In this document: in pieces, positions 1 through 64,000 of the stretch
How positions within the stretch are numbered: the stretch's first letter is position 1
How the letters are laid out: every line of letters begins with the position of its first letter
Assembly: GCA_016871575.1 (NCBI GenBank)
Contig: VHCW01000015.1
Span: 1-64,000, forward strand
Direction: 5' to 3'
Source: Verrucomicrobiota bacterium
Lineage (GTDB): Bacteria; Verrucomicrobiota; Verrucomicrobiia; Palsa-1439
DNA length: 64,000 nt
Program-made: the position numbers and the translations under genes
The notes under the pieces: model-generated
Database searches by the model: none
Seen by the model: only the letters and a program-made list of their open reading frames with translations
Told to the model about the DNA's origin: nothing

Positions 1-1791
1 GCCGCCAATCTTTCCTATCAGTTCGGGACGAACACCGGTTACGCTTCGCCCAACTCGTGGTCAGTGATAGACCCCAACAATGTGTCGTTCGCACTGTTCT
101 GTCACTCGAATCATTTCCGAACCACCACGTTCAGCCAGGACACCAGCCTGACCCCGTGGGGCGCTCCCCGGATGAATCTCAACACGAACATCCTGACCAC
201 CAATCCCCAGCAATACCTGCTGGCCATCACGAACATGCTCGGCAACGCGCACTTGAACGGCTGGTTCGGCCAGACGTTCCGCGACAAGTACGGCAACAAC
301 CTCTTGCAAATCGCCGCCAACATCAAGGACTACGTTGACGTGGACAATATTCCCACTGACTCCGGCGGGTACCCCCCAACGTACCTCGGTCTGGAAAGAA
401 CGCCGTACATGAACGAATTGGTCATCAGCAACTCCTTCATCGTTAGCGTCAATACCAACTGGCTCATCATCGAGCGGCGGACTACGACCCTGATGGAACT
501 CTGGTACATGTACCCGCCGCCGGCGCCAGATTATGACTTGAGCGGGCATACGGTAACGATTGCGAATCGTCCCACGATTACGTTCAATTGGGATCCCGCT
601 CCGGCCACGCTTCCCAGCCCCGTTGTTTTGAACGGAACCGGTGTGATCACTCCCAGTCCTTGGTCCGGCTCCTATCAGGTGTTGGCCCAGAGTGACACGC
701 CCGTCATTACCAGCAACATAGCCGATAATGTTTTTCTCATCTTCAACGCCGGGACGGTTACCGCGGAGTTTCGAGGGCCGGGTGGACGGCTTGACTACGC
801 GTCCATCCGAATGACCAACCATTTCAACGTTCGCCTCGGAAAAGACATGAATGGAAGGACGACGAACATGTCGTGGGTGTCAGCCTGCCGAGACCCGCGG
901 GTCAGGCCGGTCAGCCACTACTGGAATCCCGTGGGTGGCGGGATGGGACCTCAGACCTTTAGAAGCGGCACCATGGGTGCATGGAATAGCGGTAGTGTTT
1001 GGTATTGGGTGACAAATCCCGTCCCCGGCACCACCGCGCAGTTGCTCAGCGACGGCGGTCTGGTGGAACGGACAACGGAGTACTCCTGCCACACGAACAT
1101 TTCGAATCGCGGCACGTTTGAGTCGGTGGGCGAACTGCACTTCATCCACACCGGCGTGCCATGGCGAACGCTGGCGTTGCGCCCCCAACATACTTTGGAA
1201 AAAGTCCAAAACCTCCTTCCCGATTGGGCCGTGCTCGATCTGTTTTGCACCCACGACAAGCTGGCCGGGCGCATCAATATCAACAGTCAGGTGTACACCG
1301 GTCAGGGATTGCATGTGCGGGCAACGTTGCAGCGGGAGATTCCCATTCGGGCGCTGTATTATCCCGATCTTGCCCGCACTTTCACTGGCGTCGGGAGGGT
1401 GTCGAGCAACATTCAAAATCACGTCTGGAACTTGACCCACGCCTACCAGCCGCCGACGACGTGGGCGCCGTTTACTACTGATGCGTTCGGCTGGATCGGC
1501 CAGGTCTGCGAAGTGATGGGCATGACGAGCAATAATGTCGCCAAGGAAGTATCCGAACGCGGCATCCGTTCCATTGCCAATCTGATCACCACCCGCTCCA
1601 ACGCCTTCAGCATCTGGGCCGTTGGCCAGACGATTGCCGACGTGAACCGGGACGGCCGCTACAACGCGGCTGACGGGGATGAAATCAACAGCGAGATTCT
1701 CGTGCACGTCGTGGTGGAGCGATACGAAAACCCCACCGCAAGCGGTCCCAACCGGATCCGATACCGCACCCGATTTTTTCAGTATTATTGA
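1..1791 (+). CDS. Large hypothetical protein, 5' end cut by window edge (possibly pilus/secretion associated)
   Basis: The reading frame is open from the first base, so the GTG at 64 is probably internal and the true start lies upstream. At least 596 residues are present, rich in Asn, Thr, Trp and Tyr as in exported proteins. Near the C-terminus a calcium-loop-like stretch, DVNRDGRYNAADGDEI (about bases 1639-1686), resembles a single EF-hand or dockerin loop. The ending, with NAFSIWAVGQ and RIRYRTRFFQYY, reminds me of large PilX/GspK-like or Verru_Chthon cassette proteins of Verrucomicrobia, but this is recollection only. No catalytic motif was recognised. The gene ends just before a dispersed repeat. 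Confidence 0.6.
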   Translation, partial: AANLSYQFGTNTGYASPNSWSVIDPNNVSFALFCHSNHFRTTTFSQDTSLTPWGAPRMNLNTNILTTNPQQYLLAITNMLGNAHLNGWFGQTFRDKYGNNLLQIAANIKDYVDVDNIPTDSGGYPPTYLGLERTPYMNELVISNSFIVSVNTNWLIIERRTTTLMELWYMYPPPAPDYDLSGHTVTIANRPTITFNWDPAPATLPSPVVLNGTGVITPSPWSGSYQVLAQSDTPVITSNIADNVFLIFNAGTVTAEFRGPGGRLDYASIRMTNHFNVRLGKDMNGRTTNMSWVSACRDPRVRPVSHYWNPVGGGMGPQTFRSGTMGAWNSGSVWYWVTNPVPGTTAQLLSDGGLVERTTEYSCHTNISNRGTFESVGELHFIHTGVPWRTLALRPQHTLEKVQNLLPDWAVLDLFCTHDKLAGRININSQVYTGQGLHVRATLQREIPIRALYYPDLARTFTGVGRVSSNIQNHVWNLTHAYQPPTTWAPFTTDAFGWIGQVCEVMGMTSNNVAKEVSERGIRSIANLITTRSNAFSIWAVGQTIADVNRDGRYNAADGDEINSEILVHVVVERYENPTASGPNRIRYRTRFFQYY

Positions 1792-1801
1792 TGTGTTAGT
1801 T

Positions 1802-1955
1802 CTCCGTCAAACTGTATTGTGAGTGAACGTTTGTAGTAACGCACGCAGTCACGTGCCGTTTCGGGACGGAGTGCGGTTCGTTTGCCCGGAGCTACCTCCC
1901 CCAACGCCACTCCGCAGGCTCCGTGGCTTACTACAAACCACCCTCGACCGAGTGC
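1802..1955. repeat. Dispersed ~150-bp element, copy 1, with terminal inverted repeats
   Basis: The core 1829-1938 begins GTTTGTAGTAA and ends with its exact reverse complement TTACTACAAAC. Inside are a second pairing, GCCAC/GTGGC, and a short CCGT/ACGG stem. A related copy lies at 23692-23846 and similarity extends outside the inverted repeats, for example CTCCGTCA on the left. No protein-coding gene is apparent in it. It fills most of the 209-base gap between two genes. A MITE-like or REP-like mobile repeat, or a structured RNA, are the options. Confidence 0.75.
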
Positions 1956-2000
1956 AAGGCAACAGCTCAGGAGATTTGGGAGGGCGGCAATGCCTGCCGG

Positions 2001-2318
2001 TTACTTCTTCTCTTCCGGCTTCGTCTCGGCGGCGGGCGCCTTGGATTCCTCGACGAACATCAGCCGCAGATCCGTCAGGGCGGCGTGGAGGATTTTCGTC
2101 TCGTCGGGCGTCAGGTTGCCCGTGGTTTTCCGTTCGAGCATGTCGAGCAGGTCAATGAAAAGACGGGCGGCATCGAGGTTCTTCTCCGCCTTGCCCGTGG
2201 CCGGGTTGGCGAGTTTGCCAAGCGCCATCATGCCCTGCGTGCTGAACAAACGAACGAGGTCGAGGAACCGCAACGTGTCCTCGCGGTTGCCAATGGTGTC
2301 TTTCTGGACTTCAGCCAT
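2001..2318 (-). CDS. DUF1844 family protein
   Basis: This is a 105-residue cytoplasmic protein. The stretch LFSTQGMMALGKLANPATG followed by an Asn-Leu-rich helix and TGNLTPDE is characteristic of the DUF1844 family, whose function is not known. The C-terminus is a charged Ala/Glu/Lys tail. The start at 2318 was chosen over longer possibilities because an AAGGAG Shine-Dalgarno lies 7 bases upstream, inside the last codons of the M16 peptidase gene. One base separates it from that gene, so it is the last cistron of the minus-strand operon. Confidence 0.85.
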   Translation of the reverse strand: MAEVQKDTIGNREDTLRFLDLVRLFSTQGMMALGKLANPATGKAEKNLDAARLFIDLLDMLERKTTGNLTPDETKILHAALTDLRLMFVEESKAPAAETKPEEKK

Positions 2319-2319
2319 G

Positions 2320-4905
2320 TCATTTCTCCTTCGATAAGGGTTTGACAACGATGGTGGCGCGGCCGGGCGCGCCGAGATATTGGGCGGCGACGCGTTTGAT
2401 GTCGGCGCCGGTGACGGCGCGGTATTTCTGGTCAATGCCACGGAAGAAATCCCAGCCGAGGCCGTTGATTTCGTCGAGGCCAATGCTCATCGCGAGGTCG
2501 CCGTTGTCCTGCATCCGGACTTTGCGCTGGCCGATGATGCTGTTCTTGGCGCGTTCCAGTTCGGCGTCGGTCACGCCGTCGCGCTGGAGCCGCTCGACCT
2601 CGGCGAGGATCTCCTTCTCGCAGTCAGCCGCTTGTTGCGGGGCGGTGCCGACGTAGAACGCAAAAAAGCCGGGTTCGATGCCCACCAGTTGGAACGCGCC
2701 GCAGTAGTAACACAGCCCCAGTTCGTCGCGCAGCCGGAGGAAAAGGCGGGAACCCATGCCGGAAAAGATTTCATCGAGCACCTCGACCGGGAACCGGTCG
2801 TTGCTGAAGATGGCGGGGCTGTTGTAGCCGATCAACAGGACGGCTTGTTCCTTGGGTTTTTCGGCCTCCTGGCGGATGGCGGTCGCGATGCGCCCGTCGT
2901 CTGTTTTGGGGAACTCGACATCGGTCTTCTGCATCGCGCCGAAACGCGCCGCGACTTTCTGGCGGATGTCGTCGGCCTTCACGTTGCCGAAGACGGCGAG
3001 CACCATGTTGTTCGGCACGACGTAGCGGCGATGAAATGCGGCCAGTTCGGCGGCCCCGAGACGGGCGACGCTTTCGGCGGTGCCGAGCGGGTTGAGCCGG
3101 TAGGGATGCCTGGCGAACATCGTTTCGCGGAGCAACTGTTGTCCGGCGCGGAGAATCTGGTCTTGTTCGGCCTTGATCTCGGCGAGTTGGACGCTGCGCT
3201 CGCGGGCCAGCAGGTCGGCGGGGAACGACGGGTTCTGGAGCACGTCGGCCAGCAGGTCGAGCGCGAGATCGAGGTCGTCGCTCATCGAGTGGGTGGAGAC
3301 GCCGAAGCTGTTGTTGCCGGAAAAATAGCTGATGGCGCCGCCGACCGACTCGATGGACTCGGAGACCTGGTCGGCCGTGCGGCTCTTGGTGCCCTTGATC
3401 AACATCCGCGCGGTCAATTTCGTGATGCCGTTGTCGTCGTCGGTCTCGGCGATGACGCCGCCCTTGAAGAAACTGCGGATGTCAACAAACGGCAGCTTCG
3501 GGTCTTCGCGCACGAGAAGGCGGAGGCCATTCGGCAGTTCAATCTTCTCGATCCGGACATCGGTGCCGACGAGGGTGGCTTGTTCCGTTTTTGATTCGGC
3601 GTCGGCCGGGTTCAGCGACGTGATGGTCAGGTTGTTGTCGGTCAGGTATCGTTGTGCGGCGCGGCGGATGTCTTCGGGGCGGACTTTGCGGATGTTCGCC
3701 AAATACGTGTCGCCGAAGTTCGGGTCGCCGGTGAGGATGAGACTGTGGGCGAGGTCGGCGGCCTGGCCTTCCATCGTTTTGAGTTTGGCGAGGTGGCTGC
3801 TGATCACGATCTTGATCGCCTTCTGCAGCTCGGCATCGGTGATGGGTTCGGTGGCGAATCGCGCCATCAACGCGCGGATGGCAGCAGTGGCGGCGGCGCG
3901 CTTGGTGGGGTCGGTAGTGGCTTCGATCTCGAAGATGCCGGGATAACCGGGGGTGTAGGCACCGCAGCCAACCGTGTGGACAAGCCCTTGCTGCTGGCGG
4001 ATTTCGCGGTAGAGCCGGGAACTGCGCCCGTGGCCGGCGATGATGGCGAGAACGTCGAGCGCGTACACGTCGGGATGCGTGACGGCCGGGATGTGCCAGG
4101 CAAGGTGAAAGCGGGAGAGATTGACCGGGGCGTATTCGTGGCGTTCGCGCGGGCTGAGTTGGGGCGGTTCGGCGGGAATGTTCGCCGGTTCGATGGGTCC
4201 CATCTTGAAATCTTTCGTCAACTCCCGGAGCCGGACGACGACGGCGCTGGGGTTGACTGCGCCGACAACGACGAAGACGAGGTTGTTCGGGACGTAGAAT
4301 TTCTTGTAGTAGGCGACGACGTCGTCGCGCGTGATGCGGTTGTAAATGTCGGGATACCCGATGACCGGGTGCCGGTACGGATGCGTGGTGTAGGCGGTGG
4401 ACCAGAGGATGCGGTTGGACCGGCGGACAGGATCGTCCACGTTCATCGCCATCTCGCGGAGGATGACGTCCTTTTCCTTTTTGAGTTCGTCCTCGGGGAT
4501 GGTGGCGTTCATCATGCAATCGGCGAGGATGTCCACGGCGGTCTGCCAGTTCTCGGAGGGGAGGTTGATATAATAGACGGTCTGCTCGAACGAGGTGTAC
4601 GCGTTGATGTAGCCGCCTTTGTCCTCGATCTCCTGCGCGATGGCGGCGACGCCGCGGGTCGGCGTGCCCTTGAACAGCATGTGTTCGAGGACGTGGGAGA
4701 GGCCCGCGCCCATCTGTTTGCCTTCCGTGATGCTGCCGGCCCGGCACCATGCCTGGGCGGTGACGACGGGGGCGCTGTGGTCCTCGCGAACGAGGATGGT
4801 GAGGCCATTGTCGAGGATGACCTTGTGGACGGGAATGGTGGTGGCCATGGAAATCGTTCCGGCGAATGCAGCCAACAGGCAGCCGATTGGATACAGGTGT
4901 CTCAT
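2320..4905 (-). CDS. Insulinase-type (M16) zinc peptidase, two-lobed
   Basis: The 861-residue protein has a hydrophobic export signal at residues 1-21. The inverted zinc motif HVLEH at residues 71-75 lies in a typical M16 N-terminal domain, followed by KEKDVILREM. The protein then repeats the M16 fold. The second half, from about residue 430, starts VRIEKIELPNGLRLLVRED but lacks an HxxEH motif and so should be a non-catalytic partner lobe, as in other two-lobed M16 enzymes. It probably degrades peptides in the periplasm. It lies in an operon with Minf_1886 and DUF1844 genes. Its start codon is buried in a hairpin (4895-4921), so translation may be controlled. Confidence 0.9.
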   Translation of the reverse strand: MRHLYPIGCLLAAFAGTISMATTIPVHKVILDNGLTILVREDHSAPVVTAQAWCRAGSITEGKQMGAGLSHVLEHMLFKGTPTRGVAAIAQEIEDKGGYINAYTSFEQTVYYINLPSENWQTAVDILADCMMNATIPEDELKKEKDVILREMAMNVDDPVRRSNRILWSTAYTTHPYRHPVIGYPDIYNRITRDDVVAYYKKFYVPNNLVFVVVGAVNPSAVVVRLRELTKDFKMGPIEPANIPAEPPQLSPRERHEYAPVNLSRFHLAWHIPAVTHPDVYALDVLAIIAGHGRSSRLYREIRQQQGLVHTVGCGAYTPGYPGIFEIEATTDPTKRAAATAAIRALMARFATEPITDAELQKAIKIVISSHLAKLKTMEGQAADLAHSLILTGDPNFGDTYLANIRKVRPEDIRRAAQRYLTDNNLTITSLNPADAESKTEQATLVGTDVRIEKIELPNGLRLLVREDPKLPFVDIRSFFKGGVIAETDDDNGITKLTARMLIKGTKSRTADQVSESIESVGGAISYFSGNNSFGVSTHSMSDDLDLALDLLADVLQNPSFPADLLARERSVQLAEIKAEQDQILRAGQQLLRETMFARHPYRLNPLGTAESVARLGAAELAAFHRRYVVPNNMVLAVFGNVKADDIRQKVAARFGAMQKTDVEFPKTDDGRIATAIRQEAEKPKEQAVLLIGYNSPAIFSNDRFPVEVLDEIFSGMGSRLFLRLRDELGLCYYCGAFQLVGIEPGFFAFYVGTAPQQAADCEKEILAEVERLQRDGVTDAELERAKNSIIGQRKVRMQDNGDLAMSIGLDEINGLGWDFFRGIDQKYRAVTGADIKRVAAQYLGAPGRATIVVKPLSKEK

Positions 4906-4921
4906 GCGGGTTGAGACACCT
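4895..4921 (-). promoter_or_regulatory. Hairpin covering the ribosome-binding site and start codon of the M16 gene
   Basis: A perfect 10-bp inverted repeat (AGGTGTCTCA / TGAGACACCT) with a 7-base loop spans the end of the upstream gene, the AAGGTG that could act as Shine-Dalgarno, and the ATG at 4905-4903. In the mRNA the candidate ribosome-binding bases pair with the codons for Met-Arg-His-Leu. No T-run follows, so it is not an obvious terminator. A translational switch or a protein-binding palindrome is inferred. Confidence 0.55.
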
Positions 4922-5388
4922 TAGTTTGAGCTATTGCTCAACTTCTTCGATTCGGAGGTTCGGGAGCGGCCGGTGCTGGGAGTCGATCGCGCGCGACGGT
5001 GCGCGGGGCGGTATGGTTTGACGAACGCTTCATCGAAACTGTAACCGCCCTTGAAATCGTCGCGGCTGTCGCGTTCGGTTTTGCCGAGGATGCCTCTCTC
5101 GACCATGTTGAAAACGATCTCGCCGAAATCCTCGCACTGTTTGATGCCCCATTCTTCGAGCACGGTCTTCGACATCGGCCCAAACTGCTCCAGCGCGTGG
5201 CGGCGCAGCCCGTCGAGCAGTTCCTGTCCGGTCACGTGCCGGAGCGCGGGCGGTCCCTGTGGGTTTTTCTTGAGCATCTGCACCGTGAAATCGAGTCCTT
5301 CCCGCACGAACAGGTAGGCGTCGCGGTCGAACCGCGGATCTTTCAGGACGATTTCCTCAATGGCTTCGATAAAAGTTGGTTTCTGCAT
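4921..5388 (-). CDS. Minf_1886 family protein
   Basis: The protein has 155 residues. The N-terminus (KPTFIEAIEEIVLKDPRFDR, AYLFVREGLDFT) and the central GQELLDGLRRHALEQFG and EWGIKQCEDFGEIVFNMVE blocks match what I know of the Minf_1886 family, small proteins conserved in Verrucomicrobia and Planctomycetes with no assigned function. The last 30 residues are a Ser/Arg/Lys-rich tail that looks disordered. No signal peptide or membrane segment is present. Its ATG follows the stop codon of the preceding small gene directly, and 15 bases separate its stop from the M16 gene. Confidence 0.75.
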   Translation of the reverse strand: MQKPTFIEAIEEIVLKDPRFDRDAYLFVREGLDFTVQMLKKNPQGPPALRHVTGQELLDGLRRHALEQFGPMSKTVLEEWGIKQCEDFGEIVFNMVERGILGKTERDSRDDFKGGYSFDEAFVKPYRPAHRRARSTPSTGRSRTSESKKLSNSSN

Positions 5389-5532
5389 TTACGGTTTCCT
5401 TACGTCACTCGCCGGCGCGGCGGCTTTCTGGTTTTCCTTGTGAACGCGCCACTGTCGCACCGCGGACCCGACCAGGAGCGCGCCCACGAGGAACGCCACC
5501 ACGGTCATCTCCTGCTTGGTCAGCTTGAACAT
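5389..5532 (-). CDS. Small single-pass membrane protein
   Basis: The protein has 47 residues: MFKLTKQEMTVVAFLVGALL forms a short charged head and a transmembrane helix, followed by VRQWRVHKEN and a charged tail. A longer reading from 5640 would start inside a palindromic repeat and is not credible. Similar short one-helix proteins are common next to Minf_1886-type genes in my memory, but I cannot assign a function. It sits between the DUF2851 gene and Minf_1886, in the same direction. Confidence 0.6.
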   Translation of the reverse strand: MFKLTKQEMTVVAFLVGALLVGSAVRQWRVHKENQKAAAPASDVRKP

Positions 5533-5589
5533 CGGCGGGAATATGACGCAGCGCGTTTGCGCGCGCAACAACTTTTCGGCAGGCTGAAA

Positions 5590-5658
5590 GTAGTCCTCAC
5601 GCTCCGCGTGAGGAACCGCCAATGCCAGGTTCTCCCTCACGCGGAGCGTGAGGAGTAC
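5590..5658. repeat. Palindromic inverted repeat, REP-like
   Basis: The left arm 5590-5616 and right arm 5629-5658 are nearly exact reverse complements separated by 12 bases. Each arm is itself nearly palindromic (CCTCACGCTCCGCGTGAGG). It encodes the last residues of the DUF2851 protein and separates that gene from the downstream small gene. In the mRNA it would form a strong hairpin within the operon, which could stabilise or attenuate the transcript. Confidence 0.75.
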
Positions 5659-7114
5659 GCACTTGCCCGCGCCAGCACGCCACCATCTCCGGGAACCGGC
5701 AGTTGCGGCAGAGCGATTTGTCGTTCACGCAGAAGTCGAGCAGGATCTGCATCATGCCCTGCTGGCGGCGTTCGGTGTCGAGATGAGTGCGCGCTTCCTT
5801 GTCGCTGGCGAAGAACTGCTGCCCGGCGAGGCGCAACAACGTGTTCGGTTCACCGGCGGGCAGGGCGGTGTAGCGGGCGCGGACTTGTTCGAGCAGGCGC
5901 GGGTCGCTGTTGATCTCGGCGCACGCGGCGAGGAAGGGGAGCACGACGTTGCTGACAATCTGCTGGGCGCGCAATGTGCCGATCAGTTCCATCGGCCTGG
6001 CCTGTTTCTTCCCGCCGAGCGCGCAGTGCTGCGCCCAGTACTCGTCGCGGACCTGCGCGAACAACTTCGACGGATCGCCGCCCGACTCGATGGAGCCGAG
6101 GACGTTCTCCAAAAGTTTCGGGCGCTTTTTCAAGAGCGCCGCCGCCGCGCCGAGCCGGCGATGCGGATGATTCAACGGACGGATCCCCGCCCGACGCCAC
6201 GCGGTGTCGGGCAAAACTTTTTCTTCGAAATCGGGGCGCAGTTTCCACCAGCTCTTCCACAGCCGTTTCACAAACGGATCGTCGCTGGCGGTGGTCGGCA
6301 GAAAACCGGCGACGCCGAAGAGCAGCGGCGCGATGACGGTGCGGTTCTCAGCGAGCAGTGCGAGCGGCAGCCGCTGGGCGAGCGCGCGGAACGCCGACTT
6401 GTTGGCTTTGTAGCCGAGCGCCTCCATCCAGCCCTCGTAGAACGCCTGTTCCGGCCCGGCGCGGTGAATCCAGCGGATGAACTTCCGCGTCTTGTTCGCG
6501 AACCGCTCATCGCCGGCGTGGTCGAGCAACGAATGAACCTGCAGCGGCGCGAGCTGGTGCATCACGTTGACGCAGCCGCCGCCGTGCGGGCGGACTCCGT
6601 GCGGGTAGCTGTCGAGATCAATGTCGTCGTACAGCGCCTCCAGCGGGGCGGCGAGATGATGTTGCAGCGCAAGCTGCGGCACCGGCATCCCGGCGCGCGT
6701 GCGCGAAATGGCATCCGCGCCGGCTTCCCAGAGCACGACGTGGAGGATGACGTCGTTGTAGCGCGGGTCGCTGTCGTGGCGGTGTTGACGCCAATCGCCG
6801 GCGCGCAGGTGGATTTCGACGTCGCCTTTCCGTTCCGGTTCATCGCCGAACTGGACGGTGGCGTGACGGAAATCAGGGCCGGCCTCGACGTTCCACCAGC
6901 CGGGGAAAATGACGCGCAACGGGCATCCGTCCGTCGTGGCGAGGTTCTCGCGCTGGATGCGTTGGTCGTACCAGATGGCTTGGACGAGGCGTTCGGTGAT
7001 CGAGATGGGAACATAGTTGCTGTCCGCATCGCGCAGCACGGCGCGCCCGCTTGCGTCGGAGAAACTCTCCCGCAACACGCGCGTCCTCAGTTCGGCGTAC
7101 GGCGTCAATCGCAT
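5597..7114 (-). CDS. DUF2851 family protein
   Basis: The protein has 505 residues and matches the DUF2851 pattern: ERLVQAIWYDQRIQ near the N-terminus, then GWWNVEAGPDFRHATVQF, GDVEIHLRAGDWRQH and YNDVILHVVLWE. The E-x-H-x-x-x-D-W arrangement is the hallmark of the family; a nuclease-like function is sometimes suggested but not established here. The C-terminal ~20 residues are encoded by the inverted repeat at 5590-5658 and may be an extension from repeat insertion. It is the first gene of the minus-strand operon and is divergent from the HtrA gene, with only 41 bases between the two start codons. Confidence 0.85.
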   Translation of the reverse strand: MRLTPYAELRTRVLRESFSDASGRAVLRDADSNYVPISITERLVQAIWYDQRIQRENLATTDGCPLRVIFPGWWNVEAGPDFRHATVQFGDEPERKGDVEIHLRAGDWRQHRHDSDPRYNDVILHVVLWEAGADAISRTRAGMPVPQLALQHHLAAPLEALYDDIDLDSYPHGVRPHGGGCVNVMHQLAPLQVHSLLDHAGDERFANKTRKFIRWIHRAGPEQAFYEGWMEALGYKANKSAFRALAQRLPLALLAENRTVIAPLLFGVAGFLPTTASDDPFVKRLWKSWWKLRPDFEEKVLPDTAWRRAGIRPLNHPHRRLGAAAALLKKRPKLLENVLGSIESGGDPSKLFAQVRDEYWAQHCALGGKKQARPMELIGTLRAQQIVSNVVLPFLAACAEINSDPRLLEQVRARYTALPAGEPNTLLRLAGQQFFASDKEARTHLDTERRQQGMMQILLDFCVNDKSLCRNCRFPEMVACWRGQVRTPHAPREGEPGIGGSSRGA

Positions 7115-7117
7115 GGC

Positions 7118-7146
7118 TTGCTCACCCAGTCGGGTCGGAATATACT
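7118..7146 (+). promoter_or_regulatory. Sigma70-like promoter of the HtrA gene, leaderless geometry
   Basis: TTGCTC and TATACT are separated by 17 bases. Only 9 bases lie between the -10 box and the ATG at 7156, so transcription should begin within a few bases of the start codon. Confidence 0.6.
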
Positions 7147-7155
7147 GCCGACACG

Positions 7156-8493
7156 ATGAAAACGCTAATTTGTTTTGTAGTCGCCGTGATGCTGGCTGGC
7201 ATTGTCTTTGCCGCGCCGCTGGACCCGCAGGCCGACCCGGTGGTGGGCGCCATCCAGAAAGTGGTGCCGGCCGTGGTGAACCTGAGCACGGAACGGCTCG
7301 TGCAACGCAGCTTCGCCGACCCCTTCGAGGAGTTGTTCCGCCAATTCTTCGGCCAAGGCCGGCGGCCGCGCGTCGAAGGCGCCCAAAGCCTCGGCTCCGG
7401 CGCGCTCGTGGACGAGGACGGCTGGATCGTGACCAACTTCCACGTCGTCCAGCGCGCCACGAAAATCCACGTCGTCCTCGCCGACGGCACGCAGCTTGAG
7501 GCCAAAGTCGTCAGCGGCGACGACAAGAACGATCTGGCGCTCCTGAAGATCGAGGCGAAAAAGAAACTGCCGTTCCTCGAGATCGCCAGCGACCGGGAAA
7601 CACTGCTTGGCGAGACTGTCATCGCCGTCGGCAACCCGTTCGGGCTTGAGCACACCGTCACCAAGGGCATCATCAGCGCCAAGCATCGCGCCTACACCGC
7701 CGGCGACGTGACGTTCAACGACATTCTCCAGACCGATGCCGCCATCAATCCCGGCAATTCCGGCGGCCCGCTCATCAACACGCGCGGCCAACTCATCGGC
7801 ATCAACATGGCGATCCTCTCGCAAGCGCAGGGAATCGGGTTCGCCATCCCCGCCAAGCGCGTCGGCGAGATGCTGGCCACGTGGTTGACGACGGAGAAAC
7901 GCGCCCGTCTCTGGCTCGGCCTGCGGTTTGCCCGGCAAAACGACCGGCTCGTCGTTGCCGACGTGCAGCCCGACAGCCCCGCGGCCAAGGCCGGTCTGGC
8001 GACAGGCGACGTGGTGTTGTTGGTGGACGGCGTGAAGTACAGCGACCTGCTGCAACTCCAGCGGTACTTGATCCGCAAGAAACCCGGCGACTCGGTGAAA
8101 CTCGAAGTGGAACACGGCAGCAAGCGGCGCGCCTACACAGTGGCGCTCGCCGCGCTCCCGAAACTGGCCGTGCCCGATCTGTTCCGCAGCAAGTTCGGAT
8201 TGCAGGTGCAGGAACTCACGCGCGACCTCGCGGAGGCGCTTGGCATCCCGATTGCCCAAGGACTCTTGATCACCGATGTCGAGAAAAACAGCCCGGCGGC
8301 GACCGCGAGCCTGCGGCGCGGCCTCGTCATCACCCACGTGGCCGGTGAAGAAGTCCAGTTGATGGATCGCCTGGCCGAGCGACTGGGCGACGTGAAGACC
8401 GGCGACGCGGTGAGCCTGGCGATCTTGCTGATGGAACGGCGCGGCAACCTCCTGATTCAGCAAACCGTCAGCGTGGCGTTGAAGGCGCGTTAA
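7156..8493 (+). CDS. HtrA/Deg-type serine protease with two PDZ domains
   Basis: The protein has 445 residues with a signal peptide at 1-19. The trypsin-like domain has a complete triad: His96 (IVTNFHVV), Asp126 (KNDLALLKI) and Ser202 (NPGNSGGPLIN). Two PDZ-like regions follow, around residues 255-340 (DSPAAKAGLATGDVVLLVDG) and 350-440 (NSPAATASLRRGLVITHV). This is the layout of DegP/DegQ periplasmic quality-control proteases. The ATG at 7156 was chosen over upstream in-frame starts because it begins the signal peptide and fits the promoter at 7118-7146. Confidence 0.93.
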   Translation: MKTLICFVVAVMLAGIVFAAPLDPQADPVVGAIQKVVPAVVNLSTERLVQRSFADPFEELFRQFFGQGRRPRVEGAQSLGSGALVDEDGWIVTNFHVVQRATKIHVVLADGTQLEAKVVSGDDKNDLALLKIEAKKKLPFLEIASDRETLLGETVIAVGNPFGLEHTVTKGIISAKHRAYTAGDVTFNDILQTDAAINPGNSGGPLINTRGQLIGINMAILSQAQGIGFAIPAKRVGEMLATWLTTEKRARLWLGLRFARQNDRLVVADVQPDSPAAKAGLATGDVVLLVDGVKYSDLLQLQRYLIRKKPGDSVKLEVEHGSKRRAYTVALAALPKLAVPDLFRSKFGLQVQELTRDLAEALGIPIAQGLLITDVEKNSPAATASLRRGLVITHVAGEEVQLMDRLAERLGDVKTGDAVSLAILLMERRGNLLIQQTVSVALKAR

Positions 8494-8518
8494 AATTGAA
8501 CGCGGAAATTGAACGCGG
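8493..8518. repeat. 13-bp tandem duplication
   Basis: AAATTGAACGCGG occurs twice back to back, overlapping the last base of the HtrA stop codon. It is a short intergenic duplication, probably from replication slippage. Confidence 0.8.
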
Positions 8519-8602
8519 AACGGCTTGCCAACGTCGAATTGCTTTGCTAGAAGGCAGCGCGCCGTTGCTCCTCACACGAGAGCGGCTTTACGTATGCAAC
8601 CC

Positions 8603-9583
8603 ATGATTAAAGTCGAAAATTTGACGAAACGGTACGCCGGGGTGACAGCTTTGAATGGCGTCTCGTTCGAGGTCGGTCGCGGCGAGATCGTCGGTTTCCT
8701 CGGCCCGAACGGCGCGGGGAAAAGCACGACGATGAAAATCCTGACCGGGTTCATCCCCGCCAGCGCGGGGCAGGTGACGGTCGCGGGGTGCGATGTGTTC
8801 GAGGAATCGTTGGAGGTGCGCCGTCACATCGGGTATATGCCGGAGAATAATCCGCTCTACGTGGATATGCGCGTGAACGAGTACTTGAAGTTCCGCGCCA
8901 AGCTCAAAGGCGTGGCGCGTGCGGACCGCAAGGAACGGGTGCAGGAAGCGATGGAGAGGACGGGCATTGCTGATGTGCAGGACCGTGTGATTGGCCAGCT
9001 TTCGAAGGGGTACCGGCAACGGGTCGGGCTGGCGGATGCGTTGTTGCACGAGCCGGACTTGTTGATTTTGGATGAGCCGACGATCGGGCTTGACCCGGTG
9101 CAGATTCGCCAGGTGCGCGAGCTGATCAAGGAACTCGGCAAGCAACACACGATTTTGCTTTCGACGCATATTCTTCCCGAAGTGGAGATGACCTGCAACC
9201 GGGTCATCATCATTCATCGCGGCAAAATCCTCGCGTCGGACACGCCGGAGAACCTGCGCAAGACGCTGCGCTCGGGCGGCATGGTGAACGTGGAGTTGCG
9301 GGCGCCGCTGGCGGATGTGCAATCGGTGTTGCCGGTGGTGCCGGGCGTGGCGTCGGTAACGGTGACGACCGGCGATGACGGCATGGTGTACGCGGCGGTG
9401 GAGGCGAAGGCCGATGCGGACCCGCGCGAGGCGATTTACCAGGCGGCGGTGCAGGGCGGGTGGACGTTGCGGGAGTTGACGCGCAGCCGCACGACGCTGG
9501 AGGACATCTTCGTGCAGGTGACGCGCGAGGAGGATGAGGCGGAGGAAGACCGCCGGGATCAACGGAGGAGCGTGTTGCGATGA
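8603..9583 (+). CDS. ABC transporter ATPase, GldA/NatA type
   Basis: This is the ATP-binding subunit of an ABC-2 exporter. It begins MIKVENLTKRY and contains Walker A GPNGAGKST, a Q-loop region, the signature LSKGYRQRVGLADALLHEPD and Walker B LLILDEPTIGLDP, then a switch histidine in STHILPEVE. The C-terminal ~100 residues form the extension seen in exporters of this kind. An alternative start at 8594 would add three residues. It is followed by a permease, an auxiliary protein and a DUF4340 protein, the arrangement known from the Gld gliding/exopolysaccharide-type exporters. Gliding itself is not implied. Confidence 0.9.
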   Translation: MIKVENLTKRYAGVTALNGVSFEVGRGEIVGFLGPNGAGKSTTMKILTGFIPASAGQVTVAGCDVFEESLEVRRHIGYMPENNPLYVDMRVNEYLKFRAKLKGVARADRKERVQEAMERTGIADVQDRVIGQLSKGYRQRVGLADALLHEPDLLILDEPTIGLDPVQIRQVRELIKELGKQHTILLSTHILPEVEMTCNRVIIIHRGKILASDTPENLRKTLRSGGMVNVELRAPLADVQSVLPVVPGVASVTVTTGDDGMVYAAVEAKADADPREAIYQAAVQGGWTLRELTRSRTTLEDIFVQVTREEDEAEEDRRDQRRSVLR

Positions 9584-9587
9584 GTCG

Positions 9588-9685
9588 AGGAAATGGAATG
9601 ATGGAGCGATGGAGCAATGAGGTGATGGACAGGAGTCGTCCAGTTCCAACACTCCCGTACTCCTGTACTCCAATTTCCCGTGGAG
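9588..9685. repeat. Degenerate purine-rich inverted repeat
   Basis: The left part consists of imperfect ATGGAGCG/ATGGAGCA units, and the right part (ACTCCCGTACTCCTGTACTCC) is its degenerate pyrimidine counterpart, so the transcript could fold back on itself. It fills the gap between the ABC ATPase and permease genes. Confidence 0.55.
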
Positions 9686-9692
9686 TTGGCTT

Positions 9693-10439
9693 ATGAGGAA
9701 TGTCCCTACCTTGTTGCGGCGGGAGATGAACGCGTGTTTCGCGTCGGTGCTGGGGTACGTGGTGCTGGTGTTTCTGCTGGTTGTGATGGGATTTGTGTTT
9801 TGCTCATCGATTGCGGATTTGCTAGCGTCGGGTACCACCCAAATTACCGTGATGCGACGGTTTTTCTATTGGTTTTGGCTCCCCTCGCTGTTCGTGATAC
9901 CGGCGATCACGATGCGATTGCTGGCGGAGGAGAAACGGTCGGGAACGATTGAGATGTTGATGACAGCACCGGTGACGGACTTCGAAGTGGTGCTTGCGAA
10001 GTGGCTTGGCGCGGTAGTGTTGTATGGGCTGATGTGGGGGTTGACAGGCTTGTACGTGCTGATCCTCCGCAAGTTCACCGGCGGACTGACGTCGCTAGAT
10101 TTTGGGCCGATTGCGAGCGGTTATCTGGGCGTGCTGTTGATCGGCCAATTTCTGATTGCCGTCGGCGTGCTCACGTCGTCGCTGACGAAGAACCAAGTTG
10201 TGGCTTTTCTCATCAGTTTCGCCTTGGTGTTCCTCTTCGTGATTGGCATCTGGTTTGGCGAGTACTTTGCGCGTGGGACTACCTTTGGAAAGCTGTTTGA
10301 ATACATTTCATGTTTTACACACATGGAGGAGTTTGCGCGGGGAATCGTGGACGTGCGGACGGTGGTGTTGTACCTGAGCGCGAGTTTCTGGGTGTTGTTC
10401 GTGACGACGCGCGTGGTGGAATCGAGGAAGTGGAGATAA
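9693..10439 (+). CDS. ABC-2 type permease, GldF-like
   Basis: The protein has 248 residues and six predicted membrane helices. It begins with a short cytoplasmic segment (VPTLLRREMNACFASVLGYV). The cytoplasmic motif MRLLAEEKRSGTIEMLMTAPV after the second helix is diagnostic of ABC-2 permeases (EEKRSGTIE). It should form the membrane channel for the ATPase encoded upstream. The ATG at 9693 gives the usual family length; no strong Shine-Dalgarno is visible. The next gene begins 4 bases after its stop. Confidence 0.9.
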   Translation: MRNVPTLLRREMNACFASVLGYVVLVFLLVVMGFVFCSSIADLLASGTTQITVMRRFFYWFWLPSLFVIPAITMRLLAEEKRSGTIEMLMTAPVTDFEVVLAKWLGAVVLYGLMWGLTGLYVLILRKFTGGLTSLDFGPIASGYLGVLLIGQFLIAVGVLTSSLTKNQVVAFLISFALVFLFVIGIWFGEYFARGTTFGKLFEYISCFTHMEEFARGIVDVRTVVLYLSASFWVLFVTTRVVESRKWR

Positions 10440-10443
10440 CGTC

Positions 10444-11928
10444 ATGGCAGAGCCAACCCAATCGAGTGTTCCGAGTCTGCGCCAGCGGCGCTGGAAAATC
10501 AGCGTCAACATCTTGCTCCAGATCGTCGCGTTGCTGGCCGTGGTGGTGATGGCCAACTGGCTGTTGTCGCGGCATCATCCGAAACGCTGGGACTGGACGC
10601 GCAGCAGTTACTACAAACTTTCGTCGAAGACGGAGCAGGTGTTGAAGGGCCTGAAGGATCCGCTGGACATCGTGGTCTGCATCCCGACGGCGAGTAGTCG
10701 CGATTTCATCGAGAAGGCGTTGCAGGACACGCGGAGCCTGCTGAAGGAGTTCGAGAATGTCGGCAAGAGCAAGATACGGGTGGAGTTCGTGGACCCGCAG
10801 CTCGACCGGAACCGGGGGCGGCAGTTGGCGGAGAAATACAAAATTGACTCGCCGGACCAGATCATCTTCGCCAGCGGCGGGCGCAGCAAACTGGTCAAGC
10901 TCGATGACACGGTCGATCTGGAAGGCGGCTACATGGGGTCGCCCCGGATTCGCGCGTTCAAGGGCGAAGGCGTTTTCCTGTCGGCCATCCAGAGCGTGAC
11001 GCAGGAGAAACCGCCGAAGGTGTATTTCCTGACCGGACACGGCGAACGCGACATTGAGAGCACCGATGAACGGAACGGTTACTCCGTGCTGGCCGGTTAC
11101 ATCAAGCGCGACAACATCGAGGTTGAGAAATGGAACTGGGCGCAGAAACGCACGTGGCCGGCCGACGCGTCGGCCATCGTCATTGCCGGGCCGCAGAAGC
11201 GGCTCACCGAGGGCGAGTTCACCGCGCTCGGCGAATACCTGAAGAACAGCGGGCGCGTGATGATGTTGCTCGATTACAAGGTACAGACGGGACTGGAAGT
11301 GTTTCTCGACCGGTTTGGCATTCAAGTGGACGACAATCTCGCGGTGATGCCGTTGCTGGGAATGATCAATGTGACGGCGATGAGCGAGGACTATGGCCGA
11401 CACCCGATCAGCGAGAAATTGCGGGGCATCAACACGTCCTTCCCCTACGCGCGCAGTGTCCGCGCGAAAGCCGACCCGGCGATGGGCGGCGGCGAACGGC
11501 CGGATGTGACCGAACTGGTGAAGACGCCGGATGCGTTCTGGGGCGAGACCGATTACAAGGCGCAGCAGATCAAGTTCGATCCCAAGGCGGATTTGCGCGG
11601 GCCATTGTCGCTGGCCGTGGCGGCGGAGACCCACAAGCCGGGCGGCGTGGAACTGAACGGGATGCGGCTGGTCGTGGTCGGCTGCTCGACGTTTGCGGAC
11701 AACCACAACATCCGCGCCCACGAGGGCAACGTGGATTTGTTCATGAACTCGTTGAACTGGCTCCTGAAACGCGAACAACAAATCGCCGTCAGCCCGAAGA
11801 CGCCCCAGGAATTCCGGCTCGACATGACGCCCCGGCAGGCGCGCGCCGTCTATGCGCTGGTCATCGGCGGAATGCCGTTGGCGGTGGCCTTGCTGGGCTT
11901 GTCGGTCTGGGTGCGGCGGCGCAAGTAG
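10444..11928 (+). CDS. GldG-like ABC transporter auxiliary protein
   Basis: The protein has 494 residues, one N-terminal membrane helix (about residues 20-42) and a C-terminal helix (about 468-488) followed by WVRRRK. The region between is periplasmic and contains YYKLSSKTEQVLKGLKDPLD and YFLTGHGERDIES, typical of the GldG / ABC-type uncharacterised auxiliary family. Such proteins work with GldA and GldF ATPase and permease subunits. Substrate is unknown. The gene lies 4 bases after the permease gene. Confidence 0.85.
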   Translation: MAEPTQSSVPSLRQRRWKISVNILLQIVALLAVVVMANWLLSRHHPKRWDWTRSSYYKLSSKTEQVLKGLKDPLDIVVCIPTASSRDFIEKALQDTRSLLKEFENVGKSKIRVEFVDPQLDRNRGRQLAEKYKIDSPDQIIFASGGRSKLVKLDDTVDLEGGYMGSPRIRAFKGEGVFLSAIQSVTQEKPPKVYFLTGHGERDIESTDERNGYSVLAGYIKRDNIEVEKWNWAQKRTWPADASAIVIAGPQKRLTEGEFTALGEYLKNSGRVMMLLDYKVQTGLEVFLDRFGIQVDDNLAVMPLLGMINVTAMSEDYGRHPISEKLRGINTSFPYARSVRAKADPAMGGGERPDVTELVKTPDAFWGETDYKAQQIKFDPKADLRGPLSLAVAAETHKPGGVELNGMRLVVVGCSTFADNHNIRAHEGNVDLFMNSLNWLLKREQQIAVSPKTPQEFRLDMTPRQARAVYALVIGGMPLAVALLGLSVWVRRRK

Positions 11929-11947
11929 CGAGGGACATTTTCACACC

Positions 11948-13750
11948 ATGAAATCGCGCACGACAATCATTCTGGTCATGCTGGCCTTGGTTCTTGGCGG
12001 CTACGTCTATTGGGACATCAAGAAGGGAACGACCACCGAGGAGGCCGAACGGAAGGCAAACAAGCTTCTCGACATCAAAACCGCCGACGTGACGCGGCTG
12101 GAACTGATCTCTTCCAACCAGACCATCGTTGCCGAGCGGGTGCAGGAGAAATGGGAAATCAAACAGCCGTTGGCCGTGCGCGCCGACGACAACGCGGTCA
12201 ATTCCATCCTCGATCAATTGGAGTTCGCGCAGCGCGAGCGCACCTTCACCGAGAAGGAACTCGATGGCCCTGCGCTCTCGGATTTCGGATTGACATCACC
12301 GCGCCTGCGCCTCGTGTTTCGCGACAAGAAGGGCGAGCAGGCAATCATCTTCGGCTCCGAGACGGTCACGAAGGATGCCGTCTATGTCCAGATTCACGGG
12401 CAACAAACGGCCTGCCTCGTCGGCAAGCACGTGTTTGATCGCGCCAACGTCACGCTCGATTCGCTGCGCAACCGCACGGTGATGGACTTTGCGAGCGCCG
12501 CCGCCACGCGGATTGAGATCAAGGTCGCCGACCGTCTTTTGGAACTCGGCAAATCCCCGGCCCGCACCAACGCCGAGCCGCGCTGGGTCATCGTCAAACC
12601 GGTCCAGGCGCGCGCCGACCAGCAGCGCGTCGGCGACCTCCTCCACGAGATTGCCGGCCTGCGGGTGCGGGATTTCATCAGCGAAAACGCCAAGGAATTG
12701 CGCGCCTACCATCTCGATGACCCGCGCAGCGAACTCACCGTCTGGATGGGCGACAAGGGACAAACGTTGCTCATCGGCGATTCGCCCACCAACGACGCGT
12801 CGCGCGTGTACGTGAAACTGAAAAGCGCCGACTCCGTCGTCACGGTTCCCGCCGACAGCGTCCGCAAGTTTGGCGTGCAGGTCAACGACGTGCGCGACAC
12901 GCATGTGCTCTCGTTCAACGAAGCCGAGGTGCGCCGCATCGAAGTGGCCAAGGGCGCGGACAAAATCACGCTGACGAGCACCGGCCATTTCTGGAACGTT
13001 TCCGGCCCCGCTCCCGTTCCCGCCGAGGACGCCGTCGTGCAGGATCTCTTGCGCCGGCTCGGCGGGATTACCAGCACCCAGTTCGTCGCGGACGTCGCGA
13101 CCGATCTCGGCAAGTACGGCCTCGCGACGCCGGACATGTCCGTCACACTGCTGGGCGAGGGGACCAATGTGATCGCGTCGTTGCTCGTCGGGGTCACGGA
13201 CCCGAAGAGCGAAGTCCGGTATCTCAAGCGCGGCGATGAACCGTTCGTGTACGGAGTGTTGTCGAACGCGACCGCCTGGATTCCGACAACGCGGCTCGCC
13301 TATCGGGCGCGGCGGATCGCGGAATTGACCGTGGATGACATGACGATGCTCGTCGTGGAGAGGCCCGACGGCAAATTTGTTTTGCAGCGCGGCCCGGACA
13401 AGAAATGGAAGATGACCGAACCGGCGCAAGGCGTGTTGAACGTGGACCGCCTGCAACAATTGCTCGATATGATCGCCTTTCTCCGCGTCGAGGAAATCGT
13501 GCGCGAGAATCTCGAACACCCCGCCCAGTACGGGCTGGATAAACCGACGCATCGTTTCACGGTGACCACGGGCGCGAAGACTTCCGTGCTGCAACTGGGA
13601 CAGCCGAAGGATGCCGTTGCGACGTTTGCGTCGTGGAGCGACCCCGCGCTCGTGTTCACCATCGGTTCCCCCACGGTGACGACGTTGACCAACGCCATCC
13701 TGACAACCGTCATCCCAACCAACCCCCCCACTGCAAGGACTACACCATGA
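11948..13750 (+). CDS. DUF4340 domain protein
   Basis: The protein has 600 residues. One N-terminal membrane helix (TTIILVMLALVLGGYVYWD) anchors a large periplasmic part with several repeats of the DUF4340 beta-rich fold, for example YHLDDPRSELTVWMG, YGLATPDMSVTLLG and YGLDKPTHRFTVTTG. DUF4340 genes are commonly linked to Gld-like exporters, and this one follows the GldG-like gene by 19 bases. The ATG at 11948 starts the membrane helix; a longer reading from 11852 overlaps the previous gene out of frame and is rejected. The stop overlaps the next start as ATGA. Confidence 0.87.
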   Translation: MKSRTTIILVMLALVLGGYVYWDIKKGTTTEEAERKANKLLDIKTADVTRLELISSNQTIVAERVQEKWEIKQPLAVRADDNAVNSILDQLEFAQRERTFTEKELDGPALSDFGLTSPRLRLVFRDKKGEQAIIFGSETVTKDAVYVQIHGQQTACLVGKHVFDRANVTLDSLRNRTVMDFASAAATRIEIKVADRLLELGKSPARTNAEPRWVIVKPVQARADQQRVGDLLHEIAGLRVRDFISENAKELRAYHLDDPRSELTVWMGDKGQTLLIGDSPTNDASRVYVKLKSADSVVTVPADSVRKFGVQVNDVRDTHVLSFNEAEVRRIEVAKGADKITLTSTGHFWNVSGPAPVPAEDAVVQDLLRRLGGITSTQFVADVATDLGKYGLATPDMSVTLLGEGTNVIASLLVGVTDPKSEVRYLKRGDEPFVYGVLSNATAWIPTTRLAYRARRIAELTVDDMTMLVVERPDGKFVLQRGPDKKWKMTEPAQGVLNVDRLQQLLDMIAFLRVEEIVRENLEHPAQYGLDKPTHRFTVTTGAKTSVLQLGQPKDAVATFASWSDPALVFTIGSPTVTTLTNAILTTVIPTNPPTARTTP

Positions 13751-14427
13751 AAACCATGCAACTCTTCACGTCAGGACTCATCAGCGTCCTGCTTGCCTCG
13801 TGCTGCTGCACCGAGAACGGCAGTCCCGCCCGGTCCGTCAATCTGTTCAATGGACGGGATCTCTCCGGTTGGAACGCCTTCCTCGTCGAACCCGGCGTGA
13901 CCAAGGCCGACGTCTGGAGCGTGCGGGACGGGATTCTCGTCTGCAAGGGTGAGCCGTTGGGGTATCTGGCCACGGACGAGAGCTTCACCAACTTCAAGCT
14001 CGTCGTCGAATGGCGCTGGGCGCCCGGCAAACCGGCGGGCAACAGCGGCGTGCTGATGCGGATCAACGGCAAACCGCAGGGATTGCCCCGCAGCCTGGAG
14101 GCGCAGCTCAAGAGCGAGAACGCCGGCGATTTGTACGGTTTCCATGGGATGACCATCAGCGGCGATCCGTCGCGCCAGGTCAGCATCCAGGGACACAAGC
14201 TCGGCGGCGACCTCAGCGGCGTGAAGAAAATCGAAGGCAACGAAAAACCCCCCGGCGAATGGAACCGTTATGAAATCGTCCTGAACGGCGCATCGCTCAC
14301 CGCCAAGGTCAACGGCAAACTCGTCAACCAGGCCACCAACTGCGAAATCATCGCCGGGCCAATCGGACTGCAGTCCGAGGGCGGCGAGATCCATTTCCGC
14401 AAGGTCGCACTGACGCGGCTACAGTGA
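13747..14427 (+). CDS. DUF1080 (3-keto-disaccharide hydrolase-like) lipoprotein
   Basis: The protein has 226 residues. The lipobox LLASC at about residues 16-20 predicts a lipid-anchored protein. The DUF1080 concanavalin-like fold begins VNLFNGRDLSGWNAFL and continues with GNSGVLMRING and EWNRYEIVLNGASLTAKVNG, all typical. Members of this family are associated with carbohydrate breakdown in PVC bacteria. The start overlaps the DUF4340 stop as ATGA, so the lipoprotein is likely translated with the exporter operon. Its last 9 bases overlap the convergent PHP phosphatase gene. Confidence 0.85.
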   Translation: MKTMQLFTSGLISVLLASCCCTENGSPARSVNLFNGRDLSGWNAFLVEPGVTKADVWSVRDGILVCKGEPLGYLATDESFTNFKLVVEWRWAPGKPAGNSGVLMRINGKPQGLPRSLEAQLKSENAGDLYGFHGMTISGDPSRQVSIQGHKLGGDLSGVKKIEGNEKPPGEWNRYEIVLNGASLTAKVNGKLVNQATNCEIIAGPIGLQSEGGEIHFRKVALTRLQ

Positions 14428-15198
14428 GACAAACTCGCGTCGGCGTTGGGTGAAGCGGCAGAGCCGGTCGTAGCCGCAGCGGCGCGCCAGCGCAACGGCT
14501 TTCTCAAAGTCCGCGCCCGTGTCCTCGGGAATGTGGGCATCGCTGCCGAGGGTGACCGGGATGTCGAATTCGCGGGCGAGGCGAAGGAACGGTTCCGATG
14601 GGTAGATCTCCCGGCAGGGTTTGCGCAGGCCGCCCGTGCTGATCTCGATGGCCGCCCCGGCCTTGGCGACAACGGCCATGGCGTTCCGATAGACCGTCGT
14701 GAAATCGGATTGCGGCCGGAAGTTGAACTTCTTGGGCAGGTCGGGATGCGCCAGCGAATCGTACAGCCCCGAACCGGCGGCCTCGGTCCAGAGCGCAAAG
14801 TATTCGCGCCAGCGCGCGTCCACGTTCTGGCCTCTCCAGTCCTCCGCGTCGCGGTCCACGGGAAACCCGCCGAGATGATGGATGCTGCCCAGAAAAAAAT
14901 CCCACGGATGCGCCTGCGCCAGCTCGCGCACCCACCGCTCGCAGCCGGGGACGTAATCCACTTCGAGGCCGAGCTTGATGGAGAGCTGCGGAAACTCGCG
15001 TTGCGCCTCGCGCACCCAGCCGACGTACGTGGGGAGGTCCGTCTTCTTGAGCGTCCAGTCTGTGTCGTGGTTTTCGAAAGGCGCATGGTCGGTGCAGCAA
15101 ATCTCGTCGAGGCCGCGCGCGACGGCGACGCGCGCATAGTCGCGCGGCTCGCCGGCGCCATCCGTCAGCCGGGTGTGCATGTGGTAATCCAAGAGCAT
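14419..15198 (-). CDS. PHP-domain histidinol-phosphatase-like protein
   Basis: The protein has 259 residues. The PHP metal-binding motifs are present: HMH in LDYHMHTRLTDG, TDHAPF, and SLAHPDLP near residue 170, with GSDAH near the C-terminus. The spacing and length fit HisK-type histidinol-phosphatases (Bacillus HisJ-like), but other PHP phosphoesterases cannot be excluded. The ATG at 15198 begins the PHP motif directly and is 6 bases from a -10 box, suggesting a leaderless mRNA. No histidine genes lie nearby. Confidence 0.8.
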   Translation of the reverse strand: MLLDYHMHTRLTDGAGEPRDYARVAVARGLDEICCTDHAPFENHDTDWTLKKTDLPTYVGWVREAQREFPQLSIKLGLEVDYVPGCERWVRELAQAHPWDFFLGSIHHLGGFPVDRDAEDWRGQNVDARWREYFALWTEAAGSGLYDSLAHPDLPKKFNFRPQSDFTTVYRNAMAVVAKAGAAIEISTGGLRKPCREIYPSEPFLRLAREFDIPVTLGSDAHIPEDTGADFEKAVALARRCGYDRLCRFTQRRREFVSL

Positions 15199-15204
15199 GG
15201 GGGC

Positions 15205-15232
15205 AGTGTAGTGGTTTGGCGCCGGACAGCAA
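15205..15232 (-). promoter_or_regulatory. Sigma70-like promoter of the PHP gene, leaderless geometry
   Basis: On the minus strand TTGCTG and TACACT are separated by 16 bases, and 6 bases separate the -10 box from the ATG at 15198. Confidence 0.5.
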
Positions 15233-15253
15233 GTGTTTCGATGAGCCGCAGGC

Positions 15254-15283
15254 TTGACGAAGTGGTCCATCATCGGCCATCAT
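15254..15283 (+). promoter_or_regulatory. Candidate promoter of the sulfatase operon
   Basis: TTGACG and CATCAT are separated by 18 bases, with the predicted transcription start about 17 bases before the sulfatase ATG at 15307. Confidence 0.4.
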
Positions 15284-15306
15284 CGTTGTAGCAAGAGCAG
15301 ACAAGC

Positions 15307-16734
15307 ATGAACCAACTCAAGTTCCTCTCCTTTCTCCTGTTGGCAGCGACGGCCGCGCTCCACACTGCCGTCGCGTCGAACACTGCAAGCAAGCCCAATA
15401 TCCTCATCATCCTCACCGACGACATGGGCTATGCGGACATTGGCGCGCATGGTTGCAAGGACATCCCGACGCCGCACATTGACTCGCTGGCGAAGAACGG
15501 CGCGCGGTTCACCGATGCCTACGCGGCCGGCTCGTTCTGCACGCCCACGCGCGCCGCGCTCATCAGCGGCCGCTACCAGCAACGCTCCGGCAACGAAGAC
15601 CTCACCAACGTCACCGGCCCGTTGCCTCGCGCCGTGGCCACGCTCCCGCAACGACTCAAGGCCGCCGGCTACGCGACCGGGATGAGCGGAAAGTGGCACC
15701 TTGGCGAGACCGAAGGGTTCCGTCCAACCGACCGTGGCTTCGATGAGTTCTACGGTTTTTACGGTGGCGGCGTTGGCAACAACATCCCCGACCTGCCCAA
15801 CCGACCGCCCGTCAAAGTCGTGCGCGGTGTCACCATGGAACTGGCGAGCGAGTATTTACAGGATGCGTGGGCGCGCGAGGCGGTGCGGTTCGTCGAGGCG
15901 CATCGCCGGGACGCTTGGTTCTTCTATCTTGCGTTCAACGCCGTCCACACCCCCGTGCAGGCGACGGAGAAATATCTCAAGCGATTTGAGCACATCAAAG
16001 ACAATCAGCGTCGCGTCTATGCCGCGATGCTCAGTTCCGTGGACGATGGCGTCGGCGCGGTCCTTGCCAAGCTCAAGGAGACCGGACAACTCGACCGCAC
16101 GCTGATCGTCTTTCACAACGACAACGGCGGCCCGACTACGCGCAATGCCGTCAACGGCTCCCGCAACACGCCGTTGCGCGGCTCGAAATGCGAGACGTTC
16201 GAGGGCGGCATCCGCGTCCCGCTGCTCATGCAATGGCCCGGAAAAATCCAGCCCGGCACCGTTTATCGCCAACCTGTCATCACGATGGACATCACCGCCA
16301 CCGCGCTCACCGCCGGCGGCGCTGACGTCGGGCAGTGCGATGGCGTTGACTTGATTCCCTTCCTTGCCGGCAAGGCGTACGCCGTGGCGCACACCGCGCT
16401 GTTTTGGCGTTGCCGCTCGAGAAGCAACAACTACGGCGCGCGCCAGGGCGACTGGAAGTTCGTTCACTCGACCGAAGGCGCCGCCGAGCCGGGACCGAAT
16501 CAAACGCCCGCGCGCGATATGCTCTTCAACCTGGCCAACGACGTCAGCGAACAGCACGACCTCGCCGCCCAGCATCCGGAGACGCTCGCCACGCTGAAGA
16601 AACTCTACGAAGCGTGGAGCGCCGAGGTGGACGCCGATTGTCGAAAGCTCGGACTTGAACCGGCAAAGATTGGGGCAGCGGACGCAAGGCCCCGATCAAA
16701 ACAGTCACCGCCACGAAAGAAGGCAAAACAATGA
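15307..16734 (+). CDS. Exported sulfatase (type I, formylglycine-dependent)
   Basis: The protein has 475 residues and a signal peptide ending near residue 23. The metal-binding DDMGYADIG follows PNILIILTDD. The activation motif is CTPTR with Cys78, the residue converted to formylglycine in type I sulfatases. GMSGKWHLG and the later HNDNGG stretch are also family features. The protein should remove sulfate esters from carbohydrates in the periplasm. The C-terminus is Lys/Arg-rich. It is the first gene of the accessory catabolic cluster, and its stop overlaps the next start as ATGA. Confidence 0.93.
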   Translation: MNQLKFLSFLLLAATAALHTAVASNTASKPNILIILTDDMGYADIGAHGCKDIPTPHIDSLAKNGARFTDAYAAGSFCTPTRAALISGRYQQRSGNEDLTNVTGPLPRAVATLPQRLKAAGYATGMSGKWHLGETEGFRPTDRGFDEFYGFYGGGVGNNIPDLPNRPPVKVVRGVTMELASEYLQDAWAREAVRFVEAHRRDAWFFYLAFNAVHTPVQATEKYLKRFEHIKDNQRRVYAAMLSSVDDGVGAVLAKLKETGQLDRTLIVFHNDNGGPTTRNAVNGSRNTPLRGSKCETFEGGIRVPLLMQWPGKIQPGTVYRQPVITMDITATALTAGGADVGQCDGVDLIPFLAGKAYAVAHTALFWRCRSRSNNYGARQGDWKFVHSTEGAAEPGPNQTPARDMLFNLANDVSEQHDLAAQHPETLATLKKLYEAWSAEVDADCRKLGLEPAKIGAADARPRSKQSPPRKKAKQ

Positions 16735-19700
16735 AATCCACGTTGTTGTTTATTCTCAGCGGCCTGCTGATGCCGTCGCTGGCTGCTGTTGCCGTCGTTG
16801 ATTTGAAAGAGGCCTACGTCAAGAAATCCACGTGGTCGGAGACGATGATCGCTACGCGCGCCAATTGCGCCGACTGGGCGAAGACCGCGAAGGAAGGCCA
16901 GCTTGTCGGCGCGCCGTTGCGGACAGTGGTGTGGGCGCGAATTGCGAAGGATTGGCCCGTGCAGTCCGCGTGGTTTGCAAAAGACCTGCCGCGCAACCGG
17001 CATCTCGATTGGTTCCTGCATTCAAGTAACACGAGCTTCGAGCAATGGATCATGGGACTCGTGTTGCCCCGGCTCGGCACGATGCAGATGATCTTCCGAG
17101 AGGAACTCGACGAATTGAAGCGCGCGAAAATTCCGCCGTCCGATCCGCGTTGGCTCGACCTCTACGGACGCGCCTGTCGGACGGAGGAAATCGTCGCGGC
17201 GAGCCACGGTTTGTGGCTCGTCGAGTTGCGGAAGGCCATCGAAGACCGCGCCGCTGAGTTGAACCGCGCCAAGACCGCGACGGAGGACGCAAGCTGGACT
17301 TCACTGAAACAACTCGCCGCAAAATGCGCCGACACCGGCCCGACAACGCACGCCGGCAGCATCGCGGAGTTGCGCTCTGTCGCCGAACCGAAATGGCGCG
17401 GCATCATCGCCGGCGCGTTGAAACAGGACGCCGCAGCGCTCGCGCAGGTGCCAACGCTCTACAGCGAGGTGCGCGAGGCTCGCCGGTCGCTGCTGGGCAC
17501 GCCGACCGGGTTGGAACAGGAATGGGAAGAACAATACGCCGCGTTGATCCGCGATCTCGGCAGCCGGGCGATGTTCGAGAAAGTCGCAAGCGAAACGTTC
17601 CGGCCTGAGTCGCTGGTGTTGCCGAGTGACCGCGACCCAGCCGACATCGTATTGCGGCGAACGGCGGCGTTGCTGGCCGATTTGCGCCTCGACAAATTCA
17701 ACGCGCCGCTGGCCGAACTCCAGAAATCCAACGCAGCCATTCCGACGACGAATGTGGAGGCGCGCTACGTTCTCTTCGCCAACGCCTGCCGGTTGCGACG
17801 GGAGATTGCGTTCAGCAATCCGCTTCTGAAATTCGACAAGCTGCTGTTCGTGAAGCGCCACCCCTCGATCTACAACCACATGTGCGACCAGTATTACGGC
17901 GTCACCGCGCGCCCCGGCGGCGCGCTCTGCGTGTTGAAGAACCCGTTCGGAGGAAAACCGGAAGTTCGCGATGTGCTCGCCAACTCCGTCGTCGAGCGCG
18001 GCCGGCTCAAGGGACAAAAACTCACCGGCGGCCCGAACCGCGAATATAAACTCGTCTTCGACGCCCACGGCAACGTCGCCGGCGACGAGGGGGAGGGCGG
18101 CTCGTTCCTGTCGCCCGACGTGTCGTTTGACGGCAAGCAGATCGCGTTCGCCTACGTCGAGTGCAAGGGCGACGGCAACCACCGCGAACACACCGACCCG
18201 AGCCGCGGCCACTGGGTCGAGACCCGCTGCTACCACGTCTTCAAGGTCAATGCCGATGGTTCGCACTTGGAGCAACTCACTGACGGGACATGGAACGAGT
18301 TCGATCCATGCTGGATGCCGAGTGGACGAATCGCGTTCATCAGCGAGCGGCGCGGTGGCTATCTGCGTTGCGGACGAATTTGTCCGACCTACACGCTGTT
18401 CGACATGGCTGCCGACGGCAGCAACATCCGCTGCCTCTCGCCGCACGAAACCAACGAGTGGCATCCGAGCGTGAAGAACGACGGCATGATCGTCTGGACG
18501 CGCTGGGATTACGTGGACCGGCACGGCGTGGTCGCGCACATGCCGTGGACGACGACGCCCGATGGCCGCGAACCGCGCGCGATTCACGGCAACTATTCGC
18601 TCCGCCTCAAGCGTCCCGACATGGAACTGGACGTGCGCGCGATTCCCGGCTCGCCGAAGTTTGTCGCGACGGCGGCACCGCATCACGGCCAGTCGTTCGG
18701 CTCGCTCATCATCATTGATCCACGCGTGCAGGACGACGACGCGATGGGGCCGGTCAAACGCCTGACGCCGGAGATTGCGTTCCCCGAAAGCCAGGGTGGC
18801 ACCGTTGCCTACGGCGAAGCGTGGCCGCTGAGCGAAGACTATCATCTCTGTGTTTACGATGCTGACGCTGCGGAACAAAGGTCGGGTGGGCCGGTGGGGA
18901 AGGGAATCTATGGTATTTATCTCGTGGACAGTTTCGGTAACAAGGAATTGATTTACCGGGATCCGGAAATCGGTTGTCACAACCCGATGCCGCTCGCGCC
19001 GCGTCGGAAACCGCCGGTGATACCGGATACGTCGGTGCAAGTCGCCGCCAACGAACCGGCGGAGGGAACAATGGCCGTGATTGACGTTTATCAGAGCCTC
19101 AAACCGTGGCCGGCTGGCACGAAGGTCAAGGCGTTGCGCGTTTATCAAGTCCTGCCGCAGCCGCTCGGTTCGGTCGCGCTTCCGCACACGACGGGCGTGC
19201 AGATTCCGTTCTCGCTCTCGGTCAACGTCGCTCGCAAAATTCTCGGCACAGTCCCGGTAGAGTCCGACGGCAGCGCCTACTTCACCGTGCCGGCCCGCAA
19301 GGAGTTGTTCTTCCAGGCACTCGACGAAAACGGTCTCGCAGTTCAATCCATGCGCTCCGCCACGCACGTCCAGCCCGGCGAGAAAACCACCTGCCAGGGT
19401 TGCCACGAGCCGAAGTTGCGCACGCCGCCCCCTACGAAAGACAATCCGCTCGCGATGCGTCGTCCGCCGTCGCGCATCCAGCCCGACGTGGACGGCACCA
19501 ACCCGTTCAGTTATCCGCGCCTTGTCCAGCCCGTGCTGAACAAGAACTGTGTGCCGTGCCACCAGAAGAACCCGGACAAAGCGCCGCGGCTCGACGCCGG
19601 GTTGGTTGAAATCAAACAGAAGCGTTGGTACACCGACGGCACGTTCTTCGCTTCCTACGTCAGCCTTGCGGAGAAGTACGGCTTCTACGATTACGGCGGG

Positions 19701-19934
19701 CACAACTGGGATGACGAGCGCACCTACCGCACCATCCCCGGCCAATTCGGCGCACGCGCCTCTAAGTTGTACCCGATGCTTGTGAAAGGTCACCACGACG
19801 TGAAACTTTCACCGGAGGAGTTGCATCGCATCGCTGTCTGGCTCGACTCGACCTCCCCGTTCTACGGCGTCTATGAAAAGGAAGGCGGCCTCGCCCAACT
19901 GCGCGGCGAAATCGCCAAACCAACACTGGAGTAA
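16731..19934 (+). CDS. HzsA-like protein with PD40 repeats and two c-type haem motifs
   Basis: The protein has 1067 residues with a signal peptide at 1-19. The N-terminal ~380 residues are helical and unassigned. A beta-propeller-like part follows with PD40-type repeats (PDVSFDGKQIAFAYVE, WNEFDPCWMPSGRIAFISER). The C-terminal part holds CQGCH at 888-892 and CVPCH at 940-944, two covalent haem c sites. This layout matches proteins annotated as HzsA-related (hydrazine synthase alpha-subunit-like), common in PVC genomes without anammox. A role in periplasmic redox chemistry is inferred. It is coupled to the sulfatase (ATGA) and followed by a sialate esterase. Confidence 0.85.
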   Translation: MKSTLLFILSGLLMPSLAAVAVVDLKEAYVKKSTWSETMIATRANCADWAKTAKEGQLVGAPLRTVVWARIAKDWPVQSAWFAKDLPRNRHLDWFLHSSNTSFEQWIMGLVLPRLGTMQMIFREELDELKRAKIPPSDPRWLDLYGRACRTEEIVAASHGLWLVELRKAIEDRAAELNRAKTATEDASWTSLKQLAAKCADTGPTTHAGSIAELRSVAEPKWRGIIAGALKQDAAALAQVPTLYSEVREARRSLLGTPTGLEQEWEEQYAALIRDLGSRAMFEKVASETFRPESLVLPSDRDPADIVLRRTAALLADLRLDKFNAPLAELQKSNAAIPTTNVEARYVLFANACRLRREIAFSNPLLKFDKLLFVKRHPSIYNHMCDQYYGVTARPGGALCVLKNPFGGKPEVRDVLANSVVERGRLKGQKLTGGPNREYKLVFDAHGNVAGDEGEGGSFLSPDVSFDGKQIAFAYVECKGDGNHREHTDPSRGHWVETRCYHVFKVNADGSHLEQLTDGTWNEFDPCWMPSGRIAFISERRGGYLRCGRICPTYTLFDMAADGSNIRCLSPHETNEWHPSVKNDGMIVWTRWDYVDRHGVVAHMPWTTTPDGREPRAIHGNYSLRLKRPDMELDVRAIPGSPKFVATAAPHHGQSFGSLIIIDPRVQDDDAMGPVKRLTPEIAFPESQGGTVAYGEAWPLSEDYHLCVYDADAAEQRSGGPVGKGIYGIYLVDSFGNKELIYRDPEIGCHNPMPLAPRRKPPVIPDTSVQVAANEPAEGTMAVIDVYQSLKPWPAGTKVKALRVYQVLPQPLGSVALPHTTGVQIPFSLSVNVARKILGTVPVESDGSAYFTVPARKELFFQALDENGLAVQSMRSATHVQPGEKTTCQGCHEPKLRTPPPTKDNPLAMRRPPSRIQPDVDGTNPFSYPRLVQPVLNKNCVPCHQKNPDKAPRLDAGLVEIKQKRWYTDGTFFASYVSLAEKYGFYDYGGHNWDDERTYRTIPGQFGARASKLYPMLVKGHHDVKLSPEELHRIAVWLDSTSPFYGVYEKEGGLAQLRGEIAKPTLE

Positions 19935-19935
19935 C

Positions 19936-21537
19936 ATGAAATACCTGATCGCTGTTCTAATCGGTCTCTCGACATTCACGTCGCATCTGTTCGCGGACGT
20001 AAAGCTGCCGGCCATCTTCTCCGACCACATGGTGCTCCAAGCTGGCGTTACGGTGCCCGTCTGGGGCTGGGCCGATCCCGGCGAAGAAGTATCTGTCAGC
20101 GTTGCCGGTCAGACCAAGACCGCGAAGGCCGACGCCAAGGGCAAATGGATGGTCAAGCTCGACAAACTGAAATCGGGCGATGCCGTCACGCTCACGGTGA
20201 AAGGCAAGAACACCATTACCGTGCAGGACGTGCTCGTCGGCGAAGTCTGGCTCGGTTCGGGGCAATCGAACATGGCGATGACGGTCAACCGCTCGAAAAA
20301 TTACGAACAGGAAAAGGCCGCCGCGACGTTCCCGAAAATCCGGATGTTCAAGGAATCTTCCGCCGCAGCCCTGACGCCGCAGGAGAAGTGCAGCGGGTCA
20401 TGGCAGGTCTGTTCGCCGGATACCGTGGGCGGTTTTTCGGCGACGGCGTATTTCTTCGGGCGCGAACTTCACAAGGCGCTCGGTGTGCCAGTCGGCTTGA
20501 TCAATTCGTCCGTGGGCGGCACGCCGGTCGAGGCGTGGACGAGTTGGGATGCGCAGAAAAACTTTGCGGAATTGAAACCGCTGTTTGAGAGTTGGCAGCA
20601 GCGCCAGGCCGAATGGGACGCCGCGAAGGCGAACGCAGCTTACGAAAAGCAACTCGCCGCATGGAAGGCGTCCGGCAAGAAAGGCAGGCGCGCTCCGCGC
20701 CGTCCCTCCGAGCCGAGGTTGGACACGCACCATCCAGCAGTCCTTTTCAATGGCAAGATCGCGCCGTTGATTCCCTATGCCATTCGCGGAGCGATCTGGT
20801 ATCAGGGCGAGAACAATGCCAACAGCGGTAGGGGCAATCTTTACGGATTGCAGCTTTCGACAATGATCAAAGATTGGCGCGCGCGCTGGGGCGAAGGCGA
20901 TTTCCCGTTCGCTTGGGTGCAACTGCCGAACTTCCGCGCGGCGCAGAAGGAAGCGGTCGAGGACACCGGCTGGGTGATGGTTCGCGAAGGCATGCTCAAG
21001 ACGCTCGCGCTCCCCAACACCGGCATGGCCATCACCACCGACATCGGCGAAGCCAACGACATCCACCCAAAGAACAAACAGGATGTCGGTAAACGCCTCG
21101 CGATGTGGGCGCTCGCGGACGTTTACAAACAGAAGGACATCGCATCGAGCGGGCCGTTGTACGCCAGCCACAAGATCAAAGGCAGCGAAGTGACGCTAAC
21201 TTTCAAGCACGCCGACGGCGGTCTCGTCGTCAAGATTGGCGACGGACTGGTCACGCCCCGCGAAGAGTGGCCCACCGTCTGGCCGCCCGGCGGCACCGGG
21301 TTCGGCCAGGTCCGCGGCTTCGCCGTCGCCGGCGCCGACAAACAATGGCGTCACGCTGCCGCGAGAATCATCGGCAACACCGTCATCGTAACATCGCCCG
21401 AAGTGAAACAGCCCGTTGCCGTCCGCTACGCTTGGGCCGACAATCCCGACTGTAACCTCTACAACCGCGCCGGCTTGCCCGCGTCGCCGTTCCGCACGGA
21501 CAACTGGCCGGTCAAACTGCCCCCGGGGCGACGCTGA
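19936..21537 (+). CDS. Sialate O-acetylesterase (SASA family)
   Basis: The protein has 533 residues with a signal peptide ending near FADVKLP. An N-terminal beta domain (SDHMVLQAGVTVPVWGWADP) precedes the SGNH-type esterase domain. The GSGQSNM motif carries the nucleophile serine. NSSVGGTPVEAW and AIWYQGENNA are further family blocks. It should remove O-acetyl groups from sugars in the periplasm. The ATG at 19936 lies one base after the stop of the HzsA-like gene, supporting an operon. An insert rich in Lys, Arg and Ala near residues 215-250 sits between conserved blocks. Confidence 0.92.
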   Translation: MKYLIAVLIGLSTFTSHLFADVKLPAIFSDHMVLQAGVTVPVWGWADPGEEVSVSVAGQTKTAKADAKGKWMVKLDKLKSGDAVTLTVKGKNTITVQDVLVGEVWLGSGQSNMAMTVNRSKNYEQEKAAATFPKIRMFKESSAAALTPQEKCSGSWQVCSPDTVGGFSATAYFFGRELHKALGVPVGLINSSVGGTPVEAWTSWDAQKNFAELKPLFESWQQRQAEWDAAKANAAYEKQLAAWKASGKKGRRAPRRPSEPRLDTHHPAVLFNGKIAPLIPYAIRGAIWYQGENNANSGRGNLYGLQLSTMIKDWRARWGEGDFPFAWVQLPNFRAAQKEAVEDTGWVMVREGMLKTLALPNTGMAITTDIGEANDIHPKNKQDVGKRLAMWALADVYKQKDIASSGPLYASHKIKGSEVTLTFKHADGGLVVKIGDGLVTPREEWPTVWPPGGTGFGQVRGFAVAGADKQWRHAAARIIGNTVIVTSPEVKQPVAVRYAWADNPDCNLYNRAGLPASPFRTDNWPVKLPPGRR

Positions 21538-21539
21538 CC

Positions 21540-22820
21540 ATGATTTCCCAAAACGATCGCAACGTCATCCGCGAACTCGCCACGAAATGGATGGAGTGGG
21601 CATCACGGCCCGTCATGCAGGAACGCAAACGGCTCTGGAAAGCCGTGCACGACCTCAAAGCCGAGCGCCCGGTGATTCTCTTCGAGACGGCGTGGATTGA
21701 CGGTTACGTGCGGGCCGATGAACTGCGCTGCGAAGACCCGTTCCTGCGCAACGTCGAGCAGAACATGCGGGTCACGCTCCGGCAAGCCGAGGAACTCAAC
21801 GATGATCTTGTCGTCGAGCCGCACTACCGGCTTGGATGGCGGATGCGGTTCTCCGATTACGGCGTGCCGGTCGAGATTCGCTCGGCGCCGGGCACGCAAT
21901 CCATCGCCTACAGTTTCAGTTTCCCCATCGCGACGCCCGCCGACATCGCCAAGCTCCGTCCGCGCACCATCAGCGTTGACCGCGCCGAGACGCAACGCCG
22001 GCGCGCGCTTCTGGAGGACGCGATGGGCGACATCCTTCCAATACGAGTTGGCAATTTCGACCCGTTCATTTCCGAGTTCAACGTCGGCGAGTATGGCGAC
22101 TTGGGGTTCACGGGCAATTTCTTCTTCGGCCTGACGTGGCAACTCTACCGGTTCATCGGCAACGACCGTTTGCTCTACTGGGTCTATGACGAGCCGAAGG
22201 CGATCCACGATTTGATGAGCTATCTGCTGGCGGATCGTCTCGCACTGTTCAGCTTCTTCGAGAGGGAAGGACTCCTCGATTTCAACACCGACAGCCAGAT
22301 GGCCGGGCCGCGCATGTACGGCTACGTGTCCGACTTGCCCGTACCCGACGCCGCGCGTCGAGCAGGGCTGAAAGACGTGTGGGGCTGGGCCGAATCGCAG
22401 GAGTTCCAGATGATGTCGCCGGAGATGTACGGGGAATTCGTGTTGCCGTACCTCGCCAAGCTGAGCGAACGGTTTGGGCTGGTCTATTACGGCTGTTGCG
22501 AGCGCGTGGACGACCGGCTGCCGCTGATTCTCAAGGCCATCCCGAATCTCCGGTCTGTGTCCGTCTCCGGCTGGTCCGACCTCGCCAAGACCGCCGAGCT
22601 TCTCGGTAAGAAATACGTTTTCTCCCGCAAACCGACGCCCGCCTACCTCAGCGGCACCAACCCCGATTGGAACCGGCTCGAAGCCGATATGAAGAACACT
22701 CGCGCCGTCACCAAGGACAGCAACCTGGAAATCCTCTACCGCGACGTGTACAGCACCAACGGCGACCGCGCTCGTCTGCGCAAGTGGGTCGAGATGACAA
22801 AACGCACATTTCAGATATGA
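21540..22820 (+). CDS. UroD-like (uroporphyrinogen decarboxylase / methyltransferase family) protein
   Basis: The protein has 426 residues without a signal peptide. It fits the URO-D superfamily, which includes methylcobamide:CoM methyltransferase-type proteins, through the DLGFTGNFFFGLTWQLYRFI and the YYGCCERVDDRLPLIL blocks. The arrangement differs from the haem-biosynthesis enzyme, and the YGCCE cysteines resemble a zinc or corrinoid-linked methyltransferase site. No corrinoid protein gene is adjacent. Its position after a sulfatase and a sialate esterase suggests a catabolic rather than a porphyrin role. It begins two bases after the esterase stop. Confidence 0.75.
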   Translation: MISQNDRNVIRELATKWMEWASRPVMQERKRLWKAVHDLKAERPVILFETAWIDGYVRADELRCEDPFLRNVEQNMRVTLRQAEELNDDLVVEPHYRLGWRMRFSDYGVPVEIRSAPGTQSIAYSFSFPIATPADIAKLRPRTISVDRAETQRRRALLEDAMGDILPIRVGNFDPFISEFNVGEYGDLGFTGNFFFGLTWQLYRFIGNDRLLYWVYDEPKAIHDLMSYLLADRLALFSFFEREGLLDFNTDSQMAGPRMYGYVSDLPVPDAARRAGLKDVWGWAESQEFQMMSPEMYGEFVLPYLAKLSERFGLVYYGCCERVDDRLPLILKAIPNLRSVSVSGWSDLAKTAELLGKKYVFSRKPTPAYLSGTNPDWNRLEADMKNTRAVTKDSNLEILYRDVYSTNGDRARLRKWVEMTKRTFQI

Positions 22821-23677
22821 CAAGATCGTGGTTTTCTCTGGTTGTTGTGCTGGTGGTTTTTGGCGGACAGATCGTTGCTGCTGATACGATTCGCCACCGG
22901 TGGTTGTGTGTGGACAATGGGAAGCATCAGTTGCTGTGCGTTGACCAGTTTCAACCGGAGAAGTCGTGGTCGAGAGCGATCCCTCCCGGTTCACGCGACA
23001 TTCAACTGGTCGCCGGCAACCGGCGTGTTCTCGTCAGCCACGGCAACGGCGCGGCGGAATACGATGTCGCGACCGGAACACCGACAGGTTGGGCCGTGAC
23101 GCGGTACAGCGGCATCCAGAGCGCAGTACGGCTGGCGAACGGGCACACGCTCTTGGCGCGCGGCGACGGCGCCGTGTTCGATGTTGACGCCCGGGGAAAC
23201 GAGTCCGCCGTGATTCAACCGCAGGAGAAGTTCGACGTCCGGTTGGTGACGCTGCTTGACGGTGGCAATCTGCTTTTCAGCGCCGCAAAACCGCAGGCGT
23301 TGGTGGAGATGACGCGCCACGGCGCGATTGTGAAAAAGATGCCGTTGCCCGGCAAAGGCTACCGCGCGGTCGTTCTGAGCGGGGGCCGCTATCGGAGCAG
23401 CACGGGTGACGAATGCAAGGTGGTCGAGTTGGACGGGAACGGAAACGTCGTGTCGTTTGTGGGTGGCAAGGCGGAGCATCCCGCCCTTGGCCTCGATTTC
23501 TTTTCCGGCTGGGACACGCTTCCCAACGGCAACATTGTCGTCGCGAACTGGCTCGGCCACGCCAAACACGGCAAAGGCTGTCATCTGGTGGAGTTTTCTC
23601 CTGCCAACAAGGCGGTCTGGACATGGCAGGACCACGAGCTTGCCCGGCAAATCACCAACGTCAAAATGCTGCGTTGA
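22817..23677 (+). CDS. Exported beta-propeller-like hypothetical protein
   Basis: The protein has 286 residues and a signal peptide at about 1-21. Repeated blades are visible as a short recurring pattern, such as NGHTLLARGDGAVFDVDA, GGNLLFSAAKPQALVEMT and NGNIVVANWLGHA. No catalytic residues were recognised. The family resembles PQQ-like or WD-like quinoprotein folds of unknown role. The ATG at 22817 overlaps the previous stop as ATGA and was chosen because it begins the signal peptide. It is the last gene before the second dispersed repeat. Confidence 0.7.
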   Translation: MTRSWFSLVVVLVVFGGQIVAADTIRHRWLCVDNGKHQLLCVDQFQPEKSWSRAIPPGSRDIQLVAGNRRVLVSHGNGAAEYDVATGTPTGWAVTRYSGIQSAVRLANGHTLLARGDGAVFDVDARGNESAVIQPQEKFDVRLVTLLDGGNLLFSAAKPQALVEMTRHGAIVKKMPLPGKGYRAVVLSGGRYRSSTGDECKVVELDGNGNVVSFVGGKAEHPALGLDFFSGWDTLPNGNIVVANWLGHAKHGKGCHLVEFSPANKAVWTWQDHELARQITNVKMLR

Positions 23678-23691
23678 AGGCGTGAACGGTG

Positions 23692-23846
23692 CTCCGTCAC
23701 CATTGAATGGGAGGGTGCGTTTGTAATCACGCACGCAGCCCCGTTTCGTTTCGGGGCGGAGTGCGGTCCCGTTTGGGCACAATAACCCCCTGCAACGCCA
23801 CTTCGCTTCGCTGCGTGGCTCACTACGAACTACCCTTCGAATGTGC
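23692..23846. repeat. Dispersed ~150-bp element, copy 2
   Basis: It is related to 1802-1955 in the same orientation. The core 23719-23830 carries GTTTGTAATCA on the left and TCACTACGAAC on the right, so the terminal pairing is 8 of 11, weaker than in copy 1. The inner GCCAC/GTGGC pair is preserved although the sequence between has changed. A CCCCG/CGGGG stem is also present. It occupies most of the 208-base gap between two genes and ends next to the lipoprotein promoter. Confidence 0.75.
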
Positions 23847-23847
23847 C

Positions 23848-23876
23848 TTGCCGGTTCGATGGAACTATGGCATAAA
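23848..23876 (+). promoter_or_regulatory. Sigma70-like promoter of the lipoprotein gene, leaderless geometry
   Basis: TTGCCG and CATAAA are separated by 17 bases, and 9 bases separate the -10 box from the ATG at 23886. The -35 box starts one or two bases after the end of the repeat copy. Confidence 0.5.
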
Positions 23877-23885
23877 TGTGGCGTG

Positions 23886-24071
23886 ATGAAGAGCCTATGT
23901 TGCGCGGGTTTGTTGGTGGTTTGCGTTCTGGCCGGCGGGTGCGCCGTCGGCGTTCCGCTTTTGCCCCTCATGATGTTCGCCGAGCAGCCAGCGCCCGTCG
24001 TTGGCGGGACGACGCAGTCCGCTGCGATCACCCATGCCGTTCCCGTCGGCAACATGGCCTGTGCAGAATAG
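23886..24071 (+). CDS. Small lipoprotein
   Basis: The protein has 61 residues. The signal sequence MKSLCCAGLLVVCVLAGGC ends in a lipobox (LAGGC), so the mature part would be a ~43-residue lipid-anchored peptide rich in Pro, Val and Ala. No domain was recognised. The ATG at 23886 is supported by the promoter at 23848-23876. The gene precedes the NEW3/CBM9-like gene by 18 bases. Confidence 0.6.
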   Translation: MKSLCCAGLLVVCVLAGGCAVGVPLLPLMMFAEQPAPVVGGTTQSAAITHAVPVGNMACAE

Positions 24072-24089
24072 GTGGCCGTCTTCGTTCCC

Positions 24090-24893
24090 ATGATAAAAAC
24101 GCTTCTCCCGGCGCTTGCGCTCGCCAGCGCAACCCTCGTCAATGCCCAAGTGCACGTGCGCGCCAACAATTTCACAGTCAATCCCTCGACGGGTCCGGTC
24201 ACGCACGTGACCGTGCGGAATTCCGGCCGTCAGAGCGTTTCGGGAGTGTTGCGCGCGCAATTTCCTGATGGCTGGAAAGTGTCGCCCACGGAGCGCTCCA
24301 TCGAATTGAAACCGGGCGAGACAAAACAACTTCCCTTCGCCATCGAAAAAGGCGCCGATGTGTCGGCCAACTCGTACCCGGTCCGGATTCAGTTCGGCAC
24401 GTTGGATGTGACACAGCGCGTTGTCTGCGCGAGCGCGCCGTATTTCAAGCCCACGATTGACGGTGACCTCGCCGAATGGAAAGACTCAATCCCAATTTCG
24501 TTCGCCAAGACCGTCGTCCGGACGTATTGGAGCAGCAAACAGTTCTCGCTCGCCGTCGAGGTCGAGGAGGACAAGCTCACAGGAAAACGCGGCGTCGAGT
24601 TCTCGTTGGCTGCCTCGGATGAGGGGAAGCGGTACGGGTTTGTTGTCGGCGCAGACGGCAAGTGCGAGGGTGTGACAGCGGTGGTAAAGCGCGACGGCAA
24701 CGTCACGCGCTACGAGATCGGCGTGCCGTTCAAGTTGATGCCGGAGTTGAAACCGGATGCGGGGCGCGAGTTTTTGTTCTCGCTGGTCGTGCACGATCCC
24801 GACGGGATTGGGCCGCGCGACATCGGCGCGGTGATGAATCCGTTGCCGGGACAACGTCAGTTCGAGTTTGGTTTTTGTTCGTCAATCCATTAA
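24090..24893 (+). CDS. Exported protein with NEW3-like and CBM9-like domains
   Basis: The protein has 267 residues with a signal peptide ending near NAQVH. Residues ~25-105 look like a NEW3-type beta domain (VTVRNSGRQSVSGVLRAQFP, ELKPGETKQLPF). The second half resembles a CBM9-type carbohydrate-binding module: PTIDGDLAEWKDSIPISF and SLAVEVEEDKLTGK. No catalytic domain is present. A carbohydrate-binding or cell-surface role is inferred. The start at 24090 gives a normal signal peptide, while the GTG at 24072 would add six residues before it. Confidence 0.7.
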   Translation: MIKTLLPALALASATLVNAQVHVRANNFTVNPSTGPVTHVTVRNSGRQSVSGVLRAQFPDGWKVSPTERSIELKPGETKQLPFAIEKGADVSANSYPVRIQFGTLDVTQRVVCASAPYFKPTIDGDLAEWKDSIPISFAKTVVRTYWSSKQFSLAVEVEEDKLTGKRGVEFSLAASDEGKRYGFVVGADGKCEGVTAVVKRDGNVTRYEIGVPFKLMPELKPDAGREFLFSLVVHDPDGIGPRDIGAVMNPLPGQRQFEFGFCSSIH

Positions 24894-24903
24894 GGAGTAA
24901 GCC

Positions 24904-25887
24904 ATGAAACGAATCTTGTTGGCAGTGATGTTGATGATGGCGGTGAGTGCGTTGGCGGCGCCCGTGTTCCGGACGGCGGCGGCAACGGATGAAGATCCTG
25001 CGGCGGCTGGACGCAAGGCGGCGGAAGCACTGAAGGCGGCGCTCGGCGGCGTCGAACCGCAGGTGGTGTTGATGGCGGATTGCTTCGAGGACAAAGAGAA
25101 CAAGGAGAAGGCGCTCGCGGCGGTGACGGCAGTCTTCGGGCGTGACAAGGTCTGCGGCGGCGCCACGTACGGGATGTTCACGCAGGCAGGCGCGTTGACG
25201 GAAGATGCTGTCGGACTGCTCGCCATCGCTGGCGTTGGAGTGAGCGTTGCGTTTGAAGAGAAACTCGGTGCGGCAAACCTGACGCTGGAGAAGGATGAGG
25301 TTGCGCTGACGGCGGCGTTGCGCAGCGCCGGCGCGCGGCTTGCGAAGAAACTTCCCAAGGCAGGGAAGGGGAACCTGTTGATTGTCATTTCCGATGCCCA
25401 TTCGCCGAAGAACCAATTGCTGCTCGACGGCATTCAATCGGTTGTCGGGAAAAAACTGCCCGTGACCGGCGGTTCCGTGAACAAGAATGCCGGTCAAAAC
25501 TGGATTTATCACCACGGCAAGGCACACACGGACGCCGCGGTGGCCATCTTGTTGTCAGGCGACTTCAAGCTCGCGCAAGCGGGGCGTCAGGCAAAGGACA
25601 ACGACGCCGTCATCACGACGGCCAAGGAAGGCGCGGCAGAGGCCGCGACGAAACTGGGCAGGAAACCGATTGCTGTTCTTGCGTTCGATTGCGCAGGACG
25701 CAAGGGCAAACTGAAGAACATCGGTGATGAACTGGCCGCGATGCAGTCGGCGCTTGGCAAGGATGTGCCGTTGTTCGGCTGCTATTGTGCCGGCGAGTTC
25801 GGACCTGCGGATGAGACTGACGCGGACAAATCAATGTGTTACGGTCGCGGTTGGCACGTCATGGTCACCGCGCTTGGCGCAAAGTGA
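24904..25887 (+). CDS. Exported FIST-domain protein
   Basis: The protein has 327 residues. The N-terminus KRILLAVMLMMAVSALAAP is a signal peptide. The rest fits a FIST N plus FIST C arrangement: GGATYGMFTQAGALTEDAVG in the first half and PLFGCYCAGEFGPADETD at the end are characteristic. FIST domains are thought to bind small ligands such as amino acids in sensory proteins. Export is unusual for a domain mostly found in cytoplasmic sensors. A clear Shine-Dalgarno (AAGGAG) lies 7 bases before the ATG. Confidence 0.8.
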   Translation: MKRILLAVMLMMAVSALAAPVFRTAAATDEDPAAAGRKAAEALKAALGGVEPQVVLMADCFEDKENKEKALAAVTAVFGRDKVCGGATYGMFTQAGALTEDAVGLLAIAGVGVSVAFEEKLGAANLTLEKDEVALTAALRSAGARLAKKLPKAGKGNLLIVISDAHSPKNQLLLDGIQSVVGKKLPVTGGSVNKNAGQNWIYHHGKAHTDAAVAILLSGDFKLAQAGRQAKDNDAVITTAKEGAAEAATKLGRKPIAVLAFDCAGRKGKLKNIGDELAAMQSALGKDVPLFGCYCAGEFGPADETDADKSMCYGRGWHVMVTALGAK

Positions 25888-25901
25888 ATAGGAAGAACGC
25901 A

Positions 25902-27221
25902 ATGGCGTCCATTGAAACAATGCAAATGAACAAACAAACACGACGGAGTTTCCTGAAACGAATGGCCGGGGCGGGAGCGCTGCTGGCATTTCCCACGATC
26001 ATCCCGTCGCACGTGCTCGGCGGCGAGAGCGCGCCGAGCAATCGCATTGTGATGGGCACCATCGGCACGGGCGGCCGAGGCAAGGGCGTGATGAAGATTT
26101 TTCTCGGCAACGCAGGCTTGCAGATGGTGGCGGTGTGCGACGTTGACCGTGACCGCCGCGAAGGCGCGAAGGAGATGGTGGACAAGCAGTACAACAACAC
26201 CGACTGCGCGCAATACGGTGATTTTCGCGAGCTACTGGCGCGGCCTGACATTGACACGGTGCTGATTGGGACGCCGGATCATTGGCACGCGCTCAATGTC
26301 ATTGCCGCCTGCAAGGCGGGCAAGGACATTTATTGCGAGAAACCGTTCGCGGCCAGCATCGCGGAAGGCCGCGCGGCGGCGGATGCCGTCAAGCGATACG
26401 GTCGCGTGTTGCAGGTCGGCAGCCATGAACGGTCGCGTTATCCGTGCCGGTACGCCTGCGAACTGGTCCAGAACGGTTTCCTTGGCCGGTTGCACACGGT
26501 GACGGTCAATTTGCCGACAGACCGTCGAACCTGTCCGCCGCAGCCGGTGGAGCCGGTGCCAGCCGGGTTCGATTACGATATGTGGCTTGGCCCCGCGCCC
26601 TATGAACCGTACACGACGAAACGATGCCACACGACATTTCGATTTATCCAGGATTACACGCCCGGCGAGCTGATTGACCGCGGCGCGCACGTGGGCGACC
26701 TCGCGCAGTGGGGCAACGGCACGATGTTCAGCGGGCCGTTGGAGATCGAGGGGAAAGGCGAGTTCCCGGAGGACGGATTGTTCGACACGGCCATCGGCTA
26801 CGACATCCACGGTCGCTACGCGAGCGGGGTCAAGCTGCGCATCACCGACAAAGAACCGCGCGGCGTGAAGTTCGAGGGCGATGAAGGCTGGGTCTTCATT
26901 CACGTCCACGGCGGCAACCTCGAAGCCAGCCCGTCGTCGCTGATTCGCCTCCCGATTCCGTCCACCGGCGTTCAGCTCTACGACAACACAAATGACCACC
27001 AGCAAAACTTCCTCAACTGCGTCCGCACGCGGAACCAGCCGATTGCGCCGGCGGAGTCGGGACATCGAACCTCATCGCTCTGTCATATGGCGAACATTGC
27101 GTTGTTGCTGGGCCGCAAGTTGCGTTGGAACCCGGAGACCGAGCGTTTCATCGGCGATCCGCAGGCGGATGCGATGATTGCAAGGCCGATGCGCGCGCCG
27201 TGGACGCTGGACTGCGTGTAG
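25902..27221 (+). CDS. Tat-exported Gfo/Idh/MocA oxidoreductase
   Basis: The protein has 439 residues. TRRSFLKRMAGAGALLAFP is a twin-arginine signal, so the folded enzyme with its bound cofactor is probably exported. The Rossmann fold begins RIVMGTIGTGGRGKGV. The catalytic-region motif IYCEKPFAASIAEGRAA contains the EKP triad typical of the family. The start at 25902 is preferred over ATGs at 25920 and 25926 because an AGGAA lies at a good distance. Substrate is probably a sugar or sugar derivative, consistent with the upstream catabolic genes. Confidence 0.9.
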   Translation: MASIETMQMNKQTRRSFLKRMAGAGALLAFPTIIPSHVLGGESAPSNRIVMGTIGTGGRGKGVMKIFLGNAGLQMVAVCDVDRDRREGAKEMVDKQYNNTDCAQYGDFRELLARPDIDTVLIGTPDHWHALNVIAACKAGKDIYCEKPFAASIAEGRAAADAVKRYGRVLQVGSHERSRYPCRYACELVQNGFLGRLHTVTVNLPTDRRTCPPQPVEPVPAGFDYDMWLGPAPYEPYTTKRCHTTFRFIQDYTPGELIDRGAHVGDLAQWGNGTMFSGPLEIEGKGEFPEDGLFDTAIGYDIHGRYASGVKLRITDKEPRGVKFEGDEGWVFIHVHGGNLEASPSSLIRLPIPSTGVQLYDNTNDHQQNFLNCVRTRNQPIAPAESGHRTSSLCHMANIALLLGRKLRWNPETERFIGDPQADAMIARPMRAPWTLDCV

Positions 27222-27241
27222 GGAAGCGTCTGTTTCCGTGG

Positions 27242-27270
27242 TTGCAAGCGGGTGGGGGGTCGCTTATCCT
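27242..27270 (+). promoter_or_regulatory. Sigma70-like promoter of the mla operon, leaderless geometry
   Basis: TTGCAA and TATCCT are separated by 17 bases, and 8 bases separate the -10 box from the ATG at 27279. There is no Shine-Dalgarno in the gap. Confidence 0.6.
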
Positions 27271-27278
27271 GCTTGCCA

Positions 27279-28064
27279 ATGACGGCATTGTTCACAAGGT
27301 TGTGGCAAGCGCTTTCCGACCTGCTCTCGCAGTTCGGCGGTGTGCTCTTGTTGTTCCTTGATGTCATCGCCACCACGTTCATCCGCCGGCCCCGGTGGAA
27401 GGAAACCATCGAGCAGATGTACAAAATCGGGTGGCAATCCCAGGCCGTCGTCATCATTACGGGCGCCTTCACCGGGATGGTGTTCGCGGTGCAGACAGGG
27501 CTGCAATTTCACAAGGTCAAAATGGACACGGCGGTCGGGCCGGTCGTGGCGATTGCGATGTTGCGCGAGTTGGCGCCGGTGTTGACGGGACTGATGGTGG
27601 CGGGGCGCGTCGGCGCCGCGATTGCGGCGGAACTGGGCACGATGAAGGTGACGGAACAGTTGGACGCGCTTCGCTCGATGGGCACGTCGCCGACGGATTA
27701 TCTTGCCGCGCCGCGGTTCTGGGCGCTGGTGGTCGGGTTGCCGATGTTGACGGCCGAGGCGATGGCCTGCGGCATTTTCGCCGGGTATCTCGTTGCCGCG
27801 AGCATGCTGAACATTGACGGGGCCTACTACTGGCACAACATGCTGAAATTCACCGCGGCCAAGGACGTGCTGGCCGGGTTGATCAAGTCGGTCTTCTTCG
27901 CCGCGTTCATTGCGATGATCGCCTGCCACAAAGGCTTCCATGCCGACGAAGGCGCGGAAGGCGTCGGGCGCGCCACGACGGAGGCCGTGGTTGTCTCCAG
28001 TCTCACCATCTTGATCGCGAACTTTTTCATCGCGGTCGTCTTCAACACCATCGTGCCGATATGA
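27279..28064 (+). CDS. mlaE: MlaE-type ABC permease for phospholipid transport
   Basis: The protein has 261 residues and about five membrane helices. GAFTGMVFAVQTGLQF, the AIAMLRELAPVLTGLMVAGR block and the AAIAAELGTMKVTEQLDALR block are the conserved MlaE/YrbE permease regions. With MlaF and MlaD homologues directly downstream it should form the inner-membrane complex that moves phospholipids between inner and outer membranes. The ATG at 27279 fits the promoter; a start at 27252 would place the -10 box inside the gene. Its stop overlaps mlaF as ATGA. No mlaB or mlaC homologue follows in this window. Confidence 0.93.
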   Translation: MTALFTRLWQALSDLLSQFGGVLLLFLDVIATTFIRRPRWKETIEQMYKIGWQSQAVVIITGAFTGMVFAVQTGLQFHKVKMDTAVGPVVAIAMLRELAPVLTGLMVAGRVGAAIAAELGTMKVTEQLDALRSMGTSPTDYLAAPRFWALVVGLPMLTAEAMACGIFAGYLVAASMLNIDGAYYWHNMLKFTAAKDVLAGLIKSVFFAAFIAMIACHKGFHADEGAEGVGRATTEAVVVSSLTILIANFFIAVVFNTIVPI

Positions 28065-28828
28065 TCCGGATCGAATCACTTCAAAAGAGCTTTCAAGGCT
28101 CGCCGGTGCTTCGCGGCGTGGATTTCGAGATTCACGACGGGGAGACGGTCGTGATCATCGGCCAGTCGGGTGGCGGCAAGAGCGTTTTACTGAAACATCT
28201 CTGCGGCCTGCTGAAACCGGAAACCGGCCACGTCTGGGTGGACGACGAGGACATCGTGCCGCTGAACGAGCGGCGTCTCGCCCCGATCCGTCGGAAATTC
28301 GGCTTCCTGTTTCAAGGCGCGGCGTTGTTCGATTCGTTGACGCTGTTCGACAACGTCGCGTTTCCGCTGCGCGAGAAACGTTCGCTGCGCGAGACGGAGG
28401 TTGCGCAGCGGGTGGAGGAAGCGCTCGAAATTGTCGGTTTAACCGGCGCCGGCCACAAGAAACCGGCCGAATTGTCCGGCGGCATGCGCAAACGCGCCGG
28501 GCTGGCCCGCGCCGTGGTCGGGACGCCGAAATACTTGTTGTATGACGAGCCGACGACGGGGCTTGATCCGATTCGCGCCGACACGATCAACCATTTGATT
28601 CTCCGGTTGCGGGACCGGTTGCGCGTGACGGGCGTGGCGGTGACGCACGACATGGCCAGCGCCTACAAGATCGCCGACAGGATTGCGATGCTCCACGAAG
28701 GGCGAATCCACGCCGTCGGCACGCCCGCGGAAATTCAAGCAAGTCCCGATCCGCTGGTGCAGCAGTTTATTCGAGGAGTCGCCGATATTTCCCAGGAGGT
28801 GCCCAGTGGCAACACAACGCTCCATTGA
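28061..28828 (+). CDS. mlaF: MlaF-type ABC ATPase
   Basis: The protein has 255 residues. Walker A is GQSGGGKSVLLKH; the signature is LSGGMRKRAGLARAVV and Walker B is YLLYDEPTTGLDP, with THDMASAYKIADR carrying the switch histidine. The KFGFLFQGAALFDSLT stretch is typical of the MlaF/Ttg2A group. It energises MlaE. The gene overlaps mlaE at its start and mlaD at its end, so the three are translationally coupled. Confidence 0.93.
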   Translation: MIRIESLQKSFQGSPVLRGVDFEIHDGETVVIIGQSGGGKSVLLKHLCGLLKPETGHVWVDDEDIVPLNERRLAPIRRKFGFLFQGAALFDSLTLFDNVAFPLREKRSLRETEVAQRVEEALEIVGLTGAGHKKPAELSGGMRKRAGLARAVVGTPKYLLYDEPTTGLDPIRADTINHLILRLRDRLRVTGVAVTHDMASAYKIADRIAMLHEGRIHAVGTPAEIQASPDPLVQQFIRGVADISQEVPSGNTTLH

Positions 28829-29870
28829 AATGCGCGTCGGAATCTTTGTGCTGGTTTGCCTGGCGGTTGCCGCCGGGTTGATCTGGAAATTCGGGAAACT
28901 CTCGACCAGCACCGCCGGGCGCTATCCGCTGTTTGTCAGTTTCGACAACGTCAGCGGGCTGATCCCCGATGCCAATGTCATGTACGGCGGCGTCTCCGTC
29001 GGCAAAGTCCGCCAGATCAAGCTCGACGACACCGGTAAATTCCGCGCGCTTGTCACTCTTGGCATTTACGAGGGCACCGTCATCCGTCGCGACGCCAAGT
29101 TCGTCATCAACCAGTCCGGGCTGCTGGGCGACCGTTACGTGGACATCATCCCCGGCGCGACCTCCCCGGAGCCGTTGAAGCCGGGCGAGACCGTGGACGG
29201 CACGGCGAGCGCAGACCTCACGGAAGCCATCCGCAGCGTGGTGGATGTGCTGCAGCAGGCCGGCGGCACGATTGAACGCGTCAACGCGATATTGCTGCGC
29301 ATTGACGGCGCGATCAAGCGGGTGGACGAAATGGCGCTCAGCACGCAGAACCTCAACCACGTCAGCAGCACGCTGGCGCAGATTGACGTGACGGCCAGCA
29401 ACGCCGCTGTGCTGACAGGCGACCTGCGTTCGCTGGTCAGCGACAGCCGCGGCAGCCTCACGAACACGCTCGCCACGCTCGGGGCCGCCAGCGAAAATGT
29501 GCGCGGCACCACGCGGCGGGTGGACGATTTCGTGCGCGAGACGCAAGTGGACATCAAGCAGATGACCAAGAACATCACCGAGAGCACTCAGCGGTTGAAC
29601 GCCATCCTGGCGGGGCTGGAGAGGGGCGAGGGCACCGCGGGGAAACTGTTGGTGGACACCTCGGTGTACCATGAGTTGCTGCAAGTGCTGCAAAACCTCG
29701 AACAATACGGCTTGTTCTACAAGACGTGGCTCGGACCGAAAGCGTCTTCGACTGTCCCGTCAGGCGAATCCAGGGCGACGGCGCATCCCAGCGCGTTGGA
29801 GACGCCGCGGCGGGGACGGACACCCGTGCCATCGCGCCCGGCGGCGAAAGCAAAGGAGGAAAGACAATGA
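28806..29870 (+). CDS. mlaD: MlaD-type MCE protein
   Basis: The protein has 354 residues. The N-terminal helix VGIFVLVCLAVAAGLIWKF anchors it in the inner membrane. The MCE domain follows (LFVSFDNVSGLIPDANVMY, GGVSVGKVRQIKL), then a long helical region with repeated Thr/Ser/Leu heptads, a likely coiled coil. The GTG at 28806 is the start: a strong AGGAGGT at 28794-28800 lies 5 bases upstream and no better in-frame ATG precedes the membrane helix. The C-terminal ~50 residues are Pro/Arg/Ala-rich and look disordered. It overlaps mlaF by 23 bases. Confidence 0.9.
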   Translation: MATQRSIEMRVGIFVLVCLAVAAGLIWKFGKLSTSTAGRYPLFVSFDNVSGLIPDANVMYGGVSVGKVRQIKLDDTGKFRALVTLGIYEGTVIRRDAKFVINQSGLLGDRYVDIIPGATSPEPLKPGETVDGTASADLTEAIRSVVDVLQQAGGTIERVNAILLRIDGAIKRVDEMALSTQNLNHVSSTLAQIDVTASNAAVLTGDLRSLVSDSRGSLTNTLATLGAASENVRGTTRRVDDFVRETQVDIKQMTKNITESTQRLNAILAGLERGEGTAGKLLVDTSVYHELLQVLQNLEQYGLFYKTWLGPKASSTVPSGESRATAHPSALETPRRGRTPVPSRPAAKAKEERQ

Positions 29871-30889
29871 CACTCTGGGTGCTGCGAATTGTTTTTGTGG
29901 GATTGTGCATGCTCGGCAGTTGGGCCATCTCCCAACTGGACCCGTCGTGGGAACGCCATCCGTGGATGGCGATGGCGATTGGGTTTGTGAGTGGCGGGGC
30001 GCTGATCGGGATTGATTTGGCCACCAAGAGTTTTTCCGTGCGCGGCCTGACAGCGGCGACGTTCGGATTATTGGTGGGCACTCTTATCAGCTATTTCATC
30101 GGCAATTCGAAGATGTTCGAGTTGATTGACCCGAATCCCCGGATCATCGCGCAGATCTCAATGTTCCTCTTTGTCACGTATCTTTCGATGGTGATTGCCT
30201 TGCGCGGGAAGGATGAGTTCAATCTTCTCATTCCCTATGTCAAATTCCGGCGAGAGGAGGCGCCCGAACGGTTGTTGCTGCTGGACAGCAACATCATCAT
30301 TGACGGGCGCATTCTCGATGTGGCCAGCACGGGTTTCCTCGATGTGATCTTCGTCATTCCGCGCTTCATCTTGCACGAATTGCAGTGGCTTGCGGATTCC
30401 AGCGATGACATCAAGCGCGCGCGCGGCCGGCGCGGCCTCGATATTCTGAAACAGTTACAGAAGAACCCGCGCATCGAATTCAAGATTCACGAGAACGACA
30501 TCCCTGAAATCAAGGAGACGGATGGGAAACTTGTCGAATTGGCGCGGCGTATCAGTGCGGAGATTCTGACGAACGACTACAATCTCAATCGCGTTGCCGA
30601 ACTGCAAAAGGTGCGCGTTCTCAACCTGCACGAACTCAGCAAGGCGTTGCGCCCCGTTGTCCTGCCGGGCGAACGGCTCACCCTGAAGTTGGTCAAGGAA
30701 GGCCGTGAACCGGAACAAGCCGTCGGCTATCTCGAGGACGGCACGATGGTTGTCGTGCAACGCTCGCGTCGCCTGCTTGGTCGCGAGGTTGACGTAATCA
30801 TTGAGAGCGTTCTCCAAACTGCCGCCGGGCGGATGGCGTTCGCGCGGCTGCAGCAGGACAACGAAGAGAACCCCCGAAAGAACGGTTAG
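29867..30889 (+). CDS. PIN-TRAM domain membrane protein, YacL-like
   Basis: The protein has 340 residues. Four N-terminal membrane helices (to about residue 110) are followed by a PIN domain with acidic residues in LLDSNIIIDGRI and LTNDYNLNRVAEL, and a TRAM domain at the C-terminus (GQAVGYLEDGTMVVVQRSR region). This is the arrangement of YacL-type putative RNA nucleases. The ATG at 29867 overlaps the mlaD stop (ATGA), with AAGGAGGA 6 bases before it. It often precedes ispD in other bacteria, as it does here. Confidence 0.9.
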   Translation: MTLWVLRIVFVGLCMLGSWAISQLDPSWERHPWMAMAIGFVSGGALIGIDLATKSFSVRGLTAATFGLLVGTLISYFIGNSKMFELIDPNPRIIAQISMFLFVTYLSMVIALRGKDEFNLLIPYVKFRREEAPERLLLLDSNIIIDGRILDVASTGFLDVIFVIPRFILHELQWLADSSDDIKRARGRRGLDILKQLQKNPRIEFKIHENDIPEIKETDGKLVELARRISAEILTNDYNLNRVAELQKVRVLNLHELSKALRPVVLPGERLTLKLVKEGREPEQAVGYLEDGTMVVVQRSRRLLGREVDVIIESVLQTAAGRMAFARLQQDNEENPRKNG

Positions 30890-30895
30890 CCGCGC

Positions 30896-31573
30896 ATGGT
30901 CACCGCCATTGTACTCGCTGCCGGACGATCCAGCCGCATGGGCGGCGACAGCAACAAACAGTTTCGCGAACTGCTGGGCAAGCCGGTTCTCTGGCACGCG
31001 CTCGCTGCGTTTGAGCAGTGTGACGCGGTCGAGGCCATGGTGGTCGTTCGGCGCGCGGATTGCGCCCGGCAAGCTGACGAACTTGCGGGCGGTTTCAGGA
31101 AGATCGTTGCGATCACCGATGGCGGCGTCGAACGCCAGAACTCGGTCTGGAACGGCTTGGAGAAGTGTCCGGCCGCTACGGAGATCGTGGCCGTACACGA
31201 TGGGGCGCGCCCCTTGGTGACGCCGCAACTCATTGAGGCCACCATCCAAAGCGCCCGCGCTCACGGCACCGGTATCGCGGCCACGAAGATTGTGGATACC
31301 ATCAAGGAAGCGGATGAGGGGCGCGTGATCCTGCGGACGGTTGACCGCACGAAACTCTGGGCCGTCCAGACTCCGCAGACGGTGCGTTATGAACTGTTGC
31401 GTCGCGCCTACGCTGCGGTGCTGGAGCAGGGGATGGTTGTGACCGACGAGGCCGCCGCCGTGGAGCGGCTCGGCGAGGCGGTGCGACTGGTGAACACGCC
31501 CTTTCTGAATCTCAAGGTCACCGTGCCGTCCGATCTCGCCATCGTCGAAGCCCTGCTGCGCGCCCGTTTGTGA
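30896..31573 (+). CDS. ispD: 2-C-methyl-D-erythritol 4-phosphate cytidylyltransferase (IspD)
   Basis: The protein has 225 residues. The nucleotide-binding motif AIVLAAGRSSRMG is at the N-terminus, with VHDGARPLV and ETVRTVDRTKLWAVQTPQ-like blocks downstream and TDEAAAVERLG at the end, all characteristic of IspD. It transfers CMP to methylerythritol phosphate in the non-mevalonate isoprenoid pathway. The ATG lies 6 bases after the PIN-TRAM gene. No ispF homologue follows; the next gene is convergent. Confidence 0.93.
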   Translation: MVTAIVLAAGRSSRMGGDSNKQFRELLGKPVLWHALAAFEQCDAVEAMVVVRRADCARQADELAGGFRKIVAITDGGVERQNSVWNGLEKCPAATEIVAVHDGARPLVTPQLIEATIQSARAHGTGIAATKIVDTIKEADEGRVILRTVDRTKLWAVQTPQTVRYELLRRAYAAVLEQGMVVTDEAAAVERLGEAVRLVNTPFLNLKVTVPSDLAIVEALLRARL

Positions 31574-31575
31574 AC

Positions 31576-31593
31576 GGCGACGGTGCCGTCGCC
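31576..31593. terminator. Hairpin between convergent genes, possible bidirectional terminator
   Basis: GGCGACGGTGCCGTCGCC is a GC-rich perfect stem between the ends of ispD and the lipoprotein gene. No T-run follows on either strand, so termination by this element alone is doubtful. Confidence 0.35.
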
Positions 31594-31599
31594 GCGTTG

Positions 31600-32103
31600 T
31601 TACTCCGGTGACGCCACGATCTGGATCTGAGCGCCCTGCTGTCCCTTGGTGATGATGATCGAGGCTTGCCGGTTGCCTTTCTTGTAGGCGTGCATCACGC
31701 TCTCGCCCATGTTCATGTTGGTCTCCTCGTTCCATCCTGACGCCTTCATTTCGGCGCTGTATTGCGAGGCTGCATTCTCGACGGAGTCTTTGGTCTCGAT
31801 CATCAACTGGAACGCATCGGGCGTTTTCAGCGACATGGTGATGGTGGCGTTCTTGATGACGTGCACGTCTTTGGGAAAGCCGTCGGGGATCTTGGCGCTG
31901 CTCCCGGTCGCCGCCTCCATCGTGCCATCCTTTGTCTTGATGGTCACTTTGCCCTCTTGAATGTCCACAGCCGCCTTGCCGCCGCCTTCCCGTTCGATGG
32001 CCTTTTCAACGATCTTTTCAGTGAGCTTTTCGGATGCTTTCTTGCACCCTGTGACGGTCATGAGAGACACGGTCAACAAGGCGGCAATCAGTATTTTGAT
32101 CAT
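31600..32103 (-). CDS. Lipoprotein of unknown function
   Basis: The protein has 167 residues. MIKILIAALLTVSLMTVTGC ends in a lipobox (VTGC), giving a lipid-anchored mature protein. A charged helix (ASEKLTEKIVEKAIEREGGG) is followed by a beta-rich part with MSLKTPDAFQLMIETKDSVE. No family was recognised. An AGGAG lies 7 bases before the ATG. The gene is convergent with ispD and lies 82 bases downstream of the fusion transporter gene on the same strand. Confidence 0.7.
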   Translation of the reverse strand: MIKILIAALLTVSLMTVTGCKKASEKLTEKIVEKAIEREGGGKAAVDIQEGKVTIKTKDGTMEAATGSSAKIPDGFPKDVHVIKNATITMSLKTPDAFQLMIETKDSVENAASQYSAEMKASGWNEETNMNMGESVMHAYKKGNRQASIIITKGQQGAQIQIVASPE

Positions 32104-32185
32104 GGCAGTCTCCTCTGCTCAACGACGCGGTATTGCGTGTTGATGCGGTCTCAATCTATCGTCTCGCCGGTGTTCGTCAAGCGGC

Positions 32186-34750
32186 TCAGTCCCACCGGCT
32201 TTGGCGGCAGCCGATGTAGGCGAGCGCAAGGCCGAAAACAACGTGGGACGCCATCGCCCAGAAGCAAAGCGGAATACCGGCCAAATCGGTTTGCGTGACC
32301 ATCAGGACGGCGTCGTAGAACCGCGTCTCGCGCATCGTTTCAACCACGCCCGACCAGCTCCAGTAGGCAGCAATGAACGGGCGAGTGATCTTGCCCAGAA
32401 TCTCCGGCAACGCCAGGAACGCGCCGGAGAGAGGAATCTGGAAACCGACAAGGTAAATGGAGACCAGCGAGGCTTGTTCGGGCGACTTCAAAAGGCTGGA
32501 GATGGCCAGCGACGCGGCAGTAATTGCGCCGTTGCCGAGCAAGAGCAAGCACGTTTGCAACGCCAAGTCGCCGGGGAACCGGCAGACAAACGTCACGAAG
32601 GCGGCCATCCAGATGGATTGTGCCGCGACCAGCATCGCGAGGAAAACAGTTTTGCTCGCCAGGTAGCTGATGGGACGGAGTCCACCCAGTTTCTCCTTCT
32701 CGAAAATCAAGCGTTCCGCTGCGACTTCCCGCGCGGCGTTGTTCGACCCCATCAACGCGAGCAGGATCACCTGGAACATCACCAGCCCCGACACGAGGCT
32801 CCCGACGCGCGACGAACTGATGATGTAGCCGGTCGTTTCCTTCAACTGCTGCACGGGGCCGACGTCGGCGCCCATGCTCAGGCTTTGCATTTGCGGGAGG
32901 CCGTTGAGCGCGAAAATGACAACCAGAAACGGGAATCCAAACAGCAGCGCCAGATGCAGCCACAACTGGCCGCGGTCGCGGAAGAAGATCTGCGTGCGGC
33001 GTCGCCAGAGCACCCAGAATTGCAGGAGCGCGTTTGGCGTCTGTTCTTCCGGTTCCATTTGTGTGTCCGTTGCCGGTGCAGCAGGAGTCGTCGGCAGTGA
33101 ATACTGGCCGCGATATTCCAGCCAGCGCGCGTGCCATTCGAGCGCGGGGCGTTTGGCCAGTTCGGTGAAGACCTTGCTGTTTTCGTCAACGCCAAAATAC
33201 CGGGCCACGTTCCGGCTTGCGCCGTGATAGACGAGGCAGCCTTGATGCATGACCGCGACGGAATCGTACCGGTCGAGTTGGCGCAGGCTGTGCGTGACGG
33301 AGATGACGAGCCGGTTGTTCTCGCGCGAGAGGCGGTGCATCAACTCGACGACTTCCTCCTCGGCTTTCGGGTCGAGGCCGCTGGTGACTTCGTCGCACAA
33401 CAACAACGCCGGTTGCGTCACGCTCTCCAGCGCCAGCGAGAGGCGGCGCCGTTCACCGCCGGAGAGGACGCGGACCTGGCGTTGGGCGATATTGAGCAGG
33501 CCGACTTCGCGCAGGATGTTTTCGATGCGGTCGCGACGGTCATCGGCGGAAAGTCCCGCGACGCGCAAGCGCAACGCGTTGTCCATGCTCTCGCAAATCG
33601 TCAGGTGCTCGAATGCGATGCTGAACTGCGGGACGTAGCCGATCTCGGTCGGCGCAAGGTCTTTCTCGGCGAGGTTGCGGTCGCGCCAGCAGACGATGCC
33701 GGTTGTTTGTTCCATGATGCCGGCAATTACCTTGAGCAGCGTGGTTTTGCCGCAACCGGAGGCGCCGACAATGGCGGCGAGGTGTCCGCCGGGCAGGTCG
33801 AGGCTGAGTTCGTGCAGGAGCCGGTGCGCGGCGGCGCCTTGCGTGATTTCGAGCGTGATGTCCTGCAAGCGCAACAATGGCGGGCCGAATGATGGCGATG
33901 CTGCGTTCTCACCGGTGACAGCCGATTCCGGTCCCGGCGGGGGCGCGGACTTGGGTTGGTAGCGAAACAGTTCGCGAGCTTCGCCAAATTGCCTCAGCGT
34001 AAATCCAGCCAGGAAACCTTGTGGACGAATCAGGGTGTGCACGGGATCGCGCGGATGCTGGTCGAGGACGATGGCGAGTTCGCGGCGCGTGTAGGGGCCT
34101 TCCATCAGGCTGCGTTGCGTGTCGCAGATGAACCACTGCGAGGGATCAATCTGCATTTCCCAATGCTCCAGTCGCCGTCCGCCATGAAGGATGTAGTAGT
34201 GAGGGCCGATTTGCACCGTGTGTTCGCGGTCCCACGGCAGGAGCGTGACGCCGGCGGCTTCGACGCCGTTGACGATGATGCGGGCGCGCGGGTCGCGTTT
34301 GTTGAGGCGGAGTGATTTGCCAGCGGCTTCGAGCGTGCAGTGCTGGGTGTGCGCGCCGCGGGCTTGCAGATGCGCGCCCTCGTCGGAGCCGATCTCGAAG
34401 GGGAACTTTTCGACGCGATGGATCTCGCCGGTCAGGCAATCCACAATCCGCCAGCCTTTCGATCCGAACAAGCTCCAGCGGCGGCGTTCCGGTTTGGTCG
34501 CGGCGGCGCTGGCGGGCGCGGAAGAGAAACGGAGTTCGGCGTCGCAGCCGGGACAGGGGAAGACCTCTCGCAGGTCGAAGAGGGAAATCTGGACGACCGC
34601 GCGGCATTGGGCGCACTCGATGCGCTCGGCAGGCTGGGGGACGACGCTCTCGGTGTGGCAGTGGGAACACTCCACGCGTTTGCCCGCGTCGGCCTCCGTC
34701 GCACGGAGGGTTTGCGGGCAATGCGGGCATCTGAAAACAATATCAGGCAT
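32186..34750 (-). CDS. Zinc-ribbon / FHA / GYF-like / ABCG fusion transporter
   Basis: The protein has 854 residues and an unusual domain order. CxxC pairs at Cys8/11, 28/31, 46/49 and 66/69 form two zinc ribbons. Residues ~100-190 look like an FHA domain (FPFEIGSDEGAHLQ, ARIIVNG). Residues ~205-265 resemble a GYF_2 domain (MEGPYTRREL). An ABCG-type ATPase domain follows: Walker A GASGCGKTT near 329, signature LSGGERRRLSL near 426, and CDEVTSGLDP. The last ~280 residues are an ABC-2 membrane domain with about six helices. A half-transporter gated by phosphopeptide binding is inferred; substrate unknown. It is divergent from the AsmA-like gene, with 45 bases between. Confidence 0.85.
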   Translation of the reverse strand: MPDIVFRCPHCPQTLRATEADAGKRVECSHCHTESVVPQPAERIECAQCRAVVQISLFDLREVFPCPGCDAELRFSSAPASAAATKPERRRWSLFGSKGWRIVDCLTGEIHRVEKFPFEIGSDEGAHLQARGAHTQHCTLEAAGKSLRLNKRDPRARIIVNGVEAAGVTLLPWDREHTVQIGPHYYILHGGRRLEHWEMQIDPSQWFICDTQRSLMEGPYTRRELAIVLDQHPRDPVHTLIRPQGFLAGFTLRQFGEARELFRYQPKSAPPPGPESAVTGENAASPSFGPPLLRLQDITLEITQGAAAHRLLHELSLDLPGGHLAAIVGASGCGKTTLLKVIAGIMEQTTGIVCWRDRNLAEKDLAPTEIGYVPQFSIAFEHLTICESMDNALRLRVAGLSADDRRDRIENILREVGLLNIAQRQVRVLSGGERRRLSLALESVTQPALLLCDEVTSGLDPKAEEEVVELMHRLSRENNRLVISVTHSLRQLDRYDSVAVMHQGCLVYHGASRNVARYFGVDENSKVFTELAKRPALEWHARWLEYRGQYSLPTTPAAPATDTQMEPEEQTPNALLQFWVLWRRRTQIFFRDRGQLWLHLALLFGFPFLVVIFALNGLPQMQSLSMGADVGPVQQLKETTGYIISSSRVGSLVSGLVMFQVILLALMGSNNAAREVAAERLIFEKEKLGGLRPISYLASKTVFLAMLVAAQSIWMAAFVTFVCRFPGDLALQTCLLLLGNGAITAASLAISSLLKSPEQASLVSIYLVGFQIPLSGAFLALPEILGKITRPFIAAYWSWSGVVETMRETRFYDAVLMVTQTDLAGIPLCFWAMASHVVFGLALAYIGCRQSRWD

Positions 34751-34759
34751 TCCGAGTCC

Positions 34760-34788
34760 TTGCGTCGCGCTGGCGGGGATAGTAACAT
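34760..34788 (+). promoter_or_regulatory. Sigma70-like promoter of the AsmA-like gene, leaderless geometry
   Basis: TTGCGT and TAACAT are separated by 17 bases, and 7 bases separate the -10 box from the ATG at 34796. Confidence 0.55.
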
Positions 34789-34806
34789 CCGCCGCATGTC
34801 TTGCAA
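34779..34806 (-). promoter_or_regulatory. Promoter of the fusion transporter gene, overlapping the opposing promoter
   Basis: On the minus strand TTGCAA (34801-34806) and TACTAT (34779-34784) are separated by 16 bases. The -10 boxes of this and the opposing promoter overlap, so only one can be used at a time. Confidence 0.5.
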
Positions 34807-36121
34807 GGAATCACTGCGCGTGTTGGGCGGCGTGTTGGCCGGGTTGGCCATCGGGATTGTGTTGTTGGTTGCGGGCGCGCACTGGTGGTTGAGCCGCTAC
34901 CTGCACGGCGAGGCGTTTCGGAAGCTGATCAGCGCGAAGACATCGGCGGCCTTGCGCGTCGAGGGGGACTATCTGCCGTTGCACTGGAGCGGCATGACGG
35001 TGTACTCGGACGGTTTTCACGCGCGCGGCCTGCCCGGTGCGCCGCTGAAAGAACTGCGCGTGGACCAGATCCGAGCCGACTTGGAAGTTTCCGGGTTGTT
35101 GCGCAACGAGTGGCGGATCAGCGGCCTCGACGTGCAACGGTTGGCGGCGAAGATCGCGCCATCGTCGCCGGTGGCGGCGTCAGGAACTTCCGCATCGGGC
35201 AGTTCCGCGCGGGTTGAACTGAAGCCGCTGCGGATTCACGACGCCAACATCGAGTGGACAAGCGGCTCCGGCTCCGGCTCGGTGCGACGGGCGCAGATGG
35301 CGGTGAAGTTCGGCGATGGAGCCTGGGAGGTGAGCACGAGCAGCGGCGAATTGAGCTTCGGCGAGCTGCAAGCGGTGCGCATCGAGCGGGCGAACATCCG
35401 GTTTCAACGCGACACTGCATTTGTCAGCGACGGGCTGGTGCGCCTCGCGGATGGGGCCAAGGTCGCTGTCAACGGGCAGATTGGTCTGGCCTCCACGGTC
35501 GAGTCGGATCTGGTTCTCCGGCACGACGACGCGCCGGTCGAGCGGTGGTTGCCGGCTGACTGGCGGGGGCGTCTTATCGGGAAGGCGCGCGGCGAGAGCA
35601 AGGTGCGCGGACGACTTGGCGAGATGGATGGGATGACGGCGGAGGGAAGTATTGAGTTGACCGGTGGAAAGCTGGAGGCGTTGCCCGTGTTGAACCGGCT
35701 CGCGCTGTTCACCGGCTCCGAACAGTTTCGCCAGTTGCAACTGCACAAGGCGCGCGCCGAGTACACGTGGACGCCGACACGACTGACACTGCAGCGGCTC
35801 GCGATGGAATCCACCGGGTTGTTGCGAATCGAAGGCGCCTGCGTCGTCGAGAAGGGTGTCCTCGCCGGCGAATTCGATGTCGGGGTTGCCTCGGCGACGT
35901 TGCGCTGGTTGCCCGGTGCGCAAGGGCGCGTGTTCACCGTGGAACGCGATGGCTACCGATGGACCAAGGTCAGGTTGCAAGGCCCGACAAATGACATTCA
36001 GGAAGACCTCAGCAGCCGGTTGGTTGCGGCGGCAGGGACGGAAGTGATCGAGGACACCAAGGGGATCGTGCAGAAAGGCGCGGAGACGTTGATCGGGATT
36101 TTCCAGAAACTGACGCAGTGA
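34796..36121 (+). CDS. AsmA-like membrane-anchored protein
   Basis: The protein has 441 residues. One N-terminal membrane helix (VLAGLAIGIVLLVAGAHWWL) is followed by a long periplasmic beta-rich region. FRKLISAKTSAALRVEG and LRNEWRISGLDVQRLAAKI resemble the start of AsmA/TamB-type proteins, which bridge the envelope and are linked to lipid transport. The C-terminus ends in an amphipathic helix. Assignment to the AsmA group is by overall pattern and is not certain. The ATG at 34796 was chosen because of the membrane helix and the promoter; longer readings run into the opposing gene. Confidence 0.7.
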   Translation: MSCKESLRVLGGVLAGLAIGIVLLVAGAHWWLSRYLHGEAFRKLISAKTSAALRVEGDYLPLHWSGMTVYSDGFHARGLPGAPLKELRVDQIRADLEVSGLLRNEWRISGLDVQRLAAKIAPSSPVAASGTSASGSSARVELKPLRIHDANIEWTSGSGSGSVRRAQMAVKFGDGAWEVSTSSGELSFGELQAVRIERANIRFQRDTAFVSDGLVRLADGAKVAVNGQIGLASTVESDLVLRHDDAPVERWLPADWRGRLIGKARGESKVRGRLGEMDGMTAEGSIELTGGKLEALPVLNRLALFTGSEQFRQLQLHKARAEYTWTPTRLTLQRLAMESTGLLRIEGACVVEKGVLAGEFDVGVASATLRWLPGAQGRVFTVERDGYRWTKVRLQGPTNDIQEDLSSRLVAAAGTEVIEDTKGIVQKGAETLIGIFQKLTQ

Positions 36122-36130
36122 GACGCCTGC

Positions 36131-36622
36131 CTACGGGGACGAAGCTGTCACCCGAATGACGCTGTTGGAGCCGGTCCGCCAGGCCGTGACGGCGCTTTGA
36201 AAAAGCTGCGCGATCTGTTCCTTGCTGTCCACCCGGTATTCGACCGTGTGCGCGTGCGTGGTGGCCGGATAATCCTTGACCACTTTTTTCCAGACTTCGT
36301 CCTGTCCCAATCGCTCCGCGACGGCACCGGCTTTTTCCTGGACGCGGTCCATGAGGTCGGAGAGGCGCGCGGCGGGGCCGCTGCCGGTGGAGGCGAGCGG
36401 CTCGATGTAGTAGAAGCGGGCTGTGACGTGCGAGGTGGTGGCGATGGTCAGTTCCGTGACGCGGGCGACGGCGTTGAGCACGTACTCGTGCGTGCTGATG
36501 GAGACGATCTGAACGGTGTTGACCATGTACGTGCCGGTTGGCAGGTAACACTCCCAACGGCGGGCGTTGGCTGCGACAACGGACAGGGCGAAGACGGCGA
36601 TGATGGCGAACGGTCGTTTCAT
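36131..36622 (-). CDS. Exported hypothetical protein
   Basis: The protein has 163 residues. MKRPFAIIAVFALSVVAANA is a signal peptide. The mature part contains YYIEPLASTG and a helical stretch QEKAGAVAERLGQDEVWKKV. No domain was recognised. A GGAGG lies 7 bases before the ATG. The gene is convergent with the AsmA-like gene (9 bases apart) and lies directly downstream of tRNA-Lys on the same strand, so it may be read from the tRNA promoter. Confidence 0.65.
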   Translation of the reverse strand: MKRPFAIIAVFALSVVAANARRWECYLPTGTYMVNTVQIVSISTHEYVLNAVARVTELTIATTSHVTARFYYIEPLASTGSGPAARLSDLMDRVQEKAGAVAERLGQDEVWKKVVKDYPATTHAHTVEYRVDSKEQIAQLFQSAVTAWRTGSNSVIRVTASSP

Positions 36623-36649
36623 ATCGGATCCTCCATGCGACCAGAAAAC

Positions 36650-36725
36650 TGGTGAGGCGGCTGGGGATCGAACCCAGGACCCACGGCTTAAAAGGCCGTT
36701 GCTCTACCAGCTGAGCTACCGCCTC
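36650..36725 (-). tRNA. tRNA-Lys (anticodon UUU)
   Basis: The acceptor stem GAGGCGG/CCGCCTC is complete, and CCA is encoded (36650-36652). The D arm is GCTC/GAGC, the anticodon stem ACGGC/GCCGT encloses the loop CTTTTAA (anticodon TTT), and the T arm is CTGGG TTCGATC CCCAG. Confidence 0.97.
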
Positions 36726-36757
36726 CCAGGCGTCTGGTCAGACGTGACGCGGGCGGG

Positions 36758-36786
36758 AATCTGCCACAAGCGCGCGATGCTGTCAA
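36758..36786 (-). promoter_or_regulatory. Promoter of tRNA-Lys
   Basis: On the minus strand a consensus TTGACA and a weaker CAGATT are separated by 17 bases. The predicted transcription start is about 26 bases before the tRNA. Confidence 0.55.
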
Positions 36787-36801
36787 AGCTATTGGCGGCG
36801 A

Positions 36802-37920
36802 TCAGCGCGGCCGGTTTCGCAGCGGCGGGTTATCAATGCCGAGGCCGTGCATCAGTTCGGTGGAGCGATACAAATCCTTGAAGGCAGGATGCTCGCGCAA
36901 CGCATCCAGATCGGGGTCCTGCAACGCCAGCTTTCGATAGACCCCCAACGTGTCAGCGTCCATGCATTTGCCCAATGTCTCCACGGCCATGATGGGATTG
37001 TTCATGAGCGCGTGCACACAGGCCAGCGCGTACAACGTGGACGGCTCGTCGGGCCGCAGCGAGAGACTGGTGTTGAACTGGTTGACGGCATCGCGGAAAT
37101 CGTTGCGGACACCGGTCAGTTTGCCGTACTGCACCAGGGCCGAGCCGTGCATGGTGCGCGTGACAGGAGCATTCGGAACGGCGCGAGAGGAACGGTGGAA
37201 CTGCTCGATGGCACCCCGAAGGAACTCTTGTTTCTTGCGGGGGTCAGTCGAGGCGCGGGCCGCCCGGACAAGCGCGGCCCCCCAGTTGGCGCAAACGGTC
37301 CCGATGTCGCCCTTGAACGACGCGCGTTCGAGTGCGTTGCTGTAGAGCGCGGCGGCTTCCAGATGAAACTGGACGCGCGCTTGTTCGTTGACGGCGAACT
37401 CCGGCAATTTGGCGGTGAGAATGCCGGCCCATTTGCTGTACGGCTCCCAATCGTTGGGCGCCAGTTCGACGGCCTTGCGGCTTTTCTCGACAGCCCCTTG
37501 ATAACAGGCCAGCCGCAACGCCGGCTCGACCGGCAAATCGCCGATCAACGTCAGCGCGTCGCTCCACAACAGCCATGTCGCGCGGTCGTCGGGCTGGAGT
37601 TGCGCGGCTTGGCCAAACTTGGCCGCCGCCTCTTGGAGACGCTGCGCCTGCAATTGAGGCGTGCCGCCAAGTCGCCCCATTTGAAGCAGCGTCATGCCCC
37701 ATTGTTGATAGGCCTCGGCAAAATTTGTCCGCGCGACCGTTGCGCGCTGAAACGATTCGGCGGCGCCGGCGAAATTGTTCTCGCGCAGCAATCCCAGCCC
37801 GATCACGTATTCCTGCTGCGCCACAAGCTCCGGCGGCGGGCCTTGCGGCAGCGCGTCCATCCCGGTCTGGCCGTGGACAGCCGACCCGAACAACAACGTC
37901 GCCATGATCAAGTCTTTCAT
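36802..37920 (-). CDS. TPR-type exported protein
   Basis: The protein has 372 residues. KDLIMATLLFGSAVHGQTG is a signal peptide. The rest consists of helical repeats with the TPR pattern, for example LLRENNFAGAAESFQRATVA and AYQQWGMTLLQMG, then FRDAVNQFNTSLSLRPDEPS near the C-terminus. TPR arrays mediate protein binding; no partner is evident. The start overlaps the stop of the M42 peptidase gene as ATGA, so the two are coupled. Confidence 0.75.
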   Translation of the reverse strand: MKDLIMATLLFGSAVHGQTGMDALPQGPPPELVAQQEYVIGLGLLRENNFAGAAESFQRATVARTNFAEAYQQWGMTLLQMGRLGGTPQLQAQRLQEAAAKFGQAAQLQPDDRATWLLWSDALTLIGDLPVEPALRLACYQGAVEKSRKAVELAPNDWEPYSKWAGILTAKLPEFAVNEQARVQFHLEAAALYSNALERASFKGDIGTVCANWGAALVRAARASTDPRKKQEFLRGAIEQFHRSSRAVPNAPVTRTMHGSALVQYGKLTGVRNDFRDAVNQFNTSLSLRPDEPSTLYALACVHALMNNPIMAVETLGKCMDADTLGVYRKLALQDPDLDALREHPAFKDLYRSTELMHGLGIDNPPLRNRPR

Positions 37921-38954
37921 TCGTTGCTCAATTTCCGTGGCGCGCTACGATAAATCCGCTCGACCCGTTTGCGCAAGACGTTCGTCGTGTTCCGAAATCG
38001 CGGCCAGGCCTGCGCTGCCGCTATCGTCAACGCCACCAGTCCCTCGAAGTCGGACATGCTCACAAACTCCGCAGCAGGGAGTTGATGGCGACCAATGTTG
38101 TGATAGTTGCCCAGTGGCACACAAAGGCCGCCAACACGATAACCGTGCGCCGCAAATGCCGTCGCTTCGCACGTGCCGCCATCCATCAGGCATCGCTGCG
38201 CCCGGATATCGGCGCGACGCGCTGTTTCCGTCAGAAAACAAGAGGCTGTCGCGTCGAACATCGTCATCCGGTCGCCCACGCGAACGACCGGACCGTCGCC
38301 GATCCGCGCCCACGGGCGTTCCTTGCTCGTCTCCAGCGAAATGACCAGCGACTGCATCGGGATTCGTCCTGAGCGCGCCGCCTCGACGGCTCCGGGAAAG
38401 CCGACTTCCTCGGCCCTCGTGAACAGTCCCCACACGTGTGTGCGCAGGCGTCGGCGCGCGATTTCCGACAACGCGGCCAGGATGGTTGCCACATTGAGCA
38501 CGTCATCAATTCCCGCCGCGTGAATCTGTCCACGGCGACACCGAAACGACGGCAAATCCCAGCTCCCGAAATCGCCGCGACGCAAATTGTCCGCACCGGT
38601 CAGCAGGACTTGTTTGTTGCCGATTCGGCGCCGGATGCGGGCGCGAATGTCTTGGAAGCGGACCCGAACACCCCGTTGAAACATGCCCTTGGGGACACCG
38701 CCGAGAAACCGGGCGCGATTCGGCCCCAGCGCCTCGAATCCCGGATGATCCATGTGCGCCACGAGCACCAGTGGCGCACTCTTGAACCGGTGCTGGTAGC
38801 GGGCAATGACATTGCCTGCCGTGTCGCGCTCCACACGCAGCCCAAGGGCGCGGCAATGCTGCTCGACAAACGCGCGTACTGCCTGTTCGTGATACGGCGC
38901 CGTTGGAAGTGAGAGCGCGAGTTCCGTCAACTGCAGCAGTGCATTTCTCTTCAT
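37917..38954 (-). CDS. M42-type metallo-aminopeptidase
   Basis: The protein has 345 residues. The metal-binding pattern is visible: AHMDHPGFE, AGIDDVLNVA, TRAEEVGFPGA and SLETS, with DGGTCEATAF near the end. This matches the M42 (glutamyl aminopeptidase/endoglucanase-like) family of co-catalytic two-metal peptidases. No signal peptide is present, so it should act in the cytoplasm. The ATG at 38954 is 8 bases from a strong -10 box. The next gene, a TPR protein, overlaps its stop. Confidence 0.85.
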   Translation of the reverse strand: MKRNALLQLTELALSLPTAPYHEQAVRAFVEQHCRALGLRVERDTAGNVIARYQHRFKSAPLVLVAHMDHPGFEALGPNRARFLGGVPKGMFQRGVRVRFQDIRARIRRRIGNKQVLLTGADNLRRGDFGSWDLPSFRCRRGQIHAAGIDDVLNVATILAALSEIARRRLRTHVWGLFTRAEEVGFPGAVEAARSGRIPMQSLVISLETSKERPWARIGDGPVVRVGDRMTMFDATASCFLTETARRADIRAQRCLMDGGTCEATAFAAHGYRVGGLCVPLGNYHNIGRHQLPAAEFVSMSDFEGLVALTIAAAQAWPRFRNTTNVLRKRVERIYRSAPRKLSNE

Positions 38955-38962
38955 GAGTGTTG

Positions 38963-38992
38963 ACTATAACTGTTTCCGACGACTCTGGCAAA
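38963..38992 (-). promoter_or_regulatory. Sigma70-like promoter of the M42 peptidase gene, leaderless geometry
   Basis: On the minus strand TTTGCC and TATAGT are separated by 18 bases, and 8 bases separate the -10 box from the ATG at 38954. Confidence 0.6.
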
Positions 38993-39041
38993 GTTCGAAA
39001 ATAGCTCGCGGGCAAATGTGACGGATGGCAAGATACGTCGA

Positions 39042-40601
39042 ATGAACTCTTGGGCACGTCAATGGCCGTTTTGGGTGGCGGCAGCCATGATGGTCGTGGC
39101 GGTGTGTGTCACTGCCTGGTTGATGGCGCAACGCACCGGCGGTGAGTTCTTGTACGGCAGCGATGACTTTTACATTAACCTCGGTCTGGCGCGTCGTTTG
39201 GTGGACGGTACCGTGCGGGGTGAGTTTCCGTCAGGCACGACGTGTGCGGGATGGGTTTTAGGAATGGCCGCGCTGATCAAGGTGGCAGGCGCGTCGGGCG
39301 CGCATTGTCTGGCGGGTGTCATCAATCTCGTGGCGGTGTTGGTGATGCTTTGGGTGGTGGCACGGCAACTCGGAAAACACTTCTCAGCTTCGCGGGTGAT
39401 TGGTTTTCTGTTTTTGTTTGTCTGGATGACGGGGCTTGTGCCGTTGATTCTGATAGGCATGGAGCACGTGTTGCATATTGTATTTGTGACGTTATTTGGC
39501 GTTGGCCTCTTGCGATGCATGGAGGGTGACTGTCGGGCGGAACGGTGGCTGCCAGTGTGGATTTTGCTGGGCGCTCTCTGTCGGATGGAGATGGTCTTCG
39601 TCGCGGCAGGCGGAGCGATTGCGCTGTTGCTGGCGAGGCGCACTGCCGTTGTGATTCCTGTGCTGGTGACGTGCGTGATTCCGATGTTGGCTCAGGGAAT
39701 CTGGCAGCTCTGGCAGGGGCACAGTTTCTTTGCGAACCCGATTCTCATCAAGACCATCATGGGCAGTGACGACGGATTTCCCGGTGCGATTGTGGGTTCG
39801 GTCAGCAGTTTGCCGTCGGACATGGAGTCACTACTGCTCGCCAATGCGCTTGTCGCGGCGGTGCTGCTGCCGCGGCGGAAGCCAGCCGGTGGCACCGTTG
39901 GGTATGCGCATGTGTTTCTTCTGATGCTTGTGGTCTGCGCCGGGTTGCATCAAATGCTGGTGAAAGACTCGTGGTTGGGTCGCTACCATGCGTATCTGAT
40001 GGCGCTTGGTGTTCTGGTGTTGGCGATCTCGACATCGGCGTTGTGTGAGGTGGTCTTGCCGAAGAGGTTACGGGTGGGCGTTTGGTTGCTGGGTGGAATG
40101 CTTGTGTTGTTGTTGTTGCAGGGTGGAATGTCGAGGGCCGCCGTATGGTATCGAATGCCACAGGTCTCATGGGAGATTCATGCACAGATGCGGCAAGCCG
40201 CGCGATTTGCGGCCGAGGTCGAACACGGAGAGGCAGTTGTCCTCAATGATGTTGGCTGCACGTTGTATTTCACTGATGCGCCGGTGCTGGACATCTACGG
40301 TTTGACTTCGTGGGAGGTGGCGAACCTGGGCGGTGGAGCACACATGACATCCGCTGACATTGCCGCGCTTTCACAGCGACGGCAGGCGAAGATGGCGGTT
40401 TTGTATCCAGAATGGTTTCAGAGCCGTCTGCCGTTGTCGTGGGTGGCCGTGGGCGAATGGGAGACACCGTCAAGGTGTTACGCAGCCGAAACTGTCGTGC
40501 GCGTTTTTGCGACGGCTGAAGAACATGAAGAGGAGGTTCGTGCGCGATGGAACCGACTGGCCGTGTCCCTGCCGCAGGGAGTTATTGTTCGGGCGCGGTG
40601 A
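39042..40601 (+). CDS. Polytopic membrane protein, possibly a GT-C type glycosyltransferase
   Basis: The protein has 519 residues from the ATG at 39042; a GTG at 39018 would add eight residues. About ten membrane helices fill residues 10-375, followed by a soluble C-terminal part with LNDVGCTLYFTDAPVLDIYG, a pattern I associate with GT-C/ArnT-like membrane glycosyltransferases of bacterial envelopes. An acidic pair early in the protein (GSDDFYINLGLARRL) could be the catalytic loop. Substrate is unknown. The end is one base from the convergent PanE gene. Codon use is more T-rich than in the neighbours. Confidence 0.65.
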   Translation: MNSWARQWPFWVAAAMMVVAVCVTAWLMAQRTGGEFLYGSDDFYINLGLARRLVDGTVRGEFPSGTTCAGWVLGMAALIKVAGASGAHCLAGVINLVAVLVMLWVVARQLGKHFSASRVIGFLFLFVWMTGLVPLILIGMEHVLHIVFVTLFGVGLLRCMEGDCRAERWLPVWILLGALCRMEMVFVAAGGAIALLLARRTAVVIPVLVTCVIPMLAQGIWQLWQGHSFFANPILIKTIMGSDDGFPGAIVGSVSSLPSDMESLLLANALVAAVLLPRRKPAGGTVGYAHVFLLMLVVCAGLHQMLVKDSWLGRYHAYLMALGVLVLAISTSALCEVVLPKRLRVGVWLLGGMLVLLLLQGGMSRAAVWYRMPQVSWEIHAQMRQAARFAAEVEHGEAVVLNDVGCTLYFTDAPVLDIYGLTSWEVANLGGGAHMTSADIAALSQRRQAKMAVLYPEWFQSRLPLSWVAVGEWETPSRCYAAETVVRVFATAEEHEEEVRARWNRLAVSLPQGVIVRAR

Positions 40602-40602
40602 G

Positions 40603-41517
40603 TCAGCGACGGATCGTGTTGGCGGCATCAAGGAACTTCAACTGGCGATAGAGTGCTTCGATGCGCGGAACCGTCATGCCTTGTTGTTGTGCGGCGCGCA
40701 TGGGATTGCCGTAGATGTATTCGATCTCCATCGGGCGATGCGCTTCGTAGTCGAGCCTCATGCTGGTCTTGTAGGGCTTCATCTTATCGGTGTCGCGCAG
40801 CATTTTCTGGATGAACTCGTCGGTGATGGTCGGTTCGCACGGGGCGATTTCGCGCATGAGCGATTCGACAAGAGCGCGAGTGTGGGGGTCTCGCATGAGT
40901 TGGGCTGTCGTCGCGCGAAGGATAACGGAGAGTCCATTGTACGGGATATTCCAGACGAGTTTACGCCAGCGGGCGGCCCGGAGGTCTTCGACGCACTCGG
41001 CAGTAATGTCGGCGCGCTGGAAATCAGCGGCCACCGCGCGAAGCCGGTCAGTCACGCCGTTGTTGTGGTTGCCGAAGCGGACATATCCGTAGTCGAGATG
41101 GCAAATATGACCGGGAGCGGTCTTGTTGGAACAGAGAAAGCAAAGGCCGCCGGCGACGCGATCTGCTCCGACGATGGCGGCGACTTCATCTTCGTTGCCG
41201 AGTCCGTTTTGCATGGCAATGACGAGGGTGTCGTCCTTGACGACCGGCGGCAGGAGCGTGGGGAGAAGATGGTTCTGCGTGGTTTTAAGCGTGATGCAGA
41301 CGACATCACAGCGCGGCATATCGCGCGTGTTGCGGTAGGCGTTGACGCGGGGAAGCGAGAAGTCGCCGTCAATGGATTCGCAGATAAGGCCGTGTTGGCG
41401 GACGTGGTCGTAGTCGGAGTTCAAGAGAAAATGAACCTCCAACCCGGCGCGTTGGAGGCGGGCGCCGTAGAATCCGCCCAAGGCGCCGGTGCCGAGGATG
41501 GCATAGGTCCGATTCAT
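40603..41517 (-). CDS. panE: Ketopantoate reductase-like protein (PanE/ApbA family)
   Basis: The protein has 304 residues. The NADP-binding Rossmann motif GTGALGGFYGARL begins near residue 8. The central blocks VVCITLKTTQNHLLP and IAMQNGLGNEDEVA and the C-terminal SMRLDYEAHRPMEIEYIYGN match the PanE/ApbA family, which reduces 2-dehydropantoate to pantoate in coenzyme A synthesis. The start at 41517 places the ATG directly before the Rossmann fold and 6 bases from a TATGAT box. Other 2-keto acid reductases of the family cannot be excluded. Confidence 0.85.
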   Translation of the reverse strand: MNRTYAILGTGALGGFYGARLQRAGLEVHFLLNSDYDHVRQHGLICESIDGDFSLPRVNAYRNTRDMPRCDVVCITLKTTQNHLLPTLLPPVVKDDTLVIAMQNGLGNEDEVAAIVGADRVAGGLCFLCSNKTAPGHICHLDYGYVRFGNHNNGVTDRLRAVAADFQRADITAECVEDLRAARWRKLVWNIPYNGLSVILRATTAQLMRDPHTRALVESLMREIAPCEPTITDEFIQKMLRDTDKMKPYKTSMRLDYEAHRPMEIEYIYGNPMRAAQQQGMTVPRIEALYRQLKFLDAANTIRR

Positions 41518-41574
41518 GGCGAGATCATAGCACAGGATGAATGAGCTGCGAGCGGATAGGCGCAGAAATTGGAA

Positions 41575-41602
41575 TTGCATTGGGAATGGGATTCGCTATT
41601 GT
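41575..41602 (+). promoter_or_regulatory. Candidate promoter of the small exported protein gene
   Basis: TTGCAT and TATTGT are separated by 16 bases. The ATG at 41641 lies about 32 bases after the expected transcription start. Confidence 0.5.
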
Positions 41603-41640
41603 GCGGCGCACAGCACCCAAAAACGGAAAGGGTTTCCCGA

Positions 41641-42009
41641 ATGCGAAAACAAATTACGATGATTATGACAGTTCTCCTGGTTGGATCGGCGTTAATGTCT
41701 CCATGTGCCATCGCTGCAAAGAGTCGTGGCAGCAGCGGCCCGAAAAAGCCGATTATTCCCAAACCCGACACGGTGGAAAAGGTTGACGCCGGCAAATTTG
41801 AGATCAAAGTTGCCAGCGGACAAAAGGATCGGCGCGTTACGCCCTACACCATTACCGCATTCACGAAAATTTATGTGAACAACAAGCCGTCGAAGCTGGA
41901 GGATGTGCAAAAGGGAATGCGCGTCAACGTGGTCAGCACGGACGGCAAGTCCGCTTCCCGGATTGACGCATCCGACTATGCGGGGACTCCGGGCGACAAG
42001 AAGAAGTAG
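41641..42009 (+). CDS. Small exported basic protein
   Basis: The protein has 122 residues with a signal peptide ending near AIAAKS. The mature part, about 95 residues, is rich in Lys, Pro and Ser, with KPIIPKPDTVEKVDAGKFEI and TAFTKIYVNNKPSKLEDVQK resembling an OB-like beta domain found in small exported proteins. No function is known. The GGAAA near the start pairs with TTTCC, so the ribosome-binding site may lie in a small hairpin. Confidence 0.65.
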   Translation: MRKQITMIMTVLLVGSALMSPCAIAAKSRGSSGPKKPIIPKPDTVEKVDAGKFEIKVASGQKDRRVTPYTITAFTKIYVNNKPSKLEDVQKGMRVNVVSTDGKSASRIDASDYAGTPGDKKK

Positions 42010-42042
42010 CGATCAGGATGTCGCGAGGTCGTGTCTCTCTGA

Positions 42043-42071
42043 TTTACAAGGCGGCGCGAGCCGTGTAAGGT
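42043..42071 (+). promoter_or_regulatory. Candidate promoter, leaderless geometry
   Basis: TTTACA and TAAGGT are separated by 17 bases, and 6 bases separate the -10 box from the ATG at 42078. The -10 box is weak. Confidence 0.4.
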
Positions 42072-42077
42072 GTCGGC

Positions 42078-42521
42078 ATGACGAACGAGGAACGAAAACA
42101 AATCATTCGCGAGTTGCTCGCCGACGGACAAACGCTTTCTCAGATCCAGGATTATCTCCGCAAAGAGAAGGGGGACTCCATCACGTACATGGAATTGCGG
42201 TTGTTGTTGTCGGAGATGCCGGACGCTGCATTGCCCGAGCGGGAAACTCCCAAGACACCAACGCCTGCGGTGGAAGCAGAAACGGTTCCTGAACTGCCGT
42301 CCGACGGCAAACTCTCGATCAGCGTGGACCAGATGCCGCCGCCGGGCGCGATGCTCAGCGGGTATGCCCGTTTCCCGAGCGGCGCGAAGGCGCACTGGTT
42401 CATTGACCAGATGGGACGGCTCAGTCTCGATCCGGAACTCGGCACGGGCAAGCCGACACAGGAAGACATGAAACAATTTTCCACGGAGCTGCGACGGATG
42501 TTGCAATCCGGTGGCGCCTGA
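42078..42521 (+). CDS. Hypothetical protein with N-terminal helix-turn-helix-like region
   Basis: The protein has 147 residues. The first ~50 residues (ERKQIIRELLADGQTLSQIQ and KEKGDSITYMELRLLLSEMP) look like a small helical DNA-binding fold. The middle is Pro/Glu-rich, and the C-terminal half has AMLSGYARFPSGAKAHWFID, a beta-rich region. No family was recognised. It lies 74 bases upstream of the FHA gene. Confidence 0.6.
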   Translation: MTNEERKQIIRELLADGQTLSQIQDYLRKEKGDSITYMELRLLLSEMPDAALPERETPKTPTPAVEAETVPELPSDGKLSISVDQMPPPGAMLSGYARFPSGAKAHWFIDQMGRLSLDPELGTGKPTQEDMKQFSTELRRMLQSGGA

Positions 42522-42530
42522 TCCGCGTCC

Positions 42531-42559
42531 TTGACCGCAATATCCCCAAGGGATACACT
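42531..42559 (+). promoter_or_regulatory. Promoter of the FHA-DUF4388 gene
   Basis: TTGACC and TACACT are separated by 17 bases. The leader is about 30 bases and contains AGGAG at 42578-42582 before the ATG at 42595. Confidence 0.65.
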
Positions 42560-42594
42560 AACATTCATTGTCCGTTCAGGAGAGCGACATCCAG

Positions 42595-43587
42595 ATGCCA
42601 CAGTTTGCACTACGCATGGTGACCGGCGCACAGGCGGGACGGGAGTATCAACTTCCCGAAGGCCGCGAGCTGGTGCTTGGGCGGGTGAGCACGGCCGATA
42701 TCGTCCTGGACGATGCAAATGTCTCCCGCCGCCATGCGAGCATCTCGCTTCTTCGCGGGGAGATCAACCTCCTGGATCTGGATTCGCGCAACGGCACGTT
42801 TGTCAATCGTCAGCGCGTTTCGCAGGCCACGCTCCAGCCGGGCGACCTCGTGTCGGCTGGCAGCACCGTGTTGCGCCTCGTCAAGATCCTGCAAACGTCC
42901 GTGGCGGCGGTGGCGTCGCCTGCTGCACCGATCAGCACCCCGCTGACAGTCCCGAAACCGGCGGCACAGACAACTTCGTTGGCATCACCGACGATGCCCG
43001 GATCGTTCCATGGGTCGCTGACGGAAATTGGCTTGGGTGACGTCTTGCAGTTGCTGTCCACGACGCGCAAGGGCGGCCTGCTTGTGGTGCGGTCCCCGCG
43101 GGAGACGGGCCGTATTTTTCTTGAAGACGGGCGGATCTATTACGCCTGCATGGCGGAGTGGCTGGAGGTGGACCCGCGCAAGGTGCTTTACCGTCTCTTG
43201 CGCTGGACCGCCGGCACGTTTGAGTTGGAAAAATCCGATGTGCGCGTCTTCGCGAATCCCATTACCGAGAGCACCGACGCACTCTTGCTGGAAGGGGCGC
43301 GCCAAATGGATGAACTGAACAACCTCAGCGCTGAATTGCCTCCGCTGGAAGCCGTGGTTCAGCTTGTCAGGCCGTTGCCGGGACGGTTGACGGAACTGGA
43401 GGACTGCGACTTGGATTTCCTGCAATTGGTGTGTGATTATGGGACGGTCCGCGGAATACTCGATCACTTTCCCGGCAGCGACTTCGAGGGCTACACGTAT
43501 TTGCTCGGAATGGTCGGTCGCCAGTACCTGAAGATCAGCACACCCGCCGCGCAACAACCGTCGGCGCGCACCCTCCAACACGGATGA
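42595..43587 (+). CDS. FHA domain protein with DUF4388 (PATAN) domain
   Basis: The protein has 330 residues. The FHA domain at about 1-90 has the conserved pattern LVLGRVSTADIVLDD, SRRHASI and SRNGTFVN, and should bind phosphothreonine peptides. After a Pro/Thr-rich linker, DUF4388 at about 140-225 begins GSLTEIGLGDVLQLLSTTRK and contains GRIFLEDGRIYYA. DUF4388 is a signalling domain linked to two-component and serine/threonine kinase networks. No kinase gene is adjacent. A promoter at 42531-42559 and AGGAG at 42578-42582 support the ATG at 42595. Confidence 0.88.
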   Translation: MPQFALRMVTGAQAGREYQLPEGRELVLGRVSTADIVLDDANVSRRHASISLLRGEINLLDLDSRNGTFVNRQRVSQATLQPGDLVSAGSTVLRLVKILQTSVAAVASPAAPISTPLTVPKPAAQTTSLASPTMPGSFHGSLTEIGLGDVLQLLSTTRKGGLLVVRSPRETGRIFLEDGRIYYACMAEWLEVDPRKVLYRLLRWTAGTFELEKSDVRVFANPITESTDALLLEGARQMDELNNLSAELPPLEAVVQLVRPLPGRLTELEDCDLDFLQLVCDYGTVRGILDHFPGSDFEGYTYLLGMVGRQYLKISTPAAQQPSARTLQHG

Positions 43588-43599
43588 TCCCCTCGTCGC

Positions 43600-43725
43600 A
43601 TGAAACGGACGATCCTGCCGATCTTGTTGATCCTGCTGGCCGTTGCGGTGCTGGCTGCCGTGACGTATTGGTACGAGCATCACTGGGGAATCCATGGGCC
43701 ATTTCCACACGAACATCACCACTGA
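43600..43725 (+). CDS. 41-residue His-rich membrane peptide
   Basis: A membrane helix (KRTILPILLILLAVAVLAAV) is followed by TYWYEHHWGIHGPFPHEHHH. The tail has seven histidines in 17 residues, a plausible metal-binding site. The gene lies between the FHA gene and rpe, separated by 12 and 4 bases. No family was recognised, and no Shine-Dalgarno is evident, so translation is not certain. Confidence 0.5.
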   Translation: MKRTILPILLILLAVAVLAAVTYWYEHHWGIHGPFPHEHHH

Positions 43726-43729
43726 CACC

Positions 43730-44404
43730 ATGAAACGCACGCGCCCCATCCTCATCGCCCCGTCCATCCTCTCCGCTGACTTTGGCGCGTTCGCCGCCGA
43801 GGCGCAACGCGTCGAACAAAGCGGCGCGGACTGGGTGCACTGCGATATCATGGACGCGCATTTCGTTCCCAACTTCACGTTCGGCCCCGGCGTTATCGCC
43901 GCATTGCGCAAGGCAACCCGGCTTCCGTTGGACGTTCATTTGATGATGACGCGCCCCGATCTGTACGTGGACCGTTTCATTGACGCCGGCGCCGACTACA
44001 TCACCATTCACGTCGAGCCGGAAGAATACGACATCGCCAAGACGCTGGCCTCCATCCGCGCCCGCGGAAAGTTCGCCGGCATTTCCCTCAACCCGCCCAC
44101 TCCCGTCGAGGCGCTTGTCCCGTATCTGCACTTGGTGGACATGGTGCTCGTCATGACCGTCAATCCGGGCTTCGGCGGCCAGTCCTTTATTCCGAGCGGC
44201 ATTGACAAGGTCCGGTTCCTCCGCCAGAAATCCGCCAGCCTCGACATCTCCGTGGACGGCGGCATCGGCACGGACACCGGCCGCGCGGTCGTCGAGGCCG
44301 GCGCCAACATCCTCGTCGCCGGCAACTCGTTGTTCCACCACAAGACACTCGACCTCGCCGCGGCCGTCCGCGAACTGCGCGAGTATGTCACACGCACCGA
44401 TTAA
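43730..44404 (+). CDS. rpe: Ribulose-phosphate 3-epimerase
   Basis: The protein has 224 residues. ILIAPSILSADFGAFAAEAQ, DWVHCDIMDAHFVPNFTFG, the PLDVHLMMTRPDLYV block and MTVNPGFGGQSFIPSGIDK are diagnostic of Rpe, the TIM-barrel enzyme that interconverts ribulose 5-phosphate and xylulose 5-phosphate. The ATG at 43730 is preferred because the earlier start at 43694 overlaps the small His-rich gene. Its end overlaps the phosphohexomutase gene by 20 bases, so the two are translationally linked. Confidence 0.93.
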   Translation: MKRTRPILIAPSILSADFGAFAAEAQRVEQSGADWVHCDIMDAHFVPNFTFGPGVIAALRKATRLPLDVHLMMTRPDLYVDRFIDAGADYITIHVEPEEYDIAKTLASIRARGKFAGISLNPPTPVEALVPYLHLVDMVLVMTVNPGFGGQSFIPSGIDKVRFLRQKSASLDISVDGGIGTDTGRAVVEAGANILVAGNSLFHHKTLDLAAAVRELREYVTRTD

Positions 44405-45740
44405 ATTCGGCACCGACGGCTGGCGCGCTGTTATTGCCGACGAGTTTACGTTCGACAATGTCCGCCGCGTCGCGCAGGCCACCGCCGATTACTGGAACAG
44501 CCAGCCGCTGCCCAAACGCGCCATCGTCGGTTGCGACAATCGTTTTCAATCAGAAACGTTCGCACGACTGGTCGCTGAGGTATTCTCCGGCAACGGCATC
44601 ACGACATATCTGCCGCCGGTTGCCGTGCCGACCCCGGCGATTGCGCACGCGATTCGAGACCGTCACTTGTGCGGCGGCGTGATGATCACCGCCAGCCACA
44701 ACCCGCCCCCGTTCAACGGCTACAAGATCAAAGCCCACTACGCCGGCAGCGCCGACGCAGGCATCAGCAGCGCTGTCGAACAACTCCTTGACCGGTCGCC
44801 GGTCCGCACCGGCGAAAAGCTGATTCGCTGCTATGACCCGCGACCTGCCTACCTCGACGCGATGAGACGGTTCGTTGACCTGAAACGGATACGTCGTGCC
44901 CGACTTCGCATCGTCACCGATTCGATGCACGGTTGCGGTGGCACGATGCTGGCCGACTTGCTCGGCGCCACGCCGATCCGCGCCAACCGCGATGTCATTT
45001 TCGGCGGCATACAGCCCGAACCAATTGAGCGCAACCTCGCCGCGCTCTGCGCCGCCGTGAAACAGAATCGGGCAGACATTGGACTTGCCAGCGACGGCGA
45101 CGCCGACCGGCTCGGCGTCGTGGACGAACGGGGCCGGTACGTCTCCGTGCAGATTGTCCATGCGCTCTTGCTGTTGCACCTGATTCGCAACCGACGGACG
45201 CAATCCGGTTCTGTCGTCCGCGCCATCAACAGCACCATGCTGATTGACCGGATTTGCCGGGCGCATGGCGTGCCGTTGATCGAGGTGCCGATTGGCTTCC
45301 GCTGGGCCTGCCAGCAAATGCGGGAGCAAGACGTCATCATGGCCGGCGAAGAAAGCGGGAGTTTCGGGTTTCGCGGGCACGTACCCGAACGCGACGGCTT
45401 GCTGGCCGCGCTCTACCTCCTCGAACTGCTGGCCATGACCGGCATGAGTCTCACCGAATTGGCGGCGGAGTTGCAGCGCGAGTTTGGGCGCAGCGCCTAC
45501 GGACGGCTCGATTTGCCGGTGCGGTTGGTTTGCCCGGAACGCCCGCGCAATTTGTTGGGCGCGCCGGTCGTGTCTGTGAACAAGCTGGACGGAGTAAAAT
45601 ACATCGCGGCGGACGGTTCATGGCTGATGTTCCGCTGCAGCGGGACGGAGCCGGTGACCCGCATTTACTGTGAAGCACCCAACACAAGGCGCGTTCGCAG
45701 ATTGCTGGAGTGGGGGAGTGCGGTGGTCAGCAGCGAGTAG
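44385..45740 (+). CDS. Phosphohexomutase (phosphoglucomutase/phosphomannomutase family)
   Basis: The protein has 451 residues. The phosphoserine loop is MITASHNPPPFNGYKIK with Ser104. The metal-binding loop is DGDADRLGV, the sugar-binding loop GEESGSFGFRGH, and the phosphate-binding loop RCSGTEPVTRIYCEA. The substrate cannot be decided from these motifs: glucose, mannose or glucosamine phosphates are possible. It starts within the end of rpe. A second, diverged copy of its last ~22 codons lies downstream at 46295-46369, beyond the toxin-antitoxin genes. Confidence 0.92.
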   Translation: MSHAPIKFGTDGWRAVIADEFTFDNVRRVAQATADYWNSQPLPKRAIVGCDNRFQSETFARLVAEVFSGNGITTYLPPVAVPTPAIAHAIRDRHLCGGVMITASHNPPPFNGYKIKAHYAGSADAGISSAVEQLLDRSPVRTGEKLIRCYDPRPAYLDAMRRFVDLKRIRRARLRIVTDSMHGCGGTMLADLLGATPIRANRDVIFGGIQPEPIERNLAALCAAVKQNRADIGLASDGDADRLGVVDERGRYVSVQIVHALLLLHLIRNRRTQSGSVVRAINSTMLIDRICRAHGVPLIEVPIGFRWACQQMREQDVIMAGEESGSFGFRGHVPERDGLLAALYLLELLAMTGMSLTELAAELQREFGRSAYGRLDLPVRLVCPERPRNLLGAPVVSVNKLDGVKYIAADGSWLMFRCSGTEPVTRIYCEAPNTRRVRRLLEWGSAVVSSE

Positions 45741-45785
45741 TCAGACGCGCTTTACTCTGGAGTTGATCTATGCGATAAGGAAGGC

Positions 45786-45980
45786 ATGAGCACGCAGGAG
45801 ATGATCGAGAAGGAGTTGCAGGAGTTGCCAGAGGCAATGCGGCGCGAGGTGTACGACTTTGCCCGTTTTTTGCGGCTCAAGAAGGAAGAGGACGCCTTCG
45901 ATGGGTTGCTCCTGAGCGAGTCCGCGCTCCGCAAAGAGTGGAACACTCCAGAGGAAGACGCAGCATGGGCAAATCTGTGA
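45786..45980 (+). CDS. Antitoxin, DUF2281-like
   Basis: The protein has 64 residues: TQEMIEKELQELPEAMRREV followed by DFARFLRLKKEEDAF and a C-terminal EEDAAWANL. This matches small DUF2281-type antitoxins found before MazF/PemK toxins. An AAGGA lies a few bases before the ATG. Its last 16 bases overlap the toxin gene, the usual arrangement. The pair lies between two versions of a mutase gene end. Confidence 0.8.
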   Translation: MSTQEMIEKELQELPEAMRREVYDFARFLRLKKEEDAFDGLLLSESALRKEWNTPEEDAAWANL

Positions 45981-46294
45981 CCGGCGAGGTTGTGGTCTTG
46001 CCCTTCCCGCAAACCAACCTGCAAGTGGGCAAACGTCGCCCTGCGCTCGTTGTTGCGAACCTGCCCGGCGCGGATTTGATTCTCTGCCAGATCACCAGCC
46101 AAGGCCGCGACGATGGATTCTCGATACCGCTGACTGCCGCCGATTTCGCGCGTGGTCAGTTGAGCGTGAACAGCTTTGCGCGGGCGAACCGTCTCTTCAC
46201 CGTCGAGCAATCCGTGATTCTTTACGTGGCGGGAAAGATCAACGATACCAAGCTCCAGACCGTTCGCGCCAAGATTCGCGAACTGTTTGCCTGA
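45965..46294 (+). CDS. Toxin of the PemK/MazF endoribonuclease family
   Basis: The protein has 109 residues. GEVVVLPFPQTNLQVGKRRP and ALVVANLPGADLILCQITSQ are the N-terminal blocks of the PemK/MazF fold, with a later SVNSFARANRLFTVEQS. Such toxins cut mRNA and are held in check by the adjacent antitoxin. The ATG at 45965 overlaps the antitoxin; an upstream start at 45938 would extend the overlap and is less likely. The stop is directly followed, in the same frame, by the duplicated mutase tail. Confidence 0.85.
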   Translation: MGKSVTGEVVVLPFPQTNLQVGKRRPALVVANLPGADLILCQITSQGRDDGFSIPLTAADFARGQLSVNSFARANRLFTVEQSVILYVAGKINDTKLQTVRAKIRELFA

Positions 46295-46369
46295 TGTTTC
46301 GCCACTGCCAAACGCGTCCGCGAGTTATTGGAGTGGGGCAGGGGATTGGTGGAAAAGAAACGTGCGTGA
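46295..46369 (+). pseudogene. Remnant 3' end of a phosphohexomutase gene
   Basis: Without a start, the frame reads CFATAKRVRELLEWG and continues to a TGA at 46367-46369. This matches the last part of the upstream mutase, CEAPNTRRVRRLLEWG, with about 70 percent base identity in the core. It begins right after the toxin stop. A remnant of the original host gene, cut off when the toxin-antitoxin segment was inserted, is inferred. Confidence 0.65.
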
Positions 46370-46384
46370 CGAACTTGGCGTCTT

Positions 46385-46883
46385 CTACTCTATCTTCCGT
46401 TTCCTGTCTGCTGGCGCATAGATGTAGAATGCTTTGCCGGCAATCGCGCTTCGTTTGATTGCGCCCCAGAATCGTCCATCGAAACTGCTGCGGCTGTTGT
46501 CGCCAAGCACAAAGCAGTGCTTCTCGGGCACCTGATACTCATCCGCCGGTGTCCCCAAGTAACATGGCGGCGGCAACGACCCCGGCGTCACATAACCAGT
46601 GTAGCCATCCTTGCAAGAGGAAATCCGTCGAAAGCAGACAGGGTTATCCAACATCTTCCCGTTGACGATGACGTGCGGCGGTTTGATGCTAACTGTACGG
46701 AGTCCTCGGATGAAGACAAATGCAGTGAAGCGCTATTTCCAAGACTACATATGAGACAAACCAGAGCAATCCAGCCACTCTGCGTCCTGACAGGAACTGC
46801 GCACTTCCCGTCAGGAACCCAGACGGAATCAGATTGACCCATCTGCGGTAATGATTGCCGCTCTCAGTGTGAACCAGTTTCAC
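46385..46883 (-). pseudogene. lepB: Decayed signal peptidase I gene
   Basis: Reading from the GTG at 46883, an N-terminal part gives RRWVNLIPSGFLTGSAQFLS and a membrane segment, then a stop after a frame change near 46690-46740. In another frame the sequence continues IRGLRTVSIKPPHVIVNGKM and GDNSRSSFDGRFWGAIKRS, the C-terminal signature of signal peptidase I. The catalytic serine block (SMxPT) and lysine region between these parts are missing. A deletion plus frameshift is inferred. Confidence 0.7.
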
Positions 46884-46960
46884 TGTTGCGCTTATGGAGC
46901 CGGTCCCCGTCCATTACAAGGCGATAATGTTGGTTGGCCGGAACAAAGCCGTCGCATGAA

Positions 46961-47647
46961 TCAAGCGTCGTAGCGGTAGCCGACGCCGTGGATGGTTGTA
47001 ATAATCGCGGGCTTGTGCGGATGGCGTTCAATTCGTTTGCGGAGTTGGGCGATGTGTTGGTCGAGGGTGCGACTGTTGGGGATGTGTTCGAGTCCCCAGC
47101 AATGGTTGAAGAACGCATTCCGATCAACCGCTTTCCCCCGGTTGTCGTGGAGCAGTTTCAGGATCTTGACATCGCGCAGGCTGAGGTCAATCACGTCGCG
47201 TCCGCGACGGGCGCGGAGTTCGTCGGGGAAAATTTCCAGATCGCGGAGTTTGAAGGGAGTGCTGCTGTGTGCGGGGCGTTGTGATGCAAGACAGCGACGG
47301 GTGACGGCCCGGATACGGGCGACGACTTCTTTGACGCCAAACGGTTTGACGATGTAATCGTCGGCGCCGAGTTCAAGGCCGAGGATTTTGTCAATCTCCT
47401 CGGACTTGGCGCTGAGGAAAATGATCGGGACGGTTGGATTCTGCCGGCGAATTTCGAGACAGACATCGTAACCGTTGACACCGGGCATCATGATGTCGAG
47501 GCAAATGAAGTCAGGCTGGTCGCGGCGGAACACCGCGATAGCTTCACGCCCGTTGCTGGCGAGAATGGGTTGGTAGCCTTCGGCTTCGAGGATTTCGGCG
47601 AGGCCGTTGCGGGTGTTGATATCGTCTTCGGCAATGAGGACTTTCAT
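46961..47647 (-). CDS. Response regulator, OmpR/PhoB family
   Basis: The protein has 228 residues. The receiver domain has acidic residues 7-9 (AEDD), the phosphorylation site Asp51 (ICLDIMMPG), then LSAKSEEID and the KPF lysine. The C-terminal winged helix (residues ~130-228) ends in TTIHGVGYRYDA, diagnostic of the OmpR/PhoB group. It overlaps the kinase gene stop as ATGA and so forms a two-component pair with it. The four direct repeats upstream of the operon (50515-50553) are plausible binding sites for this regulator. Confidence 0.92.
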   Translation of the reverse strand: MKVLIAEDDINTRNGLAEILEAEGYQPILASNGREAIAVFRRDQPDFICLDIMMPGVNGYDVCLEIRRQNPTVPIIFLSAKSEEIDKILGLELGADDYIVKPFGVKEVVARIRAVTRRCLASQRPAHSSTPFKLRDLEIFPDELRARRGRDVIDLSLRDVKILKLLHDNRGKAVDRNAFFNHCWGLEHIPNSRTLDQHIAQLRKRIERHPHKPAIITTIHGVGYRYDA

Positions 47648-49125
47648 GATGGCAAGCGGAGTTGAAAGGCGGCACCCGTTGTTGATGGCAACAGGGTGAG
47701 ATCACCGCCATGTTGGCGGGCGAGGTCGCGGGCGATGGTCAGGCCGATGCCCGTGCCGGTCACCCCGTCGGTGAGTTTGTTGCTGAGGCGATGGAACGGT
47801 TTGAAAATGTTCTCGCGCTGGTCGGCGGGGATGCCGGGGCCGCGGTCGGTGACGGTGATGAGCGTGGTGTTGGCGGATTGTTCGGTGGTGATTTCCGCGT
47901 GTTTGCCGTCGGCGGCGTATTTTTCGATGTTGCCGAGGAGGTTGCCGATGATCTGTTCGAGGGCGTCGGCATCGAAGCTGATGGGAGCGGACGCGTTGCC
48001 GGTGAAATGGACCTCGATTCCCTTCGCGGCAAGCGCCGGGTTGAAATCTTCAATGACGGAACGAATCACACCATCCACAGCGCCGGTTGTCTTGTGGAGC
48101 TTGTGCGGGCGGGCGAATCGGAGAATGTTGGCGATCAGGCGGCTGAGCCGCTGGCTTTCGGCGACAATGACGCGCACGTGCCGGTTGGGTTCGGGCAGTG
48201 AGTCTTCAAGGAGTTCGGCGTACATGCGGATGTTGGTCAGCGGCGTTTTCAACTCATGCGAGACTTGGTTGACGAAACTCACGCGCTGGGCCGCGTCACG
48301 GAGTTCGCGGGTGCTTTCGCGATAGAAATAAACAGCCAGTCCGGTCAGTGCCAGCCCGACGGCGATAAGCCCCGTCACCAACGTCCAGATGATGCGACGG
48401 CCGAATCTTGTTTCTGGAGCGTAGTAGTTCAGGCGCCACGTGTTGAGGGGAGCGGGCAACGTAAACGAGGTCAGCGGCGACTCGGACGGGGAAGGGGGGT
48501 AATCACCCCATTGGTAGAGGATGCTGCCGGTCGCCTCCGTCAACGCGGTGCGTCCTTTCACCGTGCTCCGTTCCGGCAGGACTGCCACGATATCGGCCAT
48601 CAACCGCACGCGATCCACTTCCGCGCCGAGAATGTGTCCTGTGCCGTCGCATCGCCAGTAGATGAGATTGAATCCGTTGTCCGAAAACCAGGCGTGCCAG
48701 CCGTGGTTGCTCGCGCCTTCGCCCGTCCGGTAAAACATTTGCTGTTCCTTCCAGACCTGCCCTGCGCGCTCCAGAAATTCTTGCTCCGACGGCGTGACCG
48801 GACCGGCGGGCGGTGGATGAAGGCGGCGTCCCTTGGGGTCTAAGACGAAGACATGCCGCAGCAACGGGTGGCTGCGCGCCAACTCGCGCAGACGCGAGGT
48901 TTCGAAGTCCGTGAACTCCAATGCCCGTTGGAGGGCGCGTTCGTGTTCTGCCATCGCGCGCTGAATCGTGCCGCCACTATCACGCAGTTGCTCCGCGCGA
49001 AGTTCATGGAGCCGTTGCCGCATCATCGTCTGCTCATCGCGGGCCATGCGCAGCCCCAGACCGCCGAGCAGCGCCAACGGCACAGTCACGATGAGCAGAT
49101 AGACGATGATGAGTTTCGGTTTCAA
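47644..49125 (-). CDS. Sensor histidine kinase
   Basis: The protein has 493 residues. Membrane helices at about 5-25 and 250-275 enclose a ~225-residue periplasmic sensor region with no recognised domain. The H-box is FVNQVSHELKTPL with His290; the N-box is NLLGNIEKYA, followed by DRGPGIP and GTGIGLTIARDLA. The start appears to be a TTG at 49125 directly after the stop of the VWA gene (TGATTG), since no ATG precedes the first helix. It should phosphorylate the downstream regulator. Confidence 0.9.
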   Translation of the reverse strand: MKPKLIIVYLLIVTVPLALLGGLGLRMARDEQTMMRQRLHELRAEQLRDSGGTIQRAMAEHERALQRALEFTDFETSRLRELARSHPLLRHVFVLDPKGRRLHPPPAGPVTPSEQEFLERAGQVWKEQQMFYRTGEGASNHGWHAWFSDNGFNLIYWRCDGTGHILGAEVDRVRLMADIVAVLPERSTVKGRTALTEATGSILYQWGDYPPSPSESPLTSFTLPAPLNTWRLNYYAPETRFGRRIIWTLVTGLIAVGLALTGLAVYFYRESTRELRDAAQRVSFVNQVSHELKTPLTNIRMYAELLEDSLPEPNRHVRVIVAESQRLSRLIANILRFARPHKLHKTTGAVDGVIRSVIEDFNPALAAKGIEVHFTGNASAPISFDADALEQIIGNLLGNIEKYAADGKHAEITTEQSANTTLITVTDRGPGIPADQRENIFKPFHRLSNKLTDGVTGTGIGLTIARDLARQHGGDLTLLPSTTGAAFQLRLPS

Positions 49126-50463
49126 TCAGTAGGGGGCTGCCTGTTGGTAGGAGCGGGAGCGTTGATCATACCGCATTTCTTTACGCATCATGTTCCACGT
49201 TTCATTGCTAAGCGACTGGGATTGGAGGCGATTCGCGTCACCATACTGCTGCAAGTCGGGAGCGTTATACTTCGTGGCATTCGCGCCCAAATAGCCGCTA
49301 TTAAGCAACAACACCCCGCGCGCTTCCTCGATTTTTCCGGCGTCACGCAGAGCGGTTGCCCTTTGGTTGTTTTCGACGGCGATCATCTCAACTGCCGAGA
49401 TCATAACATAGCGGTTCTCGTTCGCGTCCACCTCACGCGACGAATTCGTGAATCGCGCGGATGCGGTGCAGCGGATCCGGTCGGCTCGGTGCGTGGCCAT
49501 GTTGGCGTAGGTGACTTCCGTGGCTGCGATTTCGCGCTGGCGGCCAGCGCCGGTTGACGGAACTTCAACCTCGATCAGTACAAACTTCTCCTTGTCGGCG
49601 TAAAGCTGGTTGAGGCCAACGGTCACGATTTGCCCAGTGATGTCGCCCTCGCGTCCAAGAATCCGGACAGGGCGGACTCCATCGGCGCAACGCACGCGCA
49701 CGACCACCTCCTGCGCGACCACCGAGAGGACATCGCCAAACTCCGTGTTGTAGATGCGGGCGAGGTCTTGGACGTGCTCGACGAACCAGTGATTGCCGTC
49801 GCTCTTGCTGGCCAGCTTGGTCATGAGGTCTTCGTTGAAACCGTCGCCAAGGCCGATGGTGGTGACGGCGATGCCTTCCTTGATGAGGGACGAACCGAGT
49901 TCGCCGAGGTCGCTGGGCGAACTGGGGCCGACATTGGCGATGCCGTCGGAGAGCAGAATAACGCGGTTCGTGCGTTGACGGTCGAGGAACTTGCGGACTT
50001 CCGCCGCGCCCTTGCTGACGCCGGCGAACAAGGCGGTCGAACCGCCGCTTTGCAACCGGGCGATGGCTGCGTGAATGCCGGCGCGGTCGGACACCTTTGT
50101 CGCGGGAACGAGCACTTGGACTTGGTCATCGTAGGCGACAACCGAAACGATGTCGTCGGAGTTGAGGCGGTCAATGGCGAGGATGGCAGCCTCCTTGGCC
50201 TTGCGGAGTTTTTCACCCGACATCGAGCCGGACCGGTCGAGGACGATGGCGACGTTGACCGGCGTGCGTTTCTCCATTTGGGAGGTGCTGAAGCCGGTCA
50301 AGCTGACCTTGAGGTACGTGGTCTGCTTGGCATCGGCCAAGAGGACCGGACGTCCCAGCGCGGCGCTGACTTTGATTTGTTGGGCGCCGAACGACGGCGC
50401 CGCCCCGGCGGCCAGTGCGGCAACGCCGGCGAGGACGACTGCGAGCTGTAGTTTATGGTTCAT
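49126..50463 (-). CDS. Exported von Willebrand factor A domain protein
   Basis: The protein has 445 residues with a signal peptide ending near SFGAQQ. The VWA domain has a full MIDAS motif, DRSGSMSG at residues 76-83, with IVLDR before it and ILLSDGIANVG later. The C-terminal part has no recognised domain and ends in a Gln/Tyr/Ser-rich tail. VWA domains bind metal-dependently to other proteins. A good Shine-Dalgarno (AAAGGAT) precedes the ATG. It is the first gene of an operon with a histidine kinase and regulator. Confidence 0.88.
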   Translation of the reverse strand: MNHKLQLAVVLAGVAALAAGAAPSFGAQQIKVSAALGRPVLLADAKQTTYLKVSLTGFSTSQMEKRTPVNVAIVLDRSGSMSGEKLRKAKEAAILAIDRLNSDDIVSVVAYDDQVQVLVPATKVSDRAGIHAAIARLQSGGSTALFAGVSKGAAEVRKFLDRQRTNRVILLSDGIANVGPSSPSDLGELGSSLIKEGIAVTTIGLGDGFNEDLMTKLASKSDGNHWFVEHVQDLARIYNTEFGDVLSVVAQEVVVRVRCADGVRPVRILGREGDITGQIVTVGLNQLYADKEKFVLIEVEVPSTGAGRQREIAATEVTYANMATHRADRIRCTASARFTNSSREVDANENRYVMISAVEMIAVENNQRATALRDAGKIEEARGVLLLNSGYLGANATKYNAPDLQQYGDANRLQSQSLSNETWNMMRKEMRYDQRSRSYQQAAPY

Positions 50464-50498
50464 AACGATATCCTTTCTGTTCAGCTCCAGTTGACATC

Positions 50499-50553
50499 AT
50501 TTTACAGGAGAAGTGGTCAGAATGCTGTAAGTAGTTTGTAAAACAATTGTCAG
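50499..50553 (-). promoter_or_regulatory. Regulated promoter with four direct repeats in 11-bp phase
   Basis: Reading on the minus strand, CTGACA, TTTACA, CTTACA and CTGACC start 11 bases apart, at 50548-50553, 50537-50542, 50526-50531 and 50515-50520. The last repeat ends 10 bases before a TAAAAT -10 box (50499-50504). There is no separate -35 box. This spacing is that of promoters activated by PhoB-type regulators, whose binding site replaces the -35 region. It drives the VWA-kinase-regulator operon. Confidence 0.7.
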
Positions 50554-50567
50554 CCAGCGGAGTATCG

Positions 50568-51695
50568 TCAGGACAGGGTGTTGCTGCGCTCTTCCGTTTT
50601 GATCCCCTGTCCCTGTACGAATGCTTCCAACATGCGAAGCATCTTCTCGCGGTCAAAAGGCCAACGGCAGAGATCGTGTGCCTCTTTCAGCAACGCCGCT
50701 TCCGATCTGCGAACCCGTCCATCAATCACCACTGCGACGGCAAGGACGCTCAGGAAGACCTGTCGTTCAATCTCCGTAAGGTCCGCTGCGCTGGCGCGGG
50801 CAGTTGTCCAGTTGCCAGCAACTTCGTCGGGCGCGATTTCCAGCGATTCCAGCAAGTGGCGCAACAGCAGATGATAATTCGGGTCGGCGTCGCCCGTGCG
50901 CACCATCGCCTCGCTGACGGCATGGACGATCAGGTGCCGGCAGGGGGGACTGAGTTGTCCGCGCATCGCGCTGACGTGCTGGCAAAGATCGCGGATCGCA
51001 AGCGGGCCGAAGGCGCGGACACGCGCTTGACGCAACACCCACCGGGTGACGACTGCGTTCCAAACGGCATAGACAGGAATCGCCACCAAGGGGATCAATG
51101 CCCGCATTGCCGCGCGCGCCAACAACCGGCGGAGCAGCAGCCGCAGGATGAAACTGGTCGCGCCCACCTTCAGCTTGTAGCCGAGCGCCAGCAACGCCAG
51201 TTTCCAGCGCGGCGTGCGCGCATAGGGATCCACCCAGTAAATCCGTTCGCGCGGGTTTGGCAGTTCCAACGCCGCCCGCACCAATGCGCGCGCGACGTGC
51301 TCCCCGGTTTCATGACCCGCCAATGGCACGCCGGCGAACGCGCTGGTTCCACCCACGCCACGGATGGCGTTCCAGTACAGAAAAAGAATTTCCAGCATGC
51401 TGACCACCACGACCAATCCCAGATACAGCAACCACACCTGCCAATGCTCACGCCAGTAGGCGAATTCGAAACTTCCCAGCCGTCCGCCGGAGATCACCTC
51501 CGCGCCGCCCAGAATCGCTCCCGATGCGACTCCGGCAAAGGCAGCCCGCCACAGCGTCCGGTTTTCCAGACGCCGCAACCCGTGCAATTCGCCGCAATCC
51601 AGCGGATGAACTGCCCAGGCGCCGCATCGGTTCCAACGCCGCAGTTGGTCCAGTCCGTAGCGCTCCAGCAGATTCAATTGTCGTTTCTCAGTCAA
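50568..51695 (-). CDS. Membrane protein with TerB-like C-terminal part (LBF_2804-like?)
   Basis: The protein has 375 residues. LLERYGLDQLRRWNRCG is an amphipathic start; membrane helices lie at about 50-70, 85-110 and 170-215. The C-terminal ~110 residues are soluble and helical, with EIERQVFLSVLAVAVVIDGR and DGRVRRSEAALLKEAHDLC resembling the TerB-like acidic repeat. I associate the N-terminal part with the LBF_2804 family but am not sure. It lies just upstream of the VWA operon on the same strand, with its own unit of 104 intergenic bases between. Confidence 0.55.
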   Translation of the reverse strand: MTEKRQLNLLERYGLDQLRRWNRCGAWAVHPLDCGELHGLRRLENRTLWRAAFAGVASGAILGGAEVISGGRLGSFEFAYWREHWQVWLLYLGLVVVVSMLEILFLYWNAIRGVGGTSAFAGVPLAGHETGEHVARALVRAALELPNPRERIYWVDPYARTPRWKLALLALGYKLKVGATSFILRLLLRRLLARAAMRALIPLVAIPVYAVWNAVVTRWVLRQARVRAFGPLAIRDLCQHVSAMRGQLSPPCRHLIVHAVSEAMVRTGDADPNYHLLLRHLLESLEIAPDEVAGNWTTARASAADLTEIERQVFLSVLAVAVVIDGRVRRSEAALLKEAHDLCRWPFDREKMLRMLEAFVQGQGIKTEERSNTLS

Positions 51696-51769
51696 GGGTG
51701 TGCGAAATCATGATGTAAAATCACGGAAAGGGCAACGCCGAAACGATGCGCGAAATGACCGTTCCTTGC

Positions 51770-51799
51770 TTGTCCGAAGGTTCGCGGATTGTGTAGGAT
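51770..51799 (+). promoter_or_regulatory. Candidate promoter of the small DUF2238-like gene, leaderless geometry
   Basis: TTGTCC and TAGGAT are separated by 18 bases, with 7 bases between the -10 box and the ATG at 51807. Confidence 0.45.
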
Positions 51800-51806
51800 G
51801 TGCGCC

Positions 51807-52007
51807 ATGGAGAAAAACCAACAGAGTCGCCTGCCGATTGTTCAGTGGCGCTACGCCGTCCACGCCGACCCCGCGGCCGGCATCGCCGTTCTCGGCAGCC
51901 AAGGCGACTCATGGGATGCCCAGAAAGACATGCTGGCCGACACGCTTGGTGCCATCTGTGCCACGCTCCTGCATGTCGCCTCTCATCGCGGAGGGCGGCA
52001 ACCATGA
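51807..52007 (+). CDS. Small protein resembling the end of DUF2238 (YjdF-like) proteins
   Basis: The protein has 66 residues. The stretch AGIAVLGSQGDSWDAQKDML and ADTLGAICATLL resemble the C-terminal GDxWDxQxDM block of DUF2238 membrane proteins, but the membrane helices that normally precede it are missing. It may be a truncated remnant that is still transcribed, or an independent small protein. Its stop overlaps the M48 protease start as ATGA. Confidence 0.5.
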   Translation: MEKNQQSRLPIVQWRYAVHADPAAGIAVLGSQGDSWDAQKDMLADTLGAICATLLHVASHRGGRQP

Positions 52008-52717
52008 GCAGTTTCTTTTTCAGACTCGGCAAACGCCTGGCACCGGCAGTGGTCAAGGGGCAATGGCTTTATCAGAGCGCGGTGGGCGATGAGAGTGACG
52101 TGATACGCGCCGAGTACCGAATGGGATGCCAACTGGCCGCCCGGTTTCAAGAAGCGGTGCGTCTCGATGGCGATCCTGCCGTGCGGGAGTTGCTCGGCGT
52201 CCTGCAAGGCCGTCTGGTGCCCTGCGTGCGGGTGCCGCAACGGCGCTTCGCGTTCCGTTGTGTGCTGGCAGCCGATCCCAATGCGTTCGCCTTGCCGGGC
52301 GGCTTTGTGTACGTCTCGCGTCCGTTGCTTGCGCTTTGCCGGTTCGAGCCTGACGAGATTGCATTTGTTCTCGCGCATGAAATGGCGCACGTGATTTACC
52401 GCCATGCAGCCGACCGTGTCTTTGCGCTGACGGTCACGAACTTGGCGGCGCGCATGGTGACAGTTGGCAATCCCGTGGTGAGGGGCATCGCCGCCAAACT
52501 CGTGTCGGAAGGTTATTCCCGCGGGCAAGAACTGGAGGCCGACACCTATGCCGTGCGCCTGACACGAGCCGCGCGGTTCGACCCACAAGCCGGCATCAGC
52601 CTGTTGCGCCGCTTGCAGGAACTGAGCGGTCAACCACGTGGCTTGGCCCAATTTTTCGCCTCCCACCCGCCGTTCACGGAACGGATCGAGAACCTGCGGG
52701 AGACCTTGTCGGTTTGA
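52004..52717 (+). CDS. M48-type zinc metalloprotease
   Basis: The protein has 237 residues. The active-site motif is FVLAHEMAHVIYRHAADR (HExxH), with the third zinc ligand in the GQELEADTYAV block (ExxxD). FALPGGFVYVSRPLLALC is the strand before the active site. This is the M48 (HtpX/BepA-like) family, here without a visible signal peptide; a TVTNLAARMVTVGNPVVRGI segment could be membrane associated. It is coupled to the preceding small gene and followed by tRNA-Gly. Confidence 0.88.
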   Translation: MSSFFFRLGKRLAPAVVKGQWLYQSAVGDESDVIRAEYRMGCQLAARFQEAVRLDGDPAVRELLGVLQGRLVPCVRVPQRRFAFRCVLAADPNAFALPGGFVYVSRPLLALCRFEPDEIAFVLAHEMAHVIYRHAADRVFALTVTNLAARMVTVGNPVVRGIAAKLVSEGYSRGQELEADTYAVRLTRAARFDPQAGISLLRRLQELSGQPRGLAQFFASHPPFTERIENLRETLSV

Positions 52718-52744
52718 GAAGTTTTCGCATGCCTAAATTTCCAG

Positions 52745-52772
52745 TTGCAGTCGGGGGGCGATTTGGTATCTT
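52745..52772 (+). promoter_or_regulatory. Promoter of tRNA-Gly
   Basis: TTGCAG and TATCTT are separated by 16 bases; the predicted start lies about 12 bases before the tRNA. Confidence 0.55.
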
Positions 52773-52790
52773 CGCGGCGTCGGAAACGGC

Positions 52791-52867
52791 GCGAGCGTAG
52801 CTCAGTCTGGTAGAGCGTCACGTTGCCAACGTGAATGTCGAGGGTTCAAATCCCTTCGCTCGCTCCA
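52791..52867 (+). tRNA. tRNA-Gly (anticodon GCC)
   Basis: The acceptor stem GCGAGCG/CGCTCGC is complete and CCA is encoded. The anticodon stem TCACG/CGTGA encloses TTGCCAA (anticodon GCC), and the T arm is GAGGG TTCAAAT CCCTT. A run of seven T follows the CCA. Confidence 0.97.
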
Positions 52868-52901
52868 TTTTTTTCCACCAACAAGATCGGAGAACAGAAC
52901 C

Positions 52902-54206
52902 ATGTCCGTAACCATTGAAATCGCCGGGCCGTGCCGCCGGAAATTGCGCATTGAAATCAGCGCCGAACGCGTCGCCGGCACGCGCGCGGAAATGTTGCGC
53001 GAGTTTCGCCAGGTAGCCGCCCTCCCCGGGTTCCGTCCCGGCAAGGCGCCGGAACCGATGGTCGAGAAACGGTACGCCAAGGAAATTGATGACGAAGTTC
53101 GTAAGAAACTGATTCCTGAAAGTTATCGCGAGGCGGTGGCCGAACAGAAACTGCAGGTCGTTGGGATGCCGCAGATTGAAAAAGTTGAGTATCAACCTGG
53201 TCAGGCGATGGTTTACACAGCCACGGTGGACGTGGCGCCGGAGTTCAGCGTGCCGGAGTACAAGGGAATCACGGTCGAGCGCAAGGAAATCACCGTCTCC
53301 GACGAGGATGTGACGAAGATGCTGGATGCGATCCGCGAGCAGCAAGCGGACTTTGTTGACGTGGAAGGGCGCGCATTGAAGACGGGCGACTTTGCCGTGA
53401 TCAATTACACGGGCATCGCGGATGGCAAGCCGATTGCCGAGTTGGCGCCGGACAACAAGGCGCTGGGGACAGACGAGAAGTTCTGGATCCTGGTCGAGTC
53501 GGATTCGTTTTTGCCGGGTTTTTGCGACCAGTTGCTGGGCGCGATGCCGGGGGAGAAACGGCAGGTCCTGATCAATTTCGCAGGCGACTTTCCGCAGAAG
53601 CAATTGGCGGGACGCAAAGCGACGTATTTTGTGGACGTCGTCGCCATCAAGGAGAAGAAACTTCCGGAGTTGAATGACGCGTTCGCCAAGAAGAACAGCG
53701 CGGAGTCCGTGGAGCAATTGAAGGAGGAGGTGCGGAAGGGAATCGCCAACGAGCGCGAGGCGGAGCGGGAGGCCGGCTTGCGCAACCAATTGGTTGAGCA
53801 CTTGTTGAAGCAGACCCAGTTTGATCTGCCGGATTCGCTCGTGGCGGCTGAGACGCGCAGCATCGTCTATGAGATGGTGCGCGAGAACACGATGCGCGGC
53901 GTCAGCCGGGAGGAATTGGAGCAGCGCAAGAATGACATCTATGGTTTCGCCGCCCACAATGCCAGGGAACGGCTGCGGGCATCGTTCATTCTCGATGCCA
54001 TTGCCGAGAAGGAGGGGATTTCCGTGGCCGAGGATGAAGTGAAGGCGCGTATCGCGCAGCTTGCCCAGCGCAACCGGACCACACCCGATCGGCTCAAGGC
54101 GCAACTGGTGGAACACGACCAGATGGGGCAGATCGAGGACGAGATCCGCGTGGGCAAGACGCTTGATTTCCTCATGGCCAATGCTAAGGTCGAGCCAGCG
54201 AAATAG
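52902..54206 (+). CDS. tig: Trigger factor
   Basis: The protein has 434 residues. The N-terminal ribosome-binding domain ([20 protein letters not shown]) carries the FRxGKxP signature that docks to ribosomal protein L23. The FKBP-type prolyl isomerase domain is at about 155-240 ([18 protein letters not shown]), and the rest is the helical C-terminal chaperone domain. A GGAG lies 10 bases before the ATG. It is followed by clpP and clpX, the usual cluster of co-translational folding and proteolysis. Confidence 0.95.
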
Positions 54207-54213
54207 GAGAATC

Positions 54214-54834
54214 ATGGAAAGCGCACAAGTTCTGGTTCCGATGGTGGTCGAGCAAACCGGCCGCGGCGAACGCGGCTATGATATCTATTCGCGGTTGCTG
54301 AAAGACCGCATCATCTTCATCGGCACCGCGATTGACGACAACATCGCCAACCTTATCATCGCGCAACTGCTCTACCTGCAATCGGAAGACCCCGCCAAGG
54401 ACATCAATCTCTACGTCAACTCACCGGGCGGCTCCGTCACCGCCGGGTTGGCGATTTATGACACGATGCAGTTTGTGAAGTGCGATGTGACGACTTATTG
54501 CGTCGGCCAGGCGGCCAGCATGGGCGCCGTGTTGCTCGCGGCCGGCACGAAAGGCAAGCGGTACGCGCTCCCCAACGCGCGCATTCTCATTCATCAACCG
54601 TGGGGCGGCGTGCAAGGCCAGGCCAGCGACATCAGCATTCAAGCGAAAGAGATTCTCCGCCTGAAAGACCGCCTCAACGAAATCCTCGCGCTTCACACCG
54701 GCAAAACAATTGAGTCCATCACCAAGGACGCCGACCGCGACTTCTTCATGTCGGCCGCGGAAGCCCGCGATTACGGCTTGGTGGACGAGGTGGTGAAGTC
54801 GCGGCGGGATCTTGCTGAAAAGAAAACCAGCTAA
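54214..54834 (+). CDS. clpP: ATP-dependent Clp protease proteolytic subunit
   Basis: The protein has 206 residues. Catalytic Ser102 lies in [11 protein letters not shown] and His127 in [31 protein letters not shown] forms the oxyanion-side strand. It assembles as a 14-subunit barrel working with ClpX, encoded 12 bases downstream. AGGAGA precedes the ATG at 54214; the longer reading from 54061 lies inside tig in another frame and was rejected. Confidence 0.96.
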
Positions 54835-54846
54835 AGGCGCAATCCC

Positions 54847-56106
54847 GTGGCACGACCGGCCAACTTGACCATGTGCAGCTTTTGCGGGAAAACGCATGGA
54901 GAGGTTCGCAAGTTGATCGCCGGCCCCGGGGTTTATATTTGCGACAATTGCATCATCGTCTGCAAAAGCATTCTCGACAAGGAACTCGGACAGCCGTCTC
55001 CGTCGCGCAAAGGCGGGCCGTTCCGCCTCGATGTCCCCAAGCCAGCCGCGATCAAACGACAACTCGACCAATACGTCGTCGGCCAGGAACAGGCCAAGAA
55101 GATCATCTCTGTGGCTGTTCACAATCACTACAAGCGAATCCAGCAGAACGAGAGCATCGGCGATGTTGAGATTGAGAAAAGCAACATCCTCATGATCGGG
55201 CCGACCGGCTCCGGCAAGACACTGCTGGCGCGCACGCTCGCCCGCGTCCTCGATGTGCCATTTGCCATTGCTGATGCGACCACGTTGACCGAGGCCGGCT
55301 ACGTTGGCGAAGATGTTGAGAATATTGTGCTGCGTTTGCTGCAGGCGGCTGATTACGACGTGAAACGCGCGGAGTTGGGCATTGTCTATATTGACGAGAT
55401 AGACAAGATCAGCCGCAAGAGCGATTCGGCCAGCATCACGCGGGATGTCAGCGGGGAAGGCGTGCAGCAGGCCTTGTTGAAAATACTCGAAGGCACGATT
55501 TGCAGCGTTCCCCCCCAAGGCGGCCGCAAGCATCCGCAACAGGAATACATCCGCGTCAACACCGAGAATATTCTCTTCATCTGCGGCGGCGCATTCATCG
55601 GGCTGGACAAGATGGTTCAACGGCGCGTCGGAGGACATGTTCTCGGGTTTGGAAAGACGGAACAGGACAGGCTGACGGAAGATTCGGGCCGTGCCTCTAC
55701 GATGCGTCAGGTCGAACCAGAAGACCTCCTGAAGTTTGGCTTGATTCCCGAGTTTATCGGACGATTGCCGGTTGTCTCGATGCTGGGCGAATTGACGGAG
55801 AGCGAATTGATCAGCATCCTCACGGAAACGCGCAACGCGATGCTTAAGCAGTACAGCAAGCTCTTTGCAATGGAGGGCGTGCATCTGAACTTTACGAAGG
55901 ACGCCCTTCATGCGTTGGCCGCGAAAGCGCTCAAGAAGGGGACGGGAGCGCGGGCGTTGCGGTCGCTGCTGGAGAGATTGATGTTGGATTTGATGTACGA
56001 GATACCTTCACGTGACGACATCATTGAGGTCACGATCAATCGGGCGGTTGTCGAGGGGCAGCGAGACCCAATCCTCCGTCACAAAGAAAAACAGAGTGCA
56101 GCCTAA
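54847..56106 (+). CDS. clpX: ATP-dependent Clp protease ATPase subunit
   Basis: The protein has 419 residues. The N-terminal zinc-binding domain has Cys10, Cys13, Cys32 and Cys35. The AAA+ module has Walker [13 protein letters not shown], Walker [10 protein letters not shown] and the [20 protein letters not shown] stretch; the C-terminal lid domain ends near residue 415. It unfolds substrates and feeds them to ClpP. The start is a GTG at 54847, with only a weak AAGGCG upstream. A 71-base gap with an AT-rich promoter region follows. Confidence 0.96.
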
Positions 56107-56142
56107 TCATTAGTAATACAGTCAAGATACTAAAAATAATTC

Positions 56143-56170
56143 TTGCATTCTAATTGTCGCTGTGTAATTT
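56143..56170 (+). promoter_or_regulatory. Promoter of cysK, leaderless geometry, with AT-rich upstream region
   Basis: TTGCAT and TAATTT are separated by 16 bases, and 7 bases separate the -10 box from the ATG at 56178. The AT-rich stretch 56107-56142 could act as an UP element. Confidence 0.6.
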
Positions 56171-56177
56171 AGCAGTC

Positions 56178-57125
56178 ATGAAAATTTACAGCGATAATTC
56201 ATTCTCAATTGGACGCACTCCCTTGGTGAGGCTGAATCGCGTGACGCAAGGCGCTGGCGCCACAGTTCTCGCCAAGATTGAAGGCCGGAACCCGGCCTAC
56301 TCGGTCAAGTGCCGGATTGGCGCGGCAATGGTCTGGGACGCGGAGAAGCGCGGGGTTCTCCGCCCCGGTCACACCATCGTCGAGCCGACCAGCGGCAATA
56401 CCGGCATCGCCTTGGCATTCGTCGCAGCAGCGCGCGGATACAAAATCATCCTCACGATGCCGGAAACGATGAGCATTGAACGGCGACGCGTGCTTGCCGG
56501 GCTTGGGGCGGAACTGGTGCTGACAGACGGCGCCAAGGGCATGCGTGGTGCGATCGAAAAAGCGCTGCAAATCTGCACCGGGAATCCCGACCGTTTTTTT
56601 ATGCCGCAACAATTCGAGAACCCTGCCAACCCGGCGATTCACGAACAGACCACGGGACCGGAAATCTGGGACGACACCGACGGCACTATTGATGTGCTGG
56701 TTGCGGGTGTGGGTACGGGTGGCACCATCACCGGTATCAGCCGGTTTCTGAAGAAGACGAAAGGCAAGCAGGTTGTCACGGTTGCCGTGGAACCGAGGGA
56801 AAGCCCGGTGATTACGCAGACGTTGGCCGGGCGGGAACTGAAGCCATCGCCGCACAAGATTCAGGGGATTGGCGCCGGGTTTGTGCCGAAGGTGCTGGAC
56901 CTTTCGCTGTTGGACCGGGTGGAGCAGGTGAGCGGCGAGGAAGCCATCGAATTGGGGCGTCGTCTCATGCGCGAGGAGGGAATCCTCTGCGGTATTTCCT
57001 GCGGCGCAGCCGCGGCGGTCGCCGTGCGACTGGCCAACGAACCTCAATTCGCCGGCAAGAACATCGTCGTCATCCTCCCCGACGCCGGGGAACGATATCT
57101 TTCGACATCGCTGTTTGAAAGCTGA
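56178..57125 (+). CDS. cysK: Cysteine synthase (O-acetylserine sulfhydrylase)
   Basis: The protein has 315 residues. The PLP lysine is Lys44 in [31 protein letters not shown] is the phosphate/substrate loop and [14 protein letters not shown] the PLP phosphate loop. It makes cysteine from O-acetylserine and sulfide. It opens a sulfur block with metY, cysI, cysH, cysD, cysN and metX, which supports this role. The ATG at 56178 is set by the promoter; a start at 56154 would lie within the promoter. Confidence 0.95.
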
Positions 57126-57150
57126 ACATCAACCAAAGGACATCACGATC

Positions 57151-58446
57151 ATGACCACCAAGAACCTCGGAACACTGGCGTTGCACGCCGGACAAACGCC
57201 CGACCCGGCGACGACCGCGCGTGCCGTGCCGATTTATGCGACGACCAGTTACGTTTTCAAGGATACCGACCACGCCGCGAATCTTTTCGCGCTGAAGGAA
57301 TTCGGCAACATTTACAGCCGGCTGATGAACCCGACAAATGACGTGCTCGAACAACGACTTGCGGCGCTCGATGGCGGGGCTGCGGCGCTTGCGTTTGCCA
57401 GCGGACAGGCTGCCATCACTGCCGCGCTGCTCACGATCGTCCACGCCGGTCAGAACTTCGTGTCGGCCACCAGTTTGTATGGGGGGACATGGACGCTTTT
57501 CACGCAGACGCTCACCAAACTCGGCATCGAAGTGCGTTTCTTCGACCCCAACAAGCCCGAAGACATCAATCAACTGGTGGATGGAAACACGCGGGCCGTC
57601 TATCTCGAATCCCTCGGCAATCCGAAAAACGATGTGCCCGACTTCCAGAAACTCGCCGACATCGCGCACCAGCACGGGTTGCCGGTGATTATTGACAATA
57701 CGGTGATGACGCCGTCGCTGTTCCGTCCCATCGAGCATGGTGCCGACATCGTTGTCTATTCAACCACGAAATTCCTCGGCGGTCACGGCGTTCACATTGG
57801 GGGCGCCATCGTGGACAGCGGCAAGTTTGAGTGGGCGAAAAACCCGGCGAAGTGGCCGGAGTTCTGCGCGCCGGACCCGGCGTATCACGGTGTCGTGTTC
57901 GAGGAGGCGTTGCGCCCCGTCGGCAACGTTGCCTACATCATTCACATCCGCACGCATTGGCTGCGGGACACGGGGGGCTGCATGAGTCCGTTCGCCGCAT
58001 TTCTTACGCTGCTCGGAATAGAAACGCTGCACCTGCGGATGCCGCGGCATTGTGAGAATGCGCTGGCCGTCGCGAAATTCCTGGAGAAGCATCCTGCCGT
58101 CGCATGGGTGAACCACCCCGGACTGCCGGGGCACGCGCACCATGCCAACGCGAAGAAATATCTTCCGGACGGCGCAGGCGCGATTGTCGGGTTCGGCATC
58201 AAGGGCGGCGCCGCGGCGGGCGTGAAGTTGATCAACAACGTCAAGCTGTTCAGCCACCTTGCCAACATTGGCGACGCCAAATCGCTCATCATCCATCCGG
58301 CTTCGACCACGCACTCGCAGCTCACTCCTGACGAACAGGCGCGGACCGGCGTGACGCCGGAGTTTGTGCGCCTCTCGATTGGGATTGAGGATGTCGGCGA
58401 TATCATCGCCGATCTTGACCAGGCGTTGCGAAAAGCCGCGGCTTAG
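57151..58446 (+). CDS. metY: O-acetylhomoserine sulfhydrylase (MetY-type)
   Basis: The protein has 431 residues. [20 protein letters not shown] and the PLP lysine, Lys207 in [10 protein letters not shown], are the marks of the Cys/Met metabolism PLP family. The length and the [12 protein letters not shown] region with the late [10 protein letters not shown] block fit MetY, which makes homocysteine directly from O-acetylhomoserine and sulfide. MetX, which makes O-acetylhomoserine, is encoded at the end of the block. AAGGA lies 10 bases before the ATG at 57151. Confidence 0.93.
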
Positions 58447-58456
58447 ACAGGGGAAG

Positions 58457-58681
58457 ATGGAGCGATCGCACCGCAGCCTGGCAAAGGCGGTTTCGTACAG
58501 GATCACTGGAACACTGGCCACGGTGTTGGTGTCGTGGCTGGTGACCGGGCAGATCCAGGCGGCCCTTTCGATTGGCTTCGTCGAATTGTTTGCGAAAACA
58601 GGTCTCTACTACTTGCATGAGCGTGCGTGGAACCGGATTGGTTTGGGACGACTCCAGCCGCCGGAGGATTTCCAAATCTAG
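58457..58681 (+). CDS. DUF2061 small membrane protein
   Basis: The protein has 74 residues. SLAKAVSYRITGTLATVLVS and SIGFVELFAKTGLYYLHERA are the DUF2061 pattern with two membrane helices. DUF2061 genes are often found with sulfate-assimilation genes, as here between metY and cysI. The function is unknown. A GGGGAAG precedes the ATG. It lies 10 bases after metY and 2 bases before cysI. Confidence 0.85.
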   Translation: MERSHRSLAKAVSYRITGTLATVLVSWLVTGQIQAALSIGFVELFAKTGLYYLHERAWNRIGLGRLQPPEDFQI

Positions 58682-58683
58682 CC

Positions 58684-60270
58684 ATGAATCCAGAAGAACT
58701 CAAACAAACTTGCCCCACGCTCGCCGGCACCATAGCCGACGCGGTATCGGACCAACAGGCTGATCGGTTCAGCGACGAGGATGCTTCCTTCCTGAAAGTG
58801 CACGGCATTTACCAGGGGGACGACCGCGACGCCCGCAACACCGGCGCGAAGAAATACATCTTCATGGTTCGCGTGCGAATCCCCGCCGGCATTCTCACCG
58901 CAGGGCAGTATCTTGCGCTTGACGCATTGGCCACGCGGTATGCCAATGACACCCTTCGCGCGACTTCTCGTCAGGGGCTTCAGTTTCACGGTGTCCCGAA
59001 GCGCAACCTTCGCCCGCTCGTGCAGGCAATTCATCAAAATCTGCTCAGTACATTGGGCGCTTGCGGCGACGTGAATCGTAACGTCGTGGCGCCTCCTGCG
59101 CCCGCCACGAACGGTCTTGCGGTGAAGGTTCAGGATTACGCCCGCGAGTTGGCGCTTGCGCTCGCGCCGAGTACTCCCGCGTACCGCGCCATTTGGATTG
59201 AGGGAGTTCAACCCAGGCCGGACAGCGGGTTCGCCGACCCGCTTTACGGGAAGACGTATCTGCCGCGGAAGTTCAAGATCGGGTTCGCCATTCCGCCGGT
59301 CAACGACGTGGACATCTTCACGCACTGCTGCGGGTTCATTGCCATCGGAGACGGCCAGGACGGATTGCTCGGTTACAACATGGTTGCCGGCGGCGGAATG
59401 GGGCGCTCTCACGGCAACAAGGCGACGTTCCCGCGTCTGGCTGACACGGTCGGTTTTCTGCCGGCGGAGCTTGTTGTCGTGACGGCCCAAGCGGCGCTTG
59501 GCATTCACCGTGATTTCAGCGACCGCGCCAACCGCAAACGCGCCCGGCTCAAGTACGTAATCGCCGAGCGCGGCGTGGATTGGTTTCGTTCCGAGTTGGA
59601 ACAACGCACCGGTTTCAAGCTCGTCGAACCGAAACCATTCCGCTTTGAGAAACACGGCGATGCGTTTGGCTGGCATCGGCAGGCGGATGGACGGTTGTTC
59701 TGCGGACTTTTCATCGAGGGCGGACGAATCAAGGGAGACTTGAAAACCGCGCTGCGCGCCGTCGTGGAAAAGTTTCAGCCGGAAATCCGTTTGACGCCGA
59801 ATAGCAATCTCATTCTCGCCGGCATTTCACCGGACGATCAGGCCGAGGTTGTGCGGGCGCTCGCCGGTGGTGGAGAGGGAAGCCCGTTGCGGCGCGCTTC
59901 GATGGCGTGCGTTGGCTTGCCGACGTGCGGCCTGGCGATTGCGGAGGCAGAACGCTATCTGCCACGCCTGATCACGCAGATCGAAGGGTTGATTGATGAG
60001 GAGATTGTGATTCGCATGACCGGTTGCCCGAACGGTTGCGCGCGTCCGTACACGGCGGAGATCGGTTTTGTCGGCAAATCGCCGGGCCTGTACCAAATCT
60101 GGCTCGGCGGCAACGAGGCCGGCACGCGCCTGAACCGCCTGTACCGCGAGATGGTCAAGGATGCCGATATCATCGCTGAATTGCGGCCGCTTCTCATTCG
60201 CTACAAACACGAGCGCCAGACGGGCGAGCGCTTCGGCGACTGGGCGGCGCGCGCCGTGGAGTTTGCATGA
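58684..60270 (+). CDS. cysI: Sulfite reductase haemoprotein subunit
   Basis: The protein has 528 residues. The [4Fe-4S]-sirohaem ligands are present: Cys409 and Cys415 in MACVGLPTCGLAIAE, and Cys448 and Cys452 in TGCPNGCARPY. The first half has the duplicated nitrite/sulfite reductase fold (FLKVHGIYQGDDRD, RQGLQFHG). It reduces sulfite to sulfide with six electrons. No flavoprotein subunit (cysJ) gene is in the window, so ferredoxin or a distant partner must supply electrons. Its stop overlaps cysH as ATGA. Confidence 0.93.
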   Translation: MNPEELKQTCPTLAGTIADAVSDQQADRFSDEDASFLKVHGIYQGDDRDARNTGAKKYIFMVRVRIPAGILTAGQYLALDALATRYANDTLRATSRQGLQFHGVPKRNLRPLVQAIHQNLLSTLGACGDVNRNVVAPPAPATNGLAVKVQDYARELALALAPSTPAYRAIWIEGVQPRPDSGFADPLYGKTYLPRKFKIGFAIPPVNDVDIFTHCCGFIAIGDGQDGLLGYNMVAGGGMGRSHGNKATFPRLADTVGFLPAELVVVTAQAALGIHRDFSDRANRKRARLKYVIAERGVDWFRSELEQRTGFKLVEPKPFRFEKHGDAFGWHRQADGRLFCGLFIEGGRIKGDLKTALRAVVEKFQPEIRLTPNSNLILAGISPDDQAEVVRALAGGGEGSPLRRASMACVGLPTCGLAIAEAERYLPRLITQIEGLIDEEIVIRMTGCPNGCARPYTAEIGFVGKSPGLYQIWLGGNEAGTRLNRLYREMVKDADIIAELRPLLIRYKHERQTGERFGDWAARAVEFA

Positions 60271-60824
60271 CAGCCCTCGAAATCACCCGCTGGGCGCTGG
60301 CGCAAGGGACGGCGATTGTCACCACCAACTTCCGCCCTTATGAAGCGGTCATCTTGCATCTGGCCACGCAGGCGCAACCGGACATTCCGGTGGTATGGGT
60401 TGACCACGGGTTCAATCGTCCCGCGACCTACCGGTTCGCCGACCGGCTGACGGACCTGTTGAAACTGAACTTGAAAATCTATCATCCGCGCCTGAGCGCC
60501 GCGCACTGGGCGGCCCGCCACGGCGATGCGTCACCCGAAGTGTTTGGCGCCGAGATGAAACTGGAACCCTTCGCGCGCGCCATGCGCGAGTTGTCGCCGT
60601 CGGTCTGGCTCACCGCGCTGCGCCAGGTGCAAAATCCCTACCGGGCGACGCTCGACGCCGTGATGCAGGATGCGAAATACGGTGTCTTGAAAGTCAGCCC
60701 GGTGTTTCACATGACTGACGCCGAGATGGAAGCTTATCTCGTCGCGCACCGTCTCCCCAATGAGTGGGATTATTTCGACCCGGCGAAAGGCGACGAGAAA
60801 CGGGAGTGCGGCCTCCACACATGA
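60267..60824 (+). CDS. cysH: Phosphoadenylylsulfate reductase-like protein (CysH)
   Basis: The protein has 185 residues, shorter than the ~244 of the Escherichia coli enzyme. PDIPVVWVDHGFNRPATYRF and LTDLLKLNLKIYHP align well with CysH, and the C-terminal KRECGLHT carries the catalytic cysteine. It is the only cysteine present, so the iron-sulfur cluster of APS reductases is absent and the protein is of the PAPS type. The substrate loop reads VTTNFRPYEAVILHL, different from the enterobacterial SSSFG form, and the usual RREQ is RQVQ. Coupled to cysI and cysD. Confidence 0.85.
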   Translation: MTALEITRWALAQGTAIVTTNFRPYEAVILHLATQAQPDIPVVWVDHGFNRPATYRFADRLTDLLKLNLKIYHPRLSAAHWAARHGDASPEVFGAEMKLEPFARAMRELSPSVWLTALRQVQNPYRATLDAVMQDAKYGVLKVSPVFHMTDAEMEAYLVAHRLPNEWDYFDPAKGDEKRECGLHT

Positions 60825-61729
60825 AGACCCACAACTATCATCTCGATCATCTCCAGTACCTCGAAACGGAAGCGATCCATGTGATGCGCGAGGTCGCCGG
60901 TGAGTTCGAGCGTCCGTGTCTGCTCTTCTCCGGCGGCAAGGATTCCATCTGCCTCTTACGGCTCGCCGAGAAGGCGTTCCGGCCGTCCGACATTCCGATG
61001 CCGCTGCTGAACGTTGACACCGGCCATCACTTCCCTGAACTGAACGAGTTCCGCGACCGCCGTGCCGCGCAGATTGCAGCGAAACTCATCGTCCGCACGG
61101 TCGAGGACGCCATTGCGAAGGGCATCGCCACGCCCACCCCCGGCGAAATCAGCCGCAACCGGCTTCAGATTCCCACCTTGCTCGCCGCCATCGAGGAGTT
61201 CCAGTTCGATTGCTGCGTCGGCGGCGCGCGGCGCGACGAGGAAAAATCCCGCGCCAAGGAACGGTTCTTCAGTTTCCGCGACGGTTTCGGCCAGTGGGAC
61301 CCGAAGAACCAGCGGCCGGAAATCTGGAACCTTTACAACACGCGCCTGAACCCCGGCGAAAACATGCGCGTCTTTCCGCTTTCCAACTGGACCGAGATGG
61401 ACGTGTGGGAATACATCCGCAAGGAGCACCTCGAAGTCCCCTCGATCTACTTCAGTCATCAGCGACAATGTGTTCGCCGGCGCGGCCAGTGGTTGCCGGT
61501 CAATGATCTCGTGCCGCCCAAGCCCGGCGAGGAAGTGCGCGACCTCGTCGTCCGTGTCCGCACCATCGGCGACATCATCAGCACCGGCTGCGTCGAGTCG
61601 CCGGCGGACAGCGTGGAGGACATCATTGCCGAGATTGCGGCGGCCCGCGTCACCGAACGCGGCTCGCGCGCCGACGACAAAAGCTCCGAAGCGGCAATGG
61701 AAGACCGGAAAAAGGACGGTTACTTCTGA
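60821..61729 (+). CDS. cysD: Sulfate adenylyltransferase small subunit
   Basis: The protein has 302 residues. The PP-loop is LLFSGGKDSICLLRLAEK near residue 36. NVDTGHHFPELNEFRDRRA and GGARRDEEKSRAKERFFSFR are characteristic of CysD. With CysN it forms APS from sulfate and ATP, driven by GTP hydrolysis. The ATG at 60821 overlaps the cysH stop (ATGA). Four bases separate the stop from cysN. Confidence 0.95.
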   Translation: MKTHNYHLDHLQYLETEAIHVMREVAGEFERPCLLFSGGKDSICLLRLAEKAFRPSDIPMPLLNVDTGHHFPELNEFRDRRAAQIAAKLIVRTVEDAIAKGIATPTPGEISRNRLQIPTLLAAIEEFQFDCCVGGARRDEEKSRAKERFFSFRDGFGQWDPKNQRPEIWNLYNTRLNPGENMRVFPLSNWTEMDVWEYIRKEHLEVPSIYFSHQRQCVRRRGQWLPVNDLVPPKPGEEVRDLVVRVRTIGDIISTGCVESPADSVEDIIAEIAAARVTERGSRADDKSSEAAMEDRKKDGYF

Positions 61730-61732
61730 TCC

Positions 61733-63040
61733 ATGACGCATCCGATTGACATTCTCCGGTTCAACACCTGCGGCAGCGTTGACGACGGCAAGTCCACGCT
61801 CATCGGGCGGTTGTTGTACGACGCGAAATCGCTGATGGAAGACCAGATCGAGGCGCTCGAACGCAGCGCCGACATCACCGGCGGCGGCGCGATCAACCTC
61901 GCCAATCTCACCGACGGTCTGCGCGCCGAGCGGGAGCAGGGGATCACCATTGATGTCGCCTACCGGTACTTTGCCACGCCGCGCCGGAAATTCATCATCG
62001 CCGACACGCCCGGCCACGTGCAGTACACGCGCAACATGGTCACCGGCGCCTCGACTGCCAATCTTTCGGTCATTCTCGTGGACGCCCGCGCCGGTGTCAT
62101 CGAACAGAGCCGCCGCCACACGTGCCTCGCGTCGTTGCTGCGCATCCCGCACCTGGTGGTCGCCGTCAACAAAATGGATCTCGTCGGCTGGAGTGAAGAA
62201 CGGTTCACTGAAATCCGGGACGAGTTTGAGGAGTTCCTTCCCCGGCTTGACATCAAGGACGTGAAGTTCGTCCCGATCAGCGCGCTGGACGGCGACAACG
62301 TCGTCACCCCTTCGCCGCACACGCCGTGGTATGTCGGGCCGACGTTGCTCGGCCACCTCGAAACCGTTCATGTCGCCAGCGACTGGAACCTTGATGGCTT
62401 TCGGTTCCCCGTCCAGTGGGTCAACCGTCCGCATAATCCCGGCGACCCGCGTCTGCACGATTTTCGCGGCGTCAGCGGCCAGATTGCCGGTGGGATCGTT
62501 CGTGTTGGCCAGAAGGTGATGGTGTTGCCCGGCGGCTTCGGGACGGCTGTGAAACAGATTTGGACTTATGATGGACTGGTCGAGGAAGCATTTTGTCCGC
62601 AGTCAGTCACACTCGTCCTCGAACACGATCTCGATATCAGCCGCGGCAACATGCTCGTAGGCTACGAGAACCTTCCCGGAGCCGGTGTGGATCTTGCCGC
62701 GCGTCTTTGCTGGATGCATCCGCGCCCGCTTCAGCCAGGGCGCAAATATCTTCTCAAGCATACCACGCAAACCGTTCATGCCATCATCACCGACATCCAG
62801 CATCGCCTCGACATCGCCACGTTTGAACCCGATGTTTCCGCGCCTGAACTGGCGATGAATGACGTCGGCGCGATCCGAGTCCGCACTTCGAAGCCGGTGG
62901 TGTACGATGGCTACGCAGCCAACCGTTTGACCGGTGGCTTCATTCTGATCGAACCGGGCACGAATGCCACGGTGGGCGCCGGGATGTTGTTGCCGCCGCG
63001 CGAGGTTGTGCGTCCTGAGTATGACGACTTTGTGATTTGA
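61733..63040 (+). CDS. cysN: Sulfate adenylyltransferase large subunit (GTPase)
   Basis: The protein has 435 residues. The P-loop is GSVDDGKSTLIGRLL, the switch region has REQGITIDVAYRYF and DTPGHVQYTRNMVTGA, and the guanine motif is NKMD. It matches the EF-Tu-like CysN subunit. No C-terminal APS kinase (CysC) domain is fused, as in some relatives, and no separate cysC gene is in the window. The PAPS-type CysH would require an APS kinase encoded elsewhere. It lies at the end of the sulfur operon before metX. Confidence 0.95.
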   Translation: MTHPIDILRFNTCGSVDDGKSTLIGRLLYDAKSLMEDQIEALERSADITGGGAINLANLTDGLRAEREQGITIDVAYRYFATPRRKFIIADTPGHVQYTRNMVTGASTANLSVILVDARAGVIEQSRRHTCLASLLRIPHLVVAVNKMDLVGWSEERFTEIRDEFEEFLPRLDIKDVKFVPISALDGDNVVTPSPHTPWYVGPTLLGHLETVHVASDWNLDGFRFPVQWVNRPHNPGDPRLHDFRGVSGQIAGGIVRVGQKVMVLPGGFGTAVKQIWTYDGLVEEAFCPQSVTLVLEHDLDISRGNMLVGYENLPGAGVDLAARLCWMHPRPLQPGRKYLLKHTTQTVHAIITDIQHRLDIATFEPDVSAPELAMNDVGAIRVRTSKPVVYDGYAANRLTGGFILIEPGTNATVGAGMLLPPREVVRPEYDDFVI

Positions 63041-63051
63041 GCGGCGGGCTT

Positions 63052-63086
63052 GTCTGCCTCCGGCAGGCTTGCGCGCGCGGCGTTTT
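63052..63086 (+). terminator. Possible terminator after cysN
   Basis: GTCTGCC TCC GGCAGGC (63052-63068) forms a 7-bp stem with one GU pair. A GC-rich stretch and a T5 run (63082-63086) follow. The T-run is 14 bases from the stem, so termination is uncertain. Confidence 0.35.
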
Positions 63087-63097
63087 TGTGGTGGGAT
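63069..63097 (+). promoter_or_regulatory. Weak candidate promoter of metX
   Basis: TTGCGC and TGGGAT are separated by 17 bases, with 7 bases to the ATG at 63105. The -10 box matches consensus at only three positions. Confidence 0.3.
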
Positions 63098-63104
63098 AGG
63101 CGAC

Positions 63105-64000
63105 ATGGCAGAAAACGTATTTGACAGCAGCGACACGGTCCGTCACGCAAAACCGTTGCGGTACGCGCAGCGTTTTGTGTGCGACGGCCCGTTCCAACTT
63201 GAACTCGGCGGGCAGTTGCCGGGTGTGACCGTCTGCTACGAGACCTACGGCACGCTGAACAGCGCGCGCAACAACGCCGTCCTCGTCTGCCACGCCATCA
63301 GCGGCGATTCGCACGTCGCGCAGCACGATCCCGATGACGACCCCGGCTGGTGGGACATCGTCGTCGGTCCCGGCAAGCCGATTGACACGGACCGCTACTT
63401 TGTCATCTGCCCCAATCTGCTCGGCGGCTGCCGCGGCACCACCGGCCCCGGCAGCATCAACCCCGAAACCGGCAAACCGTACGGACGCGATTTCCCGACG
63501 GTGACGGTCCGCGACATGGTAGAAGTGCAACGCCGGCTCGTGGCGCATCTCGGCATCACGAAGCTGCTCGCCGTCACCGGCGGCTCGATGGGCGGGCACC
63601 TTGCATTGAATTGGGCGACACGGTTTCCGGAGCAAGTGGACGGTGTCATGGCGTTGGCGACCTCGCCGCGGCTGACGAGCCAGGCGCTGGCCTTCGACGT
63701 CGTGGCGCGCAACGCGATCATGCGCGACCCGCATTACCACGGCGGCCAGTATTACGACAGCAAGACCAAGCCGGAAGTCGGCCTCGCCATCGCGCGCATG
63801 ATCGGCCACATCACCTATCTCTCGCGCACGGCCATGAGCCAGAAGTTCGAGGCTGACCGCCTTCAACCGCGCAACGTGGCGGTCGAGTTTGAAAAGAAAT
63901 TCTCCGTGGGCGCCTACCTCGGCTACCAGGGGCAGAAATTCGTCGAGCGGTTCGATGCGAACAGCTATCTCTCGTTGACGATGGCGATGGACCTTTTTGA
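63105..64000 (+). CDS. metX: Homoserine O-acetyltransferase, 3' end cut by window edge
   Basis: The first 298 residues are present and the frame is open to the last base. The alpha/beta-hydrolase nucleophile lies in TGGSMGGHLALNWATRFP. GGCRGTTGPGSINPETGKPY and YLGYQGQKFVERFDANSYL are MetX signatures. It activates homoserine with acetyl-CoA, making the substrate for the MetY encoded upstream in the same block. The ATG at 63105 is the only start before the conserved region, 64 bases after cysN. Confidence 0.9.
   Translation, partial: MAENVFDSSDTVRHAKPLRYAQRFVCDGPFQLELGGQLPGVTVCYETYGTLNSARNNAVLVCHAISGDSHVAQHDPDDDPGWWDIVVGPGKPIDTDRYFVICPNLLGGCRGTTGPGSINPETGKPYGRDFPTVTVRDMVEVQRRLVAHLGITKLLAVTGGSMGGHLALNWATRFPEQVDGVMALATSPRLTSQALAFDVVARNAIMRDPHYHGGQYYDSKTKPEVGLAIARMIGHITYLSRTAMSQKFEADRLQPRNVAVEFEKKFSVGAYLGYQGQKFVERFDANSYLSLTMAMDLF

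Follow-up and report, generated by a model that had tools for sequence, protein, structure and literature searches.

A conserved array of four 11-bp-phased repeats as the likely operator of a VWA-kinase-regulator operon in Verrucomicrobiota

RESULTS

The window (the whole 64,000-nt stretch of DNA analysed) contains an array of four direct repeats in exact 11-bp phase, located upstream of an operon that encodes a VWA-domain protein, a sensor histidine kinase, and an OmpR/PhoB-family response regulator. Its conservation shows that the array is not a chance occurrence, and by its layout it is a real, strongly conserved operator. We consider it probable that the operon's own regulator uses the array as its operator, and that two tandem dimers would bind there and activate the promoter (positive autoregulation). 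This kind of operator is already known; its conservation is unusually good in this case.

A four-repeat array in exact 11-bp phase

The array comprises, on the minus strand, repeat 1 (CTGACA, 50548–50553), repeat 2 (TTTACA, 50537–50542, 11 bp from repeat 1), repeat 3 (CTTACA, 50526–50531), and repeat 4 (CTGACC, 50515–50520). Direct reading of the positions confirmed the four hexamers, their strand, and the exact 11-bp phase reported in an earlier note on this DNA. A 104-bp gap holds the array; it runs from the stop codon of a gene of the LBF_2804 family to the VWA start codon (ATG, 50463). The product of this upstream neighbour (50571–51695, minus strand) scores 341 bits against the family cut-off of 80.

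Scored as four NT[GT]ACA units with a maximum of 20 matches, the window array has 19 matches. In the rest of the 64-kb window, on both strands, the best period-11 four-unit score is 14 (the array's own overlapping register excepted), and no score of 15 or more is obtained at periods 9, 10, 12, or 13. When the upstream region was shuffled 4000 times (first order), no shuffle reached the array score. In a whole-genome pattern search allowing up to two mismatches, the array site was the sole match, and a pattern search of the genome allowing one mismatch with unit 3 left free found no second copy. The genome search for the same phased repeats that had been suggested as a check thus returned only this array.

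The operon encodes an exported VWA protein and a two-component pair

The first gene of the operon (49126–50463, minus strand) encodes an exported VWA-domain protein of 445 aa (Pfam VWA, E = 2.4e-20) with an intact MIDAS motif (DRSGSMSG). A structure model of the protein has an ArnB/Sec23-24-like core (archaeal ArnB, Sec23/24), and the protein could be a partner of the kinase or an output. The kinase gene (47644–49125, minus strand) encodes a 493-aa sensor histidine kinase with HisKA and HATPase_c domains and a predicted extracytoplasmic sensor domain; a fold search, which returned mainly kinase cores, gave no assignment for this domain. The regulator gene (46961–47647, minus strand) encodes a 228-aa OmpR/PhoB-family response regulator that has, as had been claimed for this operon, a receiver domain (Pfam Response_reg, 1.2e-29) and a winged-helix domain of the Trans_reg_C family (Pfam, 3.3e-19).

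The TTG start codon of the kinase gene directly follows the VWA stop codon (junction TGATTG), and the start codon of the regulator gene overlaps the kinase stop codon (ATGA). Because the junctions abut or overlap, the three genes are very probably co-transcribed. Close to the operon end, a short ORF (46385–46654, minus strand) looks by eye like a signal peptidase I fragment from the C-terminal end. A 118-aa ORF (45938–46294, plus strand) has, by eye, a PemK/MazF-type resemblance. No paper describing a VWA-kinase-regulator module was found in the literature searched, with most subscription journals outside the coverage, and the two-component module is apparently undescribed.

The array and its phase are conserved in Verrucomicrobiota

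By profile search, 33 of the 286 class genomes and 39 of the 289 phylum genomes contain orthologues. Conservation of the array upstream of orthologous operons was the check on which the reading in the earlier note could have failed, and the reading withstood it: the array is present in all of the first 12 orthologues, and 48 of 56 Verrucomicrobiota orthologues score at least 17/20 at period 11. At the other periods (7–10 and 12–16), none of the 56 reaches 17/20, a comparison that serves as the control since choosing the best placement inflates scores equally at every period. The 11-bp phase is itself conserved, as the earlier note had anticipated for a binding site, with period 11 alone among periods 7–16 giving scores of at least 17 in orthologues. 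The upstream regions of 18 other VWA genes contain no array, with a top score of 14.

Individual units differ in their conservation. In repeat 1, the T-[GT]-A-C-A columns are kept in 51 orthologues; repeat 2 is defined by the sequence together with the orthologue alignment; repeat 3 shows the weakest conservation of the four units among relatives; and repeat 4 has a TGAC core in all 51 aligned Verrucomicrobiota promoters, its CTGACC form being found also in cross-phylum relatives. The G of unit 4 is present in 51 of 51 Verrucomicrobiota promoters. The scoring gave G no preference over T at this position, so its conservation constitutes independent evidence.

The array occurs across phyla together with a kinase-regulator pair

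A scan of GTDB genomes yielded 80 further loci, largely independent of the first set (a few overlap it), from Planctomycetota, Myxococcota, Pseudomonadota, Hydrogenedentota, Riflebacteria, Spirochaetota, and others, many of these genomes being MAGs with possibly unreliable names. The array scores at least 15 at period 11 in 56 of the 80 loci, compared with 0–2 loci at periods 9, 10, 12, and 13, and array-positive loci occur in Planctomycetota, Myxococcota, Pseudomonadota, Riflebacteria, and others.

Among cross-phylum loci with enough flanking DNA, a kinase gene and a regulator gene are adjacent downstream in 44 of 47 array-positive loci versus 6 of 20 array-negative loci (Fisher p = 1.9e-7, calculated on loci that are not independent samples). 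In Verrucomicrobiota alone, almost all orthologues have both features, so the comparison has no power (p = 1); as a point against autoregulation, 7 of the 48 array-bearing Verrucomicrobiota orthologues have no kinase-regulator pair detected within reach, although distant copies are possible. In a tree of the VWA protein, the loci that lack both the array and the pair fall into separate groups, one of six Planctomycetota, one of four that are mostly Thiotrichaceae, and some single lineages. From the co-occurrence with the kinase-regulator pair, we infer that the array is under the control of the operon's own regulator, in line with the autoregulation proposed from the single sequence, and autoregulation of the VWA-kinase-regulator operon is likely.

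In the same tree, the window VWA protein (49126–50463) clusters with proteins of other phyla, apart from most Verrucomicrobiota copies. The mixed-phylum group that contains the window protein and one relative (G006) has an SH-aLRT support of 100, which suggests that horizontal spread is likely.

The conserved −10 position is 20 bp downstream of the array

The earlier note had assigned the −10 element to TAAAAT (50499–50504, minus strand), ten bases after repeat 4. This candidate is not kept as a −10 element in relatives. We aligned two largely independent sets of orthologues on the array, with identical arrays removed beforehand, and in both sets the conserved −10 element is located 20 bp past the last unit, where the array-anchored alignment has a sharp TANAAT-like peak. 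The mean match to TATAAT at 20 bp is 3.31 in the Verrucomicrobiota set and 3.57 in the other set, compared with 1.69 and 1.26, respectively, at 10 bp. The final T (position 6) of the 20-bp box is present in 48 of 51 Verrucomicrobiota orthologues and in 50 of 53 orthologues of the other set, and in Verrucomicrobiota members a TG precedes the box by one base, the arrangement of an extended −10 element. In eight Verrucomicrobiota relatives (L008, L009, L010, and five others), an ATG lies exactly 6 nt past the 20-bp box. This spacing suggests leaderless VWA transcripts in those relatives and, being the spacing that leaderless transcripts would be expected to have, supports the 20-bp position. One locus (L247) has both TCCTGTAAAAT and, at 20 bp, TTAAAT, which favours the 20-bp box. 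The promoter call made from the single sequence is corrected by these alignments and was probably off by about one helical turn.

In the window, the comparative alignment predicts TCAACT (50489–50494, minus strand), 20 bp after repeat 4, as the −10 element. TCAACT is a weak match (3/6) and TAAAAT a good one, and the window's own start site may still follow TAAAAT. No sigma-70 −35/−10 pair was found in 46700–51900, in agreement with the earlier observation that the promoter has no −35 element, and no Rfam element is present in the leader.

DISCUSSION

A model for activation by the operon's own regulator

OmpR/PhoB-family regulators, including PhoB, bind 11-nt direct repeats head to tail (PMC4415409), and the conserved, approximately 11-bp direct repeats near the promoter support the assignment of the array, by layout, as an OmpR/PhoB-type operator. 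Array conservation, the fixed 20-bp distance to the −10 element, the co-occurrence with the kinase-regulator pair, and the uniqueness of the array in the genome are the basis of the autoregulation model, in which the inferred parts are regulator binding in a 2+2 stoichiometry, the positive sign of the control, and the signal. In the model, the kinase would sense an extracytoplasmic signal, and the phosphorylated regulator would bind as two head-to-tail dimers to the four half-sites on one face of the helix. The bound dimers would span about −71 to −33 and would take the place of the missing −35 element, so that the weak promoter with the predicted −10 element TCAACT (50494–50489) would be activated, and the VWA-kinase-regulator operon would raise its own transcription.

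The operon's regulator might instead bind the array as a repressor that occludes the promoter (negative autoregulation); repeat 4 would be located at about −38 to −33, and protein bound there could block RNA polymerase. We regard repression as unlikely: the lack of a recognisable −35 element, the mostly degenerate −10 element, and the fixed spacing suit activation, and PhoB sites that overlap the −35 region activate (PMC3348028).

Relation to PhoB and the phosphate regulon

A different reading is that the array is a Pho box bound by the cell's PhoB, which would place the operon in the phosphate-starvation regulon. The layout at E. coli pstS is the same in several respects: the Pho boxes there (CTGTCATAAAA and further repeats) form four 11-bp direct repeats, one of which is CTTACA, with no −35 element and with a regulator of the OmpR/PhoB type. 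The two sites differ in the core of the unit, which is TGTCA in E. coli and T[GT]ACA in the array, with no match of the array consensus to the unit CTGTCAT. They differ also in the distance from the last unit to the −10 element, which is 11 bp in E. coli pstS and a conserved 20 bp in the array operons, that is, about one turn further and on nearly the same face.

The operon regulator scores 174 bits, below the PhoB equivalog cut-off of 296.2 bits (TIGR02154), a cut-off that is not decisive in this phylum, where the genome's best PhoB candidate, with 243.7 bits, misses it too. That better, separately encoded candidate (G000:C1:23793) has a classical recognition helix, DTRTVDTHVRRLREKL. The recognition helix of the operon regulator is SRTLDQHIAQLRK, also written SRTLDQHIAQLRKR, in which D and Q never vary across the 92 members of the family that could be aligned. 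Phased repeats of a related kind do precede the pst genes of these genomes. In 16 pstS-like upstream regions from the same genomes, the best sense-strand array score is 16/20 and none reaches 17. Several pstS upstream regions (L192, L186, and others) carry phased 11-bp repeats that read roughly GT[AC]ACA rather than T[GT]ACA, and these repeats are probably the Pho box of the phylum. No pst gene was found among the identified genes behind exact-pattern matches in the class, where part of the matches were identified. Together with the finding that, in many phyla, the array accompanies a kinase and regulator of its own, these differences make the Pho-box reading quite improbable, and membership of the operon in the Pho regulon was rejected on the scores of the pstS upstream regions and the separate PhoB candidate. 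The description "PhoB-like" in the earlier note accordingly holds for the layout and fails for the unit sequence and for the identity of the regulator, as far as the missed cut-off and the separate candidate indicate.

Relation to other phased operators

Three other systems resemble the VWA-kinase-regulator operon in part. The operator of M. tuberculosis PhoP, built of 7-bp direct repeats with a 4-bp spacer, shares the 11-bp phase, and PhoP binds tri- and tetra-repeat arrays with higher affinity, four-repeat DNA more tightly than two-repeat DNA (PMC4832192); the operator differs in its motif (TCACAGC), its regulon, and its basic site of two units. CreBC/BlrAB is likewise a two-component system with 11-bp-phased TNAC-like repeats (the cre tag, TTCACN6TTCAC) before an associated gene (PMC4689548), but has two TTCAC units and a target, CreD, that is an inner-membrane protein; the operon regulator scores 158.3 bits against a CreB cut-off of 273, and the array units are TGAC or TTAC, not TTCAC. 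The proteobacterial dedicated sortase system combines an NCBIfam target (TIGR03788) and a dedicated response regulator (TIGR03787) of related types; the module studied here misses both cut-offs by far, with 117.4 of 335.7 bits for TIGR03787 and 56.8 of 551.65 bits for TIGR03788.

Additional array copies and targets

Scanned against the 286 class genomes, the exact pattern had about 49 matches, versus 3 for the reversed pattern, all 3 in one genome. Some genomes have extra array copies before other genes, so the site does not serve autoregulation exclusively. An exact four-unit array lies 62–76 bp upstream of DUF4139 genes in two genomes that belong to different families (L084:3539–4981 and L086:3136–4908), and VWA_4 genes follow the array in two genomes (L092 and L095). 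DUF4139 was rejected as a second target in the window's genome, from which the gene is absent. Another locus (L046, G198:C10:120842–120922) has GTGACATAACC units head to tail in an exact 11-bp tandem. Other exact-pattern matches, for example before a TrwC relaxase gene, may be due to chance. The extra copies would also fit a further regulator, encoded elsewhere and coincidentally co-inherited with the module, a reading that is very hard to credit because it requires co-inheritance across many phyla and because the array and the kinase-regulator pair are absent together.

Significance

The array provides a specific, testable operator and promoter for a two-component module that is spread over many phyla and is present also in named Pseudomonadota strains (Marinobacterium, Amphritea, and Neptunomonas), in which it could be tested. 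More tentatively, the promoter-operator and the VWA-kinase-regulator module might move between phyla as a self-contained, autoregulated sensing cassette, with the VWA protein within the circuit and with DUF4139 and VWA_4 genes recruited in some lineages. That regulatory DNA keeps a single phase and a single promoter spacing from phylum to phylum is unusual, and offers a clean case in which to study how the recognition helix of an OmpR/PhoB-type regulator remains matched to its DNA.
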